In this document: positions 1 to 64,000 of the stretch, in pieces | How the letters are laid out: each line of letters begins with the position of its first letter | How positions within the stretch are numbered: position 1 is the first letter of the stretch | Origin: an uncultured Pseudanabaenaceae cyanobacterium | Lineage (GTDB): Bacteria > Cyanobacteriota > Cyanobacteriia > Pseudanabaenales > Pseudanabaenaceae | Length of the DNA stretch: 64,000 nt | Assembly (NCBI GenBank): GCA_937927915.1 | Contig: CALGKB010000001.1 | Span: forward strand, 186,001 to 250,000 | Direction of reading: 5' to 3' | Program-made: the position numbers and the translations under genes | Notes under the pieces: model-generated | Database searches by the model: none | What the model was told of the DNA's origin: nothing | What the model saw: the letters and a program-made list of their open reading frames with translations, nothing else

Positions 1-93
1 GCGGTGGATGTAGTCCAGATACTCTTGGGCGATTTCTACTGCCGATCGCTCTTTTTTGTGCAGCCAGGATTGAATTTGCCGAATGGTGTACAT
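1..93 (-). CDS. gatA: Glutamyl-tRNA(Gln) amidotransferase subunit A, N-terminal fragment
   Basis: The first 31 codons of a minus-strand gene that runs off the left edge. The protein starts MYTIRQIQSWLHKKERSAVE, and the block KERSAVEIAQEYLD matches the conserved N-terminus of GatA (typical members read xxIRELHxxLxxKERSAVEI). GatA is the amidase subunit of GatCAB, which converts Glu-tRNA(Gln) to Gln-tRNA(Gln) in the cytoplasm of bacteria that lack GlnRS. The catalytic Ser-Ser-Lys region lies outside the window, so only the family assignment can be made. It is divergent from the asparagine-synthetase-like gene, with about 78 bases between the two starts. Confidence 0.8.
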   Translation of the reverse strand, partial: MYTIRQIQSWLHKKERSAVEIAQEYLDYIHR

Positions 94-133
94 AGCCTTT
101 TTGTCGCCGAGTTTTAATCTTAGCACGGTTCCC

Positions 134-139
134 TATAAT
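134..139 (+). promoter_or_regulatory. Putative -10 box upstream of the Asn-synthetase-like gene
   Basis: A perfect TATAAT hexamer lies between divergent gatA and the downstream gene. No good -35 is visible at 17 bases. It overlaps a possible TTG codon at 139, so translation is unlikely to begin there. This supports the ATG at 172 as the start. Confidence 0.4.
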
Positions 140-171
140 TGATACCGGCGCTGACTGGGAGTAAGGAATTT

Positions 172-1788
172 ATGGTGGCTGCCGCTCTGGGCAAAAGTTG
201 GTTAGTGGGTTGGGGTGAGGTGAAACCAGAAAGTTCTGTGTGGCACGAGGGGGGGAAATTGGCAATTTGGGGGTCAGGGGGGGAGATTGCTTGGACACCC
301 AGTCGACGTTTTGTTGTGGTGGGGGAGACCACAGGGGAAGTGGCAATAAGCACCATTGCCAAACAGTGGGAAGAGGGGGGGATAGACAGTTTAATTGCTA
401 TTAGGTCATTTTTTGCCCTCGTGATTTGGGACTGCCAAGAAGAGTTACTTTATTTGTGTCGGGATGGTGTGGGCGGCAAAACTTTGTATTACACCATCAG
501 CGGCAAGAATGTGTGGATTGCCCCCCGTCTAAAAACTCTATTGCCTTATCACAAACGCCGGATTAACTTGGTAGCGTTGCGGGATTATTTATGCTGTGCC
601 TTTGTGCCTGGAACACAAACAATGTGGCAGGATGTCCAAGAATTAGCTCCAGGTACAGTTTTGTGTTTTCCCTCCCAGACCCTACATATATTTTGGCAAC
701 CGCAGTCCCAAATTAGGAATAAAGAAGGTGAAGACTTAAATTTTTGGGCAACAGAATTACGGCAATTACTAAACCAAATAGTGCAGGAAAAACTGCCCAG
801 GCAAGGTGCAGTAGGAGTATTTTTATCGGGGGGGATAGATTCCAGTGCTGTCACCGCCCTTGCTGCCCAATTACACCCAGAAAAGGTTATCTGCTACTCC
901 ATTCATTTCGGCAAAGATTTACCCCATGAACTACATTTTTCCAGCTTAGTTGCCCGCCATTACCATCTACCCCACGTTCTGCTGGAAATTAGTTTTCAGG
1001 ATATGTGGCAGCAGCTACCTGCAACCATGGCATTACTAGACAACCCCATCGGTGACCCCCTCACAGTCCCCAATTTATTATTGGCAAAATTGGCAAAACA
1101 ATCTGTCGATGTCATTTTGAACGGTGAAGGGGGAGACCCCTGTTTTGGCGGTCCCAAAAATCAACCCATGCTCCTCAGTCAAATTTACGGCAGTAGTTTA
1201 ATTGATTGCTATGCCCGATCGTTTCACAAATGCTTTGATGACCTACCCCAGCTCCTGCGCCCAGAGATTTGGGAATTAGTAAAAGAGGCACCCTTCTTTT
1301 TTGCCCCCGACCTCAACACTGACCTAGAACTGTTGCAGCGCCTATTTTTAATCAACATCAAATATAAGGGGGCTAATCATATCCTCACCAAAGTTAACAA
1401 TTTACTGACTGCCGTTGGTCTGCAGGGACGATCGCCCCTCTTTGATCCCAGAATAGTTGAGTTTAGTCTGCGGCTACCCCTAGGGTACAAAGTTACGGGG
1501 GCAGCAGAAAAAATTGTCCTCAAACAAGCGATGGCAAATCTATTGCCTCAAGCAATTATTGACCGTCCCAAAAGTGGCATGATGGTGCCGGTACAATTGG
1601 GATTTCAAAAATACTGGCAAAGACAGGCATGCGACCTCTTACTAGGAAAAGATGCCCCCCTGACAGAGTATTTGCAACCAGATATAATCCGATCGTGGTT
1701 AGCCTACAAAGGTGATCCCTGGCGACGCTATGGCGTAAAGTTATGGCTCCTCGTTAGTTTAGCAATCTGGCTGCAACAAAATCGCTAA
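172..1788 (+). CDS. Asparagine synthetase-like protein lacking the N-terminal Cys nucleophile
   Basis: A 538-residue protein with a degenerate class-II glutamine amidotransferase domain (about residues 1-190) and an ATP-pyrophosphatase synthetase domain (about 200-530). The PP-loop VFLSGGIDSSAV is intact, as is a GEGGD motif further on, so AMP activation of a carboxylate is plausible. True AsnB enzymes begin Met-Cys, and that cysteine hydrolyses glutamine. Here the N-terminus is MVAAALGKSW with no cysteine, so glutaminase activity should be absent. I chose ATG 172 because TAAGGAA precedes it; an in-frame TTG at 139 overlaps a -10-like hexamer. The relation could be to ammonia-dependent Asn synthetases or to the amide-bond-forming cyclases of the same fold. 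No RiPP precursor is visible nearby. Confidence 0.75.
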   Translation: MVAAALGKSWLVGWGEVKPESSVWHEGGKLAIWGSGGEIAWTPSRRFVVVGETTGEVAISTIAKQWEEGGIDSLIAIRSFFALVIWDCQEELLYLCRDGVGGKTLYYTISGKNVWIAPRLKTLLPYHKRRINLVALRDYLCCAFVPGTQTMWQDVQELAPGTVLCFPSQTLHIFWQPQSQIRNKEGEDLNFWATELRQLLNQIVQEKLPRQGAVGVFLSGGIDSSAVTALAAQLHPEKVICYSIHFGKDLPHELHFSSLVARHYHLPHVLLEISFQDMWQQLPATMALLDNPIGDPLTVPNLLLAKLAKQSVDVILNGEGGDPCFGGPKNQPMLLSQIYGSSLIDCYARSFHKCFDDLPQLLRPEIWELVKEAPFFFAPDLNTDLELLQRLFLINIKYKGANHILTKVNNLLTAVGLQGRSPLFDPRIVEFSLRLPLGYKVTGAAEKIVLKQAMANLLPQAIIDRPKSGMMVPVQLGFQKYWQRQACDLLLGKDAPLTEYLQPDIIRSWLAYKGDPWRRYGVKLWLLVSLAIWLQQNR

Positions 1789-1890
1789 ACCCCTACCCAA
1801 AGCTCCCAACCCATGCTAATATAGCGTTCTTTGCGCTTGAAAGGGGCTAACCCTGTGCCCTGCCAGCGTTAATTTCGTTAGGAGCAACTT

Positions 1891-2235
1891 ATGGGTTACG
1901 CAATCATTGAAACAGGTGGCAAACAGTATCAGGTGGAGCCAGGACGCTTTATCGATGTGGAACTATTACATCGGGAAGTGGGAGACAAATTCTCCATCAC
2001 CAATGTCCTGCTAGTCAACCTCGATGGTACGATCGTGGTCGGGCAACCCCATGTCCCCAACGCCTATGTAGATGTGACAGTCCTCAAGCACTACAAGGCG
2101 AAAAAAGTAATCGTGTACAAGATGAGGCCGAAGAAGAAAACGCGGAAAAAGCGGGGACATCGGCAACAACTGACTAGAATCATGGTGGAAACCATCCGAT
2201 TAGACCCCGCACCCCAAGCCACTACAGTAGAATAA
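1891..2235 (+). CDS. rplU: 50S ribosomal protein L21
   Basis: A 114-residue ribosomal protein L21 that binds 23S rRNA in the large subunit. The N-terminus MGYAIIETGGKQYQVEPG is the L21 signature, and the basic block KMRPKKKTRKKRGHRQ is the expected rRNA-binding C-terminal part. GTTAGGAGCAACTT just before the ATG is a clear ribosome binding site. rpmA follows 25 bases later, the usual bacterial rplU-rpmA operon. A TAATAT element near 1815-1822 could be the promoter -10. Length is normal for the family, with a short acidic/threonine tail. Confidence 0.97.
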   Translation: MGYAIIETGGKQYQVEPGRFIDVELLHREVGDKFSITNVLLVNLDGTIVVGQPHVPNAYVDVTVLKHYKAKKVIVYKMRPKKKTRKKRGHRQQLTRIMVETIRLDPAPQATTVE

Positions 2236-2260
2236 CTAAGAGCAAGCAGGAGAATGAAAT

Positions 2261-2527
2261 ATGGCTCACAAGAAAGGTTCTGGTAGTACCCGCAACGGTC
2301 GCGATTCCAATGCCCAACGCCTAGGGGTAAAACGCTTTGGCGGACAAGTGGTCAAAGCAGGTAATATTCTCGTGCGGCAACGGGGCACCAAGTTCCACCC
2401 TGGCAAGAATGTCGGCATTGGTGGCGATGACACCCTCTTTGCCCTTATCGACGGGGTAGTGAAGTTTGAACGCTACGGCAAAACTCGCCAACGGGTCAGC
2501 GTCTACAGTCTAGCGGCTAACGAGTAA
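2261..2527 (+). CDS. rpmA: 50S ribosomal protein L27
   Basis: An 88-residue L27, which sits near the peptidyl-transferase centre. The N-terminus [20 protein letters not shown] is the family hallmark and starts directly with the mature-type sequence, so there is no cleaved N-terminal extension as in Firmicutes. AGCAGGAGAATGAAAT gives the ribosome binding site. It is the second gene of the rplU-rpmA operon. Its last 18 bases overlap the 3' end of the minus-strand DUF92 gene, so the two transcripts converge. Confidence 0.97.
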
Positions 2528-3244
2528 TTGTAACCCCACAGCGATCGTTGCCCCCAGGCAAGTGTTGATGGCATTGACAACTTCATTGGTTAGCCAGTGC
2601 CAACGGGATTGTAGGGTAGCCCCAATCACACTCTCTAGGTTAGTGGCAATAAAAGCAGCGCCTACACAGAGGAGTAAGTCCTGGGGTACCCCAATCAAAC
2701 CCACCAGCCAACCTAGGCAGGCAAGCACGATCGCGCCCACTATGCCTGCTGTTGTTCCTTCCAAGCTCACTGCCCCCTCTGTCCCCGGCGGCACCAACTG
2801 CAAATTGGTAATGAGATAAGTAGTCTGACCATAGGCTTTACCTACTTCACTTGCCATGGTGTCTGCCAATTTGGTACTCATACTAGCGACATAGCCCAGC
2901 TGCCAAAGGGGATGGGGAAAAAAGGCATAGCCCACCGCACAGACTGCGGCGACGAAGGCAGACCCCCAGAGATTGGCAGGACCCCGCGTCCCCGATCGTT
3001 TTTCCGCAATCCCCCTCGCTTCCTTGATGTCTCTTCCCACATAGGTCACCCCTGTTCCCAGCAGGAAATAAGCCATCATTACCGCGTAGCCCTGCCAACC
3101 TAGACAGCCCCACAGCAATACCCCTAGCCCAAAAGCATGGAACAAACCCTCCGTTGTCAAGGCTTTGCGGGGTAAGAAGAGAGCAATAACCAGAAGGAGA
3201 CCATTGATCAGCACACCTAGGAGCCAGGGGTTAGAGAGAAGCAT
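2510..3244 (-). CDS. DUF92/VTE6-type membrane protein, probable phytyl-phosphate kinase
   Basis: A 244-residue polytopic membrane protein of the DUF92 family (TIGR00297). The signature stretch [19 protein letters not shown] followed by GPANLWGSA and the [19 protein letters not shown] segment are typical. The plant member VTE6 and its cyanobacterial relatives are reported to phosphorylate phytyl phosphate to phytyl diphosphate, which returns phytol from chlorophyll turnover to tocopherol and phylloquinone synthesis. I infer that role here by family only. The start lies 3 bases after the stop of the mscS-like gene, so the two are almost certainly cotranscribed. It converges on rpmA with an 18-base overlap. 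Confidence 0.8.
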
Positions 3245-3247
3245 AAT

Positions 3248-4054
3248 TTAACTTTGTTCGATACGGAGATAGTGTTGGGGCACAGGGAACTGCGCCTCTG
3301 TAAAGCACTCCCGAATCACACGGTTAGTGTCGAAATAGACCTGCCAATAATGATCATTATGACAGTAGGGGCGCACTGCCAGCACTGGTCCCGCCAGATT
3401 AAATTCCAAAATTTCCAACTCAGGAGCAGGGTTAGAAACCACATGGGGGATATTCACCAAACGTTCTCGCAGGATGCGGATTGCCTCTTGGGGATTGACG
3501 CTGTGATGTAATTGGGCAACTAAATCCACCCGTCGATAGGGATTGGCGGAAAAATTCTGAATATTGTCGGCAAAAATCTTACTGTTACCAACGTAGGTAC
3601 GCACATTATCAGGGGTGGTAATTGTAGTTATAAACAAGCCAATCTCATTCACAGTGCCTGATACTCCCCCTGCGGCAATAAAATCCCCCACCCGAAAGGG
3701 CTGAAAAATAATCAGAAATACTCCGGCGGCAAAATTAGACAGTAAACCACTCCAAGCTGCCCCGATCGCTACCCCCGCTGCCGCCAACAGGGCTGCAAAG
3801 GAAGTAGTTTCAATACCGAAGTAACCCAAAATCGCTACTACTAAAACTATATTGAGGAGCACTCCCAAACTAGAGACAACATAACTGGAGAGAGTGACAT
3901 CAAATCTTTGTCCCCGTAATCCCTTGGATACTAGACTGAGGGCAAAACTAATCAAACGTCTACCTATAAACCACAGAATTATAGCTACAACAACCTTCAG
4001 CACTCCCTCCGTCACCAGATTGAGGGATGTTTTAATTACCTCATCAATTGTCAT
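3248..4054 (-). CDS. Small-conductance mechanosensitive channel, MscS family
   Basis: A 268-residue MscS-type channel. Three hydrophobic segments lie in the first 120 residues. The third (AALLAAAGVAIGAAWSGLLS) is the Ala/Gly-rich pore helix typical of MscS. It is followed by the beta-domain sequence QPFRVGDFIAAGGVSGTV and a C-terminal alpha/beta domain. Such channels in the cytoplasmic membrane release solutes on hypo-osmotic shock; length fits the minimal MscS class. It is the first gene of a two-gene minus-strand operon with the DUF92 gene. The upstream 130 bases up to the tRNA-Thr gene are AT-rich and could hold the promoter, but I see no convincing -35/-10 pair. Confidence 0.9.
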   Translation of the reverse strand: MTIDEVIKTSLNLVTEGVLKVVVAIILWFIGRRLISFALSLVSKGLRGQRFDVTLSSYVVSSLGVLLNIVLVVAILGYFGIETTSFAALLAAAGVAIGAAWSGLLSNFAAGVFLIIFQPFRVGDFIAAGGVSGTVNEIGLFITTITTPDNVRTYVGNSKIFADNIQNFSANPYRRVDLVAQLHHSVNPQEAIRILRERLVNIPHVVSNPAPELEILEFNLAGPVLAVRPYCHNDHYWQVYFDTNRVIRECFTEAQFPVPQHYLRIEQS

Positions 4055-4184
4055 CTCACTTTCCTCTTAGCATCTGTGGTCACTATCTAAACTAAAACCA
4101 TGCCCAGATAGACAAAATTTACAAAAAATTTACAACTCCCTTGCTAGCAGTCCTGCCTCCCGCCCCTGAGTTGGGAAAAAGTTA

Positions 4185-4257
4185 AGCTGCTAACGGGATT
4201 TGAACCCGTGACCTCGTCATTACCAATGACGTGCTCTACCGACTGAGCTATAGCAGC
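4185..4257 (-). tRNA. tRNA-Thr (GGU anticodon)
   Basis: The minus strand folds as a complete cloverleaf. The acceptor arm GCTGCTA pairs perfectly with TAGCAGC, the D-arm is TAGCTCAGTCGGTAGAGCA, the anticodon stem CGTCA/TGACG encloses loop TTGGTAA with anticodon GGT, and the T-arm carries GGTTCAAATCC. The 3' CCA is not encoded. It lies 10 bases downstream of tRNA-Tyr on the same strand, so the pair is probably one transcript, as in many cyanobacteria. Confidence 0.95.
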
Positions 4258-4267
4258 GGAGCCTCTG

Positions 4268-4353
4268 TGGTGGGCCGGGCTAGATTCGAACTAGCGTAGG
4301 CGTAAGCCAGCGGATTTACAGTCCGCCCCCATTAACCACTCGGGCACCGACCC
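4268..4353 (-). tRNA. tRNA-Tyr (GUA anticodon)
   Basis: A class II tRNA with a long variable arm on the minus strand. Acceptor GGGTCGG pairs with CCGGCCC (one G-U), the anticodon stem GCGGA/TCCGC encloses CTGTAAA with anticodon GTA, the extra arm is TGGCTTACGCCTA, and the T-loop contains GTTCGAATC. Unlike the neighbouring tRNA-Thr, CCA appears to be encoded directly after the discriminator A (bases 4268-4270 on the opposite strand). Confidence 0.95.
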
Positions 4354-4591
4354 ACAGGAATTACATTATAGCATAAGAACCGACGTGACAAGGGGATAGC
4401 CCCAAAATTTTTCTCCCCCTAACCCCCATCGAGAGCACCGAAAAGCCCCATAAACTGGAGCACAACTGATAAAAATGGCAGCAAGAGATTGAGTATCAAA
4501 CACCCTTTGGCAATAATTCTATTGCAGCACCAACTTACAATCTATAGCGTACTTAAAGTCTATGCTATCATAAATGCCGTACTATTTAGCT

Positions 4592-4996
4592 ATGTCCTTT
4601 CCTATGGCTAATCTCTCTGCTCTCCTGTACTACTACCGCTTTGACTGCGGTAATCTCTCTATAGAACGGGTGCTACAAGAATGGGCAGAATTTGACCCCG
4701 AATGGATTAGATTGGCAATCGTGGAAGCTATTTATCGTGGTCGTTATAAGGCAAGTTCTGTAACTGATATTCTCAAGTTTTGGCAGCGGCGCGGTGAACC
4801 ATACTATCGTTTTGGCAGAGAATTTGAGCGATCGATTTGTAGTAATGTCCTTCTCTCTCCCCCTGGCAAACAAACTCTGCGCTACCAATCCCTATCTCTG
4901 CCTGTCTTTAACTGGCACTATATCAATCCCACTCCCTTTGAACTGCGCTTGCGGGCACTAGCTTCTGCTGCCCATTACTGCGCCGCCAAACCATAA
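4592..4996 (+). CDS. Conserved cyanobacterial hypothetical protein
   Basis: A 134-residue protein starting MSFPMANLSALLYYYRF. An upstream in-frame ATG at 4574 is possible, but the sequence from 4592 looks like the family N-terminus. The middle reads YRGRYKASSVTDILKFWQRR followed by an aromatic FGREFERSI segment. I recognise this arrangement from uncharacterised cyanobacterial proteins but know no function. There is no signal peptide or membrane segment. The C-terminus is rich in Ala and aromatic residues. It converges on, and overlaps by 39 bases, the metal-transporter permease gene. The 238 bases before it contain no gene except the end of the tRNA cluster; TATAGCGTACTTAAAG near 4540 is an AT-rich candidate promoter. 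Confidence 0.65.
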   Translation: MSFPMANLSALLYYYRFDCGNLSIERVLQEWAEFDPEWIRLAIVEAIYRGRYKASSVTDILKFWQRRGEPYYRFGREFERSICSNVLLSPPGKQTLRYQSLSLPVFNWHYINPTPFELRLRALASAAHYCAAKP

Positions 4997-5764
4997 CAAT
5001 TGCACTAAAATCATACAGGGTCCCGAGGGCAGATTAAACAGAGCAGAAACTACTATACCCACCACAGCACTGCTCACCCCGATCGTAGCAGATAAGAGCA
5101 AAAAGGGAATAAATCTACTACACAACAGACGGGCAGTAGCAGCAGGAATGACCAAAAAGCCATTCACTAACAAAATACCCACCGCCCTGATTGAGAGAGC
5201 AATGACGATCGCTAGCAAAATAATAAAGCTGTACTGGTAAGTAAGGACGGGTAGCTTTCTCACTCTTGCCAATTCTGTACTTAAACTAATCAAAACTTGT
5301 TGGGGCAAAGTAAAATAAATAGCTGCTATGATTAGTAACAATAATACCAACAATATTAGCAAGTCAAGATTGCCAATCGCCAGAATATCCCCAAATAAAA
5401 CAGCAGTTAGATTGCCGCGAAATCCCCGCACAAAAGTAAATCCAATCAGTCCTAAAGATACAGACCCTGCCAGAGCTACTCCTAAAATGGTATCTTCTCC
5501 CAAGTGGGTGCGCTCAGCCAGGAGACGGACAGTAATACCAAAGGCGATGGCAAACAAAATCAAACTAGGAGTAGGAGGTAGCTGCACCAGAGCGCCAATC
5601 ACAACGCCTAAAATGCACGCATGACCTAGAGTATCGCCAAATAAAGATAGACCCCGTAAAATTACAAAGCAGCCCAACAATCCCCCTACAATTCCTAGAA
5701 GAATGCCTCCTCCCAGAGCACGCTGCATAAATGGTTCTTGTAACAGTTCTACTAGGTTTTGCAT
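4958..5764 (-). CDS. Metal ABC transporter permease (ZnuB/MntB-like)
   Basis: A 268-residue permease of the ABC-3 family (Zn2+, Mn2+ or Fe2+ importers). It has about eight hydrophobic segments. Family blocks include GLSLFGDTLGHACILGVVIG near the N-terminus and VGILLVNGFLVIPAATARLL toward the C-terminus. It would sit in the cytoplasmic membrane and needs an ATPase (ZnuC/MntA) and a solute-binding protein (ZnuA/MntC); neither is in this window. It follows the metallophosphatase gene with only 4 bases between them, so it is probably cotranscribed with it. The substrate metal cannot be told from the sequence. Confidence 0.85.
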   Translation of the reverse strand: MQNLVELLQEPFMQRALGGGILLGIVGGLLGCFVILRGLSLFGDTLGHACILGVVIGALVQLPPTPSLILFAIAFGITVRLLAERTHLGEDTILGVALAGSVSLGLIGFTFVRGFRGNLTAVLFGDILAIGNLDLLILLVLLLLIIAAIYFTLPQQVLISLSTELARVRKLPVLTYQYSFIILLAIVIALSIRAVGILLVNGFLVIPAATARLLCSRFIPFLLLSATIGVSSAVVGIVVSALFNLPSGPCMILVQLLWFGGAVMGSRS

Positions 5765-5768
5765 ATTA

Positions 5769-7655
5769 TCACTGGAAAGCTAGATTCTTAATTCTTTGGT
5801 CTTCTTTGGCAGATGTATCAACTAGATTGACAGTACCAATTTTTTGCAGATAAGTAGCCAGGGCGTATTGCTCACTGCCAGGGGTATCAAACCCGATCGG
5901 TTTAGCTGTTGCCAAATCCCTTCTGTTTAAGTTGGGGAATTGCGGCAGGGGATAGTCATCACCACCATTTGCCAAATAGTTGAGAGTAACAGCCCGAAAA
6001 GTGCGGTCGGGATCGCCCTGGAGCTGACCATCTTTTACTACCACGTCCTGTCCGACTACTAAAGATCGAATTCTCTGCCCTACAGGTTGACGGGGATCAA
6101 AACTAAAACTAAAGCCACTGATTTGGGGAAAGCGACCGGGGGTAGCACCACTCACTGATTGCGATACCCCATGTTCCATCGTCTGTTTTAGTTGCGCTGC
6201 TGTTAATGTAATCAGAGTCAAACTGTTGTTAAATGCTAGGGCTGTTTCAATGTCTAATTGGGAAATTGCCCCCGCTGGTTTGTTGGTCAGAGGATTAGCT
6301 AGAGGGGGAATTCTTTGTACCGGCTCATTACCGCCCTTGCCTGTTACTGCCCCGATCGGTGCTCTAATTCCCCCCCCATTCTTGAAGGAGATAACAGTAG
6401 TAGGGTCGATCGTTTTGGCGTAATCTAAATTGGCATCGGCAGTGAGATTGCCGAGGTTAGTTTCTTCTGTCCGTACTGCATGGCGTAAGCCATTCAAAAA
6501 GGTAGTGGTCTGCCCAAAAATATTTTTCTCCTTAGCGGCAATAATGCGGGCAATACTTGCTACTATTTCTGCTACTTGGGAATTGGGTTTACCGTTGACT
6601 GCCTTTACCCCCTCTAGGTCTGTAGCGTAGGCACCACTGACAGGGTCAATGGTTTTGATCAAACCCCTGGCGTCAAAAGTAATAACTAAACGACCAACAT
6701 AGCGATAGTTTGCCCCCGTGTTTACGATAACAATTGGTTCTCCTTTGCTAGAAGTTCTTTCAATGGGATAGGAAGCAAAGGGTTTATCAGGGGGGTCTTG
6801 CCGTAACCGATCGGTGGGTTTTGCCAATACTTGATGGGAGCCACCACCAATAATAACATCCACATCTTTTAGTTGGGTAGCTAAGTTAATTTCATTTTGT
6901 ATTTGTTGCAAGTGGGCAAGCAAAATAATGTATTTAATACCCTGTTTAGTGAGACTATCGACGTAGGACTGTAAAAGTTTACTATCCACTTGGTCACTAT
7001 TGTCGACATTTCCCCGCACAATTACATTCTGACCAGGGTTAGAAATTTGTGCCAAGCGTGCGGTTGTCGCCCCCACTAAACCAATTTTTTTACCGTTGAC
7101 CGTAATCACAGCTGTATGGGCAACTTTATGGGCAATTGCACTGGCTTCCTGTCCGTCAGGGGCAACTATATCAGGAGTTTGAAAGTCTAAGTTGGCACTT
7201 AAGTAGGGGAAATTAGCTCCACTATAGCCCCGTTTCCTATCAGGGGTAATTAAATCTCTAACTTGCTGTAAACCCTGGTCAAAGTCATGGTTACCAAAGG
7301 CAGAAGCTTGTAAACCGATGGCGTTAGCTATCTCTATATCCGCTTTGCCAGGGGTAAAATTATAGCGGGCAGCCAGGCTAGGGTCTGTACTGGCATTGTA
7401 GAAGGGACTGGGCAAGTAATTATCGCCGCTGGAGAGGACAATTGTATTAGGAAAAGTAGGACGCAGGGCAGCAACTACCGCCGCAAAGTTAGGGGCATCT
7501 TGGATAGCATTTAGAGAAGCTTCTAAATCGCTGGCGTGGAGAATTTGCAGGGTAAAAGTAGAGCTATGAACAGCAATTTGGTTGCCAATGTAAATCCCCC
7601 CAATTACCGCACAGGTGAGGAAACCAAGTGCCATGTAGCGCCACAGTTTTTGCAT
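5769..7655 (-). CDS. 5'-nucleotidase / 2',3'-cyclic phosphodiesterase-like metallophosphatase (UshA family), exported
   Basis: A 628-residue protein with an N-terminal signal anchor (MQKLWRYMALGFLTCAVIGG), a calcineurin-like metallophosphatase domain (about residues 35-330) and a UshA-type C-terminal domain (about 380-600). Metal-site motifs are LHASDLEA, SSGDNY, GNHDFDQG and GGGSHQV. The first differs from canonical DxH because Glu replaces the His ligand. The C-terminal domain has the substrate stretch FKNGGGIRAPIG. It likely hydrolyses nucleotides in the periplasm for phosphate scavenging. I start at ATG 7655 because GGGAGGAGG directly precedes it; an in-frame TTG at 7667 overlaps that ribosome site. 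A metal permease follows after 4 bases, which may link the enzyme to its metal supply. Confidence 0.85.
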   Translation of the reverse strand: MQKLWRYMALGFLTCAVIGGIYIGNQIAVHSSTFTLQILHASDLEASLNAIQDAPNFAAVVAALRPTFPNTIVLSSGDNYLPSPFYNASTDPSLAARYNFTPGKADIEIANAIGLQASAFGNHDFDQGLQQVRDLITPDRKRGYSGANFPYLSANLDFQTPDIVAPDGQEASAIAHKVAHTAVITVNGKKIGLVGATTARLAQISNPGQNVIVRGNVDNSDQVDSKLLQSYVDSLTKQGIKYIILLAHLQQIQNEINLATQLKDVDVIIGGGSHQVLAKPTDRLRQDPPDKPFASYPIERTSSKGEPIVIVNTGANYRYVGRLVITFDARGLIKTIDPVSGAYATDLEGVKAVNGKPNSQVAEIVASIARIIAAKEKNIFGQTTTFLNGLRHAVRTEETNLGNLTADANLDYAKTIDPTTVISFKNGGGIRAPIGAVTGKGGNEPVQRIPPLANPLTNKPAGAISQLDIETALAFNNSLTLITLTAAQLKQTMEHGVSQSVSGATPGRFPQISGFSFSFDPRQPVGQRIRSLVVGQDVVVKDGQLQGDPDRTFRAVTLNYLANGGDDYPLPQFPNLNRRDLATAKPIGFDTPGSEQYALATYLQKIGTVNLVDTSAKEDQRIKNLAFQ

Positions 7656-7768
7656 CCCTCCTCCCAACGCCTCTAGTTAGTTTAGTATAGCTAACTATCC
7701 CTGCCAAGTCTTAACAGGAAAAATCAGGGCATTTACGGGTAAAATTATAGGGGAATTGCAGTTTAGGT

Positions 7769-9832
7769 ATGTCCCTCAAAATTGCCAAGGAATATCTGCA
7801 ACGGAAACGCTTTACGGAAGCGATCGCTTTTTTGCAGGCTTACTGCCAAGACCACCCTGACCCCCAAGCCCCTGACTTCTTGCAAGCCCAGATGTGGTTA
7901 GTTACGGCATGGCACCGATCGGGTCAGCTGGATAAGGCAAAAGCTCTCTGTATAGAATTGACCAATTGCCCTGACCTCCAAACCCAGGATTGGGCACGCA
8001 GATATTTACTGAATTTGCAAAGGGAATTGGGAGAGTTTGTACCCCAGGTAGAGAATGTGCCCCAAAGTGAAGCAGTAGTCACTAGCAAGGCTAATCGCTA
8101 TCGCCGGCGTAATGTAATTCTCTCCCGCCACAAGGGCGATCGGTGGATTTATTTGTTTGCCATGATTGGCACCTTAGTTGTCTTTGTCAGTCTAATTCTA
8201 GGATTTTATGTGTTTTGGTTGACGCGCTTTATCCTGGAAATTACCCCTAGTTGGTGGTGGGTTTTGGGGATTTTAACTGTTATTACCTCTGTGCTTTTTT
8301 ATTTCATGTCCCCCTGGCTCATTGATATTACGCAAAAACGCTATCAAAATGTACAATGGATTACCTGGGGGGAATTGGAATTTCGCAGCCCAGAAGCAGT
8401 GGAATTAGTGCAATTTTTCTGTGATGTGCGCAACTTGGGGATTCCCCGTTTGGGTTGGATCGATGCCCCCCAGCCTGTGGCTTTTTGCTATGGTGTTTTG
8501 CCCAATTCCGTACGTATAGTTGTTAGCAGTGGTCTATTTGAGGTTTTGACTGATGATGAAGTAGCTTGCACGATCGGTCATCTCCTCGGTAGGATTGCCA
8601 ATGGCAGTTGTTTTATCTTGACCTTTGTCAGTCTGCCCACACAACTTCTTTACCTTTTATTTGTGCAGTTAGAGCGGTGGAGTTTTGCTCTTAAACAGGG
8701 TAAGTCCAGTAAAGTTAAATGGAACTTAGCCCGCTTTGCCAAGTGGTGTAGTATTGCCGCCCATTTCCTCGCTGATATTAGTCACTATTTAAGCAGTGGT
8801 TTACTCAGGGCAACCACCTATTTGAACGATCGGTTTGCGGCAGAATTAACTGGTAATCCCAACGGCATGATGCGAGCATTGCCCAAAATGGCGCGGGGTT
8901 TAGTAGCAGGTATTCCCCATACTATGGGGGCGAGAATTTTAGAATCAACGCGGGGATTGGGGGTCTACGATTACAAAAATGTCATCGCTATCGGTATTGC
9001 CTGGGAAATTCTCTACTCCCGCCAATCGGATAAAAATATCTACGAAGTATTTTTGTGGGAATTGTTTAACCCCTGGGCAAATTGGTTGGAGTGGCAATCT
9101 ACCCATCCGCCTATTGGTAAGCGTTTGCAGAGATTAACAGCGGCTGCCCAACAGTTGGGTTTGGTAGCAGAATATCAATTCTCCGATCTCCTTAAGAAAA
9201 AAATTAGTAAAAGGCAACTGCGCTATCACTTTGGACGGGATTTCTTGATTCACCTTTCTCCCTGGTTAGCTCCCTTAACTGGTTTTATCGGGGCGGAAAT
9301 CCTCAATGTCGTCCTAGATTTGTATAATACTTGGCTAACTATGAGTTTCATTTCCTTGGGCTGGGGGTTAGGTTTGATGTTGGAAGGGGCGTTGCGGTTT
9401 CCTCCCTACCGACGGGTGCGAGATACGGACTTGGTCAGCCTCCTCCTTGACCCCTATGCTAGTGCTGTGCGGGGGGAACCTGTGCAATTCCCTGGGGAGT
9501 TGCTCAGCTACACTGCCTATGACCCCCTCCGTTACCTCCTAAAGTTGGAAGACCAAGGAGGGATTATGCTAGTCAATGCCCTGGCAGAACCGCTCGAGTG
9601 GTATCAAGACCGCGTTGCCATAGTGCAGAGGTTGGAAGAGTTGGCGGGGGAAGCTGTGATTGTGGTGGGGTGGTTTCGCCGTTTCCGTGCTCCCATGCTC
9701 GATCTGGCTACCTTGCGACCCCTGGTGGGAGAAAAACAAATTTTCCGCAGCTATCATCAAAGTTGGAATAACGTATTTAGTACGATCGTTGTGTTAGTTG
9801 GTCTGCTCTTTTTACTCCGCAGTGCCCTGTGA
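7769..9832 (+). CDS. TPR plus M48-like membrane protein with a destroyed zinc site
   Basis: A 687-residue protein. Residues 1-90 look like tetratricopeptide helices, two membrane segments follow at about 128-182, then an M48 peptidase-like domain, further membrane helices near 500-545, and a last one at the C-terminus. In active M48 proteases this region reads DDEVACxIGHELGHI with HExxH binding zinc. Here residues 262-276 read DDEVACTIGHLLGRI, so the catalytic Glu and the second His are replaced by Leu and Arg. The distal Glu ligand, expected a few residues before DRFAAELTGNPN, is also absent (TTYLNDRFAAE). The fold is otherwise well kept, which suggests selection for a non-proteolytic role. 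The stop overlaps the start of the histidine kinase gene. Confidence 0.75.
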   Translation: MSLKIAKEYLQRKRFTEAIAFLQAYCQDHPDPQAPDFLQAQMWLVTAWHRSGQLDKAKALCIELTNCPDLQTQDWARRYLLNLQRELGEFVPQVENVPQSEAVVTSKANRYRRRNVILSRHKGDRWIYLFAMIGTLVVFVSLILGFYVFWLTRFILEITPSWWWVLGILTVITSVLFYFMSPWLIDITQKRYQNVQWITWGELEFRSPEAVELVQFFCDVRNLGIPRLGWIDAPQPVAFCYGVLPNSVRIVVSSGLFEVLTDDEVACTIGHLLGRIANGSCFILTFVSLPTQLLYLLFVQLERWSFALKQGKSSKVKWNLARFAKWCSIAAHFLADISHYLSSGLLRATTYLNDRFAAELTGNPNGMMRALPKMARGLVAGIPHTMGARILESTRGLGVYDYKNVIAIGIAWEILYSRQSDKNIYEVFLWELFNPWANWLEWQSTHPPIGKRLQRLTAAAQQLGLVAEYQFSDLLKKKISKRQLRYHFGRDFLIHLSPWLAPLTGFIGAEILNVVLDLYNTWLTMSFISLGWGLGLMLEGALRFPPYRRVRDTDLVSLLLDPYASAVRGEPVQFPGELLSYTAYDPLRYLLKLEDQGGIMLVNALAEPLEWYQDRVAIVQRLEELAGEAVIVVGWFRRFRAPMLDLATLRPLVGEKQIFRSYHQSWNNVFSTIVVLVGLLFLLRSAL

Positions 9833-10947
9833 TGTTTACTGCTAGCCCGGATTTGATTGCCATTGCTCAAGCGCAGCTCTTGCTGGCGGTACAGACCCTA
9901 GGCTTGTTGTCAGCAGTGCTCTATCTGGCGCAAACTACGCCGGAGGGAAAGTCCCAATGGGTGGAATTAGTATCCTACCCCCAGGGTAAAGCCGTCCTCC
10001 CCCCCGATCGGGATGCCCAGTTGGCAAAAGAACGCATAATTATTCCCCTGGTCTATGAAGAGGGCATATTGGGGCTTTTAGTTTCGGAAAAGGAAAAGGG
10101 CTGGACAGCTACAGAACAGGAGCAAATGGAAACGATCGCCCGTACCCTTGCCCTTGCCTGCGCCTTAGACCAGCGGTGTCAGTGGCTATTACAGCAACAA
10201 AAACAGGAACAGGACTTACTGGCTAACCTACTGCACCAGTTGAAAAATCCTGTAACCGCAATTCGCACCTTTGCCCAACTGCTGGTCAAACGCCTGCTCC
10301 CCAATGACCCCAATCACTCCCTTGCCAAGGGTATTGTGCGGGAAACTGTCCACCTGCAGGAATTACTAGGGGAAGTCAAACAAACGCCCCTCCTAGCTCC
10401 CCAGGCTGTCTCCCACTTCTTGCCCCCCGCTGCCATCAACCTGTTGGAGTTTCTGCAACCCCTAGTTCATGCCTTTGCCAATCGTGCCTACTCCAAGGGT
10501 CTGGACTTTATCACTCACCTGCCCGCCACCGAAGTATCTGTGAAAGCACACCCCACCGCCCTGCGGGAAGCCCTTAGCAACATCCTGGACAATGCCATTA
10601 AATATACCCCCCCTGGCGGCACCGTTACCCTGGCGGTCACCCCCACTGACCATCACTGTCAAATCAAGGTACAAGACACGGGGATCGGTATCCCTGCCCA
10701 GGACTTACCCCATATTTTCCAACGCCATTTCCGCAGCCACAATGTAGACGGTCAGATTGAAGGCAGTGGTCTGGGACTAGCGATCGCAAAACAGCTCCTA
10801 GAACAAATGGGGGGCACAATCGAGATCAGCAGTACAGAGGGGGAAGGCACCACTGTTACTATCCAGTTACTGGCACAGGCAGCTCCAACAGGCGATAAAA
10901 CCGATGGAAGTCAAAATGCTCCTGCAACAAATCCACAATACACTTGA
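9832..10947 (+). CDS. GAF-domain sensor histidine kinase (Hik2/CSK-like)
   Basis: A 371-residue soluble kinase with an N-terminal GAF-like sensor (about residues 5-110), a HisKA dimerisation domain with phospho-acceptor His near 135 in LLHQLKNPVTAIRTFAQLL, and an HATPase_c domain (NILDNAIKYT, DTGIGIP, GSGLGLAI). The H-box and the following LVKRLLPNDPN stretch resemble the Hik2 / chloroplast sensor kinase family, which senses plastoquinone redox state. A cysteine reported in that GAF domain is not apparent here; the aligned stretch reads LIAIAQAQ. ATG 9832 shares one base with the previous stop TGA (a GTG at 9829 is also possible), so it is translationally coupled to the M48-like gene. Its 3' end overlaps the converging pseudogene by 89 bases. 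Confidence 0.8.
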   Translation: MFTASPDLIAIAQAQLLLAVQTLGLLSAVLYLAQTTPEGKSQWVELVSYPQGKAVLPPDRDAQLAKERIIIPLVYEEGILGLLVSEKEKGWTATEQEQMETIARTLALACALDQRCQWLLQQQKQEQDLLANLLHQLKNPVTAIRTFAQLLVKRLLPNDPNHSLAKGIVRETVHLQELLGEVKQTPLLAPQAVSHFLPPAAINLLEFLQPLVHAFANRAYSKGLDFITHLPATEVSVKAHPTALREALSNILDNAIKYTPPGGTVTLAVTPTDHHCQIKVQDTGIGIPAQDLPHIFQRHFRSHNVDGQIEGSGLGLAIAKQLLEQMGGTIEISSTEGEGTTVTIQLLAQAAPTGDKTDGSQNAPATNPQYT

Positions 10948-11888
10948 CCTTCAAGCCCTCCTGCAGGCGCACCTGCCCCAAGCATGCACGAATGATCTCT
11001 ACGGTGGTGAGAGTGTCCTTGTCGACCGCTAGGATGGGCACTTCAAATTCCGCCGCCCGCTGCCGTACTTCTGGTGTGACCTGGGGAGCACCCGTCAAAA
11101 TCAAGCAGACTGTAGATGTCTCTAGGGCAGCTAACTGTAAATCTACCCTGCTGCTCCCTGTGACTACCGCCTTTTGGGGCGCACTGCGGAAAAACACCTG
11201 GGCGGAGTTGACATCCATTGCCCCGATTTTCAAATCTTCAATGAGAATTTCTGTCAGGGGAATTGTCTCCGGAGCATAGAGCACCTTAGCCTCCAACTCC
11301 TCCACCAGGGAAGCTACACTGATACTGCGCAAAAACCGATCGGGCAAACTCCAGAGACTGGGGCGGAATATCGTTGATCACTACCCCCATGAGATAGCCC
11401 CCCATGCGCTCCTTTGCCACCAACAGGTGATCTGCCACCAACAAGTCACTATGCCGCACCACCAGCAAAATAGGGGATGTCAAAGCCTCTGCCATCTGCC
11501 GCAAAGACAGACCAAAAATAGCCCCCTCCGCTGTATTCGCCGGTGCCTCTACCAACACTAAATCCCCTTCCGTGTAGGAGTGATATTGCCGCAACTGCCC
11601 ACTGTAGTCCTGGGGTGACCGCAGCTGTTGTTCTAGGGATTTACGGTCTAGGTATAACAAGGTGGGGCGAATCAGACTAGGAGACAAGTGCAACGCCTGG
11701 GTGATAAACTTAACGTCCACCTCCAGGGGGTAAGCATCCTGGGGTAACTCCTTGGAAGTAAATGTACCCAAAGGCTTGCCATAAGCCACTGCCAAACCCC
11801 GCCGCTGTAGGTGCAGCCCTAAACCTAAAATTACCGCCGATTTACCGCTGCCACCCCGTGTGGAACCAACTAACAAATGCTTTGGCAC
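10859..11888 (-). pseudogene. BioD-like/phosphotransacetylase-like (DRTGG) gene split by a frameshifting deletion
   Basis: Two minus-strand frames together form one COG0857-type protein. The upstream frame (11286-11888) starts MPKHLLVGSTRGGSGKSAV with a P-loop and runs through a dethiobiotin-synthetase-like domain up to VVINDIPPQSLEFAR. The downstream frame (to 10859) continues LPDRFLRSISVASLVEEL and the DRTGG domain (KIGAMDVNSAQVFF, VDKDTLTTVEIIRACLGQ). Relatives carry roughly 20-25 more residues between these blocks, so a small segment is missing and the frame shifts at TTGCCCGATCGG (11336-11347). The function of intact homologues is not settled. A sequencing or assembly error is possible, but the missing residues argue for a real deletion. 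The downstream half could only be made by reinitiation at TTG. Confidence 0.7.
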
Positions 11889-12183
11889 AGACCTGTTCCC
11901 CTCCCCATTTGCTTTGCTATTTTGCCATACCCCCCCTGGGGTTCCCTTCCATCAAGGTATATAAGCACTTATACTTATTACCACAAAACCTTAAGAAATT
12001 ATTAAATTACTGTACAACAGAATCATTACAAATTGCTAAAAAATTTAAGGCGCGCCTCCTCCTGGGGGTGGTGTCCAGGATAACGTTAAGATGTGTTAAG
12101 CTAGGAGCAATTGTAGTTAGGCTAGAATTCTTAACATAAGGTTCTAGCTCTACACTTGTTAACAAATCACTGGGTTTAACGCG
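11889..12183 (+). promoter_or_regulatory. psbD upstream region with HLR1-like direct repeat
   Basis: A 295-base AT-rich region without a gene, between the divergent disrupted gene and psbD. At 12085-12102 two copies of GTTAAG stand ten bases apart (GTTAAGAT, two bases, GTTAAGCT). Layout and spacing recall the HLR1 element bound by RpaB at high-light-responsive photosystem promoters, but the match to its TTACA core is imperfect. More GTTAA words follow up to 12163. No ribosome binding site is obvious; the psbD ATG is preceded by GGGTTTAACGCG. Confidence 0.35.
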
Positions 12184-13245
12184 ATGACTATAGCAATTGG
12201 TAGATCACAACAGGTAGAGCGGGGATGGTTTGATGTCCTCGACGACTGGCTCAAGCGCGATCGGTTTGTATTTATCGGCTGGAGTGGTCTGTTACTCTTC
12301 CCCTGTGCCTTTTTGGCTATTGGTGGCTTCTTTACTGGTATCACCTTCGTTACCTCTTGGTACACCCACGGGTTAGCTTCTAGCTTCCTGGAAGGGTGCA
12401 ACTTCCTGACTGCTGCTGTTTCCACTCCCTCCTTGAGCATGGGTCACTCCTTGCTTTTGCTGTGGGGTCCGGAAGCGCAGGGGGACTTTACCCGCTGGTG
12501 CCAGATTGGCGGTCTGTGGACGTTTACTGCTTTGCACGGTGCTTTTGGGCTGATTGGGTTCATGCTCCGTCAGTTTGAAATTGCCCGTCTGATAGGTATC
12601 CGTCCCTACAACGCCATTGCCTTCTCTGCTCCCATTGCGGTATATGTGTCCGTCTTCTTGCTCTATCCCCTAGGTCAGGCAGGTTGGTTTTTTGCACCTA
12701 GCTTTGGCGTAGCTGGCATCTTCCGCTTCATTCTCTTCTTCCAAGGCTTCCACAACTGGACTCTCAATCCCTTCCACATGATGGGGGTAGCTGGTGTGTT
12801 GGGTGGTGCGCTGCTGTGTGCTATTCACGGGGCAACCGTAGAGAACACTCTCTACAAGGACGGTGAGTATGCTAACACCTTTGTTGCCTTCAACCCCACG
12901 CAGTCAGAAGAAACCTACTCCATGGTCACCGCTAACCGCTACTGGAGCCAAATCTTCGGGATTGCCTTCTCCAACAAGCGCTGGTTGCACTTCTTCATGC
13001 TGTTCGTGCCTGTAACTGGTCTGTGGATGGCAAGTATTGGCGTGGTTGGTCTAGCGTTGAACTTGCGTGCCTATGACTTCGTTTCCCAGGAGTTGCGGGC
13101 AGCAGAGGACCCCGAATTTGAAACCTTCTACACCAAGAACCTCCTCTTGAACGAAGGTATCCGGGCCTGGATGGCTCCCCAAGACCAACCTGCTGAGCGC
13201 TTCGTCTTCCCTGAGGAAGTACTGCCTCGCGGTAACGCCCTCTAA
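12184..13245 (+). CDS. psbD: Photosystem II D2 protein
   Basis: A 353-residue D2 reaction-centre protein of the thylakoid membrane that binds P680 chlorophyll, pheophytin, plastoquinone QA and the non-haem iron with D1. The N-terminus [20 protein letters not shown], the block [19 protein letters not shown] with the chlorophyll and iron ligands, and the C-terminus [15 protein letters not shown] are all present. The central lumenal segment reads [19 protein letters not shown] and later [19 protein letters not shown], unlike the SSPADAFGHSLLFLWG and WFQIGGLWPFVALHG forms of common model strains. D2 is otherwise complete, with no sign of decay. It leads the psbD-psbC unit, but its 3' end does not overlap psbC. 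Confidence 0.98.
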
Positions 13246-13264
13246 TTTTTCCCATCCCTTCGAT

Positions 13265-13290
13265 CGGCTATCTACGGTGGTAGGTAGCTG
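13265..13290 (+). other. Stable hairpin in the psbD-psbC gap
   Basis: The transcribed strand can form a stem of about eleven pairs: CGGCTATCTAC, loop GGTG, GTAGGTAGCTG, with a few G-U pairs. No T tract follows, so it is not a classic intrinsic terminator. It lies 20 bases after the psbD stop and 45 bases before the psbC start. An RNA-processing or stability element between the two cistrons is the likeliest reading. A CATAAT word at 13298-13303 could also be a weak internal -10 box for psbC. Confidence 0.45.
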
Positions 13291-13334
13291 GTCTCTGCAT
13301 AATAGATGATTAGTTTTGATGGAGTTTTACAGTC

Positions 13335-14738
13335 GTGACTACGACCATTAACTTTAATACTTTGGGTGTAGGCGGACGCAGTTTGGAAACCAGTGGTTTT
13401 GCCTGGTGGTCTGGCAATGCGCGCCTGATTAACCTCTCTGGCAAGTTGTTGGGTGCCCACGTTGCCCACGCTGGTTTGATTGTGTTCTGGGCAGGGGCGA
13501 TGACCCTGTTTGAACTTGCCCACTTTACCCCCGACAAGCCCATGTACGAGCAGGGTCTGATTCTATTGCCCCACTTGGCAACCCAGGGTTGGGGTGTAGG
13601 ACCTGGCGGGGAAGTAATTGATACCTATCCCTACTTTGTGATTGGGGTATTACACCTGATCTCCTCCGCTGTGCTCGGTCTGGGGGGCATTTACCACGCT
13701 ATTCGCGGTCCCGAGGTGCTGGAAAATTATTCCCAGTTCTTCGGCTACGACTGGAAGGACAAGAACAAGATGACTACGATCATCGGTATCCACCTGATCC
13801 TGTTGGGTCTGGGGGCTTTCCTGCTGGTGATCAAGGCGATGTTTTTAGGCGGTCTCTATGACACCTGGGCACCTGGTGGCGGTGATGTGCGGGTAGTCAC
13901 CAATCCCACCCTTGACCCCACGATCATCTTTGGCTATCTGTTTAAGGCTCCCTTCGGCGGTGAGGGGAACATTATCAGTGTGGATAACCTGGAAGATGTT
14001 GTGGGTGGTCACATCTGGATTGGTTTCATCTGCATTGCTGGGGGTATCTGGCATATTGTCACCAAGCCCTTTGGCTGGGCACGCCGTGCCTTTATCTGGT
14101 CGGGGGAGGCTTATCTCTCCTACAGTTTGGGGGCGCTGTCTTTGATGGCGTTCATTGCTACCTGCTACGTTTGGTTCAATAACACTGTCTATCCCAGTGA
14201 GTTCTACGGTCCCACTAGCTCTGAGGCTTCCCAAGCCCAAGCCTTTACCTTCCTGGTGCGGGACCAAAAGCTGGGGGCAAATATTGCTACCTCCCAGGGT
14301 CCCACTGGTCTCGGTAAGTACCTGATGCGCTCTCCCACAGGGGAAATTATCTTCGGTGGTGAAACCATGCGCTTCTGGGATTTCCGCGGTCCCTGGCTAG
14401 AGCCTTTGCGTGGTCCCAATGGGCTGGATATTGATAAGCTCAAGAACGACGTGCAACCCTGGCAAATTCGCCGTGCGGCTGAGTACATGACCCATGCTCC
14501 CCTTGGTTCTTTGAACTCGGTGGGTGGGGTGATTACGGAAATTAATGCCGTAAACTATGTCTCTCCCCGTTCTTGGCTAGCTACTTCCCACTTCTGCTTG
14601 TTCTTCTTCTTCCTGGTGGGGCACTTGTGGCACGCCGGTAGAGCACGGGCAGCTGCCGCTGGCTTTGAAAAGGGTATCGATCGTAAGAAAGAGCCTGTAC
14701 TGGAGATGGCTCCTATCGACCCCACAGACAAGGCGTAG
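13335..14738 (+). CDS. psbC: Photosystem II CP43 chlorophyll-binding protein
   Basis: A 467-residue core antenna protein of photosystem II with six membrane helices. Recognisable blocks are [40 protein letters not shown] and, in the large lumenal loop, [20 protein letters not shown]. That loop carries the Glu and Arg (E354/R357 in the usual numbering) that contact the Mn4CaO5 cluster. The start is GTG, as is usual for psbC, with GATGGAG ten bases upstream. In most cyanobacteria and plastids this GTG lies inside psbD; here 89 bases separate the genes. An intrinsic terminator follows at 14764. Confidence 0.98.
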
Positions 14739-14763
14739 TCTTTAGTTACTGCTAAGTAAATAT

Positions 14764-14793
14764 ACCGATCGGTGTGCTGCCGGTCGGTTTTTT
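14764..14793 (+). terminator. Intrinsic terminator of psbD-psbC
   Basis: ACCGATCGG and CCGGTCGGT form a nine-pair stem (one G-U) around a seven-base loop and are followed at once by six Ts. The stem contains a CGATCG hexamer. It lies 26 bases after the psbC stop and ends next to the 3' end of the converging response-regulator gene. Confidence 0.8.
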
Positions 14794-14794
14794 G

Positions 14795-15442
14795 TCAGTC
14801 AATTAGTCCCTCTTCCCTGGCTCGTTTGCCCGTTTGCACGCGGATGTTTTTGCCGGGTTCGGGGTAGACGCCGAGGGCATCCTGCATCTTGCTCCAGTAG
14901 TTGCGTACAGTGCGTTCGGAGACGTTCATCACTTCCGCGATCGCTTTATCCGTGAGGGACTCATTGAAGGCTAAATGGAGGACTTCTAACCATTCGGGGC
15001 GCACTTCTACGCCGGTGCGAATTTCCCTAGGGGTGTAGTTTAAGCCCTGTACTGCCCATTCCACCCTGGTAATCATCTCCTGGATGGTCATGGCTTTGTT
15101 GGCAACCGTGAAGCCCCCCTCATGGGCATCAATGGCTGGGCGCAGGCGCACGAGGGGCATGGGGTCAATACTGTGGACAACGATATTGAGCTGTTTGTAC
15201 TTGGCCATGATGTTACGCAGGAGTTTAATGCCTGCCTCACTCTGGGGTGGTGACCCCGCCTCCTCGGGCATAGACAAATCCATAATCAAGAGGTCAGGTT
15301 TATAGCGATCCACCTTCTCCCAACCAGCGCGGGCATTGTGGGCGGTTAAAAACTCCGCTTCGGGGTAGTGGGGCTTGAGGGCATTGATTGTCCCCTGCAG
15401 GGCTGTCTCCTGGTCATCGATGATTACAATTCGCTTTACCAT
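14795..15442 (-). CDS. NarL/FixJ-type response regulator
   Basis: A 215-residue two-component regulator. The receiver domain (about residues 1-140) has acidic pocket D9-D10 and phospho-acceptor D55 in LLIMDLSMPEE. A LuxR-type helix-turn-helix follows (about 150-200: ESLTDKAIAEVMNVSERTVR). A short insertion AGSPPQSEAG after the phosphorylation site is unusual. It ends in a basic tail rather than a second domain. It converges on psbC and is divergent from apcA across a 229-base AT-rich region, so control of the phycobilisome core operon is an attractive guess, though only position supports it. No cognate kinase is adjacent; the nearest is the GAF kinase at 9.8 kb. Confidence 0.85.
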   Translation of the reverse strand: MVKRIVIIDDQETALQGTINALKPHYPEAEFLTAHNARAGWEKVDRYKPDLLIMDLSMPEEAGSPPQSEAGIKLLRNIMAKYKQLNIVVHSIDPMPLVRLRPAIDAHEGGFTVANKAMTIQEMITRVEWAVQGLNYTPREIRTGVEVRPEWLEVLHLAFNESLTDKAIAEVMNVSERTVRNYWSKMQDALGVYPEPGKNIRVQTGKRAREEGLID

Positions 15443-15617
15443 GCACTCTCCCTTCTTGCAAAATTGTTAAGAAGTGTGTGGGAATGACTGAGAGGTACCT
15501 CAGTGTATAAAAATATGTTATGTCCCTTGATACTCCTTTTTGCTGAAGGATTAGGGTAATTCCTAAAACTGGGGCAAAAATTTCGTCCGAAAGGACTAGG
15601 AGTGTCAGAAATCTCAT

Positions 15618-15623
15618 TATAAT
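15618..15623 (+). promoter_or_regulatory. Putative -10 box of the apcABC operon
   Basis: A perfect TATAAT (in CTCATTATAATCAG) lies 49 bases before the apcA start and 20 bases downstream of a CGAAAGGACTAGG segment with no good -35 hexamer. An activator-dependent promoter would fit such a layout. The strong ribosome site GTGGAGGA at 15655-15662 lies downstream. Confidence 0.45.
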
Positions 15624-15671
15624 CAGAAGTGGGCATAAAGCCTTTTAGATTCTTGTGGAGGAAAAACTTAA

Positions 15672-16157
15672 ATGAGTGTAATCACGAAGTCGATCGTGAA
15701 CGCGGACGCTGAAGCGCGCTACCTGAGTCCTGGCGAGCTGGACCGCATTCGTAGCTTTGTTAGCTCTGGGGAGCGTCGTCTGCGTATTGCCCAAACTTTG
15801 ACGGAGTCCCGCGAGCGCATTATCAAGCAAGCTGGTGACCAGTTGTTCCAAAAGCGCCCTGATATTGTCTCCCCCGGTGGTAACGCCTATGGGGAGGAGA
15901 TGACTGCCACCTGTCTGCGGGATATGGATTACTATCTCCGCCTGATCACCTACGGCATTGTATCGGGGGATGTTACTCCCATCGAAGAAATTGGCTTAGT
16001 GGGTGTAAAGGAAATGTATAACTCCTTGGGGACGCCCATTCCCGCGGTGGCAGAGGCAATTCGCTGTATGAAGAACGTGGCTTCTTCTCTGCTTTCCCCT
16101 GAAGACGCAGCGGAAGCCGGTTTCTACTTTGACTATGTTGTCAGCGCTATGCAGTAA
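15672..16157 (+). CDS. apcA: Allophycocyanin alpha subunit
   Basis: A 161-residue phycobiliprotein that binds one phycocyanobilin at Cys81 ([14 protein letters not shown]) and assembles with ApcB into the allophycocyanin trimers of the phycobilisome core on the thylakoid surface. The N-terminus [20 protein letters not shown] and the C-terminus [11 protein letters not shown] are those of typical ApcA. GTGGAGGAAAAACTTAA supplies the ribosome binding site. It is the first gene of apcA-apcB-apcC, with apcB 50 bases downstream. The core-membrane linker gene apcE is not in this window, which is common. Confidence 0.98.
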
Positions 16158-16207
16158 ATCTGCATCTTTTGTTTTTCACTGCAAACCCCTATAAGAGAAT
16201 ATCGACA

Positions 16208-16693
16208 ATGCAAGACGCTATTACTGCTGTTATCAATTCCTCTGACGTACAAGGTAAATACCTAGATGTCGCTGCTTTAGAAAAGCTGAAAGCCTTCTTT
16301 GCTACTGGGGAATTACGGGTTCGGGCTGCTAACACGATCGCTGCTAATGCGGCTAGCATCGTCAAGGAAGCAGTAGCCAAGTCTTTGCTCTACTCCGATG
16401 TTACCCGTCCTGGCGGCAATATGTACACCACCCGGCGCTATGCTGCCTGCATCCGTGACCTGGACTACTACCTGCGCTATGCTACCTACGCTATGTTGGC
16501 AGGGGACCCCTCTATCCTGGATGAGCGGGTACTCAACGGTCTCAAGGAAACCTACAACTCCTTGGGGGTACCGATCGTGTCCACCATCCAAGCTATCCAA
16601 GCCATGAAGGAAGTGACCGCTGCTCTGGTGGGTCCGGAAGCTGGCAAGGAAATGGGTGTGTACTTTGACTACATCTGCTCTGGTTTGAGCTAA
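16208..16693 (+). CDS. apcB: Allophycocyanin beta subunit
   Basis: A 161-residue beta subunit of allophycocyanin. [20 protein letters not shown] is the family N-terminus, Cys81 ([19 protein letters not shown]) carries phycocyanobilin, and the Asn in [11 protein letters not shown] is the position normally gamma-N-methylated in beta subunits. I start at ATG 16208; in-frame codons upstream (from 16169) encode a sequence without family similarity. Pairs with ApcA in the phycobilisome core. apcC follows 50 bases downstream. Confidence 0.98.
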
Positions 16694-16743
16694 ATATTTA
16701 TGGGGGGCTATCCCCCCTCTTACTACTAACGGGAGAACCGACT

Positions 16744-16947
16744 ATGCGGATGTTTAAGATCACAGCCTGTGTGCCCAGCCAAACGCGGATTCGGACACAG
16801 CGGGAATTACAAAATACTTTTTTCACCAAACTCGTGCCCTACGATAACTGGTTCCAAGAACAACAGCGCATCCAGAAAATGGGTGGCAAAATCCTCAAGG
16901 TAGAGCTGGCAGCCGGTAAGCCCGGTCGCAACACTGGTCTCGCCTAA
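16744..16947 (+). CDS. apcC: Allophycocyanin core linker Lc7.8
   Basis: A 67-residue small core linker that caps allophycocyanin trimers and tunes their energy transfer. The sequence MRMFKITACVPSQTRIRTQR and the C-terminal GRNTGLA are typical, and the whole protein is one CpcD-like linker domain. ACGGGAGAACCGACT is the ribosome binding site. Last gene of apcABC, followed 7 bases later by an intrinsic terminator. Confidence 0.97.
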   Translation: MRMFKITACVPSQTRIRTQRELQNTFFTKLVPYDNWFQEQQRIQKMGGKILKVELAAGKPGRNTGLA

Positions 16948-16954
16948 ATAACTG

Positions 16955-16975
16955 CCCCCCCAGCGGGGGTTTTTT
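16955..16975 (+). terminator. Intrinsic terminator of apcABC
   Basis: Five to six Cs and five Gs pair around a short CAGC loop, followed by six Ts. The T run touches the stop codon of the converging prfB gene (16974-16976), so the two transcription units are separated by essentially nothing but this hairpin. Confidence 0.8.
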
Positions 16976-18078
16976 ACTGTGCGGGCAGGGAGCGCAGTTG
17001 TGCTTGGATAAAGGGTTCGAGGTCGCCGTTCATCACTGCCTGAATGTCTGTAGTTTCAACGCCAGTGCGGAGGTCTTTGACCAGTTGGTAGGGGTGAAAG
17101 ACGTAATTGCGAATTTGATTGCCCCAGGCAGCCTCCACCATGTCCCCCCGAATGTCAGCGATCGCCTGGGCTCGTTGTTCCTGGGCAATAATGAGGAGCT
17201 TGGCTTTTAGTAACTGCAGCGCCCTCTCCTTGTTTTGCAGCTGAGAGCGTTCCTGACTGCAGCGCACGGAAATGCCTGTGGGGAGGTGGGTGACTCGTAC
17301 TGCTGTTTCCACCTTGTTGACGTTCTGACCGCCTTTGCCCCCCGATCGGCTGGTGGTAATTTCCAAGTCCTTGGGGTCTAGTTCTAGTTCTACCTCTTCA
17401 TCCAAGAGGGGCATCACTTCTACGCCGGCAAAACTGGTCTGGCGCTTGCCGTTGGCATTAAAAGGAGAAATGCGTACAAGGCGATGGGTGCCTTTTTCCC
17501 CTGCCAGGTAACCGTAGGCGTAGCGTCCATGCACCACCAGGGTAGCAGATTTGATCCCTGCTTCTTCCCCCTCCGAGAGGTCGGAGAGTTCCACCTTGTA
17601 GCCCCTTGCCTCGCAATAACGGGTGTACATCCGCAGCAACATTTCTGCCCAGTCCTGGGCATCTGTTCCCCCTGCCCCCGCATTGATGGTCAACACGGCA
17701 TCGTTTTGGTCGTAGGGACCCGCTAAGAGTCTTTCTAACTCCCACCGATCGAGTTCCTGCTGCAGGAGATTGACCTTTTCTATCGCTTCCTGCCTGAGGG
17801 TGTCATCCTCCCCTTCGCTTAGGAGGGTCACAATGGTCTGCAGTTCTTCTAGGTGTTGGTGCCAGGACTGACATTGTTGCAGTGTCCCCTTGACGGTATC
17901 CAGTTCCTTGAGGACTTTCTGTGCCCTAGAGCCATTTTCCCAAAAGTTAGGGGTAGCCGCTTGCTGTTCCAGGTCGTAGAGCCGCGCCTGCAGGTGGGGT
18001 AAGTCAAAGATAGTCCTGGGTTTGCCCCAGGCGTAGACTGAGCTGTTCGATTTGGCGCTTGAGGTCTATTAGTTCCAT
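16974..18078 (-). CDS. prfB: Peptide chain release factor 2, with programmed +1 frameshift
   Basis: RF2 is read in two frames. Translation starts at ATG 18078 and codes [20 protein letters not shown] followed by QDYL, then meets an in-frame UGA at 18004-18006. A +1 shift at CTTTGAC lets reading continue with [20 protein letters not shown] and on to the end, giving about 367 residues, the normal RF2 length. The peptidyl-hydrolysis motif [13 protein letters not shown] (within SRSGGKGGQ) is intact. RF2 terminates at UGA and UAA, so low RF2 promotes the shift and its own synthesis. The stimulatory SD-like element upstream is weak (CCCAGGAC). Its stop overlaps the T tract of the apcABC terminator. 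Confidence 0.95.
18003..18009 (-). promoter_or_regulatory. RF2 autoregulatory frameshift site CTTTGAC
   Basis: On the minus strand codon 24 is CTT, followed by TGA C, the classic RF2 recoding heptamer. The tRNA-Leu slips from CUU to UUU and GAC is read next as Asp. The internal SD-like stretch is AGGA, weaker than the AGGGGG of Escherichia coli. Confidence 0.9.
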
Positions 18079-18164
18079 AGAGTGCGGTTATAATGAAATT
18101 GAGGGTAGCCTCTCTCGCTACTCATATCATATTATATTAGACGGTGTAGGTATTGTCTGCCGCG

Positions 18165-18611
18165 ATGAAAGAACCTGAGACCCAACATACACTGCTCATC
18201 TCCGATACGCGGGGCAAACGCAAGGTCACGCTGGGGGCATCACGCTACACGATCGGTCGCCAAACTGATAACACGATTCAAATTTATTCCAAGTTTGTCT
18301 CGAAATATCACGCTGCGCTGTTACGGATTCCGAAGGGGGAAGGGGGCAAATACATTTATCGTATCCTGGATGGCAGTATAGATGGCAAGCCCAGTGTTAA
18401 CGGTGTAACCATCAACAGACAAACGAAGGTGAGTTCCTATGACCTGCAACATGGGGACATCATTACCCTTGCCCCGGATGTGGAGATGAAGTACCTTGTG
18501 CTCAGTCCCGATACCCTGGAAGAAGACGAGTGGATTGGGTTTGAGTCCCTGCAGGAGTTCTCACCTGCAGAGGGGACTTCCTCTTCCTCTAGTACAGCGG
18601 TTTCTTCCTAA
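18165..18611 (+). CDS. FHA-domain protein
   Basis: A 148-residue cytoplasmic protein that is mostly one forkhead-associated domain (about residues 20-120). The phosphothreonine-binding loops are visible: YTIGRQTDNTI with the conserved Gly-Arg, SKYHAALLR with Ser-x-x-His, and SVNGVTIN for the Asn loop. It should bind phosphothreonine peptides, so a Ser/Thr-kinase signal is implied. The acidic C-terminal tail ends in a serine run (GTSSSSSTAVSS). ATG 18165 is preferred over TTG 18153. It is divergent from prfB and lies 46 bases before ldpA on the same strand, so it is probably the first gene of the ldpA-ycf45-HAD operon. Confidence 0.85.
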   Translation: MKEPETQHTLLISDTRGKRKVTLGASRYTIGRQTDNTIQIYSKFVSKYHAALLRIPKGEGGKYIYRILDGSIDGKPSVNGVTINRQTKVSSYDLQHGDIITLAPDVEMKYLVLSPDTLEEDEWIGFESLQEFSPAEGTSSSSSTAVSS

Positions 18612-18657
18612 AATTTTGCTTGCCTATTCCTAATTTCTGCCTTACTATGAGGGGCGA

Positions 18658-19653
18658 ATGCCTGAGACAGCGCCTGTGAATGCCCTCCGATCGGGTCAGT
18701 GGTTCAAGCTTATCTGCGGTGCTAGTTACCAACACCTCCCCACCGTCAGGAACCTCTGTTTCATCTATGCCAAAGCGGGGGCGGACTGTATTGATGTGGC
18801 GGCTGACCCCAGTGTTGTACGGGTGGCAAGGGAAGGGATCGAAGCGGCGGGGGCTTCCCCCTGGTTGATGGTCAGTATCAGCAACGGCGAGGATTTACAT
18901 TTCCGTAAGGCGGAGTTTGATGCCCAGTGGTGCCCGCCCTCCTGTAGCGCTCCTTGTCAACGGGTCTGTCCGACGGAGGCAATTACCTGGGAGGGGGTGA
19001 TCACCGATCGGTGTTATGGCTGTGGTCGCTGCCTGCCGGTCTGTCCCTGGGGGATGATCAGGACGCGGGAACAGCGCTATGACTGGCGGGATTTAGTGGA
19101 CTTGCCCATTGATGCCTTGGAGATTCACACAAGCAGCGATCGGGTGGCAGAGTTTGCCCAACTGTGGCAGGAGTTATCCCCCTGGCTAGGGCAGTTAAAA
19201 TTAGTAGCGGTGAGTTTTCCCGACCATCCTCACTTGGAAAGGAACCTCAGGGCACTCTTAGGGGTAATGCAACCGCCCCCTCCTCTCCTCCTGTGGCAGA
19301 CAGACGGCAGACCCATGAGTGGAGACATTGGGGCAGGCACTACCCACCAGGCGATTCGCTTGGGGCAAAAGGTATTGGATATGCATCTCCCTGGCTTTGT
19401 GCAGTTGGCAGGGGGGACAAACGCTGCAACGGTAACCTACCTGCAGGACTTGCCCATCAGTGGGGTTGCCTACGGTAGCTATGCCCGTGCCCTGGTGTCA
19501 GACCTCCTCGATCGGTTACCCCCTGGCGCCAAGATTGAGGATTTTCCCGTAATATTGGAGCAAGCCCTCACAAGGGTAGCCCCTTTTGTTAACTCCCTGA
19601 AACAACGATCACTGCAAGCCTATGTCGGACATTCTACGCAGACAGGTCACTGA
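18658..19653 (+). CDS. ldpA: Light-dependent period protein LdpA, Fe-S clock-input protein
   Basis: A 331-residue protein with the LdpA signature LRSGQWFKLICGASYQHLP, then GADCIDVAADPSVV. A ferredoxin-like double cluster motif follows at about residues 98-135 (WCPPSCSAPCQRVCPTEAI and CYGCGRCLPVCPWG), consistent with two iron-sulfur clusters. In Synechococcus elongatus LdpA adjusts circadian period to light intensity by sensing cellular redox state together with CikA and Kai proteins. The C-terminal half (LKLVAVSFPDHPHLERN, GAGTTHQAIRLGQKVL) resembles a TIM-barrel fold. It overlaps ycf45 by 32 bases, so the two are translated together. No kai gene lies in this window. Confidence 0.92.
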   Translation: MPETAPVNALRSGQWFKLICGASYQHLPTVRNLCFIYAKAGADCIDVAADPSVVRVAREGIEAAGASPWLMVSISNGEDLHFRKAEFDAQWCPPSCSAPCQRVCPTEAITWEGVITDRCYGCGRCLPVCPWGMIRTREQRYDWRDLVDLPIDALEIHTSSDRVAEFAQLWQELSPWLGQLKLVAVSFPDHPHLERNLRALLGVMQPPPPLLLWQTDGRPMSGDIGAGTTHQAIRLGQKVLDMHLPGFVQLAGGTNAATVTYLQDLPISGVAYGSYARALVSDLLDRLPPGAKIEDFPVILEQALTRVAPFVNSLKQRSLQAYVGHSTQTGH

Positions 19654-21268
19654 CAATATTGATGAACTGCTGGCGATTCTGCCGGACTCTATCCGGCAAC
19701 CCCTCACTGCCCTGGGACAGCTAGACCAATTAGTAGAAATTGTGATGGACTTGGGGCGGTTGCCAGAGGCGCGTTACTTTGACAGGGTTGCCTATATCTC
19801 GGAGCAGCCGGTGACATGGCAGGATTTGCAAACAGCGGTGGAACGGGTGGGGGACTTTAGTGGCGATAACCGCGCTGGCATAGAGCGGACACTGCACCGC
19901 ATTAGTGCTATTCGCAATCGCAAGGGACAGATTATTGGTTTGACCTGTCGGGTGGGCAGGGCTATCTACGGTAGCAGCGAATTGATCCGCGATTTGATTG
20001 AAACAGGAAAATCTATCCTCCTCCTAGGAAAGCCAGGCATGGGCAAAACTACTGCCCTTAGAGAAATTGCCCGCATCCTAGCAGATGAGATGAATAAAAG
20101 GGTAGTGATCATTGACACTTCCAACGAGATTGCCGGGGATGGCGACATACCCCACCCTGCCATTGGTAAAGCCCGCCGCATGCAGGTGGCACAACCGGAA
20201 CTGCAGCACCGCGTGATGATTGAGGCAGTGGAAAACCATATGCCCCAGGTGATTGTCATTGATGAGATTGGGACGGAGTTAGAGGCACTGGCTGCCCGCA
20301 CGATCGCGGAACGGGGGGTGCAATTGATCGGGACAGCCCACGGCAATGAGGTGGCTAATTTAATTAAAAACCCGACCCTGTCCGACCTGGTGGGGGGGAT
20401 TCAATCCGTGACCCTGGGGGATGAGGAAGCCCGCCGGCGGGGGACGCAAAAGAGTATCCTAGAGCGCAAAGCCCCCCCTACCTTTGAAATTGCCGTGGAG
20501 ATGGTGGAGCGCTATCGCTGGATTGTGCACCCGGACGTGGCAGAAACGATCGATAACCTCCTGCGGGGCAGAGAACCCAGCCGCCAAATCCGATCGGTGG
20601 ACAGCACGGGCAAGGTGACAATTACCCATGAACTGCCGACGGGGGGAGAAGTAATAACCAATCCCTACGCCAAGGGCTGGCGCTCTGCGGGCAAGATGAA
20701 ACCCCTACCCCCTGTAACGGAGGCAGAGGAGACCTATGTTCCGGCGGCGGTGGAGAAGACAGCGGAGAGCAACGGGGAAGTGACCTATGTCTATCTCTAC
20801 GGGGTGAGCAGACACCAGGCGGAACAGGTGGCAAATACTTTGCAGTTACCGATCGTGTTTTGCAAAGAGATTGACCAGGCGGACATGGTTTTAACGTTAC
20901 GCTCCCACTTCAAAAACAACGGTAAGTTGCGGCAGTTACTAGATGCGCGGGATATTCCTGTACATACGGTGAAAAGCAATGCTTTGCCTCAGATTACCCG
21001 TGCCCTACGACGGATGTTGCATCTGGACGAACCCATGACGGACTTCTATGATTTTGCCTACGGCGATTCGGAGGATGAGTGGGAAGCCCTGGAGGAAGCC
21101 AGGTTGGCAGTGGAGCAAATTGTCATTCCCAAGCGCCAGGCAGTGGAGTTACTGCCCCGTTCTGCCAGCATCCGCAAGATGCAACATGAATTGGTGGAAC
21201 ACTACCAACTCCGATCGGATAGTTTTGGTGTAGAACCCAATCGGCGGCTGCGTATCTATCCGTGGTAG
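19622..21268 (+). CDS. ycf45: Ycf45-type AAA ATPase with R3H domain
   Basis: A 548-residue protein. The RecA/SpoIIIAA-like ATPase has Walker A GKPGMGKTT near residues 136-144 and a Walker B stretch VIVIDEIGTELEA. The C-terminus is an R3H nucleic-acid-binding domain (IRKMQHELVEHYQLRSDSFG then EPNRRLRIYPW). Between them lies a long acidic linker. Ycf45 is retained in some algal plastid genomes, but its function is not established; single-stranded nucleic acid or RNA binding is the family expectation. It begins inside ldpA (32-base overlap) and its stop is overlapped by the HAD gene. Confidence 0.9.
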   Translation: MSDILRRQVTDNIDELLAILPDSIRQPLTALGQLDQLVEIVMDLGRLPEARYFDRVAYISEQPVTWQDLQTAVERVGDFSGDNRAGIERTLHRISAIRNRKGQIIGLTCRVGRAIYGSSELIRDLIETGKSILLLGKPGMGKTTALREIARILADEMNKRVVIIDTSNEIAGDGDIPHPAIGKARRMQVAQPELQHRVMIEAVENHMPQVIVIDEIGTELEALAARTIAERGVQLIGTAHGNEVANLIKNPTLSDLVGGIQSVTLGDEEARRRGTQKSILERKAPPTFEIAVEMVERYRWIVHPDVAETIDNLLRGREPSRQIRSVDSTGKVTITHELPTGGEVITNPYAKGWRSAGKMKPLPPVTEAEETYVPAAVEKTAESNGEVTYVYLYGVSRHQAEQVANTLQLPIVFCKEIDQADMVLTLRSHFKNNGKLRQLLDARDIPVHTVKSNALPQITRALRRMLHLDEPMTDFYDFAYGDSEDEWEALEEARLAVEQIVIPKRQAVELLPRSASIRKMQHELVEHYQLRSDSFGVEPNRRLRIYPW

Positions 21269-21963
21269 AGGTTATTTTCTTTGATGCGGTGGGCACTCTG
21301 TTTGGGGTGCGGGGGAGTGTGGGGCAGATGTACCAGGTGGTGGCGCAGGAGTTTGGGGTCAGCATTGATGCGGCGGTGACCGATCGCTGTTTTTACCGAG
21401 TTTTTAAGGCGGCTCCCCCCATGGCATTTCCTGGCTGTGACCCTGCCCTCCTAGCCGATCGGGAATATGAGTGGTGGTATCAGTTGGCGATCCAGACCTT
21501 TGAGGAGGCGGGTTACTACGGGGAATTTCGCGATTTCGCGGCATTTTTCCGGCGTCTCTATGCCTTTTTTGGCGGTCCTGACCCCTGGGTAGTCTATCCC
21601 GAAACAAGGGAGGTACTGACAGAACTACAGCGGCGGGGCTATCGCTTAGCCATGATTTCCAACTTCGACTCCCGTCTGTTTCCTGTCCTGCAGGCTTTGC
21701 AGTTGTCCTCTTTTTGGGAGCAGGTGATTATTTCCTCCCAAGCAGGCGCGGCAAAACCCGATCGGCAGATTTTCCAGGTTGCCCTCGATCGGTTGGGCAT
21801 AGGAGGAGAGCAGGCACTGCACGTAGGAGACAGTGAGCGGGAAGATTACGCAGGGGCGGTGGCGGCAGGGTTACGGGGTTTTTGGTTACAGCGTCCGCAG
21901 CAGTCCTTGAGGGATGTATTGCCCTTTCTAGCAGAGGAGAGGAGTAGTTACTTCTTTTGGTAA
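21262..21963 (+). CDS. HAD-superfamily hydrolase, haloacid-dehalogenase/HDHD3-like
   Basis: A 233-residue HAD protein starting with GTG at 21262 inside the end of ycf45. Motif I is FFDAVGTLF: the nucleophile Asp is present but the second Asp of DxD is Val, as in dehalogenase-like and HDHD3-like branches. Motif II is MISNFDSR, motif III is the Lys in GAAKPDRQIF, and motif IV is HVGDSEREDYAGA. A four-helix cap lies at about residues 20-95. The reaction is therefore uncertain; it may be a phosphatase or a dehalogenase-like hydrolase. It is the last gene of the FHA-ldpA-ycf45 operon and overlaps the converging photolyase gene by 16 bases. Confidence 0.85.
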   Translation: MVEVIFFDAVGTLFGVRGSVGQMYQVVAQEFGVSIDAAVTDRCFYRVFKAAPPMAFPGCDPALLADREYEWWYQLAIQTFEEAGYYGEFRDFAAFFRRLYAFFGGPDPWVVYPETREVLTELQRRGYRLAMISNFDSRLFPVLQALQLSSFWEQVIISSQAGAAKPDRQIFQVALDRLGIGGEQALHVGDSEREDYAGAVAAGLRGFWLQRPQQSLRDVLPFLAEERSSYFFW

Positions 21964-23342
21964 TAGCTTTTGAATTTTTTTTGTTGTTCATTGTGATTGA
22001 CAATGGGGAGGGGGTAATCCCTGTCTTGACATTTGCGCGCAGCGATCGTGCCTGTGAGTAATTCGGCGGTGGAGAGGTCAGCCAGTTCGGGCAGCCAGGT
22101 TCTGATGTATTGAGCGTCAGGGTCATAGTTCTTTGCTTGGGTGGCGGGGTTAAAAATGCGGAGGGGACGGGGGTCCATGCCACTGGAGGCACTCCACTGC
22201 CAGCCGCCATTATTAGCAGTTTGGTCACCATCGATCAACTTTTGCATAAAATAGCGTTCTCCCCACTGCCAGCTGATCAACAAATCCTTGGTTAAAAAAC
22301 TAGCGACAATCATACGACAGCGGTTGTGCATCCACCCTGTTTGATTTAACTGCCGCATGGCAGCATCTACAATGGGATAACCCGTTTTTCCCTCACACCA
22401 GGCTTGGAAATAGTCTTCTCTGTTCTCCCAGGGAAAGTCGCGCATGCGGGGTTGATAGGACCTTTCTGCTAGTTCAGGAAAGAAAAACAAGACGTGCTGA
22501 TAGAACTCCCGCCACGCTAATTCCTGCCGCCAGGTAGTCAAACTACTTCTCTCTTCTGCCGTTCTTATATCCCCCTCCATTTCTACTGTCATCTGCCAGA
22601 GGCGCCGAATACCGATCGTGCCAAATCTCAGATGGGGACTCAAGCGCGATGTACCCTCAATAGCGGGAAAATCCCGTTGTTGTTTGTACTGTAGTATCTT
22701 TTTGGGATGACTGAACTCCTCTAGTAGGCGCTGTGCTTCTGTTTCACCTGCCTTGGGAATACTTTGAGTGTGGCTAAATTTTAGGTCTGTGAGAGTCGGT
22801 AAAGCCATCGTAGAAAATTGGGGCGCCGCCATCCTGCGCGTAGGACGATCGTAGGGTTTGGGCTTAGGTAAGCTCTGCCAGTTCTTCCAGTAGGGGGTAA
22901 ACACCTTGTAGGGTTCCTTGGTTTTAGTCTGCAATTCCTGGGGGGCGTGTAGACCAATATCCCAAAAGGAGCGCACCTCCACTCCCAACTCCCTCAATAC
23001 CTCCTTTACTCGGCGGTCCCGCTCGATGGCTAATGGCTCCACATCTTCATTAAAGAAGACCCGTTGGGGTTTACACAAGTTGACAATTTTTTGCCATACC
23101 GCCGGGGGGTCACCGTAGAAAAACAGTAAATCACTGCCCAACTGGCGATAGTTTGCCTGGAGTTCCCGCAGACAGCCGAGCATAAATTCCACCTTGCCGC
23201 CACCCGTTTCTGGACTGTAGAGGATACCAGGGTCAAAGATGAACACTCCCATAACCGTACCGCTTTGCCAAGCCCAATGCACAGCAGGATTGTCATCCAA
23301 ACGGAGGTCACGGCGATGCCAGACTAAACTGAGGTTATCCAT
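21948..23342 (-). CDS. phrA: Deoxyribodipyrimidine photolyase (class I CPD type)
   Basis: A 464-residue photolyase/cryptochrome-family protein. The N-terminal antenna domain starts with LVWHRRDLRLDDNPAV. The C-terminal FAD domain includes LSPHLRFGTIGIR, TWRQELAWREFYQHVLFF and DQTANNGGWQWSASSGMDPR. The last block is typical of class I cyclobutane pyrimidine dimer photolyases rather than animal cryptochromes. It would repair UV-induced dimers with blue-light energy. Flanking Trp residues for photoreduction are plausible but I did not trace them. It is monocistronic, converging on the HAD gene, with a further minus-strand gene start 59 bases beyond its own. UV protection by the mys operon elsewhere in this window fits the same lifestyle. 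Confidence 0.93.
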   Translation of the reverse strand: MDNLSLVWHRRDLRLDDNPAVHWAWQSGTVMGVFIFDPGILYSPETGGGKVEFMLGCLRELQANYRQLGSDLLFFYGDPPAVWQKIVNLCKPQRVFFNEDVEPLAIERDRRVKEVLRELGVEVRSFWDIGLHAPQELQTKTKEPYKVFTPYWKNWQSLPKPKPYDRPTRRMAAPQFSTMALPTLTDLKFSHTQSIPKAGETEAQRLLEEFSHPKKILQYKQQRDFPAIEGTSRLSPHLRFGTIGIRRLWQMTVEMEGDIRTAEERSSLTTWRQELAWREFYQHVLFFFPELAERSYQPRMRDFPWENREDYFQAWCEGKTGYPIVDAAMRQLNQTGWMHNRCRMIVASFLTKDLLISWQWGERYFMQKLIDGDQTANNGGWQWSASSGMDPRPLRIFNPATQAKNYDPDAQYIRTWLPELADLSTAELLTGTIAARKCQDRDYPLPIVNHNEQQKKFKSYYQKK

Positions 23343-23401
23343 ACCAAACTGTGTTGCACTGCCCTACCATCCTAGCCTAGGACTCTTTCGGCTACGACTA
23401 T

Positions 23402-24961
23402 TCAGAAAAGCTGCCAATTCAAACTAAAATAAATACCGTTCTGTTGCAGTCCCACCTTCTTCATGCCAGGATCGACCAGGGGAATACTATAATCTAGCCA
23501 GGCTGTGAATCTTTCTCCCTGTTGCCATCTCAAACCAACACCAATTCCCCCGATCGTGTTAACGGGGGGCGTTAATTTGCCCGCACTATTCCACCCTACT
23601 CCTCCTTCCAGGAAAGACACCAACTGTAACAAACCCTTTGTTGCAGGAAATTCTCCTAGCGGTAACCGTATTTCTGCCCCCCCATGGATGCCATTGTCGG
23701 TTAACAAAAAATCTTGGCGATAGCCCCGCACACTTTTTACTCCCCCTAAACTAAATTGCTCGATTGCCACCAACGCCTGACTAGCTAACTGCCCATTTAG
23801 CCGCCCAATTAACTGGGTGTTGGTTGCCAGCTGTTTGACATACTGGGCTTGTCCCCGCCACAGAGCAAAAAAGCTATTCTGGGGCAGGTCATTGGTATTG
23901 AGGGCAAAGGGCTGCACCCCCAAGCTCAATTCCGACCGCAGGGCAAGAACATCCTGGGTTGACCGCTGCTCATATTCCTGGCGGAGGCGCACTGCTGTCA
24001 CTCTGGTTCTGCCCTCCATATCAGCGCCGGGGGAGAGGGGAAAGGGGGTAGAAAGGAGGGCAGTTTCGCTTTCTGACCTCGTCAGGGCAATACCTAGGGC
24101 AAATGCCCGATCGGGACTGCGGTAGAGGGGTTGACGGTAGGCAAGTTCGTAGGTACGGGCGTTAGCAAGGATGTCTAGGTCGCTGAAGGGCGGTTCCAAA
24201 ACCTGACTGTTACTCTGGCTATAGTGAAAACCGAGAGTGCCATCCTGGGGATTGAGGGGGAGGGTATAGCCCAGCTCGTAGAGGTTACTGCCGTCAGTGT
24301 TAGTGTATGCCAAGGTGAGGGTATCTCCCCTGCCAGATAGGTTTAGCTCTTGCAGTTGCAGTTGGCGGCGGAATTCCCCTACCCCAGGGGAGCGTTGGTT
24401 GTCTAGGGTGAGGGTACTGCTAAATGTGGGGGCTTCCGTGACGGTAACTTCTAGGATGCTCTTGCCTTCTAGAGGACTGGGGGAGAGTTCGCTGTTGATG
24501 GCTTGGATGCGGGGGTTGAGTTGCAGGAGTTGTAATGCTTGCAGTAGGTCATTGCGGTTGAGGGGAGTAGGGGTCTGCACCCGATCGATGATGTAGCTGG
24601 GCAGCAGGCGCTGCACTCCCTCTACTTTGATTTTCTCTAGTCTGCCCTCAATGACTTGAATGGTAACAGTGCCATTTTGGGGAGTCTGGGCGGGAATGTA
24701 GGCACCGGAAGTAATGTAACCCCGATCGATATACAGTTGCGTGATTGCCTGACTAACCTGTTGCAATTCCGTAAAAGTAAGGGGGCGCCCTGTGAAAGGT
24801 TTGGTGATTGCCTCCAGCTCTGCGCGGGAGAAGACAGTACCACCGACAATGTTAAAGTTTTTCACTATAATTCTTTCTGGTTCTTGCCCCAGGCAGGGGA
24901 AGTGGCACAGCAATAAAAGCCCCCCCCCGATCGCTTTTGCCAATAAGTTGCGCACCCCCAT
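23402..24961 (-). CDS. TpsB outer-membrane transporter (ShlB/FhaC/HecB family)
   Basis: A 519-residue two-partner-secretion transporter. It has a signal peptide (MGVRNLLAKAIGGGLLLL...), two POTRA-like periplasmic repeats (about residues 30-190: FNIVGGTVFSRAELEA, then VTIQVIEGRLEKIKVEGVQR) and a beta-barrel. The barrel contains the VRGYRQD motif of the substrate-channel loop and ends with phenylalanine in FSLNWQLF, as BAM substrates do. It should export the TpsA exoprotein made by the divergent gene, whose start is 98 bases away. The gap holds both promoters, which I cannot resolve by eye. Confidence 0.9.
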   Translation of the reverse strand: MGVRNLLAKAIGGGLLLLCHFPCLGQEPERIIVKNFNIVGGTVFSRAELEAITKPFTGRPLTFTELQQVSQAITQLYIDRGYITSGAYIPAQTPQNGTVTIQVIEGRLEKIKVEGVQRLLPSYIIDRVQTPTPLNRNDLLQALQLLQLNPRIQAINSELSPSPLEGKSILEVTVTEAPTFSSTLTLDNQRSPGVGEFRRQLQLQELNLSGRGDTLTLAYTNTDGSNLYELGYTLPLNPQDGTLGFHYSQSNSQVLEPPFSDLDILANARTYELAYRQPLYRSPDRAFALGIALTRSESETALLSTPFPLSPGADMEGRTRVTAVRLRQEYEQRSTQDVLALRSELSLGVQPFALNTNDLPQNSFFALWRGQAQYVKQLATNTQLIGRLNGQLASQALVAIEQFSLGGVKSVRGYRQDFLLTDNGIHGGAEIRLPLGEFPATKGLLQLVSFLEGGVGWNSAGKLTPPVNTIGGIGVGLRWQQGERFTAWLDYSIPLVDPGMKKVGLQQNGIYFSLNWQLF

Positions 24962-25059
24962 TCTTGCCCATCTTGCCTATTTGTAAATAATAGAAAAAAA
25001 ACGACACAAACACTTCACGTATCCCTTACAATCCTCCCACAACCGGAATTGGGGGTGTT

Positions 25060-27651
25060 GTGACATTACGCTATCTCCTCAGCCTTGTCCTAGTGGTATT
25101 GCCAGCGGGGGCACAGATTATCCCCGATCGGTCTTTGGGCAATGAAACTACCAGAATAATACCTGCCAATTTGGGCAATTTAGTTATCGATCGGATAGAA
25201 GGGGGAGCCTTGCGGGGACAAAATTTGTTCCACAGTTTCCAAGAATTTAATGTCAGTGCGGCACGGGGTGTCTATTTCAGTAGTCCTGCCGGTGTGCAGA
25301 ATATCATTGCTAGAGTAACGGGGGACAACCCATCGCAGATTTTGGGCACTTTAGGAGTATTAGGGAGCAGCAATTTATTCCTATTAAATCCCAAGGGCAT
25401 AGTGTTTGGCGGGGATAGTAAACTAGATATAGGAGGAGCATTTATTGCCGCAACCGGTAGCAGTTTTGTTTTTGACAATAACCAGGTATTTAGCGCTGTC
25501 AATCCCCAGGCTCCGCCCCTCCTGTTGGTGAAAACTCCCCTTGGCGTACAGATGGGAGAGCAGGCAGGGAATATCATTAACCGATCGGTTGCTGTCAGAG
25601 ACAATCCCCCTTTCCCCCTTAGCAATCTGGCAGGACTGCAGGCACATACAATCAATTTCATCGGCGGCAATATAGAAGTGCAGGGAGGAATTACAGCAGG
25701 CAAAATTTCCCTCGCAGCAGTGAGAGAGGGTCTAGTAACCTTTAATCCCGATTTCACTTTAAGCTACAATAGTAACTCCGCACTGGGGAATATTCTACTG
25801 GCAGGGGGGCAAATAGATGGCAGTGGCAACGGAGCAGGCACGATCGCTATTAGGGGCAAGAATATCATTCTGACCAACAGTCAAGTTACTGCTTACACTC
25901 TTGGTACAGTGGATGGAGGAGCCATTACCCTCACAGCCGACAAACTCCAGATCAAGCAGTCTATAATTTCTACTACCACCTTTGGCAGGGGGCGGGGGGG
26001 AGATTTAACGATCGAGGCAAGGGAGTCCCTGGGCATGACAGGGGAAGGTGTAACCAAGTTTCGGTCAGTACTCGATCGGTTGTTCTTCCAGGGAGTAGGC
26101 TTCAATGACCCCACTACACCCCCTCTGCGCCAGCCCCAAGATTTTGGCACCGGCATCCTTGCCCTCAGTTTTAGTACAGGAGATACGGGCAACATTACGG
26201 TGGCTACGCCCCAGCTGACCCTAGACAACGGCAGTTTCCTGTCCACCTTGACCTTTGTAGCGGGGAGAGGAGGCGACCTCAAAATCGTGGCACCAGAGAT
26301 CAGTTTGGACGCAGCGCAACTGAATGCCGAAAGTCTCCTGGATGGCAATTCTGGCAACATTCTCGTACAAACGCAAAACTTCAGCGCCAGTACGGGTGCG
26401 GTAGCAGCTGCTTCTACCTTCGGCAGGGGCAAGGGCGGCAACGTTACGATCGTGGGAGTAGATGGCGTTAGCCCCGCTGACCAGATCAAGTTTGCTGGGT
26501 CAATTCCTGATTCTCCTCTGTTTAGCGGCATCTTTGCCAATACCTTTGTGTCGGGGCAGGGAGGGGCAGTCAACATTTTTGCCAGGGATATCCAACTGAC
26601 AGAGAGGGCATCCATCGCCTCAGTGGCACCCGTAGTACCTGATTTGAATATCAATAGTAGCGGCAACGGCGGCAATATCACCGTGACAGCCCTTAACTCC
26701 ATTACCCTGGATGGCAGCAAGACAGAAATTGGGGCAAGGTCAGCCAACACAGGCAATGCAGGGAAAATCACCGTCACCGCCAAGGAATTAAACATCCGCA
26801 ACGACGCTATGATTGACAGTTCCACCGCCGACATTCGGGCAACAGGTTCCGCTGGGGAAATTCTAATCACCGTTGACACACTGCGGTTAGATAACCAAGG
26901 GCGCATCACCGCCAACACCCGATCGGGCAAAGAAGGGAACATTAACATCAACGCCAAGAGAATTGAACTACGCCGTAATAGCCGCATTTCCACAGACGGT
27001 GGGACTTCCAACGGAGGTAACATCACCATCAACAGCAACATTTTGTTAGCCTTTCCCACCCAAAACAGCGACATCACTGCCAACGCCCGCACCTCCGCTG
27101 GGGGCAGAGTGACCATCAACGCCAGTAACATTTTGGGCTTTACCAATTTGCCGCGGGAACAAATCCGTGACCGCCTATCCCTGACAGAGGCAGAGTTTGC
27201 CGCCTTAGAAACTAACCCCGTCCTCCTGTTACCCAGCAGTGACATTGCCGCTATTTCCCAGGCACAAGCCACCATCGAGGGGACAGTCACCTTTAACACC
27301 TCTGGCTTAAACCCTGCTCAATCGCTGGTGGAATTACCCCAGCAGGTCATTGACCCTAATACTTTAGTGGTGAGTCAAGCCTGCAGTCGGGCGGGACAAA
27401 ACTCCTTTGTGGTGAAGGGGAGGGGGGGCTTACCAGAAAATCCCCAGGATGTCCTGCATTTTAGCCAGTTGACCTACCAATGGTTGCCCTTTATCGACAG
27501 CTCAGCCCCAGAGCCAGCCGTTGGCAAACCTGCCCCCACTACTTTTCCGCCCCTTGCCGATGCCCTGATACGCAACGATCGGGGGGAACTGCAACTAGTT
27601 AGCCACGGGGGGACAACTTTTGCTCCGCTAGCTCAACCCTGTAGGAGATAA
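25060..27651 (+). CDS. TpsA exoprotein with filamentous-haemagglutinin N-terminal domain
   Basis: An 863-residue secreted protein beginning with GTG 25060 and a signal peptide (MTLRYLLSLVLVVLPAGAQI). The TPS domain (about residues 20-270) has LRGQNLFHSFQEFNV and NPKGIVFGG, the secretion-signal motifs. The rest is a right-handed beta-helix of imperfect repeats rich in GGxIxITA and GNITV-type units. The tail resembles that of cyanobacterial S-layer-family exoproteins (LVELPQQVIDPNTLVVSQAC then FVVKGRGGLP), with paired Cys residues. It should be exported through the divergent TpsB. No toxin domain or immunity gene is evident, so an adhesin or surface scaffold is more likely. The next gene starts 5 bases after the stop. 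Confidence 0.9.
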   Translation: MTLRYLLSLVLVVLPAGAQIIPDRSLGNETTRIIPANLGNLVIDRIEGGALRGQNLFHSFQEFNVSAARGVYFSSPAGVQNIIARVTGDNPSQILGTLGVLGSSNLFLLNPKGIVFGGDSKLDIGGAFIAATGSSFVFDNNQVFSAVNPQAPPLLLVKTPLGVQMGEQAGNIINRSVAVRDNPPFPLSNLAGLQAHTINFIGGNIEVQGGITAGKISLAAVREGLVTFNPDFTLSYNSNSALGNILLAGGQIDGSGNGAGTIAIRGKNIILTNSQVTAYTLGTVDGGAITLTADKLQIKQSIISTTTFGRGRGGDLTIEARESLGMTGEGVTKFRSVLDRLFFQGVGFNDPTTPPLRQPQDFGTGILALSFSTGDTGNITVATPQLTLDNGSFLSTLTFVAGRGGDLKIVAPEISLDAAQLNAESLLDGNSGNILVQTQNFSASTGAVAAASTFGRGKGGNVTIVGVDGVSPADQIKFAGSIPDSPLFSGIFANTFVSGQGGAVNIFARDIQLTERASIASVAPVVPDLNINSSGNGGNITVTALNSITLDGSKTEIGARSANTGNAGKITVTAKELNIRNDAMIDSSTADIRATGSAGEILITVDTLRLDNQGRITANTRSGKEGNININAKRIELRRNSRISTDGGTSNGGNITINSNILLAFPTQNSDITANARTSAGGRVTINASNILGFTNLPREQIRDRLSLTEAEFAALETNPVLLLPSSDIAAISQAQATIEGTVTFNTSGLNPAQSLVELPQQVIDPNTLVVSQACSRAGQNSFVVKGRGGLPENPQDVLHFSQLTYQWLPFIDSSAPEPAVGKPAPTTFPPLADALIRNDRGELQLVSHGGTTFAPLAQPCRR

Positions 27652-27656
27652 AGGCG

Positions 27657-30092
27657 ATGCGCTGGATCATCTTAGGCTTACTGACTTGTTGGTTGGTTAT
27701 TTACAGTACTCCCTCCCAAACCCTCTCTCCTAGCCAGTTTGAGCCACTGGATCACAGCAACTCCCTACCAGTTTTGCAACAAAAACTACAGCAATATGAA
27801 CGACAAAACGATCGGGTTAATCAAGGCATCGCCCTCGTCAACCTCGCCATCACCTACCGTCAGCAAGGAGCATGGAATTTGGCAGAAAAGAGTGCAGAAC
27901 AAAGTCTAACCCTCCTGACAGGACAACTCCGCGCCCACGCCCTCAACATCCGTGCCAAGTTGCATTTAGAACGGGGCAATCCCCAGGCAGCCTACGAGCG
28001 GTGGACAGAAGCGGCAACAATTTATCAACAGCAGCAGGACAGAGACAGTTGGTATCGGGTGCAAGCCGATCGGAGTTTAGCGCTGCAAAATTTGGGGTTA
28101 TATCCCCAGTCCTGCGCTCTCCTGTGGGAAACTTTGGACTTACCAGGTAAGTGTCAATATTCTGCGCAAATTCTCTCTGTGTTGGAGCAACAGCATATCC
28201 CCCCATCCGCACTTTCCCTATTAGCCCATTTAGGCAGAGTATTGCAGGTATTGGGAGAATTGGAGGGATCAGAGGCAATTCTCAAGTTGGGCATCAAGAC
28301 AGCTACAAATCTCGGTAGTCCCCCAGAGACCAACTATCTGTGGCTCAACCTGGGCAATACCCTACGGGCTAAGGGAGCAGACCACTACCCCGCCGCATTG
28401 ACTGCCTACCAACGATCGGGCTTACTAGAAGGACAAGTCAACCAAATTAGTCTTTTCATCCAGACCAATGAGCTAGAAAAAGCAAAAAACCTGTGGCAAG
28501 CAATCTCCTATCGGGTCATAGATAGTAGCATTACTAGCAAAATCAACTTTGCCCGCAGTGGCATTCAATTAGCGGTAAAATACCAAGAACTCATACCAGA
28601 ATTACAGCGGTTACTAACAGTTACTCTCCAGGAAGCCAAGACCCTCAATCATCCCCGTTTCATTGCCCATACCCTCTTACTGCAAGCAAACTTAGCAGAA
28701 CAAAACCAAGACTGGCAACAGGCAAAGACACTCAATGAATTAGCCCTAAAAACTATTACTGCCCCCGATGTCACCTATCTACTTTTTGCCCAAAGAGGCA
28801 GAATCGCCCAAAAAACTGGTCACATAGAACAAGCCATTGCCGAATACAGCGCTGCTATCCAAGCCCTATCCCAACTGCGCCAAGACCTCGTTAATCTCAA
28901 TACCGATGTACAATACAACTTCCGAGAAGGCGTAGAACCCATTTATCGAGAACTAGTATCTTTACTGTTGAAAAACGATCGTCCCTCCCAAGCCCAACTA
29001 AGGCAAGCTAGGGAAGTTATGGAGTCTCTACAAATTGCTGAGTTGGATAACTTTTTTCGCGATGCCTGTGCTGACACCAAGCCAACAAATATCGATGCCA
29101 TTGATAGTAAGGCAGCTATTTTTTACCCGATTGTGTTACCAGACCGCCTCGAAATTATCGTCGCCATTGCTAAACAGCCCCTCTTCCACACAAGAATTTC
29201 TATCCCCCGTTCAACTCTACGGCAAACTATCCAAGCTGCCCGCAACAGTCTCAGATTAACTGCTTTGCCAGAAGAGAGAATTGCCCCTACTTCTAAGCTC
29301 TATGATTGGTTGATTCGTCCGACAGAAACCCTCCTGCAACAATATCAGATTGAAACCCTAGTTTTTGTCCCCGATGATAGCCTGCGCAATTTGCCCTTTA
29401 GCATCTTGTGGGATGGCTCCCAGTATCTCCTACAAAAATATAACCTCGCCCTAGTTCCTAGTCTGCAATTACTGTCACCGCAACCGATCGGGCAACAAAA
29501 ACTGCAGGTAACAGCGGCAGGACTAACTGCGGCACGGCAAGGCTTTCCCCCTCTGCCTGCTGTGGGAGAAGAAATACAGAACATTGCACAAATATTACCC
29601 ACAAATATAATTCTCAATCAGGAATTCACTACAGGTGCCCTGGGGGCAAAGATAGCAACTAATGCCACCCCCATTGTGCATTTAGCAACCCATGGACAAT
29701 TTAGTTCTGACATCAATTCTACGTTTCTATTGACCTGGGACGATCGGATACAAGTATCAGAATTAGGCTCTATTTTAGGTAGCCGTCCAGATAGTCCTAT
29801 AGAATTGTTAGTCCTCAGTGCCTGTGAAACCGCCGCTGGTGACGATCGGGCAAACCTGGGTATAGCCGGCTTCGCCATCCGATCGGGGGCAAGAAGTACG
29901 ATCGCTAGTCTCTGGGCAGCCTTCGATGATTCAACCGCAATCCTAATGGCAAACTTTTACCAAGAACTCGCCAAACGAGGCACAAGTAAAGCGCAAGCCT
30001 TGCGCAATGCCCAAATCAAGCTTCTAAGGCATGAAACCTTTTCCCACCCCTACTACTGGGCACCATTTTTGTTATTGGGAAATTGGCAGTAG
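27657..30092 (+). CDS. Exported TPR-CHAT protein (caspase-like protease)
   Basis: An 811-residue protein with a signal peptide (MRWIILGLLTCWLVIYSTPS), a long array of TPR helices (about residues 40-440), a helical linker and a C-terminal CHAT domain (about 530-811). The CHAT domain has His679 in HLATHGQF and Cys723 in LSACETA, the expected caspase/separase-like dyad, so the peptidase is probably active. Its target is unknown. ATG 27657 is preceded by TAGGAGATAAAGGCG that overlaps the end of tpsA, so the two are translationally coupled. CHAT proteases are activated by partner proteins in several bacterial systems; an extracytoplasmic one tied to a TPS system is an inference here. Confidence 0.88.
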   Translation: MRWIILGLLTCWLVIYSTPSQTLSPSQFEPLDHSNSLPVLQQKLQQYERQNDRVNQGIALVNLAITYRQQGAWNLAEKSAEQSLTLLTGQLRAHALNIRAKLHLERGNPQAAYERWTEAATIYQQQQDRDSWYRVQADRSLALQNLGLYPQSCALLWETLDLPGKCQYSAQILSVLEQQHIPPSALSLLAHLGRVLQVLGELEGSEAILKLGIKTATNLGSPPETNYLWLNLGNTLRAKGADHYPAALTAYQRSGLLEGQVNQISLFIQTNELEKAKNLWQAISYRVIDSSITSKINFARSGIQLAVKYQELIPELQRLLTVTLQEAKTLNHPRFIAHTLLLQANLAEQNQDWQQAKTLNELALKTITAPDVTYLLFAQRGRIAQKTGHIEQAIAEYSAAIQALSQLRQDLVNLNTDVQYNFREGVEPIYRELVSLLLKNDRPSQAQLRQAREVMESLQIAELDNFFRDACADTKPTNIDAIDSKAAIFYPIVLPDRLEIIVAIAKQPLFHTRISIPRSTLRQTIQAARNSLRLTALPEERIAPTSKLYDWLIRPTETLLQQYQIETLVFVPDDSLRNLPFSILWDGSQYLLQKYNLALVPSLQLLSPQPIGQQKLQVTAAGLTAARQGFPPLPAVGEEIQNIAQILPTNIILNQEFTTGALGAKIATNATPIVHLATHGQFSSDINSTFLLTWDDRIQVSELGSILGSRPDSPIELLVLSACETAAGDDRANLGIAGFAIRSGARSTIASLWAAFDDSTAILMANFYQELAKRGTSKAQALRNAQIKLLRHETFSHPYYWAPFLLLGNWQ

Positions 30093-30183
30093 GAAAACTT
30101 TGTATTGCTAAATTTAGCTTTGACAGAGGGAGCCTTTTGTGGTTAAATTAAAATTATAAGAGACCTTATGGGTAGGGGGGATT

Positions 30184-30648
30184 ATGAAAAAGCTAACTGC
30201 CTGGGCAGTGGGATTACTAGCGGGGACTAGTATTTATTGTGCTGGGGCAGGGGCGGAGAAGATCAACACCGCTCTACTGTTTCAACCACGGCAAAGCAGC
30301 AAACCCTCGCGCACGATGGGAGGAGCCACTCGCAACATTGAACGCTGCGGTAAGAACCCTACGGTTAGTTTTGTTGGCATCCGCGAAGACAGACCGACCA
30401 TAGCATGGCGTTTGGCATCGCACACTGCTCCCCAGGCGGAGGTAGCCCTATTTGACCAGAATGGCAAAGCAGTCTATCAGACTACTATCCCCCTTCTACC
30501 TACTCTGCAGGAAGTGGCAGTCACATTGCCCCCGCATCTGGCAGGGAATCAGGAATACAGGTGGGTATTCTCCCTAGTCTGTCGTCCTCAAGAGCGGCTG
30601 CAAGACCAAACCATTGTGGGTTGGATTGAGTATGTACCTGTAAATTGA
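30184..30648 (+). CDS. DUF928 protein, exported
   Basis: A 154-residue protein with signal peptide MKKLTAWAVGLLAGTSIYCAGAGA. Features shared with DUF928 are the cysteine in IERCGKNP, a middle strand section with VALFDQNGKAVYQT, LPPHLAGNQEYRWVFSLVC and the final VGWIEYVPVN. It looks like a small beta-sandwich exported to the periplasm or surface. Function is unknown. It lies between the CHAT and CHASE2 genes; its stop TGA overlaps the TTG that probably starts the next gene. Length is shorter than many relatives, which often reach 200 or more residues. Confidence 0.72.
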   Translation: MKKLTAWAVGLLAGTSIYCAGAGAEKINTALLFQPRQSSKPSRTMGGATRNIERCGKNPTVSFVGIREDRPTIAWRLASHTAPQAEVALFDQNGKAVYQTTIPLLPTLQEVAVTLPPHLAGNQEYRWVFSLVCRPQERLQDQTIVGWIEYVPVN

Positions 30649-32846
30649 TACTCCGTCGCCCGAGAGGGCAGGGCTGCAAAGGCGGATTTATTTTGGGTGA
30701 CCTGAAGTTGAATCTTCCCTGGTCAGGGCAGAAGCTCTCTACACTTAGGGGAATTTTCTTCATCACTATCTTTTGCAATCTCATTATAGGACTCGCTCGC
30801 TCCCAGGGAGTACTACAAAGGTTAGAACTGTTAGTATTTGATGTTTTTGTCCAGGTTCGTCCCCTAGAAAAACGCCAACCCCGTATTGTCTTAGTGACAG
30901 TCTCGGAGTCAGACATTCAAAAATTAGAGAAATGGCTTCTGGCAGATGCCAAGTTAGCCCAACTGTTACAAAACGTCGCCAAACAAAAGCCAAGGGCGAT
31001 CGGTTTGGACATCTATCGCGATTTGCCAGTCCCCCCCGGCACAGAAACCCTAGAAAGAATCTACCGATCGTTGCCGCAGTTGATTACCATTCAAAAGGTA
31101 GCAGGCACCCAAGTGCCACCGCCTCCCGTCATGGCGGCCTTAGGACAGACAGGGGCTAATGATTTGGTAATTGACCAAGACGGCAAAGTAAGACGTTTTC
31201 TATTGTCTTTAAGGGATGAAAAGGGAGAGATCATTTTATCTTTGGGATTGCGCCTAGCACTGATTTATTTAGCAGAAGAGGGGATTATTCCTACCTCAGT
31301 AGGAGAGGACATTATTTTAGGTAAAGCCAGAATTAAGCCAATTACCCCCAATTCAGGTAGCTACATCCAACAAGATACAGGCGGATTTCAGATTTTAGCC
31401 AACTACGGTAGACTTTATCCTGATTATCCCCGCATTGCCATAACCGATGCCCTAGAAGATAGAATCCCCCTTGGGATTATGACAGACAAAATTGTTTTGA
31501 TTGGCGCGACGGCTGCCAGTTTAGGAGACCGTTTTCAGACCCCCCTCATTTACGAAGCAGATGACTTACCTGGTACACCAGGGGTGGAAATCCATGCTGC
31601 TGTAGTAGAACAACTTTTAAGTAGCGCTTTGGAAGGAAGACCCCTACTTCAATTTTGGTCTGATAGGGTGGAAATACTGTGGATAGTCTTCTGGGGGATG
31701 CTGGGAGGAATCCTAGCCTGGAGCTATGACAAAGGCAAAACAACGATTGGTCTTGCAGTCTTGGGAATAGTTGTTTTAGTGACCAGCAGTTATATCCTAT
31801 TTATTTTCGGTGTTTGGATTCCTGTTGTTCCACCTTTCTTAGCTTATCTTCTGACGTTTGGTGTGGATTTGGCTTACATTTTATGGCAAAACCTTTCCTA
31901 CTCTGAAAGACAACTGGCTGAGTATGCTCTTGCCTTGGAAGAAAAAGTAAAAGAGAGAACTAAAGAACTAGAATCGAAAAATATCCAACTGCAAGAAGCG
32001 CAATTAGAACTAACAGAGAGCTTCGATCGTTTAGCTACTGCCACCAAGGAAATTGGTGACCTCAATCAGAAACTGCAGTCAGAAAATCTAAGAATGAAGT
32101 ATGAATTAGATGTGGCAGGGAAAATACAGGCAATGATATTACCTAAAGCCGATTTGGCAGAACTAAGGGATTTAGATATAGCCGGGTTTATGCAACCAGC
32201 CACTGAAGTCGGCGGCGATTACTATGACATAATTTTTTTACCCGATCGGGTACGAATTGCTATTGGCGATGTCACTGGTCACGGTTTAGAAAGCGGAGTT
32301 GTGATGTTGATGTTACAAACTGCCATTGCCACTATGAGCGAGTTTTCCCCCTTACCTCCTACACAGGTTTTAGCCATAACCAATCGTGTTTTACTCCATA
32401 ATCTCGCTCGCATGAACTCTGATAAAAGCCTTAGTTTGACTATTGTCGATGTAAAAGAGGATACTTTAGTCATCACTGGTCAACATGAAGAGGTGATTAT
32501 CGTAAGGCAGGAGGGCACGATCGAGCGGATCAATACCGATGAGTTGGGGTTTCCTGTGGGACTGGTTGATGACATAGAGACTTTTCTCAATTCCTTAGAA
32601 GTAAATATCGCCCCTGGAGATGTGGTTGTCTTATTTACAGATGGTGTCACAGAAGCAGCTAACCCCCAAAATGAACTCTATGGCATCGATCGGTTATGTC
32701 AGATTGTTTATGACAATAGAGAAAAATCTGCCAAAGACATATGTCTTTTAGTAACAGAAGACGTTCTTAAATTTATAGCAGACACGGTAGTATATGACGA
32801 TATTACACTAGTGGTGATTAAAAAGAAGGACAACTGCAATAATTAA
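30645..32846 (+). CDS. CHASE2 sensor with SpoIIE-type PP2C phosphatase output
   Basis: A 733-residue membrane protein. An N-terminal hydrophobic anchor (GIFFITIFCNLIIGLARS) precedes a CHASE2 extracytoplasmic sensor domain (about residues 60-330). Three closely spaced membrane helices follow (about 345-410), then a coiled coil (about 415-480) and a SpoIIE-like PP2C domain (about 490-733). The metal-binding acidic residues are all present: EVGGDYYDI, IGDVTGHGLESG, LFTDGVTEAAN and YDDITLVVI. So it senses something outside and dephosphorylates a Ser/Thr phosphoprotein inside, probably an anti-anti-sigma-type protein. No such partner is nearby. TTG 30645 overlaps the DUF928 stop; no ATG suits as a start, so the exact N-terminus is uncertain. 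Confidence 0.85.
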   Translation: MILRRPRGQGCKGGFILGDLKLNLPWSGQKLSTLRGIFFITIFCNLIIGLARSQGVLQRLELLVFDVFVQVRPLEKRQPRIVLVTVSESDIQKLEKWLLADAKLAQLLQNVAKQKPRAIGLDIYRDLPVPPGTETLERIYRSLPQLITIQKVAGTQVPPPPVMAALGQTGANDLVIDQDGKVRRFLLSLRDEKGEIILSLGLRLALIYLAEEGIIPTSVGEDIILGKARIKPITPNSGSYIQQDTGGFQILANYGRLYPDYPRIAITDALEDRIPLGIMTDKIVLIGATAASLGDRFQTPLIYEADDLPGTPGVEIHAAVVEQLLSSALEGRPLLQFWSDRVEILWIVFWGMLGGILAWSYDKGKTTIGLAVLGIVVLVTSSYILFIFGVWIPVVPPFLAYLLTFGVDLAYILWQNLSYSERQLAEYALALEEKVKERTKELESKNIQLQEAQLELTESFDRLATATKEIGDLNQKLQSENLRMKYELDVAGKIQAMILPKADLAELRDLDIAGFMQPATEVGGDYYDIIFLPDRVRIAIGDVTGHGLESGVVMLMLQTAIATMSEFSPLPPTQVLAITNRVLLHNLARMNSDKSLSLTIVDVKEDTLVITGQHEEVIIVRQEGTIERINTDELGFPVGLVDDIETFLNSLEVNIAPGDVVVLFTDGVTEAANPQNELYGIDRLCQIVYDNREKSAKDICLLVTEDVLKFIADTVVYDDITLVVIKKKDNCNN

Positions 32847-33045
32847 CTCAATCATCCGATTGCTGGCTTAGTGGATATAACGGTTCTTTTCGATTGATGC
32901 CTTATTCTGGTGGTTTGACAGCAAATCAATCAGGACTGCGTTTTTCCTTCTCTACTCTCATATCTGGATTGGAGTTATAAATACAGCAATTTGCCACTTA
33001 ATGTGATATAATTAAAATCCTATAAGCCCTAGAACTAGGAAAAAC

Positions 33046-33120
33046 ATGAAAACTTACTGCGTCGACTTCACAGAAAAGGTCATTGCAGCTTACCACAATA
33101 AGGAAGACTTCCAAAGATAG
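33046..33120 (+). mobile_element. IS630-like transposase N-terminal fragment
   Basis: A 24-codon stub MKTYCVDFTEKVIAAYHNKE with a TAG soon after, preceded by AGGAAAAAC. It resembles the first helix of IS630/Tc1-type transposases (MKxYSVDLRxKIIxAY). The rest of the gene is not present in any frame immediately downstream, so it is a relic. Confidence 0.45.
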
Positions 33121-33219
33121 TTGGTGCAGAGCAGAAGTGTTGAATGTCAGGAAAGAGGTAGAAAAAAGGAGCCAGAAATGGTATCCTAGCTCTGAGAAAT
33201 AGCAAACAAACTTAAGTTT

Positions 33220-33851
33220 ATGTTAAAACAACTGCGGCAACTTATCAAGCCCTTGCTAAAACTTCTACCCCAAAATGATTATCCTGTTTTGCATTATCAA
33301 CTCTTTGTCCTCCTCTGAATACACTGCATTTTAGATGCAAAAGTTTTTACAATGGGGGGCTTATTCTTTCTCTCAAATCATCTCGGCTTTAAGGTGAATA
33401 TATTTACCTTTTCTAAAGCCTGTAAGCATCGTAGTACTGAACCATTTGAACACATTTTAAGAGAGTTGTAACATCGCCTGCAAAGACAAAACTACGGAGA
33501 GTTTAAGCATTTATTTCCCCTGGATTCTGCTATCATAACTTTAACAAGTAAACTATTTTGGCAACAGCAAGTATACCGAGTAAAACTATCCCTTGGCTTT
33601 GATATAAATGCAGGTAATATTGGTGATGAGATAATTATGACCAAAAAATTGGTAGCCTTGTCATCGAAATGATACCAGAGGATGCGGTTAGCAGCATGGA
33701 TAGAGGTTTTGCTTCTTGGAAATTAATTGATGAAATGTGCAACAGAAACACATTGTTTATTGTACCGATTAGAAATAACATGCAACTCAATCCAGACAAT
33801 CCTAATGTACGGGCGGTTCAATTGTTTAATAAAACAGATAGAAATAGGTAG
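33220..33851 (+). pseudogene. IS4-family transposase, degraded
   Basis: Fragments of one transposase lie in order on the plus strand but are broken by stops and frame changes. They are MLKQLRQLIKPLLKLLPQND (to TGA 33318), then FKHLFPLDSAIITLTSKLFW followed by VKLSLGFDINAGNIGD (about 33500-33630), then EDAVSSMDRGFASWKLIDEM up to about 33851. The block PxDSxxITLTSKLxW and the later MDRGFASW are IS4-type DDE transposase landmarks, covering a catalytic Asp region each. The coding sequence is long dead and its C-terminal part is missing. Confidence 0.65.
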
Positions 33852-34212
33852 GCATTGTACTTTAATGCAAATCTTGGGGGTTGAGCCTCTGGTAGGTTAA
33901 ATCCAACCTTTAATGTTAAGTTTTGTTGCAAAGATTCAACGCTTTTGGGTTGCAAGCACATTATATGTCCACACACGAACCGCTGCTTTTGTAGTTCCAA
34001 TTGTTTGGAGTACAAGAAAAGGACAACAAACCGTGCTGCAAAAGGATCAGTTTACTCATTTCAGGATGATTATTTCTAGTGGTGGATGCTTACTAGACAT
34101 GATGGATTTACTCCACTCAACTGTGATCAAAATGTTTCTGTCCGTAGTTGTAAGACTTTGTTGTTGATCTATGCTAAGTTCAGCCACAGTAAGTTACTCT
34201 GTATGTTGCCCT

Positions 34213-34824
34213 ATGGTTCTCACGGCTGAAGAACGACGCAAATTAGATGAAACGGATGATACTTTGTTCTACCTGCAACCCCGTCTGGTTACCCATGTGG
34301 ATCAACTGTTTATCTGGCAACTAACTAATCTCTATCGCCAATATCTACGCCCTGAAATGGTCATCCTAGACTTGATGAGTAGTTGGGTTTCCCACCTGCC
34401 TAAGGAGGTGAAATATGCCAGGGTGGAAGGGCACGGTCTCAATGCGGAGGAGCTGGCCCACAATCCCCAACTCGATCGTTTTTTTGTGCAAAATCTCAAT
34501 CAGAATCAACATCTGCCCTACGAAGATGCCACCTTTGACGCGGTCTTGAATACAGTCTCAGTGCAGTATTTGCAATACCCAGAGGCAGTGTTTAGAGAGA
34601 TTGCCCGTATTCTGAAGCCAGGGGGCATAGCGATCGTTAGTTTTTCCAATCGGATGTTTTTCACTAAAGCGATTCAAGCTTGGATCAATGCTTCGGAAAA
34701 GGAGCGGGTGGAACTGGTGAAAAGTTACTTTGCCGATAGTGGGATGTTTGGGGAGCCTGAGGTAATCGCCCGTCCCAGTTGGTTTAGTGACCCCTTTTAT
34801 GCTGTAATAGCAAGACGTAAGTGA
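34213..34824 (+). CDS. SAM-dependent methyltransferase-like protein
   Basis: A 203-residue Methyltransf_11-type protein. The strand that usually carries the glycine-rich SAM loop reads VILDLMSSWVSHLP, so the canonical D-x-G-x-G is missing; a post-I region GLNAEELAHNPQLDRFFVQN and motifs FDAVLNTVSVQYL and ILKPGGIAIVSFS are clear. The same modified loop is, as I recall, shared by cyanobacterial relatives, so it may be family-specific rather than damage. The substrate is unknown. I start at ATG 34213; an ATG at 34171 lies in the mobile-element debris. The next small membrane gene starts 10 bases after its stop. Confidence 0.75.
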   Translation: MVLTAEERRKLDETDDTLFYLQPRLVTHVDQLFIWQLTNLYRQYLRPEMVILDLMSSWVSHLPKEVKYARVEGHGLNAEELAHNPQLDRFFVQNLNQNQHLPYEDATFDAVLNTVSVQYLQYPEAVFREIARILKPGGIAIVSFSNRMFFTKAIQAWINASEKERVELVKSYFADSGMFGEPEVIARPSWFSDPFYAVIARRK

Positions 34825-34834
34825 GTGTACGTCC

Positions 34835-35068
34835 ATGCCTCCCAGTTTGCCCTATCCCCCTCACCCCGACGACCCTGGCTACCAAAGGCTAGAACGCCGT
34901 GTCAATTTGCTGTTGCATTTGATGATCTTTGCCTCCGTCAACAGTGGGCTGTGGTTCTTCCTGCTGCTATGGGAAGTAAGTTGGGAGGGCTGGCGCTGGC
35001 TGACCACAATTTGGGCTACAATTCTCCTTAGCCACGCCCTTTGGGTTTTCAGCAAGAGGAAGTCCTGA
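34835..35068 (+). CDS. 2TM-domain small membrane protein
   Basis: A 77-residue protein with a proline-rich N-terminus (MPPSLPYPPHPDDPGYQRLE) and two hydrophobic helices (LLLHLMIFASVNSGLWFFLL and WLTTIWATILLSHALWVF) separated by a short acidic/Trp turn. This fits the bacterial 2TM domain, whose function is unknown. It lies in a tight plus-strand run (methyltransferase, 2TM, DUF3181, argJ), and its stop overlaps the next ATG by one base, so translation is coupled. Confidence 0.75.
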   Translation: MPPSLPYPPHPDDPGYQRLERRVNLLLHLMIFASVNSGLWFFLLLWEVSWEGWRWLTTIWATILLSHALWVFSKRKS

Positions 35069-35358
35069 TGACTACTAGCTACGAAATTGAGCAACTGGCG
35101 GCAACGATCGGGGAGGTTGTCTACCTGGAAGTGGCAAAATGGCGCCTGTACGCTAACGATGCCCATCTCCACACCAAACTGGCGGAAGAAATTGCCCCCC
35201 TCATCGAAGAACACAAGCTAGAACGACAGCAGCTGGTAACGGTCATGGCAAATACCCCAATTACCCTAGGGAGTGGTAAGACTGTACCTTTGGTGGACTT
35301 TGTCCCCGATCGGGTGATCACCCAATTGTGGGAGATTTTAATTGAGGACGATCGGTGA
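35068..35358 (+). CDS. DUF3181 family protein
   Basis: A 96-residue protein starting MTTSYEIEQLAATIGEVVYL. The all-helical first half (VAKWRLYANDAHLHTKLAEE) and the end FVPDRVITQLWEILIEDDR match the uncharacterised cyanobacterial DUF3181 family. No signal or membrane segment. ATG 35068 shares its A with the stop of the 2TM gene; its own TGA overlaps the GTG start of argJ. The function is unknown. Confidence 0.75.
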   Translation: MTTSYEIEQLAATIGEVVYLEVAKWRLYANDAHLHTKLAEEIAPLIEEHKLERQQLVTVMANTPITLGSGKTVPLVDFVPDRVITQLWEILIEDDR

Positions 35359-36602
35359 ATTGGCGAGTAATTGAGGGGGGGGTGACAGCGCCCCAGGGTT
35401 TTTTAGCCAGTGGCATAAGGGCGGGGTTAAAGCCATCGGGGTTGCCTGACCTGGCGTTAATTGTCTCGGAGGTACCAGCGACGGGGGCGGGAGTATTTAC
35501 TACTGCAGTAGTGCGGGCAGCCTGTGTGGACTACGACAGACGGGTGTTGGGTACAGGTGAGAAGGTAAAAGCCATTCTGTGCAATGCAGGACAGGCTAAT
35601 GCTTGTACAGGCAAGGTGGGGGAAGAAATCATGCAGGCTAGTATCCGTCGTCTGCAGGAGGTGTTGGGGACACAGGAACATATCCTAGTGGCATCGACGG
35701 GGGTAATTGGCAGGCAAATCGATCGGGACAAATTTTTAGCGGCGATTCCCCAGGCGGTAGCAGCATTGTCGAGGGAGGGGGGCATGGCAGCTGCCCAAGC
35801 CATCGTAACCACCGATTTGGTGACCAAGGTACAGGCACTGGAGACGGAGATAGAGGGCGTAACTGTGCGTATGGGGGGCATGGCAAAGGGATCGGGAATG
35901 ATTCACCCCCAAATGGCAACAATGCTGGCTTTTATCACCTGTGACGCCCCTGTAGCAGGGGAGCTATGGCAGGCAATGCTGCGGCGGGCAACGGACAAGA
36001 GTTTTAATCAAATCACCGTGGATGGAGATACTAGTACCAATGACTTGGTGTTAGCACTCTGTAACGATCGCTCTGGCTTCCCCCTCATTTCTGAGCCTAA
36101 CTCAGAGGCAGCAAAGAAAATTGAGTCCATGCTCACGGATTTGTGTATCTATCTGGCAAAGAAAGTGGCACGGGATGGGGAAGGGGCAACCTGTCTAATT
36201 GAGGTGCGGGTAGAGGGAGCCAGCAGTGACGAGGAGGCAAGGCAGATAGCAAGGACTATAGCCAGTTCCTCTCTCCTCAAGGCTGCTATTTTTGGCAGAG
36301 ACCCCAACTGGGGCAGGATTGCAGCAGCAGCGGGGCGCAGTGGTGTAACTTTTGACCCCTCCCAACTCCGCATTCAACTGGGGAACTATGTCCTGATGGA
36401 GCAAGGGCAACCCCTAGACTTCGATCGGGCAGGAGCTTCCCAATACCTCAAAGAACAAGCAGAACGATCGGGGCAAGAACAAAACATTGACCACCCCGTT
36501 GTCATCCAGGTAAAGATTGGGGAGGGGCAAGGACAGGGAATTGCCTGGGGGTGTGACCTCACCTACGACTACGTGCGCATCAATGCGGAGTACACGACTT
36601 AG
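35355..36602 (+). CDS. argJ: Bifunctional ornithine acetyltransferase / N-acetylglutamate synthase
   Basis: A 415-residue ArgJ, which moves the acetyl group from N-acetylornithine to glutamate and so recycles it in arginine synthesis. GFLASGIRAGLKPSG is near the N-terminus. The self-cleavage site KGSGMIHPQMATMLAFI contains the Thr nucleophile in ATML, so the protein splits into alpha and beta chains. DGDTSTNDLVLAL and GRDPNWGRIAAAAGRSGV lie in the beta chain. It starts with GTG overlapping the stop of the DUF3181 gene. No other arg genes are here, as is usual in cyanobacteria where the pathway is scattered. Confidence 0.96.
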   Translation: MNWRVIEGGVTAPQGFLASGIRAGLKPSGLPDLALIVSEVPATGAGVFTTAVVRAACVDYDRRVLGTGEKVKAILCNAGQANACTGKVGEEIMQASIRRLQEVLGTQEHILVASTGVIGRQIDRDKFLAAIPQAVAALSREGGMAAAQAIVTTDLVTKVQALETEIEGVTVRMGGMAKGSGMIHPQMATMLAFITCDAPVAGELWQAMLRRATDKSFNQITVDGDTSTNDLVLALCNDRSGFPLISEPNSEAAKKIESMLTDLCIYLAKKVARDGEGATCLIEVRVEGASSDEEARQIARTIASSSLLKAAIFGRDPNWGRIAAAAGRSGVTFDPSQLRIQLGNYVLMEQGQPLDFDRAGASQYLKEQAERSGQEQNIDHPVVIQVKIGEGQGQGIAWGCDLTYDYVRINAEYTT

Positions 36603-36658
36603 ACTTCTCCTAGGGGGAGGAGCTAATGTTAAGATAGATGAACTATTGAGAATTAGCC

Positions 36659-37837
36659 ATGCGCACAATTTTAATGACAGGCAAGGGGGGGGTAGGCAAA
36701 ACCTCCATGGCAGCGGCTACCGGTCTGCGCTGCGCCGAGCTGGGTTACAAAACTTTAGTATTAAGTACTGATCCCGCTCACTCCCTAGCAGATAGTTTCG
36801 ATCGGGAATTGTCCCATGACCCTGTACAGATTCGTCCCAACCTGTGGGGAGCAGAACTGGATGCCCTGCGGGAATTAGAGGGGAATTGGGGAGCCGTCAA
36901 ACGCTACATCAGTGATGTACTACAGGCACGGGGCTTAGACGGAGTACAGGCAGAGGAACTGGCAATTCTCCCTGGCATGGATGAAATCTTTGGCTTAGTG
37001 CGGGTCAAACGCCACCACGACGAAGGAATATTTGATGTTTTGATCATTGACTCTGCCCCCACAGGTACAGCTCTGCGGTTACTCTCTTTGCCCGAAGTAG
37101 CGGGGTGGTATATGCGGCGCTTTTACAAACCCCTGCAGGCAGTATCAGCAGCACTCCGTCCCCTGGTGGAACCTCTATTTCGCCCCATCGCTGGGTTTTC
37201 CCTGCCCAACCAAGAGGTAATGGATGCCCCCTACGAGTTTTACCAACAACTGGAGGCACTGGAGAAAATCCTGGTAGACAATAGCAAGACCACTGTCCGT
37301 CTGGTCACCAATCCAGAAAAAATGGTGATCAAAGAGTCCCTGCGTGCCCATGCCTATCTCAGTCTGTACAATGTCGCCACCGATTTAGTGATTGCCAATC
37401 GCATCATTCCTGACACCGTGCAAGACCCCTTCTTTCAAACCTGGAAGAAGATGCAAAGGGAATACTGTGAACAGATCAAAGCTGATTTTCACCCCCTCCC
37501 CATCAAACAGGTACCCCTCTACGAAGAGGAGATGTGCGGACTCGCAGCCCTAGAACGCTTGAAAGACACCCTCTATGGTGACGAAGACCCCACTCAAGTC
37601 TACTACAAAGAAAACACAATTCGGGTGGTGGAAGAAAACAACGAGTATCGCCTTGAACTCTATTTACCAGGCGTACCCAAGGAACGGATTGAGCTATCTA
37701 AGACAGGGGACGAACTGAACATCCGCATTGGTAATCACCGCCGCAACTTAGTTCTACCCCAAGCTCTCTCCCTTCTCCAACCCGCAGGGGCGAAGATGGA
37801 AGAAGACTTCTTAAAAATTCGGTTTGCCCAGCGCTAG
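36659..37837 (+). CDS. get3d: Get3d-type ArsA/GET3 ATPase with alpha-crystallin-like C-terminus
   Basis: A 392-residue P-loop ATPase. The deviant Walker [12 protein letters not shown] (residues 6-16), the [13 protein letters not shown] switch and [13 protein letters not shown] belong to the ArsA/GET3 family. The zinc CxxC and arsenite cysteines of other branches are absent. The last about 80 residues ([20 protein letters not shown] then [13 protein letters not shown]) form an HSP20/alpha-crystallin-like domain, which marks the Get3d branch of cyanobacteria and plastids. A client-binding or chaperone role is proposed for that branch, but its clients are not established. It is followed by a converging 71-residue gene. 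Confidence 0.88.
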
Positions 37838-37840
37838 ACC

Positions 37841-38056
37841 CTACTCCACCTCATTGAGGACTTCAATCAGGGCATCAGCCTCTGCCACCGCCTGTCTTGC
37901 CTTTTGGTAGATGTCTTCAAATTGCATATTGCTAGCATTTAGCCCCTGCATGAGCATCAGAGCAAAGAATTCCCGTTTAGTCATCCCCTGGGCAAAGTTA
38001 TCCCCTTCAGGATGGTAGCTAAAGGGGAAGGCACTATCCGTTGGCTTTGTATCCAC
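37841..38056 (-). CDS. Small conserved acidic protein, function unknown
   Basis: A 71-residue protein starting MDTKPTDSAFPFSYHPEGDN. The middle MTKREFFALMLMQGLNAS resembles a short motif found in many phage and bacterial small proteins. A helical, acidic C-terminus (ARQAVAEADALIEVLNEVE) follows. I do not recognise a function. It converges on get3d, 3 bases away, and lies 39 bases downstream of another small minus-strand gene. A GGAGTGCAACGGTGG sequence precedes the start. Confidence 0.6.
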   Translation of the reverse strand: MDTKPTDSAFPFSYHPEGDNFAQGMTKREFFALMLMQGLNASNMQFEDIYQKARQAVAEADALIEVLNEVE

Positions 38057-38095
38057 CGTTGCACTCCTGCATCACGTCGCTCTGATTATACCGCT

Positions 38096-38290
38096 CTATT
38101 CGATGGAAATGCTCTGGGGGCGTTTTTCTGTAGCAGGGGGAGGGGTAGGGGTGCTGACACCCTGGGTCTGTAGCCAGGATTTAAGGGGGTCTTGCTGCGG
38201 GTCAAGGCGCAATAGTCCAGATACCAAACCGCCTAAAAAAGCGACGGGTTGGAGGGTAAAGGCTTCCCAAATAGGACGCAGTTCATCCAT
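38096..38290 (-). CDS. Small conserved cyanobacterial protein, function unknown
   Basis: A 64-residue protein from ATG 38290. The N-terminal half MDELRPIWEAFTLQPVAFLG followed by GLVSGLLRLDPQQDPLKSWL is a pattern I recognise from uncharacterised short cyanobacterial proteins. It contains one moderately hydrophobic segment that could be a membrane or amphipathic helix. The tail is rich in Pro, Thr and Ser. In-frame codons upstream of 38290 have no family similarity. It is divergent from pdhA, with 105 bases between the starts. Confidence 0.65.
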   Translation of the reverse strand: MDELRPIWEAFTLQPVAFLGGLVSGLLRLDPQQDPLKSWLQTQGVSTPTPPPATEKRPQSISIE

Positions 38291-38395
38291 AAAATTTGCT
38301 AACTCTGCAATTATAATGGTAAAGCTTTTGTCTGATTTTCTGACATTTAGAGGTAAACTGGAAAGCAATTTACTTTTTTAGGTAATCGATCGTCT

Positions 38396-39406
38396 ATGGT
38401 ACAAGCTGTGGCAACTCCTTCCGATTTGAGCAAAAGCGAAGCTCTCCTCCTCTACGAAGATATGGTGTTGGGGCGGACTTTTGAGGATAAATGCGCTGAG
38501 ATGTACTATCGCGGCAAGATGTTTGGCTTCGTGCATCTCTACAACGGACAGGAGGCAGTGTCCACAGGGGTAATCAAGGCGTTGCGTCCCGATGACTATG
38601 TGTGCAGCACCTATCGTGACCATGTCCACGCCCTCAGTAAGGGAATTCCAGCGCGAGCGGTGATGGCAGAACTGTTTGGCAAGGTAACGGGCTGTAGCAA
38701 GGGCAGGGGCGGTTCCATGCACCTCTTCTCAGCAGAGCATAACTTTTTAGGGGGGTTTGCCTTTGTGGCGGAGGGCATTCCTGTGGCGGCAGGGGCAGCC
38801 TTCCAAACCAAGTACCGCCGCGAAGTCCTGGGGGAAAATGCAGACCAGGTCACGGCATGCTTCTTTGGCGATGGGGCAACCAATAACGGGCAATTCTTTG
38901 AAACCCTGAATATGGCAGCCCTGTGGAAATTGCCCATTATCTTTGTCGTCGAAAACAATAACTGGGCGATCGGAATGGCACACCCCCGCGCAGCAGCGGA
39001 CACTAGAATTCATAAAAAAGCAGCTGTCTTCGGGATGCCAGGACAGGAAGTGGATGGGATGGATGTATTGGCAGTCAGGCAGGCAACCCAGGAGGCAATT
39101 GCCAGAGCACGATCGGGGGAAGGTCCCACCCTACTGGAATGTATGACCTATCGCTTTCGAGGGCATTCCTTGGCTGATCCCGATGAGTTGCGCTCCCCCC
39201 AGGAGAAGGAATATTGGTTTGCCCGCGATCCCATCAAGCTGCTACAGGTAAAAATCCTGGAGTGGGGTCTCGCTACCCAGGCAGAGTTAGAAGCGATCGA
39301 CCGCAAAATTCAGCTAGTGGTGGAAGATGCCGTCCAATTTGCCGATGAGTCCCTCGAACCTGACCCCAAGGACCTCTACCTCTACCAATTTGCTGAGGAC
39401 GAATAA
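38396..39406 (+). CDS. pdhA: Pyruvate dehydrogenase E1 component alpha subunit
   Basis: A 336-residue E1-alpha that, with E1-beta, decarboxylates pyruvate on thiamine diphosphate. It has [20 protein letters not shown], the [18 protein letters not shown] loop, the ThDP motif [12 protein letters not shown] ending in [11 protein letters not shown], and [20 protein letters not shown] with the phosphorylation-loop region of this family. GGTAATCGATCGTCT lies before the ATG with no strong ribosome site. pdhB is not adjacent, which is normal in cyanobacteria. A G5-C5 hairpin without a T tract sits between its stop and the converging gpmI. Confidence 0.95.
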
Positions 39407-39412
39407 CTGACG

Positions 39413-39426
39413 GGGGGCAGGCCCCC
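39413..39426. terminator. Possible hairpin between pdhA and gpmI
   Basis: GGGGG and CCCCC pair around a CAGG loop between the convergent stops. No T tract follows on either strand, so it may act as a bidirectional transcript end or only as a stability hairpin. Confidence 0.35.
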
Positions 39427-39431
39427 TCTGC

Positions 39432-41021
39432 CTAAGCGCCAATTTTCACGGGCATCCTAGGGGTGATCAGCTCATACTCCGCTGACTCAATCAGGGAAAC
39501 ACCAGTCATCTCTGGGGGTTGGGGCAAGCCCAAAATCTGCAGCACCGTAGGCGCAATGTCCGCTAGTCTACCCCCCGATCGCAATTTCACTTCCCCGCCA
39601 AAGCCAGGAATCTTCCGCCGTTCCCCTTCCACCAAGATAAAGGGCACAGGATTACTCGTATGGGCAGTCCAAGGCTGCCGGTGTTCATCCCACATCATTT
39701 CGGCGTTGCCATGATCGGCGGTGATCAGCACTGTACCCCCTACCCGCCCTACACTTTCTAGGACTTCTCCCAAGCAGTAGTCCACCTGCTCAATTGCCGC
39801 TACCGTTGCCTCATAGTTGCCCGTGTGTCCCACCATGTCGGGGTTGGCGTAGTTCACCACAATAAAAGAGTAAACGCCCTGCTCAATGGCATTTTTGAGG
39901 ATTTTGGTCACTTCCCTTGCCGACATAGCCGGCTGCTGGTCATAGGTAGAAACTTGGGGGCTGTTGACAAGGTGGCGGTCTTCCAGGGGGTTGGGTTCTT
40001 CCCTGCCGCCATCAAAGAAATAGGTAACATGGGCATATTTCTCCGTCTCGGCAATGCGGAATTGCCGTAAGCCATGCTCTGCAATCACTTGCCCAAGGAG
40101 GTTGGTAAGTGTCTGGGGCGGGAATACCACTTCCACCGCCAGATTGGGGTCGTACTGCGTAAAGGTCACCATTGCCAGGGGAGAAATTAACTGCCGCGCA
40201 AATCCCTGGAACTGAGGGTCCACCAATGCCTGGGTCAACTCCCGTGCCCGATCGGGTCTGAAGTTACAGAATACTACCCCATCTCCTGCCTCAATCACCC
40301 CAGGGGCAATGCGGGTGGGGGGAATAAACTCATCTGTGATGTTTTGGTCGTAGCAAGCTTGGATCAAATCCCTGGCGTTGGTGTATTGCCCCATCTCTGG
40401 GGTCGTCAGTACCTGGTAAGCCTTTTGTACCCTATCCCAGCGGCGGTCCCTGTCCATCGCAAAGTAACGCCCACTAACCGTAACGATCCTGCCAATACCC
40501 CGCCGATCAATCGCCTCCTGTAGGTAGTCCATGTAGCCTAGCCCAGAGGTGGGGGGAGTGTCCCTGCCGTCCAAGATAGCGTGAATGCAGACCTCGCTAA
40601 TACCATGAAGTTTGGCGACATCCAACAGGGCTATTAAGTGGTAAATGTGGGAGTGGACGCCCCCATCGGAACAAAGACCCAGAAGATGCAACTTATGCCC
40701 CTTGATTTTGTCACAGAGAGCTGTGAGGGTGGGGTTGTGTAAAATCGTGCCGTCTTCTACGGCATCGGAAATGCGTACTAACTCCTGGGGTACAATCCTA
40801 CCTGCCCCGATGTTGAGGTGCCCCACCTCCGAGTTGCCCATCTGTCCCTTGGGTAAACCAACATCTTTGCCCGATGCCTGCAGGAGCGTGTGGGGATAGG
40901 TCTGCCACAGTGAATCCATGACGGGGGTCTTGGCAGCTGCAATGGCGTTGCCGTCCTTTTCCTCTCGATAGCCCCAACCGTCTAAAATTACCAGAACTAC
41001 AGGTGAGACTGCTGCACTCAT
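39432..41021 (-). CDS. gpmI: 2,3-bisphosphoglycerate-independent phosphoglycerate mutase
   Basis: A 529-residue metal-dependent iPGM that interconverts 3- and 2-phosphoglycerate. MSAAVSPVVLVILDGWGYRE starts with the metal-binding Asp, the phosphoserine site is in MGNSEVGHLNIGAGRIV, and the C-terminal metal site includes NYANPDMVGHTGNYEAT and LITADHGNAEMM. I start at ATG 41021; a longer reading from 41078 adds 19 residues without family similarity. It converges on pdhA with 25 bases between the stops. Both act in lower glycolysis, but as separate transcription units. Confidence 0.95.
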   Translation of the reverse strand: MSAAVSPVVLVILDGWGYREEKDGNAIAAAKTPVMDSLWQTYPHTLLQASGKDVGLPKGQMGNSEVGHLNIGAGRIVPQELVRISDAVEDGTILHNPTLTALCDKIKGHKLHLLGLCSDGGVHSHIYHLIALLDVAKLHGISEVCIHAILDGRDTPPTSGLGYMDYLQEAIDRRGIGRIVTVSGRYFAMDRDRRWDRVQKAYQVLTTPEMGQYTNARDLIQACYDQNITDEFIPPTRIAPGVIEAGDGVVFCNFRPDRARELTQALVDPQFQGFARQLISPLAMVTFTQYDPNLAVEVVFPPQTLTNLLGQVIAEHGLRQFRIAETEKYAHVTYFFDGGREEPNPLEDRHLVNSPQVSTYDQQPAMSAREVTKILKNAIEQGVYSFIVVNYANPDMVGHTGNYEATVAAIEQVDYCLGEVLESVGRVGGTVLITADHGNAEMMWDEHRQPWTAHTSNPVPFILVEGERRKIPGFGGEVKLRSGGRLADIAPTVLQILGLPQPPEMTGVSLIESAEYELITPRMPVKIGA

Positions 41022-41276
41022 AGATATACCCCATCTTTGTTCAACTGTGGACAGAGAGTTTGGTAGCAAAGGCAACACTGCTGCTATGTACTAGGTTGCC
41101 ACTGCACCGCCCATTATTCACAAAAATTTAATGTTTTGTTCGGGATCAAGTCAAGTACTCTGCCCCTAGGTACTTAACCCCTATTTCTACTTATATCTAA
41201 AGATAGACCAAGGGGTAGCCCCAGATTTTGTAAAGAAAATATTAAAATGGGGGGGGAGGAAGCTATAGCGATACCA

Positions 41277-43076
41277 ATGGCAACTTTTAAGGACATTATC
41301 AATTACTACCGCTCCTATAGGGGGGTGGCGTTATTTAGTATTGTGGCTTCCTGCCTATTTGAAGTGATTGATTTGGTGGTGCCCTATGCCATTGGGCAAA
41401 TTGTGAATGTGTTATCCCAGCAACCCGTTGACCCCCTGATTAAGAGCATAGTTAGACAGGTGGAGGGGTGGTTTAGCGCTGATGAACGATCGTTAACTTT
41501 GGGGGTATTACTGTTTATTACTTTTTTGGCGACAGTGGTGCGGGCACCGATCCAGCCCTGGCTGAGTTCTTGGTTTCATTGGTTAATTGCTTTGAGTGCC
41601 AGACGGGAACAGACCGATCGGACAATTGCCAAGATTCTCTCTTTGCCCTTGGAGTTTTATGAGGAGAATAACCCTGGTAGAATTGCGGGGCGGGTAGCGC
41701 GGGGTTTATCTAATCACACCTGGAGTTATCCTGACATTGCAGGACAGTTGATTCCCAAATTGGCGCGGGTGACGGCAATTTTTTTGATGATTTTAGCAGT
41801 AGCGCCAGGTATAGCGGTTTTATTTTTAGGTCTATTTATTTTTATTCTGCGATTTTCCGTACGAGATTTATACAAGTTAATCAGCAAGGAGGAATTACTG
41901 GAGAAACACCAGGAAAACACGGAGAGTCGCACTTCGGAAATTATTACTAATATCAAGACTGTCAAGGCTTTTGCCAATGAGGGGAGGGAGTGGAAACGGC
42001 AACACGATCGGTTAAAGCGGGAGTTAAAGTCTGTTATTCACGGTATTCACTTGGGCTATGTGATTTTGGGTACGAAACAGCGGACTTTGGTGCAGACAGG
42101 GGTATTTATTGTTTTGATCCTGACATTGAGGGCAACTTTGGCGGGACAGATCACTCTGGGACAATTTATTACCACCCTTACAATTTCCAGTATGGCTTAT
42201 TCAGAGTTAGAGCCAATTAGTACCTTTATGGAAATTTTTGCCCGCCGCTATGCTTCTATGCTCCGTTTCCATGAATTTATGCAATTGCCTGTAGGTCAAG
42301 ACAGCCCTAATATTTTTGCCCAGCCTGTGCCTTACAAGTTTGCGGGGAAAATTGAGTTTAGAAATGTTGGTTTTAGTTATGACGGTGTGCGGTTGGTGTT
42401 AGAAGCCATCAACTTTACCATTGAACCCTATCAAACTGTGGCATTAGTGGGGAAATCTGGTTCGGGCAAGTCCACATTAGTTAAGCTATTGCTGCGCTAT
42501 TTTGCCCCCACAACGGGTCAGATTTTGATGGATGGGGAACCGATCGAGAATTTTGAGATTTTGGGCTATCGTAAGCGCCTAGCGATCGTGCATCAGGAAG
42601 TGGATGTTTTCAATGGCACGCTGTTGGAAAATCTCGTCTATGGCAATCCCCAGGCTAGTTTAGAGGAGGTGAAGCGGGCTTGCGCTATTGCCAAGGTGGA
42701 TGATTTCTTACCCCTATTACCCAAGGGTTTATATACAATTGTGGGGGAGCGGGGCTTGCGCTTGTCAGGGGGACAAAGGCAGCGGTTAGGTATTGCTAGG
42801 GCATTGTTAGTCAATCCTGATGTGTTGATTTTTGATGAAGCTACTTCCAGTTTGGACTATGAATCGGAGCGGGCAATTCAGTTAGCAATGCGGCAAATTC
42901 AGGGCACAGTTACGACTATTATTATTGCCCACCGCCTCAGCACTGTGCGGGAAGCAGACCAGATTCTAGTCCTCGATCGAGGGCGAATTGTGGAGCGGGG
43001 TAACCACTGGGAATTATTACAGCAGCAGGGGCTTTACTATCGTCTCAATCAAATTCAAGAAGTTATTACCCATTAG
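41277..43076 (+). CDS. ABC exporter half-transporter (membrane and ATPase domains fused)
   Basis: About 599 residues from ATG 41277; ATG 41247 is possible, but no good ribosome site favours it. Six membrane helices occupy residues 1-320. The nucleotide-binding domain follows (about 340-595) with Walker A GKSGSGKST, Q-loop HQEVDVF, signature LSGGQRQRLGIA, Walker B VLIFDEATSSLD and H-loop AHRLST. It would dimerise and export a substrate such as a lipid, peptide or drug; the sequence does not say which. A permease gene follows after 5 bases. Confidence 0.9.
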   Translation: MATFKDIINYYRSYRGVALFSIVASCLFEVIDLVVPYAIGQIVNVLSQQPVDPLIKSIVRQVEGWFSADERSLTLGVLLFITFLATVVRAPIQPWLSSWFHWLIALSARREQTDRTIAKILSLPLEFYEENNPGRIAGRVARGLSNHTWSYPDIAGQLIPKLARVTAIFLMILAVAPGIAVLFLGLFIFILRFSVRDLYKLISKEELLEKHQENTESRTSEIITNIKTVKAFANEGREWKRQHDRLKRELKSVIHGIHLGYVILGTKQRTLVQTGVFIVLILTLRATLAGQITLGQFITTLTISSMAYSELEPISTFMEIFARRYASMLRFHEFMQLPVGQDSPNIFAQPVPYKFAGKIEFRNVGFSYDGVRLVLEAINFTIEPYQTVALVGKSGSGKSTLVKLLLRYFAPTTGQILMDGEPIENFEILGYRKRLAIVHQEVDVFNGTLLENLVYGNPQASLEEVKRACAIAKVDDFLPLLPKGLYTIVGERGLRLSGGQRQRLGIARALLVNPDVLIFDEATSSLDYESERAIQLAMRQIQGTVTTIIIAHRLSTVREADQILVLDRGRIVERGNHWELLQQQGLYYRLNQIQEVITH

Positions 43077-43081
43077 AAACA

Positions 43082-44272
43082 GTGGTGTCAATTTTAATCT
43101 ATGCCGTCTTGTTAGTTACTTACCTGGGAATTGGGCTGGGTTACATACCTGGCTTGCGCATGAATCGCCCGACTATTGCTTTAGTGGGTTCCGCTCTTCT
43201 CATTGCTTTGGGTGCCCTCTCGGTGGAGGAGGCTTGGCGCAGTATTGATGGTAAAACGATCGTTTTTTTGCTGAGTATGATGGTAATCAATGCGGGGCTA
43301 GCCTATGGGGGAGTTTTTCAAGTGGTATTAGTTAATTTAATTCATTTAACCCGCAATCCCCTGGGTTTGTTAGTAACTTTAGTGGGGGGAAGTGGCTTTT
43401 TGTCTGCCTTTTTATTGAATGATACATTGGCATTAGTTTGTACCCCCCTCACTATTCAAATTTGCCAAACTTTACAACTCAATCCTGTGCCCTATTTACT
43501 GGGCTTAGCGGCGGCAACTAATATTGGTTCTGTGGCTACTTTGAGTGGCAATCCCCAAAATATTCTCATTGGTTCTTTTTCTGGTATAGGCTATAGCGAT
43601 TTTGCCCTGGTGATGACTCCCATTGCCCTTATGGGTCTCTTAGTAACTGTGGGTCTGTTATATCTCATCTATCCGGAATTGCGGTCGTCAAAACCCTTTG
43701 TCTTGCCCCCTCTCCTGCCAATCAAAACCTATCCCCCTTTGTTTTACAAAAGTATTGTGATTACCATCGCTCTTGTGGTGGCTTTTTTAGTCGGTTTACC
43801 GTTGGCAGAATCTGCTCTCTTGGCAGCCACAGGCTTTTTGATCACTAGAAGACTAAAACCCGCTCGTTTTTGGCAGCAGGTGGAATGGGGGTTGTTAATT
43901 TTATTCTGCGGGCTATTTATACTGACGGCGGTAGTGCGTTCTACGGATTTGTTGCCTCTGTTTCGCCCCCTTCTACATCACCCCATCGGTCTAATTGCGA
44001 GCGTAACAATTCTCTCTAATTTAATTTCCAATGTGCCCACTGTCCTGCTTCTCTATCCATTGGTTGAGCAGAGTAGTAAAGAAAGCTGGTTACTCCTGGC
44101 GGCGGCTTCAACTCTGGGGGGAAATTTGACTTTGTTTGGGGCGGTTGCCAATTTAATTACGGCGGAAGCAGCGGCACGGGAGGGCTACAAACTGGACTTC
44201 TGGCAGCATGCTTGCTATGGTGTACCCCTCACGATCGTTACTCTGGCAATTGCCTATCTCTGGATTGTCTAA
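43082..44272 (+). CDS. SLC13/ArsB-type anion or Na+/H+ antiporter-like permease
   Basis: A 396-residue membrane protein with about eleven hydrophobic segments. The paired loops SAFLLNDTLALVCTPLTIQI and SNLISNVPTVLLLYPLVEQS are the inverted-repeat hairpins of the ArsB/NhaD/DASS superfamily, and NIGSVATLSGNPQNILIGSF is the usual signature between them. Substrate (arsenite, dicarboxylate, sulfate or Na+/H+) cannot be fixed. The start is GTG 43082 or 43085, 5 bases after the ABC exporter stop, so the two are probably one transcript. It converges on the Uma2 gene with 3 bases between the stops. Confidence 0.82.
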   Translation: MVSILIYAVLLVTYLGIGLGYIPGLRMNRPTIALVGSALLIALGALSVEEAWRSIDGKTIVFLLSMMVINAGLAYGGVFQVVLVNLIHLTRNPLGLLVTLVGGSGFLSAFLLNDTLALVCTPLTIQICQTLQLNPVPYLLGLAAATNIGSVATLSGNPQNILIGSFSGIGYSDFALVMTPIALMGLLVTVGLLYLIYPELRSSKPFVLPPLLPIKTYPPLFYKSIVITIALVVAFLVGLPLAESALLAATGFLITRRLKPARFWQQVEWGLLILFCGLFILTAVVRSTDLLPLFRPLLHHPIGLIASVTILSNLISNVPTVLLLYPLVEQSSKESWLLLAAASTLGGNLTLFGAVANLITAEAAAREGYKLDFWQHACYGVPLTIVTLAIAYLWIV

Positions 44273-44275
44273 GTT

Positions 44276-44821
44276 TTACTCAAACACAGGTGCCCACAGG
44301 TCAGCAATGGCTAACTGCCAGCCAGGCAGGAGATCAGGCAGGGTCAATATATCGCCATCCTGTAGTTGTAATGGTTCTGTTTGCCACCGCCGCACCTCTA
44401 CCCACCTCTCTTCCGGGTTGACTAAAATTCCCACCTGGGTTCCCTGTTGCAAAAAACTATCAATCTTGCTGCGCAGGGTCGCTAAGCGATCGGAGGGGGA
44501 TTTCACCTCCACCACCAAATCGGGGACAAGGGGGGCAAAGCCCTGGGGACTGCGGGGTAGCCGCTCAGCCCTGACAAAGGACACATCGGGAGCGCGGGTA
44601 TCACAGTTGGGGAGAATAAAACCGGCACCTGCCCCTGTCACCCTACCTAGTTTCCGCGGTCGCACCCAGTTGCCTATCTGTCTGGTAAATTCCGCCGCTA
44701 CCTCGTCCGACTCATAACCTGACGGGGGCATGACAATAATTTCTCCCTCTACCAGCTCCAACCGATAGGCATCCTCTAATTTTGCCTGTATTTTCTCCAG
44801 GTCTTTGACAGTTAACCCCAT
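44276..44821 (-). CDS. Uma2 family (DUF820) endonuclease-like protein
   Basis: A 181-residue PD-(D/E)xK-fold protein. The catalytic signature is APDVSFVRAERLP followed by PDLVVEVKSPSDR, with Asp, Glu and Lys in place; LVEGEIIVMPPSG is the usual N-terminal block. Uma2 proteins are hugely expanded in cyanobacteria. Nuclease activity is predicted from the fold, but their role is unknown. Its start lies 3 bases after the carA stop, so it is translated from the same transcript in spite of no known connection. Confidence 0.85.
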   Translation of the reverse strand: MGLTVKDLEKIQAKLEDAYRLELVEGEIIVMPPSGYESDEVAAEFTRQIGNWVRPRKLGRVTGAGAGFILPNCDTRAPDVSFVRAERLPRSPQGFAPLVPDLVVEVKSPSDRLATLRSKIDSFLQQGTQVGILVNPEERWVEVRRWQTEPLQLQDGDILTLPDLLPGWQLAIADLWAPVFE

Positions 44822-44824
44822 ACC

Positions 44825-45970
44825 TCAGACGGTGGTCCCAGTCCTCTGTTTATATTTTTCCATCATCTCTATAAAACGGGCAAACAGATAGTCAGCGTCA
44901 TGGGGACCAGGACTGGCTTCCGGGTGATATTGGACGGAAAAAATCGGCAACTCCCTGTGGGCAAGACCCGCCACTGTCCGATCGTTGAGATTCCAGTGGG
45001 TAACCAGGATATTGGCATCGAAGCTATCGGCACTGAGGGCGAAACCGTGATTCTGACTAGTGATTTCCACATTGGACTCTAAGCCGCAGGGATGATTCAA
45101 ACCGCGATGCCCAAATTTTAGTTTGTAGGTATCTCCCCCCATTGCCAGACCGAGAATTTGATGCCCCAGACAAATACCAAACATGGGTTTACCTGCCTGC
45201 AGAAGAGATTTTGCAGTGGCAATGCCAGTGGTTACGGCAGCGGGGTCCCCCGGTCCGTTGGAGAGAAAAATGCCATCGGGGTTGTAAGAAAGAATCACTT
45301 CCGCTGGGGTGTCGGCAGGGACAACAATCACCCGACAGCCATAGCTCACTAAACGACGGAGAATATTGCGCTTGATGCCAAAATCGATCGCTACTACTGT
45401 AAAGCGGGGGGGTTGGGGGGGGGCACCGTACTGCCAATGGGGTAAGGTCGGCTCCTGCCATTCGTAGATGGACTTGGTAGAAACTTCCTGGGCGAGATTC
45501 AAACCCACCATGGAGGGCGCTGCCTGTACTTGCTGCAACAGGGCATCTGGCTCTAGTATCTCTGTGGAAATGCCGCCGTTCATCGCCCCTGCCGATCGGA
45601 TATGCCTAGTCAAAGCACGGGTGTCTACTCCTGCAATAGCAACAATCTGGTGGGCACGGAGATAGTCGGGCAGGGACTGTTCCGCTCGCCAACTACTGGG
45701 CTGGTAGGTGACATTGCGGGCTACTACTCCCTTTACCTGGGGACGATCGGACTCCTGGTCTTCGTGATTGACACCTGTGTTGCCCAGTTCGGGATAGGTG
45801 AAAGTGACAATCTGCCCTCGGTAACTGGGGTCAGTGATAACCTCCTGATACCCTGTCATGCCCGTATTAAATACTACTTCCCCGATCGCTGTCCCTGGGG
45901 CACCAAAACTAAATCCTCTGTAGGTGGTTCCGTCTGCCAGTACCAGTAGAGCCTTTGTCTTTGTCACCAT
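44825..45970 (-). CDS. carA: Carbamoyl-phosphate synthase small subunit
   Basis: A 381-residue glutaminase subunit that feeds ammonia to CarB for arginine and pyrimidine synthesis. The N-terminal CPSase domain reads [15 protein letters not shown] and [17 protein letters not shown]. The class I amidotransferase domain has the nucleophile Cys in [17 protein letters not shown] and the [15 protein letters not shown] end with the catalytic His and Glu. carB is not in this window. A Uma2-family gene is joined to its 3' end. The start is ATG 45970, just downstream of GGAAGC; the 105 bases up to the tRNA-Gly gene are the likely promoter. Confidence 0.95.
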
Positions 45971-46075
45971 GCTTCCTCAAACTGCACTGGCGTAGCATTG
46001 TACCCCCTTCTTCCCCCTGCAAATGTAAATCTTTACACCTCACTCCCTATCTGCCCCCCTGCCCTATCCTTGGAA

Positions 46076-46147
46076 AGCGGGTGAAGAGACTCGAACTCTC
46101 GACTTTCTCCTTGGCAAGGAGACGCTCTACCACTGAGCTACACCCGC
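46076..46147 (-). tRNA. tRNA-Gly (GCC anticodon)
   Basis: A complete minus-strand cloverleaf. Acceptor GCGGGTG pairs with CACCCGC, followed by discriminator T. The D-arm is TAGCTCAGTGGTAGAGC, the anticodon stem CTCCT/AGGAG encloses TGCCA with anticodon GCC, and the T-arm has GAGTTCGAGTCTC. CCA is not encoded. Confidence 0.95.
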
Positions 46148-46192
46148 ACTGCCTTCTGTAGACTTATATAATTGCACGCCCGCCCTCACTTG

Positions 46193-46600
46193 TCAACAGC
46201 GATCGCAAATTCCCTCCACGATAATTTCATACCGTTCTCCCCGCAGCCCTGGGGGCAGTGCCGTTAAATCTAAAGGGGGGAAAGCCGCAAAGGGAATATC
46301 AGTAATCTTGCCGCACAAACGACAGCGGAAATGGTGATGGGGCTGCATATTGGCATCATAGCGGGATACCCCCTCCTCCAGGAGTACCTCTCGCACTAAC
46401 CCCACCTCCCGCAGGGTCTGCAATGTGGCATAGATCGTCGCCTGGGAAGATACGGGCACCTCCTGATTCAAACTCGCCATGATCTGCTCCACCGTCGGAT
46501 GGTCATTGCGCTGCAGTAAATGGGCATAGACAGCGTAGCGCTGGGGCGTGACCCGCAGCCCCTTCTCCTTCAGTTTCTCGATGATTTCCTCCCGCTTCAT
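46193..46600 (-). CDS. perR: Fur-family peroxide regulator (PerR-like)
   Basis: A 135-residue metalloregulator with an N-terminal winged helix (GLRVTPQRYAVYAHLL, then the recognition helix SSQATIYATLQTLREVG) and a C-terminal dimerisation domain. Structural zinc Cys pairs are CRLC (93, 96) and the terminal CDRC (132, 135). The regulatory site includes RYDANMQPHHHF; the Asp rather than Glu after RY favours PerR, whose His ligands are oxidised by H2O2. It is divergent from a peroxiredoxin gene, with a Per-box-like palindrome between, so it probably represses that gene and perhaps itself. The same perR/peroxiredoxin arrangement is known from Synechocystis. Confidence 0.88.
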   Translation of the reverse strand: MKREEIIEKLKEKGLRVTPQRYAVYAHLLQRNDHPTVEQIMASLNQEVPVSSQATIYATLQTLREVGLVREVLLEEGVSRYDANMQPHHHFRCRLCGKITDIPFAAFPPLDLTALPPGLRGERYEIIVEGICDRC

Positions 46601-46678
46601 GGTTAGATGTGTTTGCGCCCGTAGTCTATTATTGTACTACACCCTCTGAGTATTTGTTAGGATTGCTTTTTTCCAAGA

Positions 46679-46693
46679 TAAGAATTATTATGA
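46679..46693. promoter_or_regulatory. Per-box-like operator between perR and peroxiredoxin
   Basis: TAAGAATTATTATGA matches the Bacillus Per box TTAGAATTATTCTAA at 12 of 15 positions and is a near-palindrome centred at 46686. It lies 47 bases before the peroxiredoxin start and 79 bases from the perR start. AT-rich words on either side could form the divergent promoters. Confidence 0.55.
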
Positions 46694-46739
46694 GATAGGC
46701 AGTAAAGCTGTCTGAGGAAACCTAGTAAAAGAGGTAGAT

Positions 46740-47309
46740 ATGGTTATCGATCGTGTACCTGACGTAGTGTTCAAGACCCGTGTGCGGGATGAATCTGTAC
46801 CTGGACCTAATCCCTTCCGCTGGCAAGACCGCACCACCCAAGAAATCTTTGGCGGTAAGAAAGTAGTTTTGTTTGCTCTGCCTGGGGCATTTACTCCCAC
46901 CTGTTCTTCCACCCACCTGCCCCGCTATGAGGAGCTGTACGATGAATTTAAAGCCCTAGGGATTGATGAAATCATTTGCTTATCTGTAAACGATGCTTTT
47001 GTCATGTACAACTGGGGTAAGCAGCAGGGGGCAAAAAAAGTTATGCTCCTGCCCGATGGCAATGGCGAGTTTACCCGCAAGATGGGGATGCTGGTGGATA
47101 AATCTAATGTCGGCTTTGGGATGCGTTCCTGGCGCTATGCCATGATTGTCAACGACTGCAAGATCGAAAAGATGTTCATCGAGCCTGGCTTTAGTGATAA
47201 CTGCCCCGATGACCCCTTTGAAGTGTCTGACGCCGACACTGTCCTGGCTTACCTGAAGGGTCAACAACAACCCGCTACCAAACCTGAGCGCAAACCTTTT
47301 GAAGGCTAA
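46740..47309 (+). CDS. Type II (Prx5-like) peroxiredoxin
   Basis: A 189-residue thiol peroxidase of the PrxII/Prx5 class. Peroxidatic Cys55 lies in [20 protein letters not shown]. The Arg partner is in [12 protein letters not shown] resolving cysteine candidate lies in [11 protein letters not shown] and another in SDNCPDD. It would reduce H2O2 and organic hydroperoxides with glutathione/glutaredoxin or thioredoxin in the cytoplasm. Divergent from perR, with a Per-box-like site upstream, so peroxide induction is expected. The last residues ERKPFEG form a short extra tail. Confidence 0.93.
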
Positions 47310-47313
47310 TTCC

Positions 47314-47748
47314 TTAACTCTTCCCCCCCTGGGGGGAGGGTGCGATCGTTTCTGGTGCCGGGCGAGGCTGACGAGCTGCTGCTGCCACTTCTTCACAGCC
47401 TGTAGTGTAGGGGTTGTAGTAGGTGGCGTGCCCTTCTAGGACCAGCTGGCGATTGACGTTTAGTTGTCCCACCCTGATTTCTGCTAGCAGTCTGCCGTAA
47501 CGGTCTTTGGCAATAGCGCGGTACTGAAACGGTTGTCCCTCCAGCATTCGCTGTAAAGCTTGGCGGGCGAGTTGTCCTGCCTGGGTCTCGATCGGGGGGA
47601 CAGCAATACAGGCAAGCTGGATTTTGGTTTTTATTCCCCGCTGTGTCAGGATGATGTTGGCGCCGTCGTAGTATTGCACCCGCAGCCTAGGGAGGGGCAA
47701 AAAAAGCAGCGACCATCCCAGCCAACACCAGAGGAAAATTTTTAACAT
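47314..47748 (-). CDS. Thermonuclease (SNase)-fold protein without catalytic residues
   Basis: A 144-residue exported or membrane-anchored protein (MLKIFLWCWLGWSLLFLPLP) with an SNase-like OB fold (about residues 22-112). The fold pattern is clear (LACIAVPP, ARQALQRMLEG, KDRYGRLLAEIRVGQLNVNR), but the active site is not kept. Compared with Staphylococcus nuclease, Asp21 corresponds to Ala30, Arg35 to Gln44, Asp40 to Ala49 and Glu43 to Pro52; only the Arg of DRYGR remains. Enzyme activity is therefore unlikely. The gene overlaps the end of the bestrophin gene by 7 bases and ends 4 bases from the peroxiredoxin stop; a C7/G6 palindrome lies within its last codons. Confidence 0.7.
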   Translation of the reverse strand: MLKIFLWCWLGWSLLFLPLPRLRVQYYDGANIILTQRGIKTKIQLACIAVPPIETQAGQLARQALQRMLEGQPFQYRAIAKDRYGRLLAEIRVGQLNVNRQLVLEGHATYYNPYTTGCEEVAAAARQPRPAPETIAPSPQGGKS

Positions 47749-48644
47749 ACTTCCACACTGGTAGAGGGGGCAAGGGAGATGAGGTCTTCAATATTGCGGT
47801 TGATGTTGTGACAAATTTGGTCGAGGGGCAGATCATTGGGGTCGGTGCCAAAGGGGTCTTCAATTTCCTCCGCAATCTCCTCAATGCCCAGCAAAACAAA
47901 GGTGACCATCACCGTTGCCAGACCAGTGATCCAGCCAAAAGCATCGACAATTTGAAAGGGCAGGAAAACGCAGTAAATTAGCAGGATTTGTTTTAAGTGA
48001 ATACTATAGGCAGCGGGAATAGGAGTTTTTTGAACCCGCTCACAAATGCCTAGGGCATCCACCAGGGTATTAATCTGTTCGTGGATTAAATTGAGGAGAT
48101 AGACATGGAGACGACCCCACTGGTGCTGTTTTTGGGCGTAGTCCCCCAACCAAAAGGCAATTTCCAAGGGCGGATGGTGCATCTGTTGTAGCTTAGCAAA
48201 CTGGGCAGGGGGAAGGAAAGGACGCAGTTCCGGGTCAATGGAGCTATGGCGCAGGTGGAGCTTTACAGCCACAGCGTAGGCAGCCAGCAATTTCAGCGCT
48301 GCAATCTTATCTAGACGGTCTTGGTGGCAGGTCTCCTGCACCGCAATCCAGATAGTGCGTGCCATGTTGCGGGTAGTGTTGACCAGGGTGCCCCACGCCT
48401 TGCGACCCTCCCAAAACCGTTCATAGGCAGTATTAGTGCGAAAAACTAGCAGCAAACTCAACACCAAATTCAAAACAAATCCCACACTGCTCAAAATTTC
48501 TGGTGACAAGTCCCGCCCCAGGGTTTGCTCCACCAGGAAGACACCCTCCCCAAATAGACCACAGGCGACTACCCTAGGCAGGACAGCGGGAATGACGGAA
48601 TCCCGAAAGCGTAAGGCACTCTGTAACCAGCTGCGGCTTTTCAT
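47742..48644 (-). CDS. Bestrophin-family anion channel
   Basis: A 300-residue bestrophin (UPF0187) with four main hydrophobic regions. FVLNLVLSLLLVFRTNTAYE then RFWEGRKAWGTLVNTTRNMA is the family core, and PAAYSIHLKQILLIYCVFLP with the later acidic GIEEIAEEIEDPFGTDPNDL is the conserved cytosolic domain and hinge. Such channels form pentamers and conduct chloride or bicarbonate; photosynthetic homologues act in proton-motive-force balance or bicarbonate delivery. It starts at ATG 48644, which overlaps the TGA of the DUF3352 gene, and ends inside the start of the SNase-like gene, so three genes form one minus-strand operon. Confidence 0.88.
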   Translation of the reverse strand: MKSRSWLQSALRFRDSVIPAVLPRVVACGLFGEGVFLVEQTLGRDLSPEILSSVGFVLNLVLSLLLVFRTNTAYERFWEGRKAWGTLVNTTRNMARTIWIAVQETCHQDRLDKIAALKLLAAYAVAVKLHLRHSSIDPELRPFLPPAQFAKLQQMHHPPLEIAFWLGDYAQKQHQWGRLHVYLLNLIHEQINTLVDALGICERVQKTPIPAAYSIHLKQILLIYCVFLPFQIVDAFGWITGLATVMVTFVLLGIEEIAEEIEDPFGTDPNDLPLDQICHNINRNIEDLISLAPSTSVEVC

Positions 48645-50233
48645 TGCAGGCGCAAAGAAATTTGCCCCTTTAATACGGTGTTGCTGGTGCTAGGTAACCG
48701 CGCAATTGTTACTGATTGTAAATGATGGAGGAGGGGATTGACAAGCTGGGGCAAGGTGGGCATAGTTTCCTCAACCAGGGCAGTAAAGGCAGGTAACGCC
48801 ACCCCCCGTTCAAAATGGGCAAAGTCTTGTTTGGGCAGGGTAACTCGACTGCCAGAGCTGTCTAGGGCGGCAATCAGAGTAGGTACGGAATTGGCAAATC
48901 CTACGACCCGATCGGTACTGCTATGTACGGCGTGGACGCGACCTTTGACGACCCTGGGGTCACTAGCTTGCAGGTCAGTCCAGACTGTCAGGGCATGGTT
49001 TTTGAGCTGGATTTTGCCCACGGTGAGGCGCTGTTGGGCTTCTTTGTCCAAACGATCGAGGGCAGCGTCACTGTTAATATCTGCCGTTTTTGCCGCTAGG
49101 AAGAGCCAGTTAGAATCTGACCCGATTGCCAGGGCATAGTCTCCCCGCACCCAGCTAAAGATGTCCGTTTCCAGGTTAAAACCAAGGGCATTGCCCAGCT
49201 GATCTACTAGCTTTTGTACTAGTTGCTGCAGACCGGGGTAGGGAGTCAGGCTGGCGCGCACATTCTGCCAAGTGGTCTGGAGGTCATGCCCTGCAAAGAC
49301 AGCGGTATGGGGAGGCAGCAATTTCACCAAGTCGTTGGCAGCCGTGGGCGAAGAGGGAGCTTCCGTCCAAGGACGATCGGTGACTAGGAGAGTTTCCCCC
49401 ACCAGTGCCCCATTTTTTACCCTCCAGCCAATACCCAAACTAGCGGCAGGCAATTGCTGCACCGCCCTCCCCAGAAAGCCAGCACTTGTGCCCCAATCCC
49501 CCAACTCCGTCAAATTGATGAAGGCGAAACCAAGGCGCTTTTCCCGCAGGTTGGACAAAATCGTGCGATAGCGAGGGGCATTAGCCAAGGACAGGTCCGA
49601 CACCTGCAGGTCATTGATGGCATTGCGAATTACCCGCACATCGTTGGCAAAGATGGCATAGTTACCCAAGGTGGCTCCCGCTACCGCTGGCGTGGAATCT
49701 GTGGTGATAATGGGGATACCCTCGTGTTGTTCAAATAGAAGATTTGCCCCCTGGGCTGCCAACTGCTGCCAAAAGCGCTCCAAATCCTGCCTTGCCCGCT
49801 GGGGCTGTGCCATAGCAATTGCCACGAGATAACCTGGCTGCAACCCATTGCTGCTATCCCGATCGAGGTCAGCGGTGGTCACCGCCAGGGTCAGTTCATC
49901 CCCCGCCCAGCCCCTGATGTAACGATCGTAGTCCACCAGCCAATTTTGCTGAATGAGGGAGCGCCATGCCTGCCATTCCTGGCGTAATTGCCGTCGTTGG
50001 GAAGGAGCAGTAAACAAACGGGCTGCCACCCCTAACCGATCGGGGTTAACTAAGAGGGAAGCCACCAGGGGAGCCTGCTTAGTAATAAATTTAGTCGCCA
50101 AGGGCTGACTCCGCTGCCCCCCCAACCAGGGACTGGGACGGAGAGCCAATATTCGCCCCCATAGGCTCAACCCCACCAATAAAACCAGGGCAACCACAAC
50201 CCCAATGCCGGCAATTACTCTTTGCTTCTGCAT
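48641..50233 (-). CDS. DUF3352-domain protein
   Basis: A 530-residue protein anchored by an N-terminal helix (VIAGIGVVVALVLLVGLSLW) with the rest outside the cytoplasm. It has the repeating alternation of DUF3352 proteins: LVASLLVNPDRLGVAARL, RLGFAFINLTELGDWG, and LLPPHTAVFAGHDLQTTWQN. Functions of the family are unknown. I start at ATG 50233 rather than 50302, whose extra residues do not look like the family. It is the first gene of the DUF3352-bestrophin-SNase operon, coupled to the next by an ATGA overlap. It is divergent from the cupin gene, with 116 bases between the starts. Confidence 0.8.
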   Translation of the reverse strand: MQKQRVIAGIGVVVALVLLVGLSLWGRILALRPSPWLGGQRSQPLATKFITKQAPLVASLLVNPDRLGVAARLFTAPSQRRQLRQEWQAWRSLIQQNWLVDYDRYIRGWAGDELTLAVTTADLDRDSSNGLQPGYLVAIAMAQPQRARQDLERFWQQLAAQGANLLFEQHEGIPIITTDSTPAVAGATLGNYAIFANDVRVIRNAINDLQVSDLSLANAPRYRTILSNLREKRLGFAFINLTELGDWGTSAGFLGRAVQQLPAASLGIGWRVKNGALVGETLLVTDRPWTEAPSSPTAANDLVKLLPPHTAVFAGHDLQTTWQNVRASLTPYPGLQQLVQKLVDQLGNALGFNLETDIFSWVRGDYALAIGSDSNWLFLAAKTADINSDAALDRLDKEAQQRLTVGKIQLKNHALTVWTDLQASDPRVVKGRVHAVHSSTDRVVGFANSVPTLIAALDSSGSRVTLPKQDFAHFERGVALPAFTALVEETMPTLPQLVNPLLHHLQSVTIARLPSTSNTVLKGQISLRLQ

Positions 50234-50349
50234 AGCTACTGAATCTGACTTAGGGCTTATTCTACACCCCTTGGTTAAAATAAAAGAAAGATTTGACGCC
50301 AATGCTAACGATCGTTATCATGGATGCATTTAGGGGAGAGTAATCCAGT

Positions 50350-50769
50350 ATGAATGCGCTGCCTGAATCCACTAGCAATGTCAGTGCCACTACCATTAGA
50401 CCCTGGGGTTCCTTTACGGTTTTGGAGGAGGGGAAGGGCTACAAGATCAAGCGCATAGAAGTTAAGCCGGGGCATCGCTTGAGTTTACAAATGCATCACC
50501 ACCGCAGTGAGCACTGGATTGTGGTTTCCGGCACGGCAAAGGTCACCTGTGGCGACCAGGAAATTATGCTCTGCAGCAATCAATCTACCTATGTGCCCCA
50601 ATGTACTCCCCACCGTCTGGCAAATCCGGGTGTCATTCCCCTGGTGATTATTGAAGTGCAAAACGGGGAATACTTAGGCGAGGACGACATTGTTCGTTTC
50701 CATGATGACTATGCGCGGGGAGAGGACAACAGCAATGGAGACCGCAATCAGCGTCCACAATCTCACTAA
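50350..50769 (+). CDS. Mannose-6-phosphate isomerase type II C-terminal-like cupin
   Basis: A 139-residue single cupin similar to the isomerase domain of bifunctional GDP-mannose pyrophosphorylase/PMI enzymes. RPWGSFTVLEEGKGYKIKRI is the family N-terminus. The metal-binding block is LQMHHHRSEHWIVVSG, with a second site in QCTPHRLANPG. It may interconvert mannose-6- and fructose-6-phosphate for polysaccharides, though the free-standing cupins are not well studied. The ABC-ATPase gene starts within its last 35 bases, so the two are cotranslated. GGGGAGAGTAATCCAGT is the ribosome site. Confidence 0.85.
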   Translation: MNALPESTSNVSATTIRPWGSFTVLEEGKGYKIKRIEVKPGHRLSLQMHHHRSEHWIVVSGTAKVTCGDQEIMLCSNQSTYVPQCTPHRLANPGVIPLVIIEVQNGEYLGEDDIVRFHDDYARGEDNSNGDRNQRPQSH

Positions 50770-51679
50770 GACCTATCGCAAGGGTTTCTGGCTGCATCAA
50801 AAAGTAACTTCCCTCGTCAATTGCTCCCTGGAAGTACCGGTGGGAGTGACTTTTGGTTTGTTAGGTCCCAACGGAGCGGGGAAAACTACGTTACTAAAGA
50901 TTCTCCTGGGGATCATGCGTCCTACGGAGGGTGGCGGTACTGTGTTGGGGCAACCTCTGGGGGAGCGGAGCGTGCGGCAGCGCATTGGTTACCTGCCAGA
51001 GAATGCCTACTACTACGACTATCTGACGGGGTGGGAACTGCTGGAATTCATGGGGACGCTGTTGGGAGTGCCAGAGCGGCAGAAAAGGATTGTGGAATTA
51101 CTTGACCTGGTGGGGTTATCCCAGGCAAACGCCCGCCAAAAGAAGATCAAGGAGTATTCCAAGGGGATGGTACAGCGCATCGGCATTGCCCAAGCCCTGA
51201 TCAATGACCCAGAGCTGGTCTTTTTAGATGAACCTATGTCAGGACTAGACCCCCTGGGGCGCTACCAAATTCGGGAGATTATTCAAGGACTGCGCAAACA
51301 GGGCAAGACGGTCTTCTTTAACAGTCATATTCTCTCTGATGCGGAAGCCATCTGCGACTATGTGGGCATCCTCAACCAGGGGCATCTAGTGGCGATGGGC
51401 AAAATCCAAGACCTCCTAGGGGAGGAGGAGACCTATCACGTCGTGGGCAAGGGAGGAAACCCCGATCGGATTGGGCAATTTCTGTTGCACCTGGAGTGGC
51501 ACGGGGACAACTGGCAGGGTTTATTGGTCCATTCCCCCAGGGAATTTTACGAAGTGGTAGAGGCAGAGGGGGGTAAGGTCATCAGTCTGGTTATGGCAAG
51601 GCAAGACCTGGAGGAGTTCTTTATCCAAAAAATTAGAGAGGGCATCCCTACGGCAACTAAGCCACCTCTGGCGGCGTAA
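50735..51679 (+). CDS. ABC transporter ATP-binding protein
   Basis: A 314-residue ATPase from ATG 50735. Walker A is GPNGAGKTTLL, the Q-loop region GYLPENAYYYDYLTG, signature YSKGMVQRIGIAQ, Walker B LVFLDEPMSGLDPLG and H-loop FNSHILSDAEAI. The C-terminal extension (about residues 220-310) resembles that of multidrug or gliding/Nod-type ATPases. No permease is adjacent, so its partner lies elsewhere. The first ATG candidates upstream of 50735 lie inside the cupin gene and give no family sequence. Its 3' end overlaps the converging gene by 23 bases. Confidence 0.88.
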   Translation: METAISVHNLTKTYRKGFWLHQKVTSLVNCSLEVPVGVTFGLLGPNGAGKTTLLKILLGIMRPTEGGGTVLGQPLGERSVRQRIGYLPENAYYYDYLTGWELLEFMGTLLGVPERQKRIVELLDLVGLSQANARQKKIKEYSKGMVQRIGIAQALINDPELVFLDEPMSGLDPLGRYQIREIIQGLRKQGKTVFFNSHILSDAEAICDYVGILNQGHLVAMGKIQDLLGEEETYHVVGKGGNPDRIGQFLLHLEWHGDNWQGLLVHSPREFYEVVEAEGGKVISLVMARQDLEEFFIQKIREGIPTATKPPLAA

Positions 51680-52274
51680 CCAGGGTTTGGTACTGCAACT
51701 TGGGCTTGAGGGGGGCAAACTGCAAAGACTCGATCGTGGTGAGGGCAGCATTGGTGAGGGCAGGGGAGGCATTCTGTGCCAGGAGAATTTGGCAGTACTC
51801 CTGCAGGCGTTGTTCCTGTTGAAAGGAAAGGGATTGTTGGGCTGCCCTTTTTTGCAATTCCTGGAGGGCAATCAGGCGGGTGAGATGGTCTTCCGAAGCC
51901 AATTGGAGAATAAGCTGGTCGACTGTGCGTTCTTTACTCCTTTCCCCCCAGGTTTGATAGAGCAGCAACAGGAGAATTGCCAGGACAGCCAAAAATTGTA
52001 GCGCCGCCGCCACACCCACCCAGCCATTGGGATGGGACTGCAATAACATCAGGAGTAAATAGCAGGTAAACACACTGCCGCTCCCCACCCCCATCGCCCA
52101 CAGCAAGCGCTGCCTAGGGCTACCCGATCGATGGTATTGGTAGGCAATTAGCATAGCTGTTGTGCCGCAGAGGAGAGTCACCACCAACCGCCAATTGGTC
52201 AGTACCATAACAAATGCTCCCCCCGCCAGCAGTAAACCAGAGGTGGACACCCGATCGGTATATTTACGCTTCAC
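51657..52274 (-). CDS. Conserved cyanobacterial membrane protein with helical-repeat C-terminus
   Basis: A 205-residue protein starting MKRKYTDRVSTSGLLLAGGA. Four hydrophobic segments lie in the first 115 residues (FVMVLTNWRLVVTLLCGTTA and others). A soluble helical domain follows (VDQLILQLASEDHLTRLIAL, then QEQRLQEYCQILLAQNASPA), which resembles an armadillo-like fold known in cyanobacterial hypothetical proteins. I do not know its function. It converges on the ABC ATPase gene with a 23-base overlap. Its upstream neighbour is cobK, read on the same strand, about 90 bases away. Confidence 0.72.
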   Translation of the reverse strand: MKRKYTDRVSTSGLLLAGGAFVMVLTNWRLVVTLLCGTTAMLIAYQYHRSGSPRQRLLWAMGVGSGSVFTCYLLLMLLQSHPNGWVGVAAALQFLAVLAILLLLLYQTWGERSKERTVDQLILQLASEDHLTRLIALQELQKRAAQQSLSFQQEQRLQEYCQILLAQNASPALTNAALTTIESLQFAPLKPKLQYQTLVTPPEVA

Positions 52275-52363
52275 AGACCTTAGTTATAGCCTGCCTTTCA
52301 TTGTAGACAGGGGTTAGGGCTTTGTAAATCCCAGGTAAAAGTTGTATCTAGCTTGATTGCCAC

Positions 52364-53164
52364 TCAATGCCCTGGCGCACGATCGGTCTTTCTTGTATAG
52401 GAGTTGCTACAATCTCCTCTAAAAAAACTCACTACCTGATCGAGGGCTGCTTCTAGGGTAGTTACCAGGGGAGCAGGGGGTAAGGGGGGACGTTGCACTA
52501 TCACTACAGGTAAATTTAACTGCCTTGCCGCTACAATTTTGGCATAGGTGGCATCCCCACCACTGTTCTTAGTCACGATCGTGTCGATTCTATGCTCCTG
52601 CAGTAATGCCAATTCCTCTTCTAAGGTAAAGGGACCCCGATCGAGAATCACTTCGCTGTTGGGAATATCTATGGTGGGGGGGTCAACCGATCGGATTAAA
52701 AACCACAGATGGGGCAAATTTTGGAAAGGGGCTAAATTCTGTCTACCAGTGGTGAGGAATACCCGTTGGGCAGTAGAGGGCAGGGCAGAGGGGACAGCTT
52801 CCAAACAATCGACAGGAATCCAACGATCGGTAGGGTCAGGCTCCCAGGCAGGACGGCAAAAGAGGAGATAGGGAACACAGGCGATTTGGCAAGCAAGAAA
52901 GGCATTTTGCTTAATTTGACCGGCGCAGGGGTGGGTCAGATCGACGACGAAGTCAATGCCCGTTGCCACCAAATACTCCGCTAGACCAGGGACACCCCCA
53001 AACCCCCCTATTCTGACTTTTCCCTGTAGATTTTGGGGCTGAGCAGTCCGCCCTGCTAGGGAAGTAATCACCTCCACCTGGGGACAGCGAGAGACAAACT
53101 GCTGCACAAACTTAACCGCATCCCCCGTCCCCCCCAGGACTAACAACCTAGAACATTTCCACAC
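52364..53164 (-). CDS. cobK: Precorrin-6A reductase
   Basis: A 266-residue CobK/CbiJ that reduces precorrin-6A (or its cobalt form) with NADPH in corrin-ring synthesis. The Rossmann start is SRLLVLGGTGDAVKFVQQF; FVVDLTHPCAGQIKQNAF, LTTGRQNLAPF, ILDRGPFTLEEELALL and VTKNSGGDATYAKIVAARQL are the family blocks. I favour GTG 53164 as start, since a longer reading to 53218 lies wholly inside the upstream gene. The start overlaps the end of that small gene by 17 bases, so they are translationally coupled. Other cob genes are not in the window. Confidence 0.88.
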   Translation of the reverse strand: MWKCSRLLVLGGTGDAVKFVQQFVSRCPQVEVITSLAGRTAQPQNLQGKVRIGGFGGVPGLAEYLVATGIDFVVDLTHPCAGQIKQNAFLACQIACVPYLLFCRPAWEPDPTDRWIPVDCLEAVPSALPSTAQRVFLTTGRQNLAPFQNLPHLWFLIRSVDPPTIDIPNSEVILDRGPFTLEEELALLQEHRIDTIVTKNSGGDATYAKIVAARQLNLPVVIVQRPPLPPAPLVTTLEAALDQVVSFFRGDCSNSYTRKTDRAPGH

Positions 53165-53405
53165 TACTGGTAAAGATAGGCTCAACGTGGACACCGATGA
53201 CATTACTAGGGCGAACAAATAAAATTTCGTTCTCTTCTTTAACCGGCATCGGCGTTAGTTCCCGCGAGTCCGCCTTGGGTTCAAACTTCCCCTTGTACCA
53301 GGTTTTGACCTCCTCGATCGTGTTAAACCGCAAGCGTGCCGTATGACCACCCTCCAACATGAGATGGACATGGAATTCGTTGGGCTTTCTGGGTTCTCTG
53401 GGCAT
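53148..53405 (-). CDS. Small conserved cyanobacterial protein, function unknown
   Basis: An 85-residue protein that begins MPREPRKPNEFHVHLMLEGG. It continues HTARLRFNTIEEVKTWYKGK and ends NVIGVHVEPIFTSSVEMF. The pattern is familiar from short cyanobacterial proteins, but I know of no function. No membrane segment is visible. Start overlaps nothing upstream; coaX diverges 36 bases away. Its end contains the cobK start. Because the two overlap, it may be needed in step with CobK. Confidence 0.7.
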   Translation of the reverse strand: MPREPRKPNEFHVHLMLEGGHTARLRFNTIEEVKTWYKGKFEPKADSRELTPMPVKEENEILFVRPSNVIGVHVEPIFTSSVEMF

Positions 53406-53441
53406 AACTCACTCTGCTAAATTGCTAAACTTTAGATTACC

Positions 53442-54128
53442 ATGACAGGAAAATGGCTGGCTCTTAACTTCGGTAACACACGCCTGCACTGGGCAATTCT
53501 GCAAGGTAAAACTCTCCTGGAATGGGGGGATACTCCCTACGCAACGCTGCATACTTTTGACCCCCAAGCCTTGCCCTTGTTTGACCAGGCAGAGCCACCG
53601 CCCATCCTCATTGCCAGTGTCAACCCCCATTACTCTGCTCCCTGGTTGCATTTGCCCCGCAGTCAGTTGCTGACCCTTGCCGATGTTCCCCTCCCCCACA
53701 CCTACCCCACCCTGGGTATCGATCGGGCATTAGCTGCCTGGGGTGCTAGACAGCGCTACGGTACTCCCGTACTGGTCATAGACTGCGGTACTGCCATTAC
53801 CCTCACTGCCGTTGATGCCCTGGGTAACTTTGCCGGGGGAGCTATTTTCCCTGGTATGGATATCCTGCGCCACAGCTGCCAACAACGCCTGCCCCATTTG
53901 CCCCCCCTCTCCCTCCCTGACCATACCCCCCCCCTCTGGAGCCACGACACCCCTAGCGCTATGCAGAGCGGTCTGTTTCACTTCATCTGCGCCGGGCTGC
54001 AAAAATTTATTGCCGATCGTTCTACCCTTACCCTCTTCACAGGAGGAGATGGACAATACTGGCAACAACACTTCCCTGGCACCCACTTTGACCCCCATCT
54101 AGTCTTTTGGGGAATGGCAGAACTATAA
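53442..54128 (+). CDS. coaX: Type III pantothenate kinase
   Basis: A 228-residue CoaX, which phosphorylates pantothenate in the first step of coenzyme A synthesis. The phosphate motif [13 protein letters not shown], then [17 protein letters not shown] and [20 protein letters not shown], and [10 protein letters not shown] belong to the ASKHA-fold CoaX family. Type III kinases need a monovalent cation and are not inhibited by CoA. The end is short of longer members by some residues. It is divergent from the small gene at 53148-53405, and rpmF follows 28 bases after its stop. Confidence 0.9.
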
Positions 54129-54156
54129 TGGGAGGGCTGTGTTAAAACCAGAGACT

Positions 54157-54330
54157 ATGGCAGTTCCTAAGAAACGCACCTCCAAAGCAAAATCCGCCAC
54201 CCGCAAAGCCGTGTGGAAAGCAAAAGCCCGCAAAGCCGCCCAGAAAGCCCTCTCCCTGGGTAAAGCTATCTTGACAGGCAACAACCGCAGCTTTATCTAC
54301 CCGCAGGCGGAGGAAGAGGAGGAGGAATAG
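54157..54330 (+). CDS. rpmF: 50S ribosomal protein L32
   Basis: A 57-residue L32 starting [20 protein letters not shown]. The family normally keeps a zinc-ribbon with Cys residues, which cyanobacterial and plastid forms usually lack, as here. The basic body is followed by [16 protein letters not shown], an acidic tail. I choose ATG 54157 over 54139 because the N-terminus fits. It sits directly after coaX, and its stop is adjacent to the end of a converging gene (54332). Confidence 0.92.
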
Positions 54331-54331
54331 C

Positions 54332-54652
54332 TCAAATAAATTCCACTTCCAATTGGGCGACTGTTACCGCCGCAAAGGCAAAAGCCAAGACCAAGGGCAG
54401 AGGGTTAGCCGACCACAGAGTTATCCCTCCCCCTACCAGGGCAAAGAGAATTGCCAAGGCACACCAGTATTGTTCATCGGCGGTCAGACCCTTTTGCGCC
54501 TTAATTAACTTGAGGATTTTTGTGGGAATCGGTTCGGGAATGACTGCTCCAGGGGGAAAAGCCCAATAGTTGTTTGCCTGCGCCTGGAACAACTCCGTCC
54601 AGCCATTGGCGTTACACCACTCTTCTATCCATTCATCCTGAAAGTGTTTCAT
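54332..54652 (-). CDS. Conserved cyanobacterial small membrane protein
   Basis: A 106-residue protein that starts MKHFQDEWIEEWCNANGWTE. A soluble segment (LFQAQANNYWAFPPGAVIPE, PIPTKILKLIKAQKGLTADE) is followed by two hydrophobic helices (ALAILFALVGGGITLW and PLVLAFAFAAVTVAQL). I recognise the type from cyanobacterial genomes but not a function. Stop lies 1 base from the rpmF stop. Its start faces the long non-coding region before mysA, and an inverted repeat lies 14-62 bases upstream of the start. Confidence 0.68.
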   Translation of the reverse strand: MKHFQDEWIEEWCNANGWTELFQAQANNYWAFPPGAVIPEPIPTKILKLIKAQKGLTADEQYWCALAILFALVGGGITLWSANPLPLVLAFAFAAVTVAQLEVEFI

Positions 54653-54665
54653 AAAACATTGATAA

Positions 54666-54714
54666 TTCTCTATCCCTCTGTCCTAATCTAAACACTTTTC
54701 CCTAGGATAGAGAA
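54666..54714. repeat. 10-base perfect inverted repeat upstream of the small membrane gene
   Basis: TTCTCTATCC and GGATAGAGAA are perfectly complementary with 29 bases between. Further pairing outside gives about 13 pairs with mismatches. It may be an operator or an RNA hairpin in the leader of the minus-strand gene starting at 54652. Confidence 0.5.
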
Positions 54715-54793
54715 CTATTGTTGCTAATATTTACATTCCCTCGCAGAACTTAACCAAATCCGCAGGGCAATGGCAATTACTATAAGTATAAAT

Positions 54794-54822
54794 ACTGAGG
54801 GGCGATGTCTACCCCTCTTAGT
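54794..54822 (+). other. Hairpin downstream of a possible promoter, candidate small RNA 5' end
   Basis: ACTGAGGGG pairs with CCCCTCTTAGT (two unpaired Ts) around a nine-base loop. Just upstream is ACTATAAGTATAAATA, which could hold a -10 element. About 50 bases further an AGCCA/TGGCT pair is followed by AGTTTTTG, which is a weak terminator-like end near 54875. Confidence 0.3.
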
Positions 54823-55533
54823 AACTAGATGGAGCCAGCGTTCGTAAGTTGTGTGGCTAGTTTTTGCCCTTCCACAGAAACAGTAGCTTGATGTAAAACT
54901 ACTCTACGTCTTGTAGAGATCGGATTTGTTGGGGTCTTTCTTTGCCGCTCTTTCTGGTAGCTTGGGCAGCTATACCCGTAGATGGCAAAAGAAGCATTGG
55001 CAAGTTCTCGCAGGGGAGCTATCCCAGGAGCATCTAAATTACCAAATTAGCCCGCACTCCCTTAGAGAGCACTGCAGATACTAGTGACATTTGTCAGAAT
55101 CAAAGGACTGTCTACATCTAGGCAATTGCTTACTACTCTGCCAACGGCTTGCCCCGTGTGAGCCTCTAGGGTAAGGGTTTGGGCTTGCACTGGTAACAGC
55201 AAAGAGAGATTGCGAGCCGTAATAGGTAGAAATCTGAGGGGTCTGGTTGACATAAATCGACCCCTTGGGGCTAGGGTTATATGACGATAAGTGCTACTCC
55301 CTGGGGTAGAAATTTAGTTATGGGGGACAAGGACACAGTATTAAGAAATTATTAATAGTAGTTTATACCGCTTAGAAGCGAAATATTAATTATTGCATCT
55401 GCAGTTTTTTTAGTCATATAGCCGTAGACAGAATTACAGTAAAAATAACTATGGTTTATGGGGGCATCAGTAGTTATGCATATTTACCAATTGCAATATT
55501 GTGATATGTTTACTGTAGTTACAGACAAAAGCT

Positions 55534-56763
55534 ATGGGTAACATTCAGGCACACTTCACGGCGACGGAGAAAGCGTTCCATGTAGAGGGCTACGAAAAGA
55601 TTGAATTTAGTCTGCTCTATGTGGATGGTGCTTTTCGGATTGGCAACAGGGAAATTGCTGACTGCTACAAACTCTTCGGGCGTTGTTTGATGGTGATCGA
55701 CCCTGTAATTTACAGTCTCTACCGGGAGGAAATTAACAGTTATTTCGCCCATTACGAGATTGCTTTGACAGTTTTCCCCATTGTGATCAAGGAAACGGAT
55801 AAGAATTTGCGCACCTTTGAACGCATTATTGATGCCTTTGTCGATTTTGGTTTAATTCGCAAGGAGCCTGTTTTGGTGGTGGGGGGTGGCTTGATGACGG
55901 ATGTGGTGGGATTTGCTTGCGCCGCCTACCGCCGCAGTACTAACTATATTCGGGTGCCCACTACTTTGATTGGTCTCATCGATGCCAGTGTAGCCATTAA
56001 GGTGGCAGTTAATCACGGCAAATTAAAGAACAGATTGGGGGCTTACCATGCGTCTCAAAAGGTGATCCTAGATTTTTCTTTCCTCAGAACTTTACCGATC
56101 GCGCAAGTCAGAAATGGCATGGCGGAGTTGATTAAAATTGCCATAGTTGCCCATGCTGATTTGTTTGCCAAGTTAGAGGAGTACGGAGAGGATTTGTTAC
56201 ACACCCGCTTTGGTTTTTTAGATGGCTCGGAGGAGTTGCGGCAGGTAGGACACTATATTACCTATGAGGCAATTAAGCGGATGTTGGAACTAGAGGTGCC
56301 CAATTTACATGAGCTAGACCTCGATCGGGTGATTGCCTATGGTCACACCTGGAGTCCGACGTTGGAATTAGCGCCAGAGATTCCTATGTTTCACGGGCAC
56401 GCAGTGAATATTGATATGGCATTTTCAGCAACCATTGCTTGGCAACGGGGTTATATCACGGAGACGGAATTGCACCGCATTTTAGGGTTGATGAGTCGGG
56501 TGGGTTTGGCACTAGACAGTGAGTACTTTACCCCTGAGTTGTTGTGGCGGGCAACGGAATCGATCGTGCGCACTAGGGATGGCAAACAACGGGCGGCGGT
56601 ACCGAGACCCATCGGGACTTGTTATTTCATCAACGACTTGACGAAGGAAGAATTGACCCAGACTTTGTTTTTACACAAGGAGATTTGTCAGTCCTATCCG
56701 CGCCAGGGGGCTGGCATTGATATGTTTATGACTCTGGATTATCCTGAAAGGGCAGCGGTGTAA
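55534..56763 (+). CDS. mysA: Demethyl-4-deoxygadusol synthase
   Basis: A 409-residue sugar-phosphate cyclase of the dehydroquinate-synthase superfamily. With sedoheptulose-7-phosphate as substrate and NAD+ and zinc as cofactors it makes the mycosporine core, demethyl-4-deoxygadusol. Blocks [40 protein letters not shown] and [20 protein letters not shown] closely resemble the Anabaena variabilis enzyme, and the [13 protein letters not shown] segment carries a zinc-binding His. The neighbouring mysBCD genes confirm the assignment over the related 2-epi-5-epi-valiolone synthases. The ATG has no strong ribosome site. It leads a four-gene operon, with mysB 2 bases after its stop. Confidence 0.93.
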
Positions 56764-56765
56764 GT

Positions 56766-57569
56766 ATGAGACCGATCACACCTGTTGGAATTTTGGCGCA
56801 GAAGCTCCAACTTTTGCTAGAGAAGGGGAAGGGCTTAAATCTGGACCCTGATTTTATGGCAGAATTGGAGGCTGCCACCGCTTTGGCAAAGGGGATAGAA
56901 CCCTACACGGAATACTGTACTAGTCCTGCTTCAGAGCCACTGCGGCAGTTGGTGGAGAGAACCCGATCGGAGGATTGGCAATCCCGTTACAAAGAGGGGG
57001 CGACGGTAAAACCTCTGGTTGCGGAGATGTTGTCGGGGCAGGTGGAGGGGCAGTTTCTCCAGATGTTGTTGTACGCCCTCAAGGCACGGCGGGTGTTGGA
57101 AATCGGGATGTTTACCGGTTATTCAGCTTTGGCGATGGCAGAGGCGCTGCCGGAGGATGGGGTGGTCATTGCCTGTGAGATTGATCCCTTTGCCGCCCAA
57201 TTTGCCCAGGAGTCCTTTCGTCTGTCCCCCCATGGCAAAAAGATTGATGTCAGAGTGGCTCCCGCTATGCAGACGTTGCATCAATTGGCAGCTGAGGGGC
57301 AGTCCTTTGACTTTATCTTTATCGATGCTGATAAGGGGGGCTATGTTGACTATTTTCGTTTCATTCTCGATCGGGGTCTCTTGGCGGCAGGGGGCATAAT
57401 TGCGGTGGATAACACTTTTTATGAAGGTCAGGCATATCTGCCACCAGAGCAACGGGGGGAGAATGGCAAAGCGATCGCGGCTTTTAATGAAGTGGTGCAG
57501 AAGGACGATCGGGTTGTGCAGGTGTTAGTGCCGTTGCGGGACGGTGTGACATTAATTCGGCGGGTCTAG
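56766..57569 (+). CDS. mysB: Mycosporine O-methyltransferase
   Basis: A 267-residue class I SAM-dependent O-methyltransferase of the caffeoyl-CoA/catechol type. It has ARRVLEIGMFTGYSALAMAE as the SAM loop, ACEIDPFAAQFAQ as the acidic loop, FIFIDADKGGYVDYFRFIL for the metal site and IAVDNTFYEG. It turns demethyl-4-deoxygadusol into 4-deoxygadusol. ATG 56766 follows the mysA stop by 2 bases and the mysC start lies 1 base after its own stop, so the operon is strictly coupled. An N-terminal extension of about 60 residues before the fold is family-typical. Confidence 0.93.
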   Translation: MRPITPVGILAQKLQLLLEKGKGLNLDPDFMAELEAATALAKGIEPYTEYCTSPASEPLRQLVERTRSEDWQSRYKEGATVKPLVAEMLSGQVEGQFLQMLLYALKARRVLEIGMFTGYSALAMAEALPEDGVVIACEIDPFAAQFAQESFRLSPHGKKIDVRVAPAMQTLHQLAAEGQSFDFIFIDADKGGYVDYFRFILDRGLLAAGGIIAVDNTFYEGQAYLPPEQRGENGKAIAAFNEVVQKDDRVVQVLVPLRDGVTLIRRV

Positions 57570-57570
57570 G

Positions 57571-58884
57571 ATGAAGTGGCAGGTCATAGTCCAAAATCTG
57601 GCTACACTTTTGTTGTTATTCCTGTTGTTGCCCTTTAATTTGCTGTTCACTCTTGTAGCGGTCTTACTGGCTGTCTGGCGGCGGCGGCATCTCTATCAAA
57701 ACAAGACGGTGATGGTCAGTGGCGGCAAGATGAGCAAGGGGTTACACCTGGCGCGGGCATTTTATAGGGCGGGTTACCGTGTTATTTTGCTGGAGACCCA
57801 TAAATACTGGCTAGCTGGCAGTCGTTTTTCCTGGTGTATCGATCGGTTCTACACTACCCCTGATCCCCGCGCTGGGGAGTATGCTGATGCGCTGTTAAAG
57901 ATTGTGCAGAAGGAAAAAGTCGATGTCTATGTGCCTGTCTGTAGTCCCGTTGCTAGTTATTACGATGCCAAAGCCAGAGAGGTGTTAGATAGTCACTGTA
58001 CCGTCTTGCAGCCTGCTGCCGATGTAGTGGCGATGCTGGATGATAAATATCGCTTTATTAAAACGGCAGAATCCTTGGGGTTGCCAGTGCCGCGCTCCTT
58101 TTTGATTACCGATCGACAGCAGGTGTTAGATTTTGACTTTAGTAGCTTTCCCCGTCCTTTCATTTTGAAGAGTATTAAGTATGATGCAGTGAGAAGACTG
58201 AATTTGACTAAGTTGCCCTGTGCCAACAAGGAAGAGATGGTCAGTTTTCTCAATTCTCTGCCGATTAGTGTAGACAAGCCTTGGGTGCTGCAGGAATTTA
58301 TCCCAGGGCAGGAATACTGCACCCATAGCACTGTGAGAGAGGGGCAGTTGCGAGTGCATTGTTGTTGTCGGTCTTCTGCTTTTCAGGTGAACTACGAGTA
58401 TGTGGAGCATCCGCAAATACGGGAGTGGGTGCATACTTTTGTCAGTCACTTACAGTTAACAGGGCAGATTTCTTTTGACTTTATAGAGGCAGAGGATGGC
58501 AAAGTCTATCCCCTTGAGTGTAATCCCCGCACGCACTCGGCCATCACTATGTTTTACAATCATCCCCACTTGGCGGCAGCATATTTAGACCCCCTATTCT
58601 CGGACACAATCACCCCTCTTCCTACTAGCCGTCCTACCTATTGGCTCTACCATGAATTGTGGCGATTAGTAACTAACATCTTGGATATGGCAGAGGTACA
58701 GAAGCGCCTGAGAATAATTTGCAATGGACAGGAAGGTATATTTAGTTGGGACGACCCCCTGCCATTTTTGATGGTCTATCACTGGCAAATTCCCCTGTTA
58801 CTGTTACAGGATGTGGTCAAACAAAAGGGGTGGGTGCGCATAGATTTTAACATTGGCAAATTAGTGCAGTTGGATGGGGATTGA
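57571..58884 (+). CDS. mysC: ATP-grasp ligase making mycosporine-glycine
   Basis: A 437-residue ATP-grasp enzyme. It starts with a hydrophobic anchor (LATLLLLFLLLPFNLLFTLV) and then SGGKMSKGLHLARAFYRAGY. The ATP-grasp core includes VPVCSPVASYYDAKAREVL, MLDDKYRFIKTAESLGLPVP, FILKSIKYDAVRRLNLTKLP and the metal-binding LECNPRTHSAITMFYNHP. MysC ligates glycine to 4-deoxygadusol to give mycosporine-glycine. The N-terminal segment suggests attachment to a membrane, as in the Anabaena protein. It lies 1 base after mysB and 1 base before the mysD start. Confidence 0.93.
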   Translation: MKWQVIVQNLATLLLLFLLLPFNLLFTLVAVLLAVWRRRHLYQNKTVMVSGGKMSKGLHLARAFYRAGYRVILLETHKYWLAGSRFSWCIDRFYTTPDPRAGEYADALLKIVQKEKVDVYVPVCSPVASYYDAKAREVLDSHCTVLQPAADVVAMLDDKYRFIKTAESLGLPVPRSFLITDRQQVLDFDFSSFPRPFILKSIKYDAVRRLNLTKLPCANKEEMVSFLNSLPISVDKPWVLQEFIPGQEYCTHSTVREGQLRVHCCCRSSAFQVNYEYVEHPQIREWVHTFVSHLQLTGQISFDFIEAEDGKVYPLECNPRTHSAITMFYNHPHLAAAYLDPLFSDTITPLPTSRPTYWLYHELWRLVTNILDMAEVQKRLRIICNGQEGIFSWDDPLPFLMVYHWQIPLLLLQDVVKQKGWVRIDFNIGKLVQLDGD

Positions 58885-58885
58885 G

Positions 58886-59908
58886 ATGAAAATTCTGCAG
58901 CTGGTTGGCTCCCCTAGTAGTAGTTTCTACGCGCAGTTGTCCCGCCTCTACGCCCAGGATTCTATTGCTGCCCTCAGCGATCGTTATGAATTTCTGATTG
59001 CCTATGTAACCAAGGAAGGCTGGCGGTTTCCTGCTTCTTTGCAACCAGAGGACATCGATCGGGCAGAATTGTTGTCTTTACCTGCCGCTCTCACGGTCTT
59101 AGCCAACGAAAAACCAACGGTTGCCCTACCCCAGATGTTTTGTCTGCCAGGGATGACCATCTATCGGTCTTTGTTAGATGTCTTACAAATTCCCTACATT
59201 GGCAACCCAGGTAGTTTGATGGCATTGACGGCGGATAAAGCAAAGACAAAAGTAATTGTGGCTAGTGGGGGAGTGCCGGTGCCCAGGGGGGAGATATTGC
59301 ACAAAGGGGAAGAGCCAACCCTAACACCACCTGTGGTGGTGAAACCAGTGGATGCCGATAATTCCCTCGGTGTGTCTTTTGTGCGCCAAGCAGCAGAATA
59401 TGGGGAGGCATTAGCACTGGCAAGGCAAGAATCCGATCGGGTTTTGGTAGAGGAATTCATCCCTGGCAGAGAGGTGCGCTGCGGCATTTTAGACCTCGGC
59501 AAAGAGCTAATCTGTCTGCCTTTGGAGGAATATCCTATCAATCCCGCCTACCCCATTCGCACGGTAGAGAGTAAAATCAAAGCCACAGAGACGGGCGAGC
59601 TTTATCTCACGGCAAAAGACCCTACGAAAGCCTGGATTATTCCCCCCGCTTCTGACCCCATTACTCCTAAAGTGTGGGCATTAGCAAAGCTATGTCACCG
59701 CGCCTTGGGCTGTCGTCATTACAGTTTATTTGATTTTCGTATTACCCCCCCTGGGGCAGTGTATTTTCTGGAGGCGGGATTATATTGTTCTTTTTCCCCC
59801 AAGAGTGTGATTGTGACGATGGCACGCAGTGCTGGCATTACTTTGGAGGATTTGTTGGATAAAATGCTAGGGGCGGTTCTCCCTGAGGCTCAGGTACAAG
59901 CTCAGTAA
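58886..59908 (+). CDS. mysD: D-Ala-D-Ala ligase-like MAA ligase
   Basis: A 340-residue ligase that couples a second amino acid to mycosporine-glycine, giving disubstituted MAAs such as shinorine, porphyra-334 or mycosporine-2-glycine. The N-terminus is MKILQLVGSPSSSFYAQLSR; the ATP-grasp region has VVKPVDADNSLGVSFVRQA, LVEEFIPGREVRCGILDLG and YFLEAGLYCSFSPKSVIVTM. The usual Asn of the metal-binding motif is not in the familiar ExN form. I start at ATG 58886, not 58874, since that gives the family N-terminus and follows the mysC stop by 1 base. Its 3' end overlaps the converging SLH gene by 42 bases. Confidence 0.9.
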   Translation: MKILQLVGSPSSSFYAQLSRLYAQDSIAALSDRYEFLIAYVTKEGWRFPASLQPEDIDRAELLSLPAALTVLANEKPTVALPQMFCLPGMTIYRSLLDVLQIPYIGNPGSLMALTADKAKTKVIVASGGVPVPRGEILHKGEEPTLTPPVVVKPVDADNSLGVSFVRQAAEYGEALALARQESDRVLVEEFIPGREVRCGILDLGKELICLPLEEYPINPAYPIRTVESKIKATETGELYLTAKDPTKAWIIPPASDPITPKVWALAKLCHRALGCRHYSLFDFRITPPGAVYFLEAGLYCSFSPKSVIVTMARSAGITLEDLLDKMLGAVLPEAQVQAQ

Positions 59909-60478
59909 CTTAGCCATATCCAAGCGGGTCATGGGAGCAAGGGGGCGCAGGCGTTTTTGTTCATCCACGTCCACCAATCCTTCATAGAGAGCAGTAGCTA
60001 CGGCTCGCCTTGCCCAAGGGGGAATCTCCTTAGCATCGGGGTAGGGAGCTAGTATCTCCGCCACAGTGGCATCGGAAAATTGAAACACCCCATAGGCGTT
60101 GGCAAAACTGGCAATGGCTTCGGCACGATTGATCCGCTGATTGGGGTAGAACAAACCTTGGTCGTAGCCCCGCATTACCCCTGTGCGCAAAACCACTTGG
60201 ATACTGTCGTAAGCCCAGTGATTACGGGGCACATCTTTGACGGGGATATTGACAGTCCGCAGGCGGCGTTGCAGTTGGAAAGTGCGCACTAAAATAGTCG
60301 CCAGTTCAGCACGGCTGATTACGCGCTGGGGGTGAAATTGTCCATCCCGATCGAGTTCCATCAATCTTGCCTTGAGGACGGTGGCAATGGGGTCAGGGGG
60401 GAGTTGGGAGCGGAGTTCCTGGGCAGGGACAGCCAGAGAGAGGACAAGGGTTAAGTAGAGGGCAAGCTGGGTCTTCAT
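59867..60478 (-). CDS. S-layer homology (SLH) domain protein, exported
   Basis: A 203-residue protein starting with ATG 60478 and a signal peptide (MKTQLALYLTLVLSLAVPAQ). At least two SLH-type repeats are visible: VISRAELATILVRTFQLQRR with VKDVPRNHWAYDSIQVVLRT, and GYDQGLFYPNQRINRAEAIA with WARRAVATALYEGLVDVDEQ. SLH domains bind peptidoglycan-linked polymers or, in cyanobacteria, tie the outer membrane to the wall. The N-terminal extension readable up to 60739 is antisense to the FKBP gene and has no signal, so it is not part of the gene. It overlaps the end of mysD. Confidence 0.78.
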   Translation of the reverse strand: MKTQLALYLTLVLSLAVPAQELRSQLPPDPIATVLKARLMELDRDGQFHPQRVISRAELATILVRTFQLQRRLRTVNIPVKDVPRNHWAYDSIQVVLRTGVMRGYDQGLFYPNQRINRAEAIASFANAYGVFQFSDATVAEILAPYPDAKEIPPWARRAVATALYEGLVDVDEQKRLRPLAPMTRLDMAKLLSLYLSLRENRP

Positions 60479-60503
60479 GGGTAAATTGGGAATCCGCTTC
60501 ATG

Positions 60504-60509
60504 TATAAT
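60504..60509 (+). promoter_or_regulatory. Putative -10 box of the FKBP gene
   Basis: A perfect TATAAT is 70 bases before the chosen FKBP start. It overlaps the region just upstream of the divergent SLH gene start (60478), so both promoters occupy the same few dozen bases. No good -35 was found. Confidence 0.35.
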
Positions 60510-60578
60510 TCTCTAGGAACTGGAGACGATTGGATACACAGTGGTCGTTCCCTGCATGATGAATTAGGAGATAGGTCT

Positions 60579-61034
60579 TTGAAAGGCATTCTAGTTAGTT
60601 TCGCAGTGACAGTGGTGGCAGTCCTAGTCTTGGTGATTGCCCAGTTTGTCTCGGGACAGGAGCAGGTGGTAGCTGCCCCCGCAGCGGAATACATCACAAC
60701 TCCCTCTGGCTTGAAGTACCGCGATATTAAGGTGGGCACGGGTCCCAGCCCCGAAAATGGGCAATTAGTCTTTGTCCACTACACTGGCAAGTTGGAAAAT
60801 GGCAGAAAATTTGATAGCTCCCGCGATCGGGGCACGCCCTTTGCCTTTCGCCTAGGGGTAGGGGAAGTAATTAAAGGCTGGGACGAAGGTATCGCCACTA
60901 TGAAAGTGGGTGGGCAACGGGAGTTGGTTATCCCTCCTGAACTGGGCTATGGTGCGCAGGGCGCAGGCGGTGTCATTCCCCCCAACGCTACCCTTATTTT
61001 TGACGTAGAACTAATCCGTATCGCGCCCCGTTAG
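60579..61034 (+). CDS. FKBP-type peptidyl-prolyl isomerase, exported/anchored
   Basis: A 151-residue isomerase with an N-terminal hydrophobic anchor (ILVSFAVTVVAVLVLVIAQF) and one FKBP domain (about residues 45-151: SGLKYRDIKVGTGPSPENGQ, FVHYTGKLENGRKFDSSRDR, VIKGWDEGIATMKVGGQREL, PPNATLIFDVELIRI). It acts on proline bonds in the periplasm or lumen. I choose TTG 60579 because AGGAG sits eight bases upstream; a longer reading from 60477 includes a -10 box and non-family sequence. It converges on the PHP gene with a 4-base overlap. Confidence 0.85.
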   Translation: MKGILVSFAVTVVAVLVLVIAQFVSGQEQVVAAPAAEYITTPSGLKYRDIKVGTGPSPENGQLVFVHYTGKLENGRKFDSSRDRGTPFAFRLGVGEVIKGWDEGIATMKVGGQRELVIPPELGYGAQGAGGVIPPNATLIFDVELIRIAPR

Positions 61035-61717
61035 ATACGCCGCGTAATTTTCAAACCGTGGGAGTCCGTGCCGCAGGTGTGCAGTAAACCCAGGTCTTCC
61101 ACGATCGGCTTAATCTCTGCGGTCACTTTCTTGGTGGGTTGCCAGGGGTCACAGTTCTCGTAGCTATAGTAGGTCTCTACCCCATCGATACCCAGCTTCG
61201 CCGCCTCCACAATCAACTCCCGAGCGGGACGACGATAGCGAGCGGGGTGTGCCAATACCGCAATTCCCCCTGCCTGGTGGATAGCATTGATTACCTTCAC
61301 CGCCTGATAGTCAATGCCTGCCGTTGCCTTACTCTGGAGATAGGGGAGCAGAGCAGGGTGGCGGGGGTCAAAGTCGTAACCCAAAATGTGCACCTCTGTA
61401 AACAGCAAACTGGCATTAATCTCTACCCCTGTCCACAGCTGGGGCAAGTTAGTCTCCCCCGATCGTTTTCTATAAATCAATTCCTGCCGCGCCACTTCGT
61501 AGCCCTCGATCGTATGATGATCAGTGATAGCAAAATGGCGAATCTTCAGGTTGACAGCCTGTTCCACAATATCGCGGGGGTGCATCTGCCCATCCGAGAA
61601 GCAAGAATGGAGATGGAAATTGAGGGTATAGGGACAACTATTCCCCTCCACCTGGGCAAAAATTTCCCGCAGGACAGAGGTAGCTCTCTTAACAGGGGGG
61701 GAAGTAGTTATTACCAT
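61031..61717 (-). CDS. PHP-domain phosphoesterase (TrpH/RNase AM-like)
   Basis: A 228-residue PHP protein. The metal-binding motifs are intact: NFHLHSCFSDG, AITDHHTIEGYE, GIAVLAHPARY and CGTDSHGLK, with the GVEINASLL segment between. Related enzymes release nucleotides from 3',5'-nucleoside bisphosphates or trim RNA 5' ends, but the substrate here is only inferred. I start at ATG 61717; codons up to 61741 do not fit the family. It converges on the FKBP gene and lies 48 bases after the glycosyl-hydrolase gene on the same strand. Confidence 0.82.
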   Translation of the reverse strand: MVITTSPPVKRATSVLREIFAQVEGNSCPYTLNFHLHSCFSDGQMHPRDIVEQAVNLKIRHFAITDHHTIEGYEVARQELIYRKRSGETNLPQLWTGVEINASLLFTEVHILGYDFDPRHPALLPYLQSKATAGIDYQAVKVINAIHQAGGIAVLAHPARYRRPARELIVEAAKLGIDGVETYYSYENCDPWQPTKKVTAEIKPIVEDLGLLHTCGTDSHGLKITRRI

Positions 61718-61764
61718 AAAACGCACCCTCAGTGACAACAAACTTTACCTATCTTAACGAGAAT

Positions 61765-63159
61765 TTAGGGCAACTGACAATGACGGCGTTCCCGATCGGA
61801 TTCTAAATCCAGCCAGGCGTAGGCAAAATGGCTAGTACATCTAATTTGGGGGTAGTGATTACGGATAGCAGCTAGTTGCACCTCCAGGGGCAGGCGGCTA
61901 CCTCTAGGTGTACCCCAAAACCCCGCCAAGGCAGGGCAGACCTCTATTCCCTGGGGGACAGACCGCAGCACCCGCGCCAATTCTTCAATTATACACTCCT
62001 CCTGCCCACAGGCGGCATAGAGCATGGGGTGCCACTCCCGCACCATTGTAAAGCGCTCCCAGGGTTGCAGGCGGGGGTCAACACCTGTAGGAAAACTGCG
62101 GTTGCCGTGGGGGAAAAACACTGCTCCCGTCGGGATATTGGTAGCGGGAATTGCCTGCCGCAAAAAATTAACTATGCCCCAGCGGGCGTGTTCCGTTACC
62201 AAGTGCCATAGGAACTGATTGAGGTCTTCTCCGTTAGCTATTACTGCCTTGCCGTCTGGGAGTTGCCATAACAGCGTGCCAGGGGTAACCTGCCGATGGA
62301 TTTTGCCATGTTTCAGGTAGTCATAGATCAGGCGGTAACCTATTTGGCTGCGGGCGCGGGCAAGCAGTTGGGTGCCGGAGATGTAGCTGTAGATCATCAG
62401 ATCCCTGACATCCTGGGTAAGGCGCTGGGTGCGGTGGGGGTAGCGAATATAGTCAAACAAAATCCCGTCCGGTTGCCGCTGCATAATGGCATTGATTACT
62501 GCCCGCAAATCTGCTTGGGCACGGGGGTTATAGGGGTCAACAAACACATGGGCAACTCCTGCTTCCTCCGGGATAGCGTTAGGGTCTTGTAAATTCGTCT
62601 CCCCAAAGCCATTGCGGGCTAGTGCCCCCTGCCGATCGGGGCGGCGGCTGTAACTGGGACCAAAATTCAGACTGAACACCCAGGCGTAGACCTTAATTCC
62701 CCGTTCCCTCCCCTTTTGGATTACTTCTGCCAGGAGGTCTGCTTGGGGATATTTCGCCCCCACAACGCTGGGAAAGACCGTGGGATTGTCCCCCGCCGGC
62801 AAGAGCACCCGCCCATCGTAGAAGGCATTGACATAGAGGCGGTTATAGCCAAAGTTGACAACGTTATCTAAAATCTGCTCCAAGTTGCCCGGCTTGAGGT
62901 CGCAGGGGTAGAGACGAATCCACACCCCATGCTGCTTGAGCCAGGAGTTAGCCCGACACTCTCTTAACCGATCGCTATGGGCAGTCACGATCGCCTTGTA
63001 CTGTAGCTGTGCTCCCTTGTCCCCCTGGAGAGAAGCTTTGAGGAGTTGCGCCTTTTGCTCGATGGCGGGGCGGTCAAAAACACAAAAGGGAAACTCCTGC
63101 GCCCTGGCAGTTACTCCCCAGAGCCAAGCCCCCACTAGGCAAAGCCACCATCTCCTCAC
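61765..63159 (-). CDS. GHL10-type family 10-like glycosyl hydrolase, exported
   Basis: A 464-residue protein with signal peptide MRRWWLCLVGAWLWGVTARA. The (beta/alpha)8 core contains GVWIRLYPCDLKPGNLEQIL, NRLYVNAFYDGRVLLPAGDN, GIKVYAWVFSLNFGPSYSRR, VFVDPYNPRAQADLRAVINA and DGILFDYIRYPHRTQR, the last with the conserved Asp-Tyr-Arg-Tyr-Pro of the DUF187/GHL10 family. The substrate is not known for the cyanobacterial members; cell-wall or exopolysaccharide sugars are plausible. The gene lies 12 bases after rpsR on the same strand, so read-through from the ribosomal genes is possible. Confidence 0.82.
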   Translation of the reverse strand: MRRWWLCLVGAWLWGVTARAQEFPFCVFDRPAIEQKAQLLKASLQGDKGAQLQYKAIVTAHSDRLRECRANSWLKQHGVWIRLYPCDLKPGNLEQILDNVVNFGYNRLYVNAFYDGRVLLPAGDNPTVFPSVVGAKYPQADLLAEVIQKGRERGIKVYAWVFSLNFGPSYSRRPDRQGALARNGFGETNLQDPNAIPEEAGVAHVFVDPYNPRAQADLRAVINAIMQRQPDGILFDYIRYPHRTQRLTQDVRDLMIYSYISGTQLLARARSQIGYRLIYDYLKHGKIHRQVTPGTLLWQLPDGKAVIANGEDLNQFLWHLVTEHARWGIVNFLRQAIPATNIPTGAVFFPHGNRSFPTGVDPRLQPWERFTMVREWHPMLYAACGQEECIIEELARVLRSVPQGIEVCPALAGFWGTPRGSRLPLEVQLAAIRNHYPQIRCTSHFAYAWLDLESDRERRHCQLP

Positions 63160-63171
63160 ACAGACAGGGAG

Positions 63172-63390
63172 TTAACCTTCTTTGTTGACAAAGGGTAGGA
63201 GGGCGAGAATACGTGCCTGTTTAATGGCATTAGTGAGTTTACGCTGTTGTTTAGCTGTCAAGCCCGTAATGCGGCGCGGTAAAATTTTGCCCCGTTCCGT
63301 GATAAACCGCTTTAGCAGATCGACATCCTTGTAGTCAATGCGATCGGAGGGTTTGATGGGAGAGAGTCTCTTGCGGAAAAATGTCACCAT
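63172..63390 (-). CDS. rpsR: 30S ribosomal protein S18
   Basis: A 72-residue S18 with the central motif [20 protein letters not shown] and [20 protein letters not shown], then the end [14 protein letters not shown]18 binds S6 on the platform of the 30S subunit. The gene starts 2 bases after rpmG on the minus strand. rpmG-rpsR is a normal cyanobacterial and plastid gene pair. Confidence 0.97.
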
Positions 63391-63392
63391 AG

Positions 63393-63587
63393 CTACTTGA
63401 TTTCCTTATGCACAGTATGTTTGTTGCAGTAGGGACAGTATTTCTTCAACTCCAGTCGCCCTGTCGTGTTGCGGCGATTTTTCATCGTGGTATAGCGGGA
63501 GACCCCTGGCGATCGTTTGTTGGGGTTGGTGCGACATTCCGTACACTCCAACGTGATGATGATCCTAGCGCCCTTGTTTTTTGCCAT
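63393..63587 (-). CDS. rpmG: 50S ribosomal protein L33
   Basis: A 64-residue L33 starting [20 protein letters not shown]. Zinc-ribbon cysteines are present as CTEC and CPYC, so this is the C+ (zinc-binding) form, giving ECTECR and [16 protein letters not shown]. It has a Gly-Val insertion near [16 protein letters not shown] typical of cyanobacterial L33. GGTAAGCACAGACC is upstream, with ACTGAGCT nearby as ribosome site. Confidence 0.97.
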
Positions 63588-63631
63588 AGCTCAGTTGGTA
63601 AGCACAGACCATTAAATATAACACAAATTCT

Positions 63632-64000
63632 CTAGTAACGTCTACGGCGACGGTCATATTCCTCTTCACGGTAGGCACGCTGGCGGCGGGGGGGCTGGTA
63701 GTATTCATTCCGCTCTAGTAGTCTCCGTCTACTCCTGTCTAGGCTGCGGCTGAGATTTGCCAATCTTTGGTCTAGCTGTAAACCCCGCTTGCTCATAACC
63801 ACTATGGTCTGGGCAAACCGATCGTGCAGTGCCTGTTTTTTGGTGGAATCAGCAAAGGCAAAGGCTATATCTACCACCAAGGGCAGAGAGAGAAACAAGG
63901 GGAGGGCGGACTGGTAGCTAAAACTCTGCAGGGATAAGACCAAAAAGAAAAGGGGCACAAAAATCACCCCCTCGCGGCGGGCTAACTCGATCGCTCCCAC
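63632..64000 (-). CDS. RDD-family membrane protein, C-terminal part
   Basis: A partial minus-strand gene that enters from the right edge. The visible 122 residues begin IELARREGVIFVPLFFLVLS, which aligns with the RDD region that in relatives reads IELxKREG, then two hydrophobic segments and VDIAFAFADSTKKQALHDRF followed by a helical tail (QLDQRLANLSRSLDRSRRRL). The end is strongly basic (RRQRAYREEEYDRRRRRY). RDD proteins are small membrane proteins with unsettled roles, including ion transport. The start lies beyond the window, so the GTG-like codon at its edge is not a true start. Confidence 0.7.
   Translation of the reverse strand: MGAIELARREGVIFVPLFFLVLSLQSFSYQSALPLFLSLPLVVDIAFAFADSTKKQALHDRFAQTIVVMSKRGLQLDQRLANLSRSLDRSRRRLLERNEYYQPPRRQRAYREEEYDRRRRRY

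Follow-up and report, generated by a model that had tools for sequence, protein, structure and literature searches.

A gene set at a two-partner secretion (TPS) locus of an uncultured Pseudanabaenaceae cyanobacterium suggests a protease-controlled switch that would retain or free a surface protein. The set encodes an outer-membrane transporter (TpsB), an exoprotein (TpsA), a TPR-CHAT protein, a DUF928 protein and a CHASE2-SpoIIE receptor phosphatase. These genes are grouped beyond chance: TpsA with CHAT, DUF928 with CHASE2, DUF928 with CHAT, and TpsA with POTRA_2. The dyad-bearing CHAT protein most likely acts outside the cytoplasm, as indicated by export-type N-termini and by fusions of CHAT to both TpsA and TpsB.

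Gene content of the locus

The first-pass annotation had described one divergent unit of five genes. All five reading frames are open and intact in the 64-kb window (the whole stretch of DNA that was analysed), and all Pfam domain matches of the five proteins exceed the gathering cut-offs. These matches are ShlB and POTRA_2 (TpsB), TPS (TpsA), CHAT and TPR_12, DUF928, and CHASE2 and SpoIIE. A TpsB with POTRA and ShlB barrel adjoins a TPS-domain TpsA, as in type Vb two-partner secretion. The features are as follows.

23402..24961, minus strand: TpsB, POTRA_2 + ShlB outer-membrane transporter, 519 aa (ORF, Pfam)
24962..25059, no strand: divergent intergenic region between tpsB and tpsA, 98 bases (sequence)
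25060..27651, plus strand: TpsA exoprotein, 863 aa, GTG start, TPS domain at residues 18-247 (ORF, Pfam)
27382..27642, plus strand: TpsA C-terminal tail, Cys775 to Cys861, candidate disulfide-closed periplasmic anchor (putative role, after the available text of PMC5422565)
27418..27435, plus strand: GRGGLP motif, TpsA residues 787-792, just past Cys775 (sequence)
27657..30092, plus strand: TPR-CHAT protein, predicted exported, 811 aa (ORF, Pfam, model, fold match)
29289..30083, plus strand: CHAT domain, residues 545-809 (Pfam)
29691..29693, plus strand: CHAT His679, in HLATHG (alignments)
29823..29825, plus strand: CHAT Cys723, in LSACET (alignments)
30184..30648, plus strand: DUF928 protein, short form, 154 aa, signal-like N-terminus by eye (ORF, Pfam)
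30645..32846, plus strand: CHASE2-SpoIIE receptor phosphatase, 733 aa, TTG start, true start maybe 30693 (ORF, Pfam, sequence)
30783..31712, plus strand: CHASE2 sensor domain, residues 47-356 (Pfam)
32244..32822, plus strand: SpoIIE/PP2C phosphatase domain, residues 534-726 (Pfam)

The promoters of tpsB and tpsA are both presumed to lie within the intergenic region. The spacings noted earlier were 5 bases, about 90 bases and an overlap. The first two hold, with 5 bases between tpsA and the CHAT gene and 91 bases between the CHAT and DUF928 genes. The overlap of DUF928 with CHASE2 (4 bases) is uncertain because it needs the TTG at 30645. Another in-frame TTG, preceded by AAGGCGG, is present at 30693 and would abolish the overlap.

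The DUF928 protein covers positions 31-117 of the 184-position profile. It had been called exported, which stands by eye only; its N-terminus fails both the 14-residue and the 19-residue export tests (1.54). A PDB search with the DUF928 alignment gave three matches, all at chance level. For the acidic PP2C residues noted earlier, the CHASE2-SpoIIE protein has the motifs GGDYYD, GDVTGHG, FTDGVTEA and YDDITLVV. As in the Pseudomonas biofilm phosphatase SiaA, a membrane sensor is joined to a SpoIIE/PP2C output. The sensor here is CHASE2, unlike that of SiaA, and the protein scored 59.5 bits with the SiaA NCBIfam model against a cut-off of 700. No SiaC match was found in the source genome, in a search that also matched no control genome. 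The source genome has six matches to STAS domains, five of them over the cut-off, and eight to SpoIIE domains; no partner could be assigned from among them.

Recurrence of the gene set

Linkage was counted in six near-closed genomes, with the chance expectation taken from shifts. TpsA-type genes lay within 10 kb of a CHAT gene in 16 of 29 cases (1.42 expected), and eight of these 16 pairs are fusions. DUF928 was near CHASE2 in 8/29 cases (0.71 expected) and near CHAT in 7/29, and the TpsA-POTRA_2 linkage was also above chance. CHASE2 lay beside TPS or beside CHAT in only 2/33 cases each, which is the chance level, and 39 of 55 CHATs lie apart from TPS genes. These counts use 29 of 30 TPS rows (one below the cut-off was left out), 55 of 56 CHAT rows (a single ORF had two rows) and 33 of 34 CHASE2 matches (the listing lacked one from genome G006); the extent of two contigs (G025 C3 and C4) was assumed.

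DUF928 was also used as an anchor, with the best match by score taken in 40 of 83 matching cyanobacterial genomes and five near contig ends skipped. CHASE2 was near it in 28/40, CHAT in 24/40, TPS in 11/40 and TpsB in 7/40; eight of the 40 had no partner. Among named loci anchored on CHAT, at least one partner was present within 8 kb on either side in 35 of 39. The gene set recurs, reshuffled, throughout Cyanobacteria, and also in loci titled Nitrospira, Desulfococcaceae, Syntrophaceae and Verrucomicrobiales. The expectation that the order is conserved beyond close relatives therefore holds for the set, which is widespread, but not for the exact five-gene order, which is nearly restricted to one family.

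Some of the regions examined for gene features were selected partly for co-location, and no linkage frequency was taken from them. The counts of dyads, cysteines, export-type N-termini and tails given below pool these regions with further loci and describe gene features only. One alignment omitted L091 and L187 of 43 loci and added L163. Locus L243 is not a second case because its contig is that of L089.

The outputs of the receptor vary. SpoIIE was found on 3 of the 66 linked CHASE2 receptors scanned; the domains on linked receptors include cyclase, GGDEF, EAL, histidine kinase and Ser/Thr kinase types, among others. Within the gene set the CHASE2 sensor is kept, but the SpoIIE phosphatase is not a conserved element. 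The earlier reading, with its relay by dephosphorylation, is changed on this point.

The CHAT protein and the TpsA tail

The CHAT protein has a CHAT domain with an intact His/Cys dyad, as had been noted; His679 and Cys723 are invariant in two alignments (14 and 36 sequences). Both dyad motifs are present in 112 of 124 separate CHATs, with one or both not found in the other 12, and excluding identical copies gave the same figures for the dyad counts. The structure model of TPR-CHAT has Csx29 as its top fold match (8eey_B, E 6e-15, query TM-score 0.44), and separase is also among the matches. A phmmer search of PDB sequences with the protein gave two matches at chance level. This is a limit of the single-sequence search, because the fold search did find Csx29. 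Csx29 is a CRISPR partner protein (Craspase, type III-E CRISPR). It shares the order of TPR before CHAT and the His/Cys dyad, but the locus protein differs in its export-type N-terminus and TPS linkage.

The signal peptide reported on CHAT passes the 14-residue export test (2.24) but fails the stricter 19-residue cut-off. A hydrophobic N-terminus is present in 86 of 101 linked CHATs. It was ruled out as a hallmark of linked CHATs alone, as 6 of 12 unlinked CHATs have an export-type N-terminus at the same threshold. Fusions also place CHAT with the secretion proteins. Both dyad motifs are present in 12 of 13 examined TPS+CHAT fusions, one of which is in the source genome (L014), and three further such fusions were found in the survey around the best DUF928 genes. 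A POTRA_2-ShlB-TPR-CHAT fusion is followed by a CHASE2 gene (L163), and two POTRA-TPR-CHAT proteins were identified (L042 and L064). The proposed location of CHAT outside the cytoplasm is in keeping with these features. CHAT fused to CHASE2 is different: neither dyad motif is present in 18/19. It is probably a cytoplasmic pseudo-CHAT, because no transmembrane segment precedes CHAT in 18/19.

TpsA contains two cysteines only, Cys775 and Cys861 of 863 residues, a C-terminal pair of the HMW1 type. Exactly two cysteines past the signal region, both within the last 130 residues, were found in 63 of 75 TpsA proteins, in a count that dropped ORFs under 500 aa, C-terminally cut or fused to CHAT; the figures were the same without identical copies. 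The loop between them is mostly about 80-115 residues long (86 in the window TpsA). The tail model matches 79 of 93 unfused TpsA proteins versus 3 of 13 TPS+CHAT fusions (Fisher p 1e-5). The tail loop resembles the periplasmic anchors of HMW1/HxuA and may be closed by a disulfide. In the available text of PMC5422565, the C-terminal cysteine pair of HMW1/HxuA is said to lock TpsA in TpsB. The TpsB/TpsA pair and the cysteine pair are alike in the two; the loop length given above and the added CHAT, DUF928 and sensor set the present locus apart.

The cysteine pair is present in 64 of 68 TpsA proteins near CHAT, and it is not CHAT-specific because 11 of 15 without CHAT within 3 kb have it too. The GRGGLP tail was ruled out as a CHAT-specific recognition site on the same 11/15. 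The CHAT TPR region covaries with the TpsA tail (r 0.76), which initially appeared to point to contact. This signal is unspecific, because the DUF928-tail value (0.68) is hardly lower, and the DUF928 and CHASE2 controls were nearly equal. Mantel tests across all families were rejected, being confounded with species history.

A possible surface switch and its alternatives

The best model, which is tentative, is that TPR-CHAT cuts the TpsA anchor while CHASE2 and DUF928 couple this to the cytoplasm, in a manner like LapG/LapD and CdrA. The locus would be one form of a surface module that is widespread and reshuffled. The beta-helical TpsA would be exported through TpsB, and its C-terminus, with a putative disulfide between the two cysteines, would remain periplasmic and plug TpsB. 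TpsA would therefore be tethered to the surface. TPR-CHAT, as a caspase-like protease, would sit on the periplasmic side of TpsB. Its TPR superhelix would dock TpsA, and CHAT would cut the anchor at a presumed site, leading to release or maturation of TpsA. CHASE2 would be a receptor of the inner membrane, its sensor domain in the periplasm, that together with the presumably exported DUF928 beta-sandwich protein may sense the state of the switch and couple it to the cytoplasm. The output would be the SpoIIE/PP2C phosphatase here and c-di-GMP enzymes, cyclases or kinases in relatives. CHAT action on TpsA had been proposed earlier, and that outline is kept; by anatomy the target would be the periplasmic C-terminal anchor and not the surface part.

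We know of no DUF928 counterpart in the CdrAB-LapG/LapD system of Pseudomonas. According to the available text of PMC5422565 and PMC4694147, its TpsA adhesin is kept by a periplasmic C-terminal tail and controlled by a periplasmic cysteine protease and by LapD, a receptor of the inner membrane that has a periplasmic domain and is under c-di-GMP control; LapG cuts the CdrA tail (PMC5422565, available text). The CHASE2 receptors of the set are similar in often bearing GGDEF, EAL or cyclase domains. The protease here is TPR-CHAT and not the transglutaminase-like LapG, the receptor is CHASE2 and not LapD, and the protease gene sits in the TPS locus; the anatomy here is compatible with a presumed cut in the periplasmic TpsA tail. 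No LapG family (PF06035) match was found in 29 genomes, with a control match in Caulobacter, and at the locus no LapD-type receptor was found, the receptor there being CHASE2-SpoIIE.

It is also conceivable, if unlikely, that the exported CHAT has DUF928 or the periplasmic domain of CHASE2 as its target instead of TpsA. The cue would then be TpsA or its secretion, and TPR-CHAT would sense stalled or passing TpsA and switch CHASE2. Such outside-in signalling fits the linkage of DUF928 to CHASE2 and CHAT and the retention of the CHASE2 sensor under differing outputs. Receptors of the set have also captured dyad-less CHAT domains, so CHAT folds do serve in signalling. Yet the strongest link is that of TpsA with CHAT, which includes fusions lacking CHASE2 nearby, and CHASE2-CHAT linkage does not exceed chance in the near-closed genomes.

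Two further readings appear improbable, to a like degree. TpsA could carry or accompany CHAT to the surface, where CHAT would cut neighbour, predator or matrix proteins like the toxin ends of CdiA, while DUF928 could shield the producer. CHAT is indeed the C-terminal end of the TPS+CHAT fusions, the site of the toxin ends in CdiA (PMC5422565, available text). However, CHAT commonly occurs as a separate TPR-CHAT that bears an export signal of its own and lacks a TPS domain, so TpsB should not export it; CHAT is the recurring end domain among the fusions looked at; and the anti-phage defence models of PADLOC matched none of the five proteins at E 0.001. The genes could instead be co-regulated or travel together without acting on each other. 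The near restriction of the exact order to one family, the many partial copies, with eight of 40 DUF928 anchors lacking a partner, and the unspecific covariation agree with a loose neighbourhood of this kind. The TpsA-CHAT and TpsB-CHAT fusions, linkage far above the shifts and recurrence in records titled other phyla do not.

A description of the full set was not found in the titles and opening abstract lines of the literature matches listed (in long listings, for example, 20 of 668 and 25 of 576), nor in the available text of PMC2853523 or PMC8406250. The published exception is the CHASE2-DUF928 neighbourhood alone: in Nostoc punctiforme, CHASE2 adjoins DUF928 and is described with WD40 proteins, and the available text names no CHAT or TPS there (PMC5587647).

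Extending the anchor-cutting model to several phyla is more doubtful than the model itself. A periplasmic, caspase/separase-like TPR-CHAT of TPS loci would cut a disulfide-closed anchor under an exchangeable CHASE2 receptor; in cyanobacteria it would replace LapG/LapD, and the receptor would have taken up dead CHAT copies for cytoplasmic use. Most of what is known of bacterial CHAT proteins concerns Csx29, in CRISPR, and HetF, which acts in cell division and heterocyst formation. If anchor cutting is correct, a conserved exported CHAT class tied to two-partner secretion would have a role in surface biology. The protease would be encoded within the TPS locus, in contrast to a 2017 review whose available text has maturation protease genes appearing outside TPS operons (PMC5422565). 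DUF928 gains a testable setting. The switch would also offer a possible answer to how surface proteins, aggregation and film formation could be controlled in cyanobacteria without LapG.

Genes and gene order

The first-pass annotation placed five genes at 23402-32846, and an ORF check together with Pfam confirmed that all of them are open and correctly named. The CHAT gene lies at 27657-30092.

23402-32846, minus then plus strand: tpsB (-), facing tpsA, TPR-CHAT, DUF928 and CHASE2-SpoIIE (all +)
33040-34000: short broken ORFs flanked by the CHASE2 gene and a gene for a methyltransferase, like transposase remnants by eye
L009:1476-3105, short draft contig of the congener G001: CHASE2-SpoIIE gene split across two frames, either a sequencing error or a broken gene
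L013:7593-9652 (same genome as the window, 2.4 Mb) and L012:7651-9710 (congener): second DUF928 gene tail to tail with a gene for a 429-aa SpoIIE phosphatase, overlapping by 4 bases

The divergent tpsA, CHAT, DUF928 and CHASE2-SpoIIE genes are separated from tpsB by 98 bases. The overlap reported for the last two genes is 4 bases as called, but it depends on a TTG start and may be a longest-ORF artefact.

The expected conservation of gene order was found in part. The exact order is present in eight more loci (L027, L029-L032, L058, L061, and L067), all from one genus of the same family and from 5 of the other 28 genomes. It also occurs in Phormidium tenue (L102), with tpsA doubled, and in L089, with tpsB on the same strand; elsewhere the gene set is shuffled, even in the congener locus L011. 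Six of the eight exact-order CHATs were aligned to the window CHAT, and four were 23-25% and two 40% identical. Thus, two CHAT subfamilies share the same order. The former pairs with a TpsA tail of close cysteines, located 35-38 and 1-2 residues before the C-terminus, and the latter with the long tail, in few independent cases.

Association of the genes across genomes

Linkage within 10 kb was compared with circular shifts in six near-closed relatives. TPS was near CHAT in 16/29 cases (1.42 expected, p about 0.0002), eight of the 16 being single fused ORFs. DUF928 was near CHASE2 in 8/29 (0.71 expected) and near CHAT in 7/29 (0.97 expected), both with p about 0.0002. Linkage was also found for TPS with POTRA_2 (4/29, 0.44 expected, p 0.004) and DUF928 with TPS (3/29, 0.56 expected, p 0.03), and CHASE2 with CHAT or with TPS (2/33 each) was at chance level. 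These counts indicate two tight pairs, TpsA-CHAT and DUF928-CHASE2, with DUF928-CHAT as the bridge.

DUF928 was found in 83/291 genomes sampled across the phylum. The neighbours of the best DUF928 in 40 of those 83 were CHASE2 (28), CHAT (24, including CHAT fused to CHASE2), TPS (11), and TpsB (7), with none in 8. A CHAT-alignment scan of the genome collection gave 564 loci. Among the best 80 of these, TPS was present in 50, DUF928 in 49, CHASE2 in 43, TpsB in 20, and TPS, DUF928 and CHASE2 jointly in 27. For the 39 of the best 80 with 8 kb on both sides, the counts were 28, 29, 25, 11, and 19, and 35 had at least one partner.

Parts of the gene set were also found under non-cyanobacterial record titles:

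Nitrospira L159, L160, L166: TPS, TpsB, CHAT, DUF928
Nitrospira L154: TpsB, CHAT, DUF928, partial ORF with TpsA tail
Desulfococcaceae L156: TPS, CHAT
Desulfatirhabdium L162: CHAT, DUF928
Syntrophaceae L163: tail-bearing partial ORF, TpsB-CHAT fusion, CHASE2-cyclase
Verrucomicrobiales L164: tail-bearing partial ORF, TpsB, CHAT, CHASE2

Pfam confirmed DUF928 in three of these loci (L154, L159, and L162), CHASE2 in two (L163 and L164), and TPS in one (L159). Single cases are open to binning errors, since most are metagenome bins. The gammaproteobacterial L157 has CHAT with 0/4 partners within its 8 kb. CHAT, DUF928 and CHASE2 occur together in L137, a bin with the gammaproteobacterial title Tatlockia sp.; its CHAT is 40% identical to the window CHAT, as cyanobacterial CHATs are, so the contig may be misbinned.

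CHAT proteins and the TpsA tail

The window CHAT was modelled (pLDDT 90, pTM 0.87) and matched the folds of Csx29 (8eey_B, E 6e-15) and separase (7nj1_A, E 4e-12). DdvA, a transmembrane anti-sigma factor, came second among the fold matches (8rw5, E 2.5e-13, low TM-score); its name is absent from the literature matches listed. Both dyad motifs are kept in 112/124 separate CHATs, unchanged once copies were removed. A strongly hydrophobic N-terminus, as in the window CHAT, was found in 86/101 linked, 6/12 unlinked and 13/20 short-flank CHATs, and several failing this test, linked and unlinked alike, appear signal-like by eye.

Twelve of 13 fused TPS-CHAT ORFs examined have both motifs. One is encoded in the window genome on contig C5 (L014:2263-5232, 989 aa, both motifs), and its sole cysteine beyond the TPS domain sits inside CHAT. 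Three additional fusions were found (L218, L227, and L228). POTRA and TPR-CHAT are joined without a recognised barrel in L042 and L064, and L163 encodes POTRA_2, ShlB, TPR and CHAT in one protein. Both termini of the 16-strand TpsB barrel are periplasmic, so the L163 protein would place TPR-CHAT in the periplasm. CHAT also occurs at the N-terminus of CHASE2 receptors:

L064:5737-8310
L096:16918-19257
L108:13689-16229
16 further ORFs

In 18/19 of these ORFs both motifs are absent, and in 18/19 no transmembrane segment precedes CHAT. They are therefore probably a family of cytoplasmic pseudo-enzymes, or pseudo-CHAT receptors.

Among 75 TpsA ORFs of at least 500 aa, 63 have exactly two cysteines in the last 130 residues and none from residue 45 to there, and 73 have a cysteine among the final 20. 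The pair is present in 64/68 TpsA near CHAT versus 11/15 without CHAT inside 3 kb. The tail model matched 3/13 fusions versus 79/93 other TpsA (Fisher p 1e-5). According to PMC5422565, such a disulfide loop in HMW1/HxuA is a periplasmic anchor locking TpsA into TpsB, and the periplasmic tail of CdrA is cut by LapG.

Receptor side and possible mechanism

The linked CHASE2 proteins carry various other domains. In a first set (n=24) these were GGDEF (7), cyclase (7), HATPase (3), CHAT (3), EAL (2), Ser/Thr kinase (1), and SpoIIE (1, that of the window). In a second (n=42) they were CHAT (12), cyclase (11), histidine kinase (6), AAA_35 (5), Ser/Thr kinase (3), GGDEF (2), SpoIIE (2), and EAL, TIR, PilZ and trypsin-like (1 each). 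Judging from these domain assignments, the conserved part of the receptor is the CHASE2 sensor and not the phosphatase.

The model of the full-length DUF928 of L089 (pLDDT 85, pTM 0.76) shows a beta-sandwich and, after it, helices. In the fold search it matched best, though modestly, the C-terminal domain of MtxA and modules of the carbohydrate-binding or Ig-like kind (4z29_A, E 1.6e-4, query TM-score 0.41). The DUF928 of the window is short, covering profile positions 31-117 of 184, and that of G001 is similar (31-119); by these positions, the former would comprise the sandwich alone. No description of the gene set is among the literature matches listed, which mostly do not extend to subscription papers; the nearest case among them is a CHASE2-DUF928 neighbourhood in Nostoc punctiforme (PMC5587647).

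The layout of parts resembles CdrA-LapG-LapD of Pseudomonas, although the protease and receptor here are unrelated to LapG and LapD. The main alternative, that CHAT acts on the receptor, appears less likely than anchor cutting; covariation analysis did not separate the two. Because of the similar layout, and because a search of 29 genomes found no LapG-family match, anchor cutting is tentatively favoured: CHAT would be a periplasmic protease that cuts the TpsA anchor.
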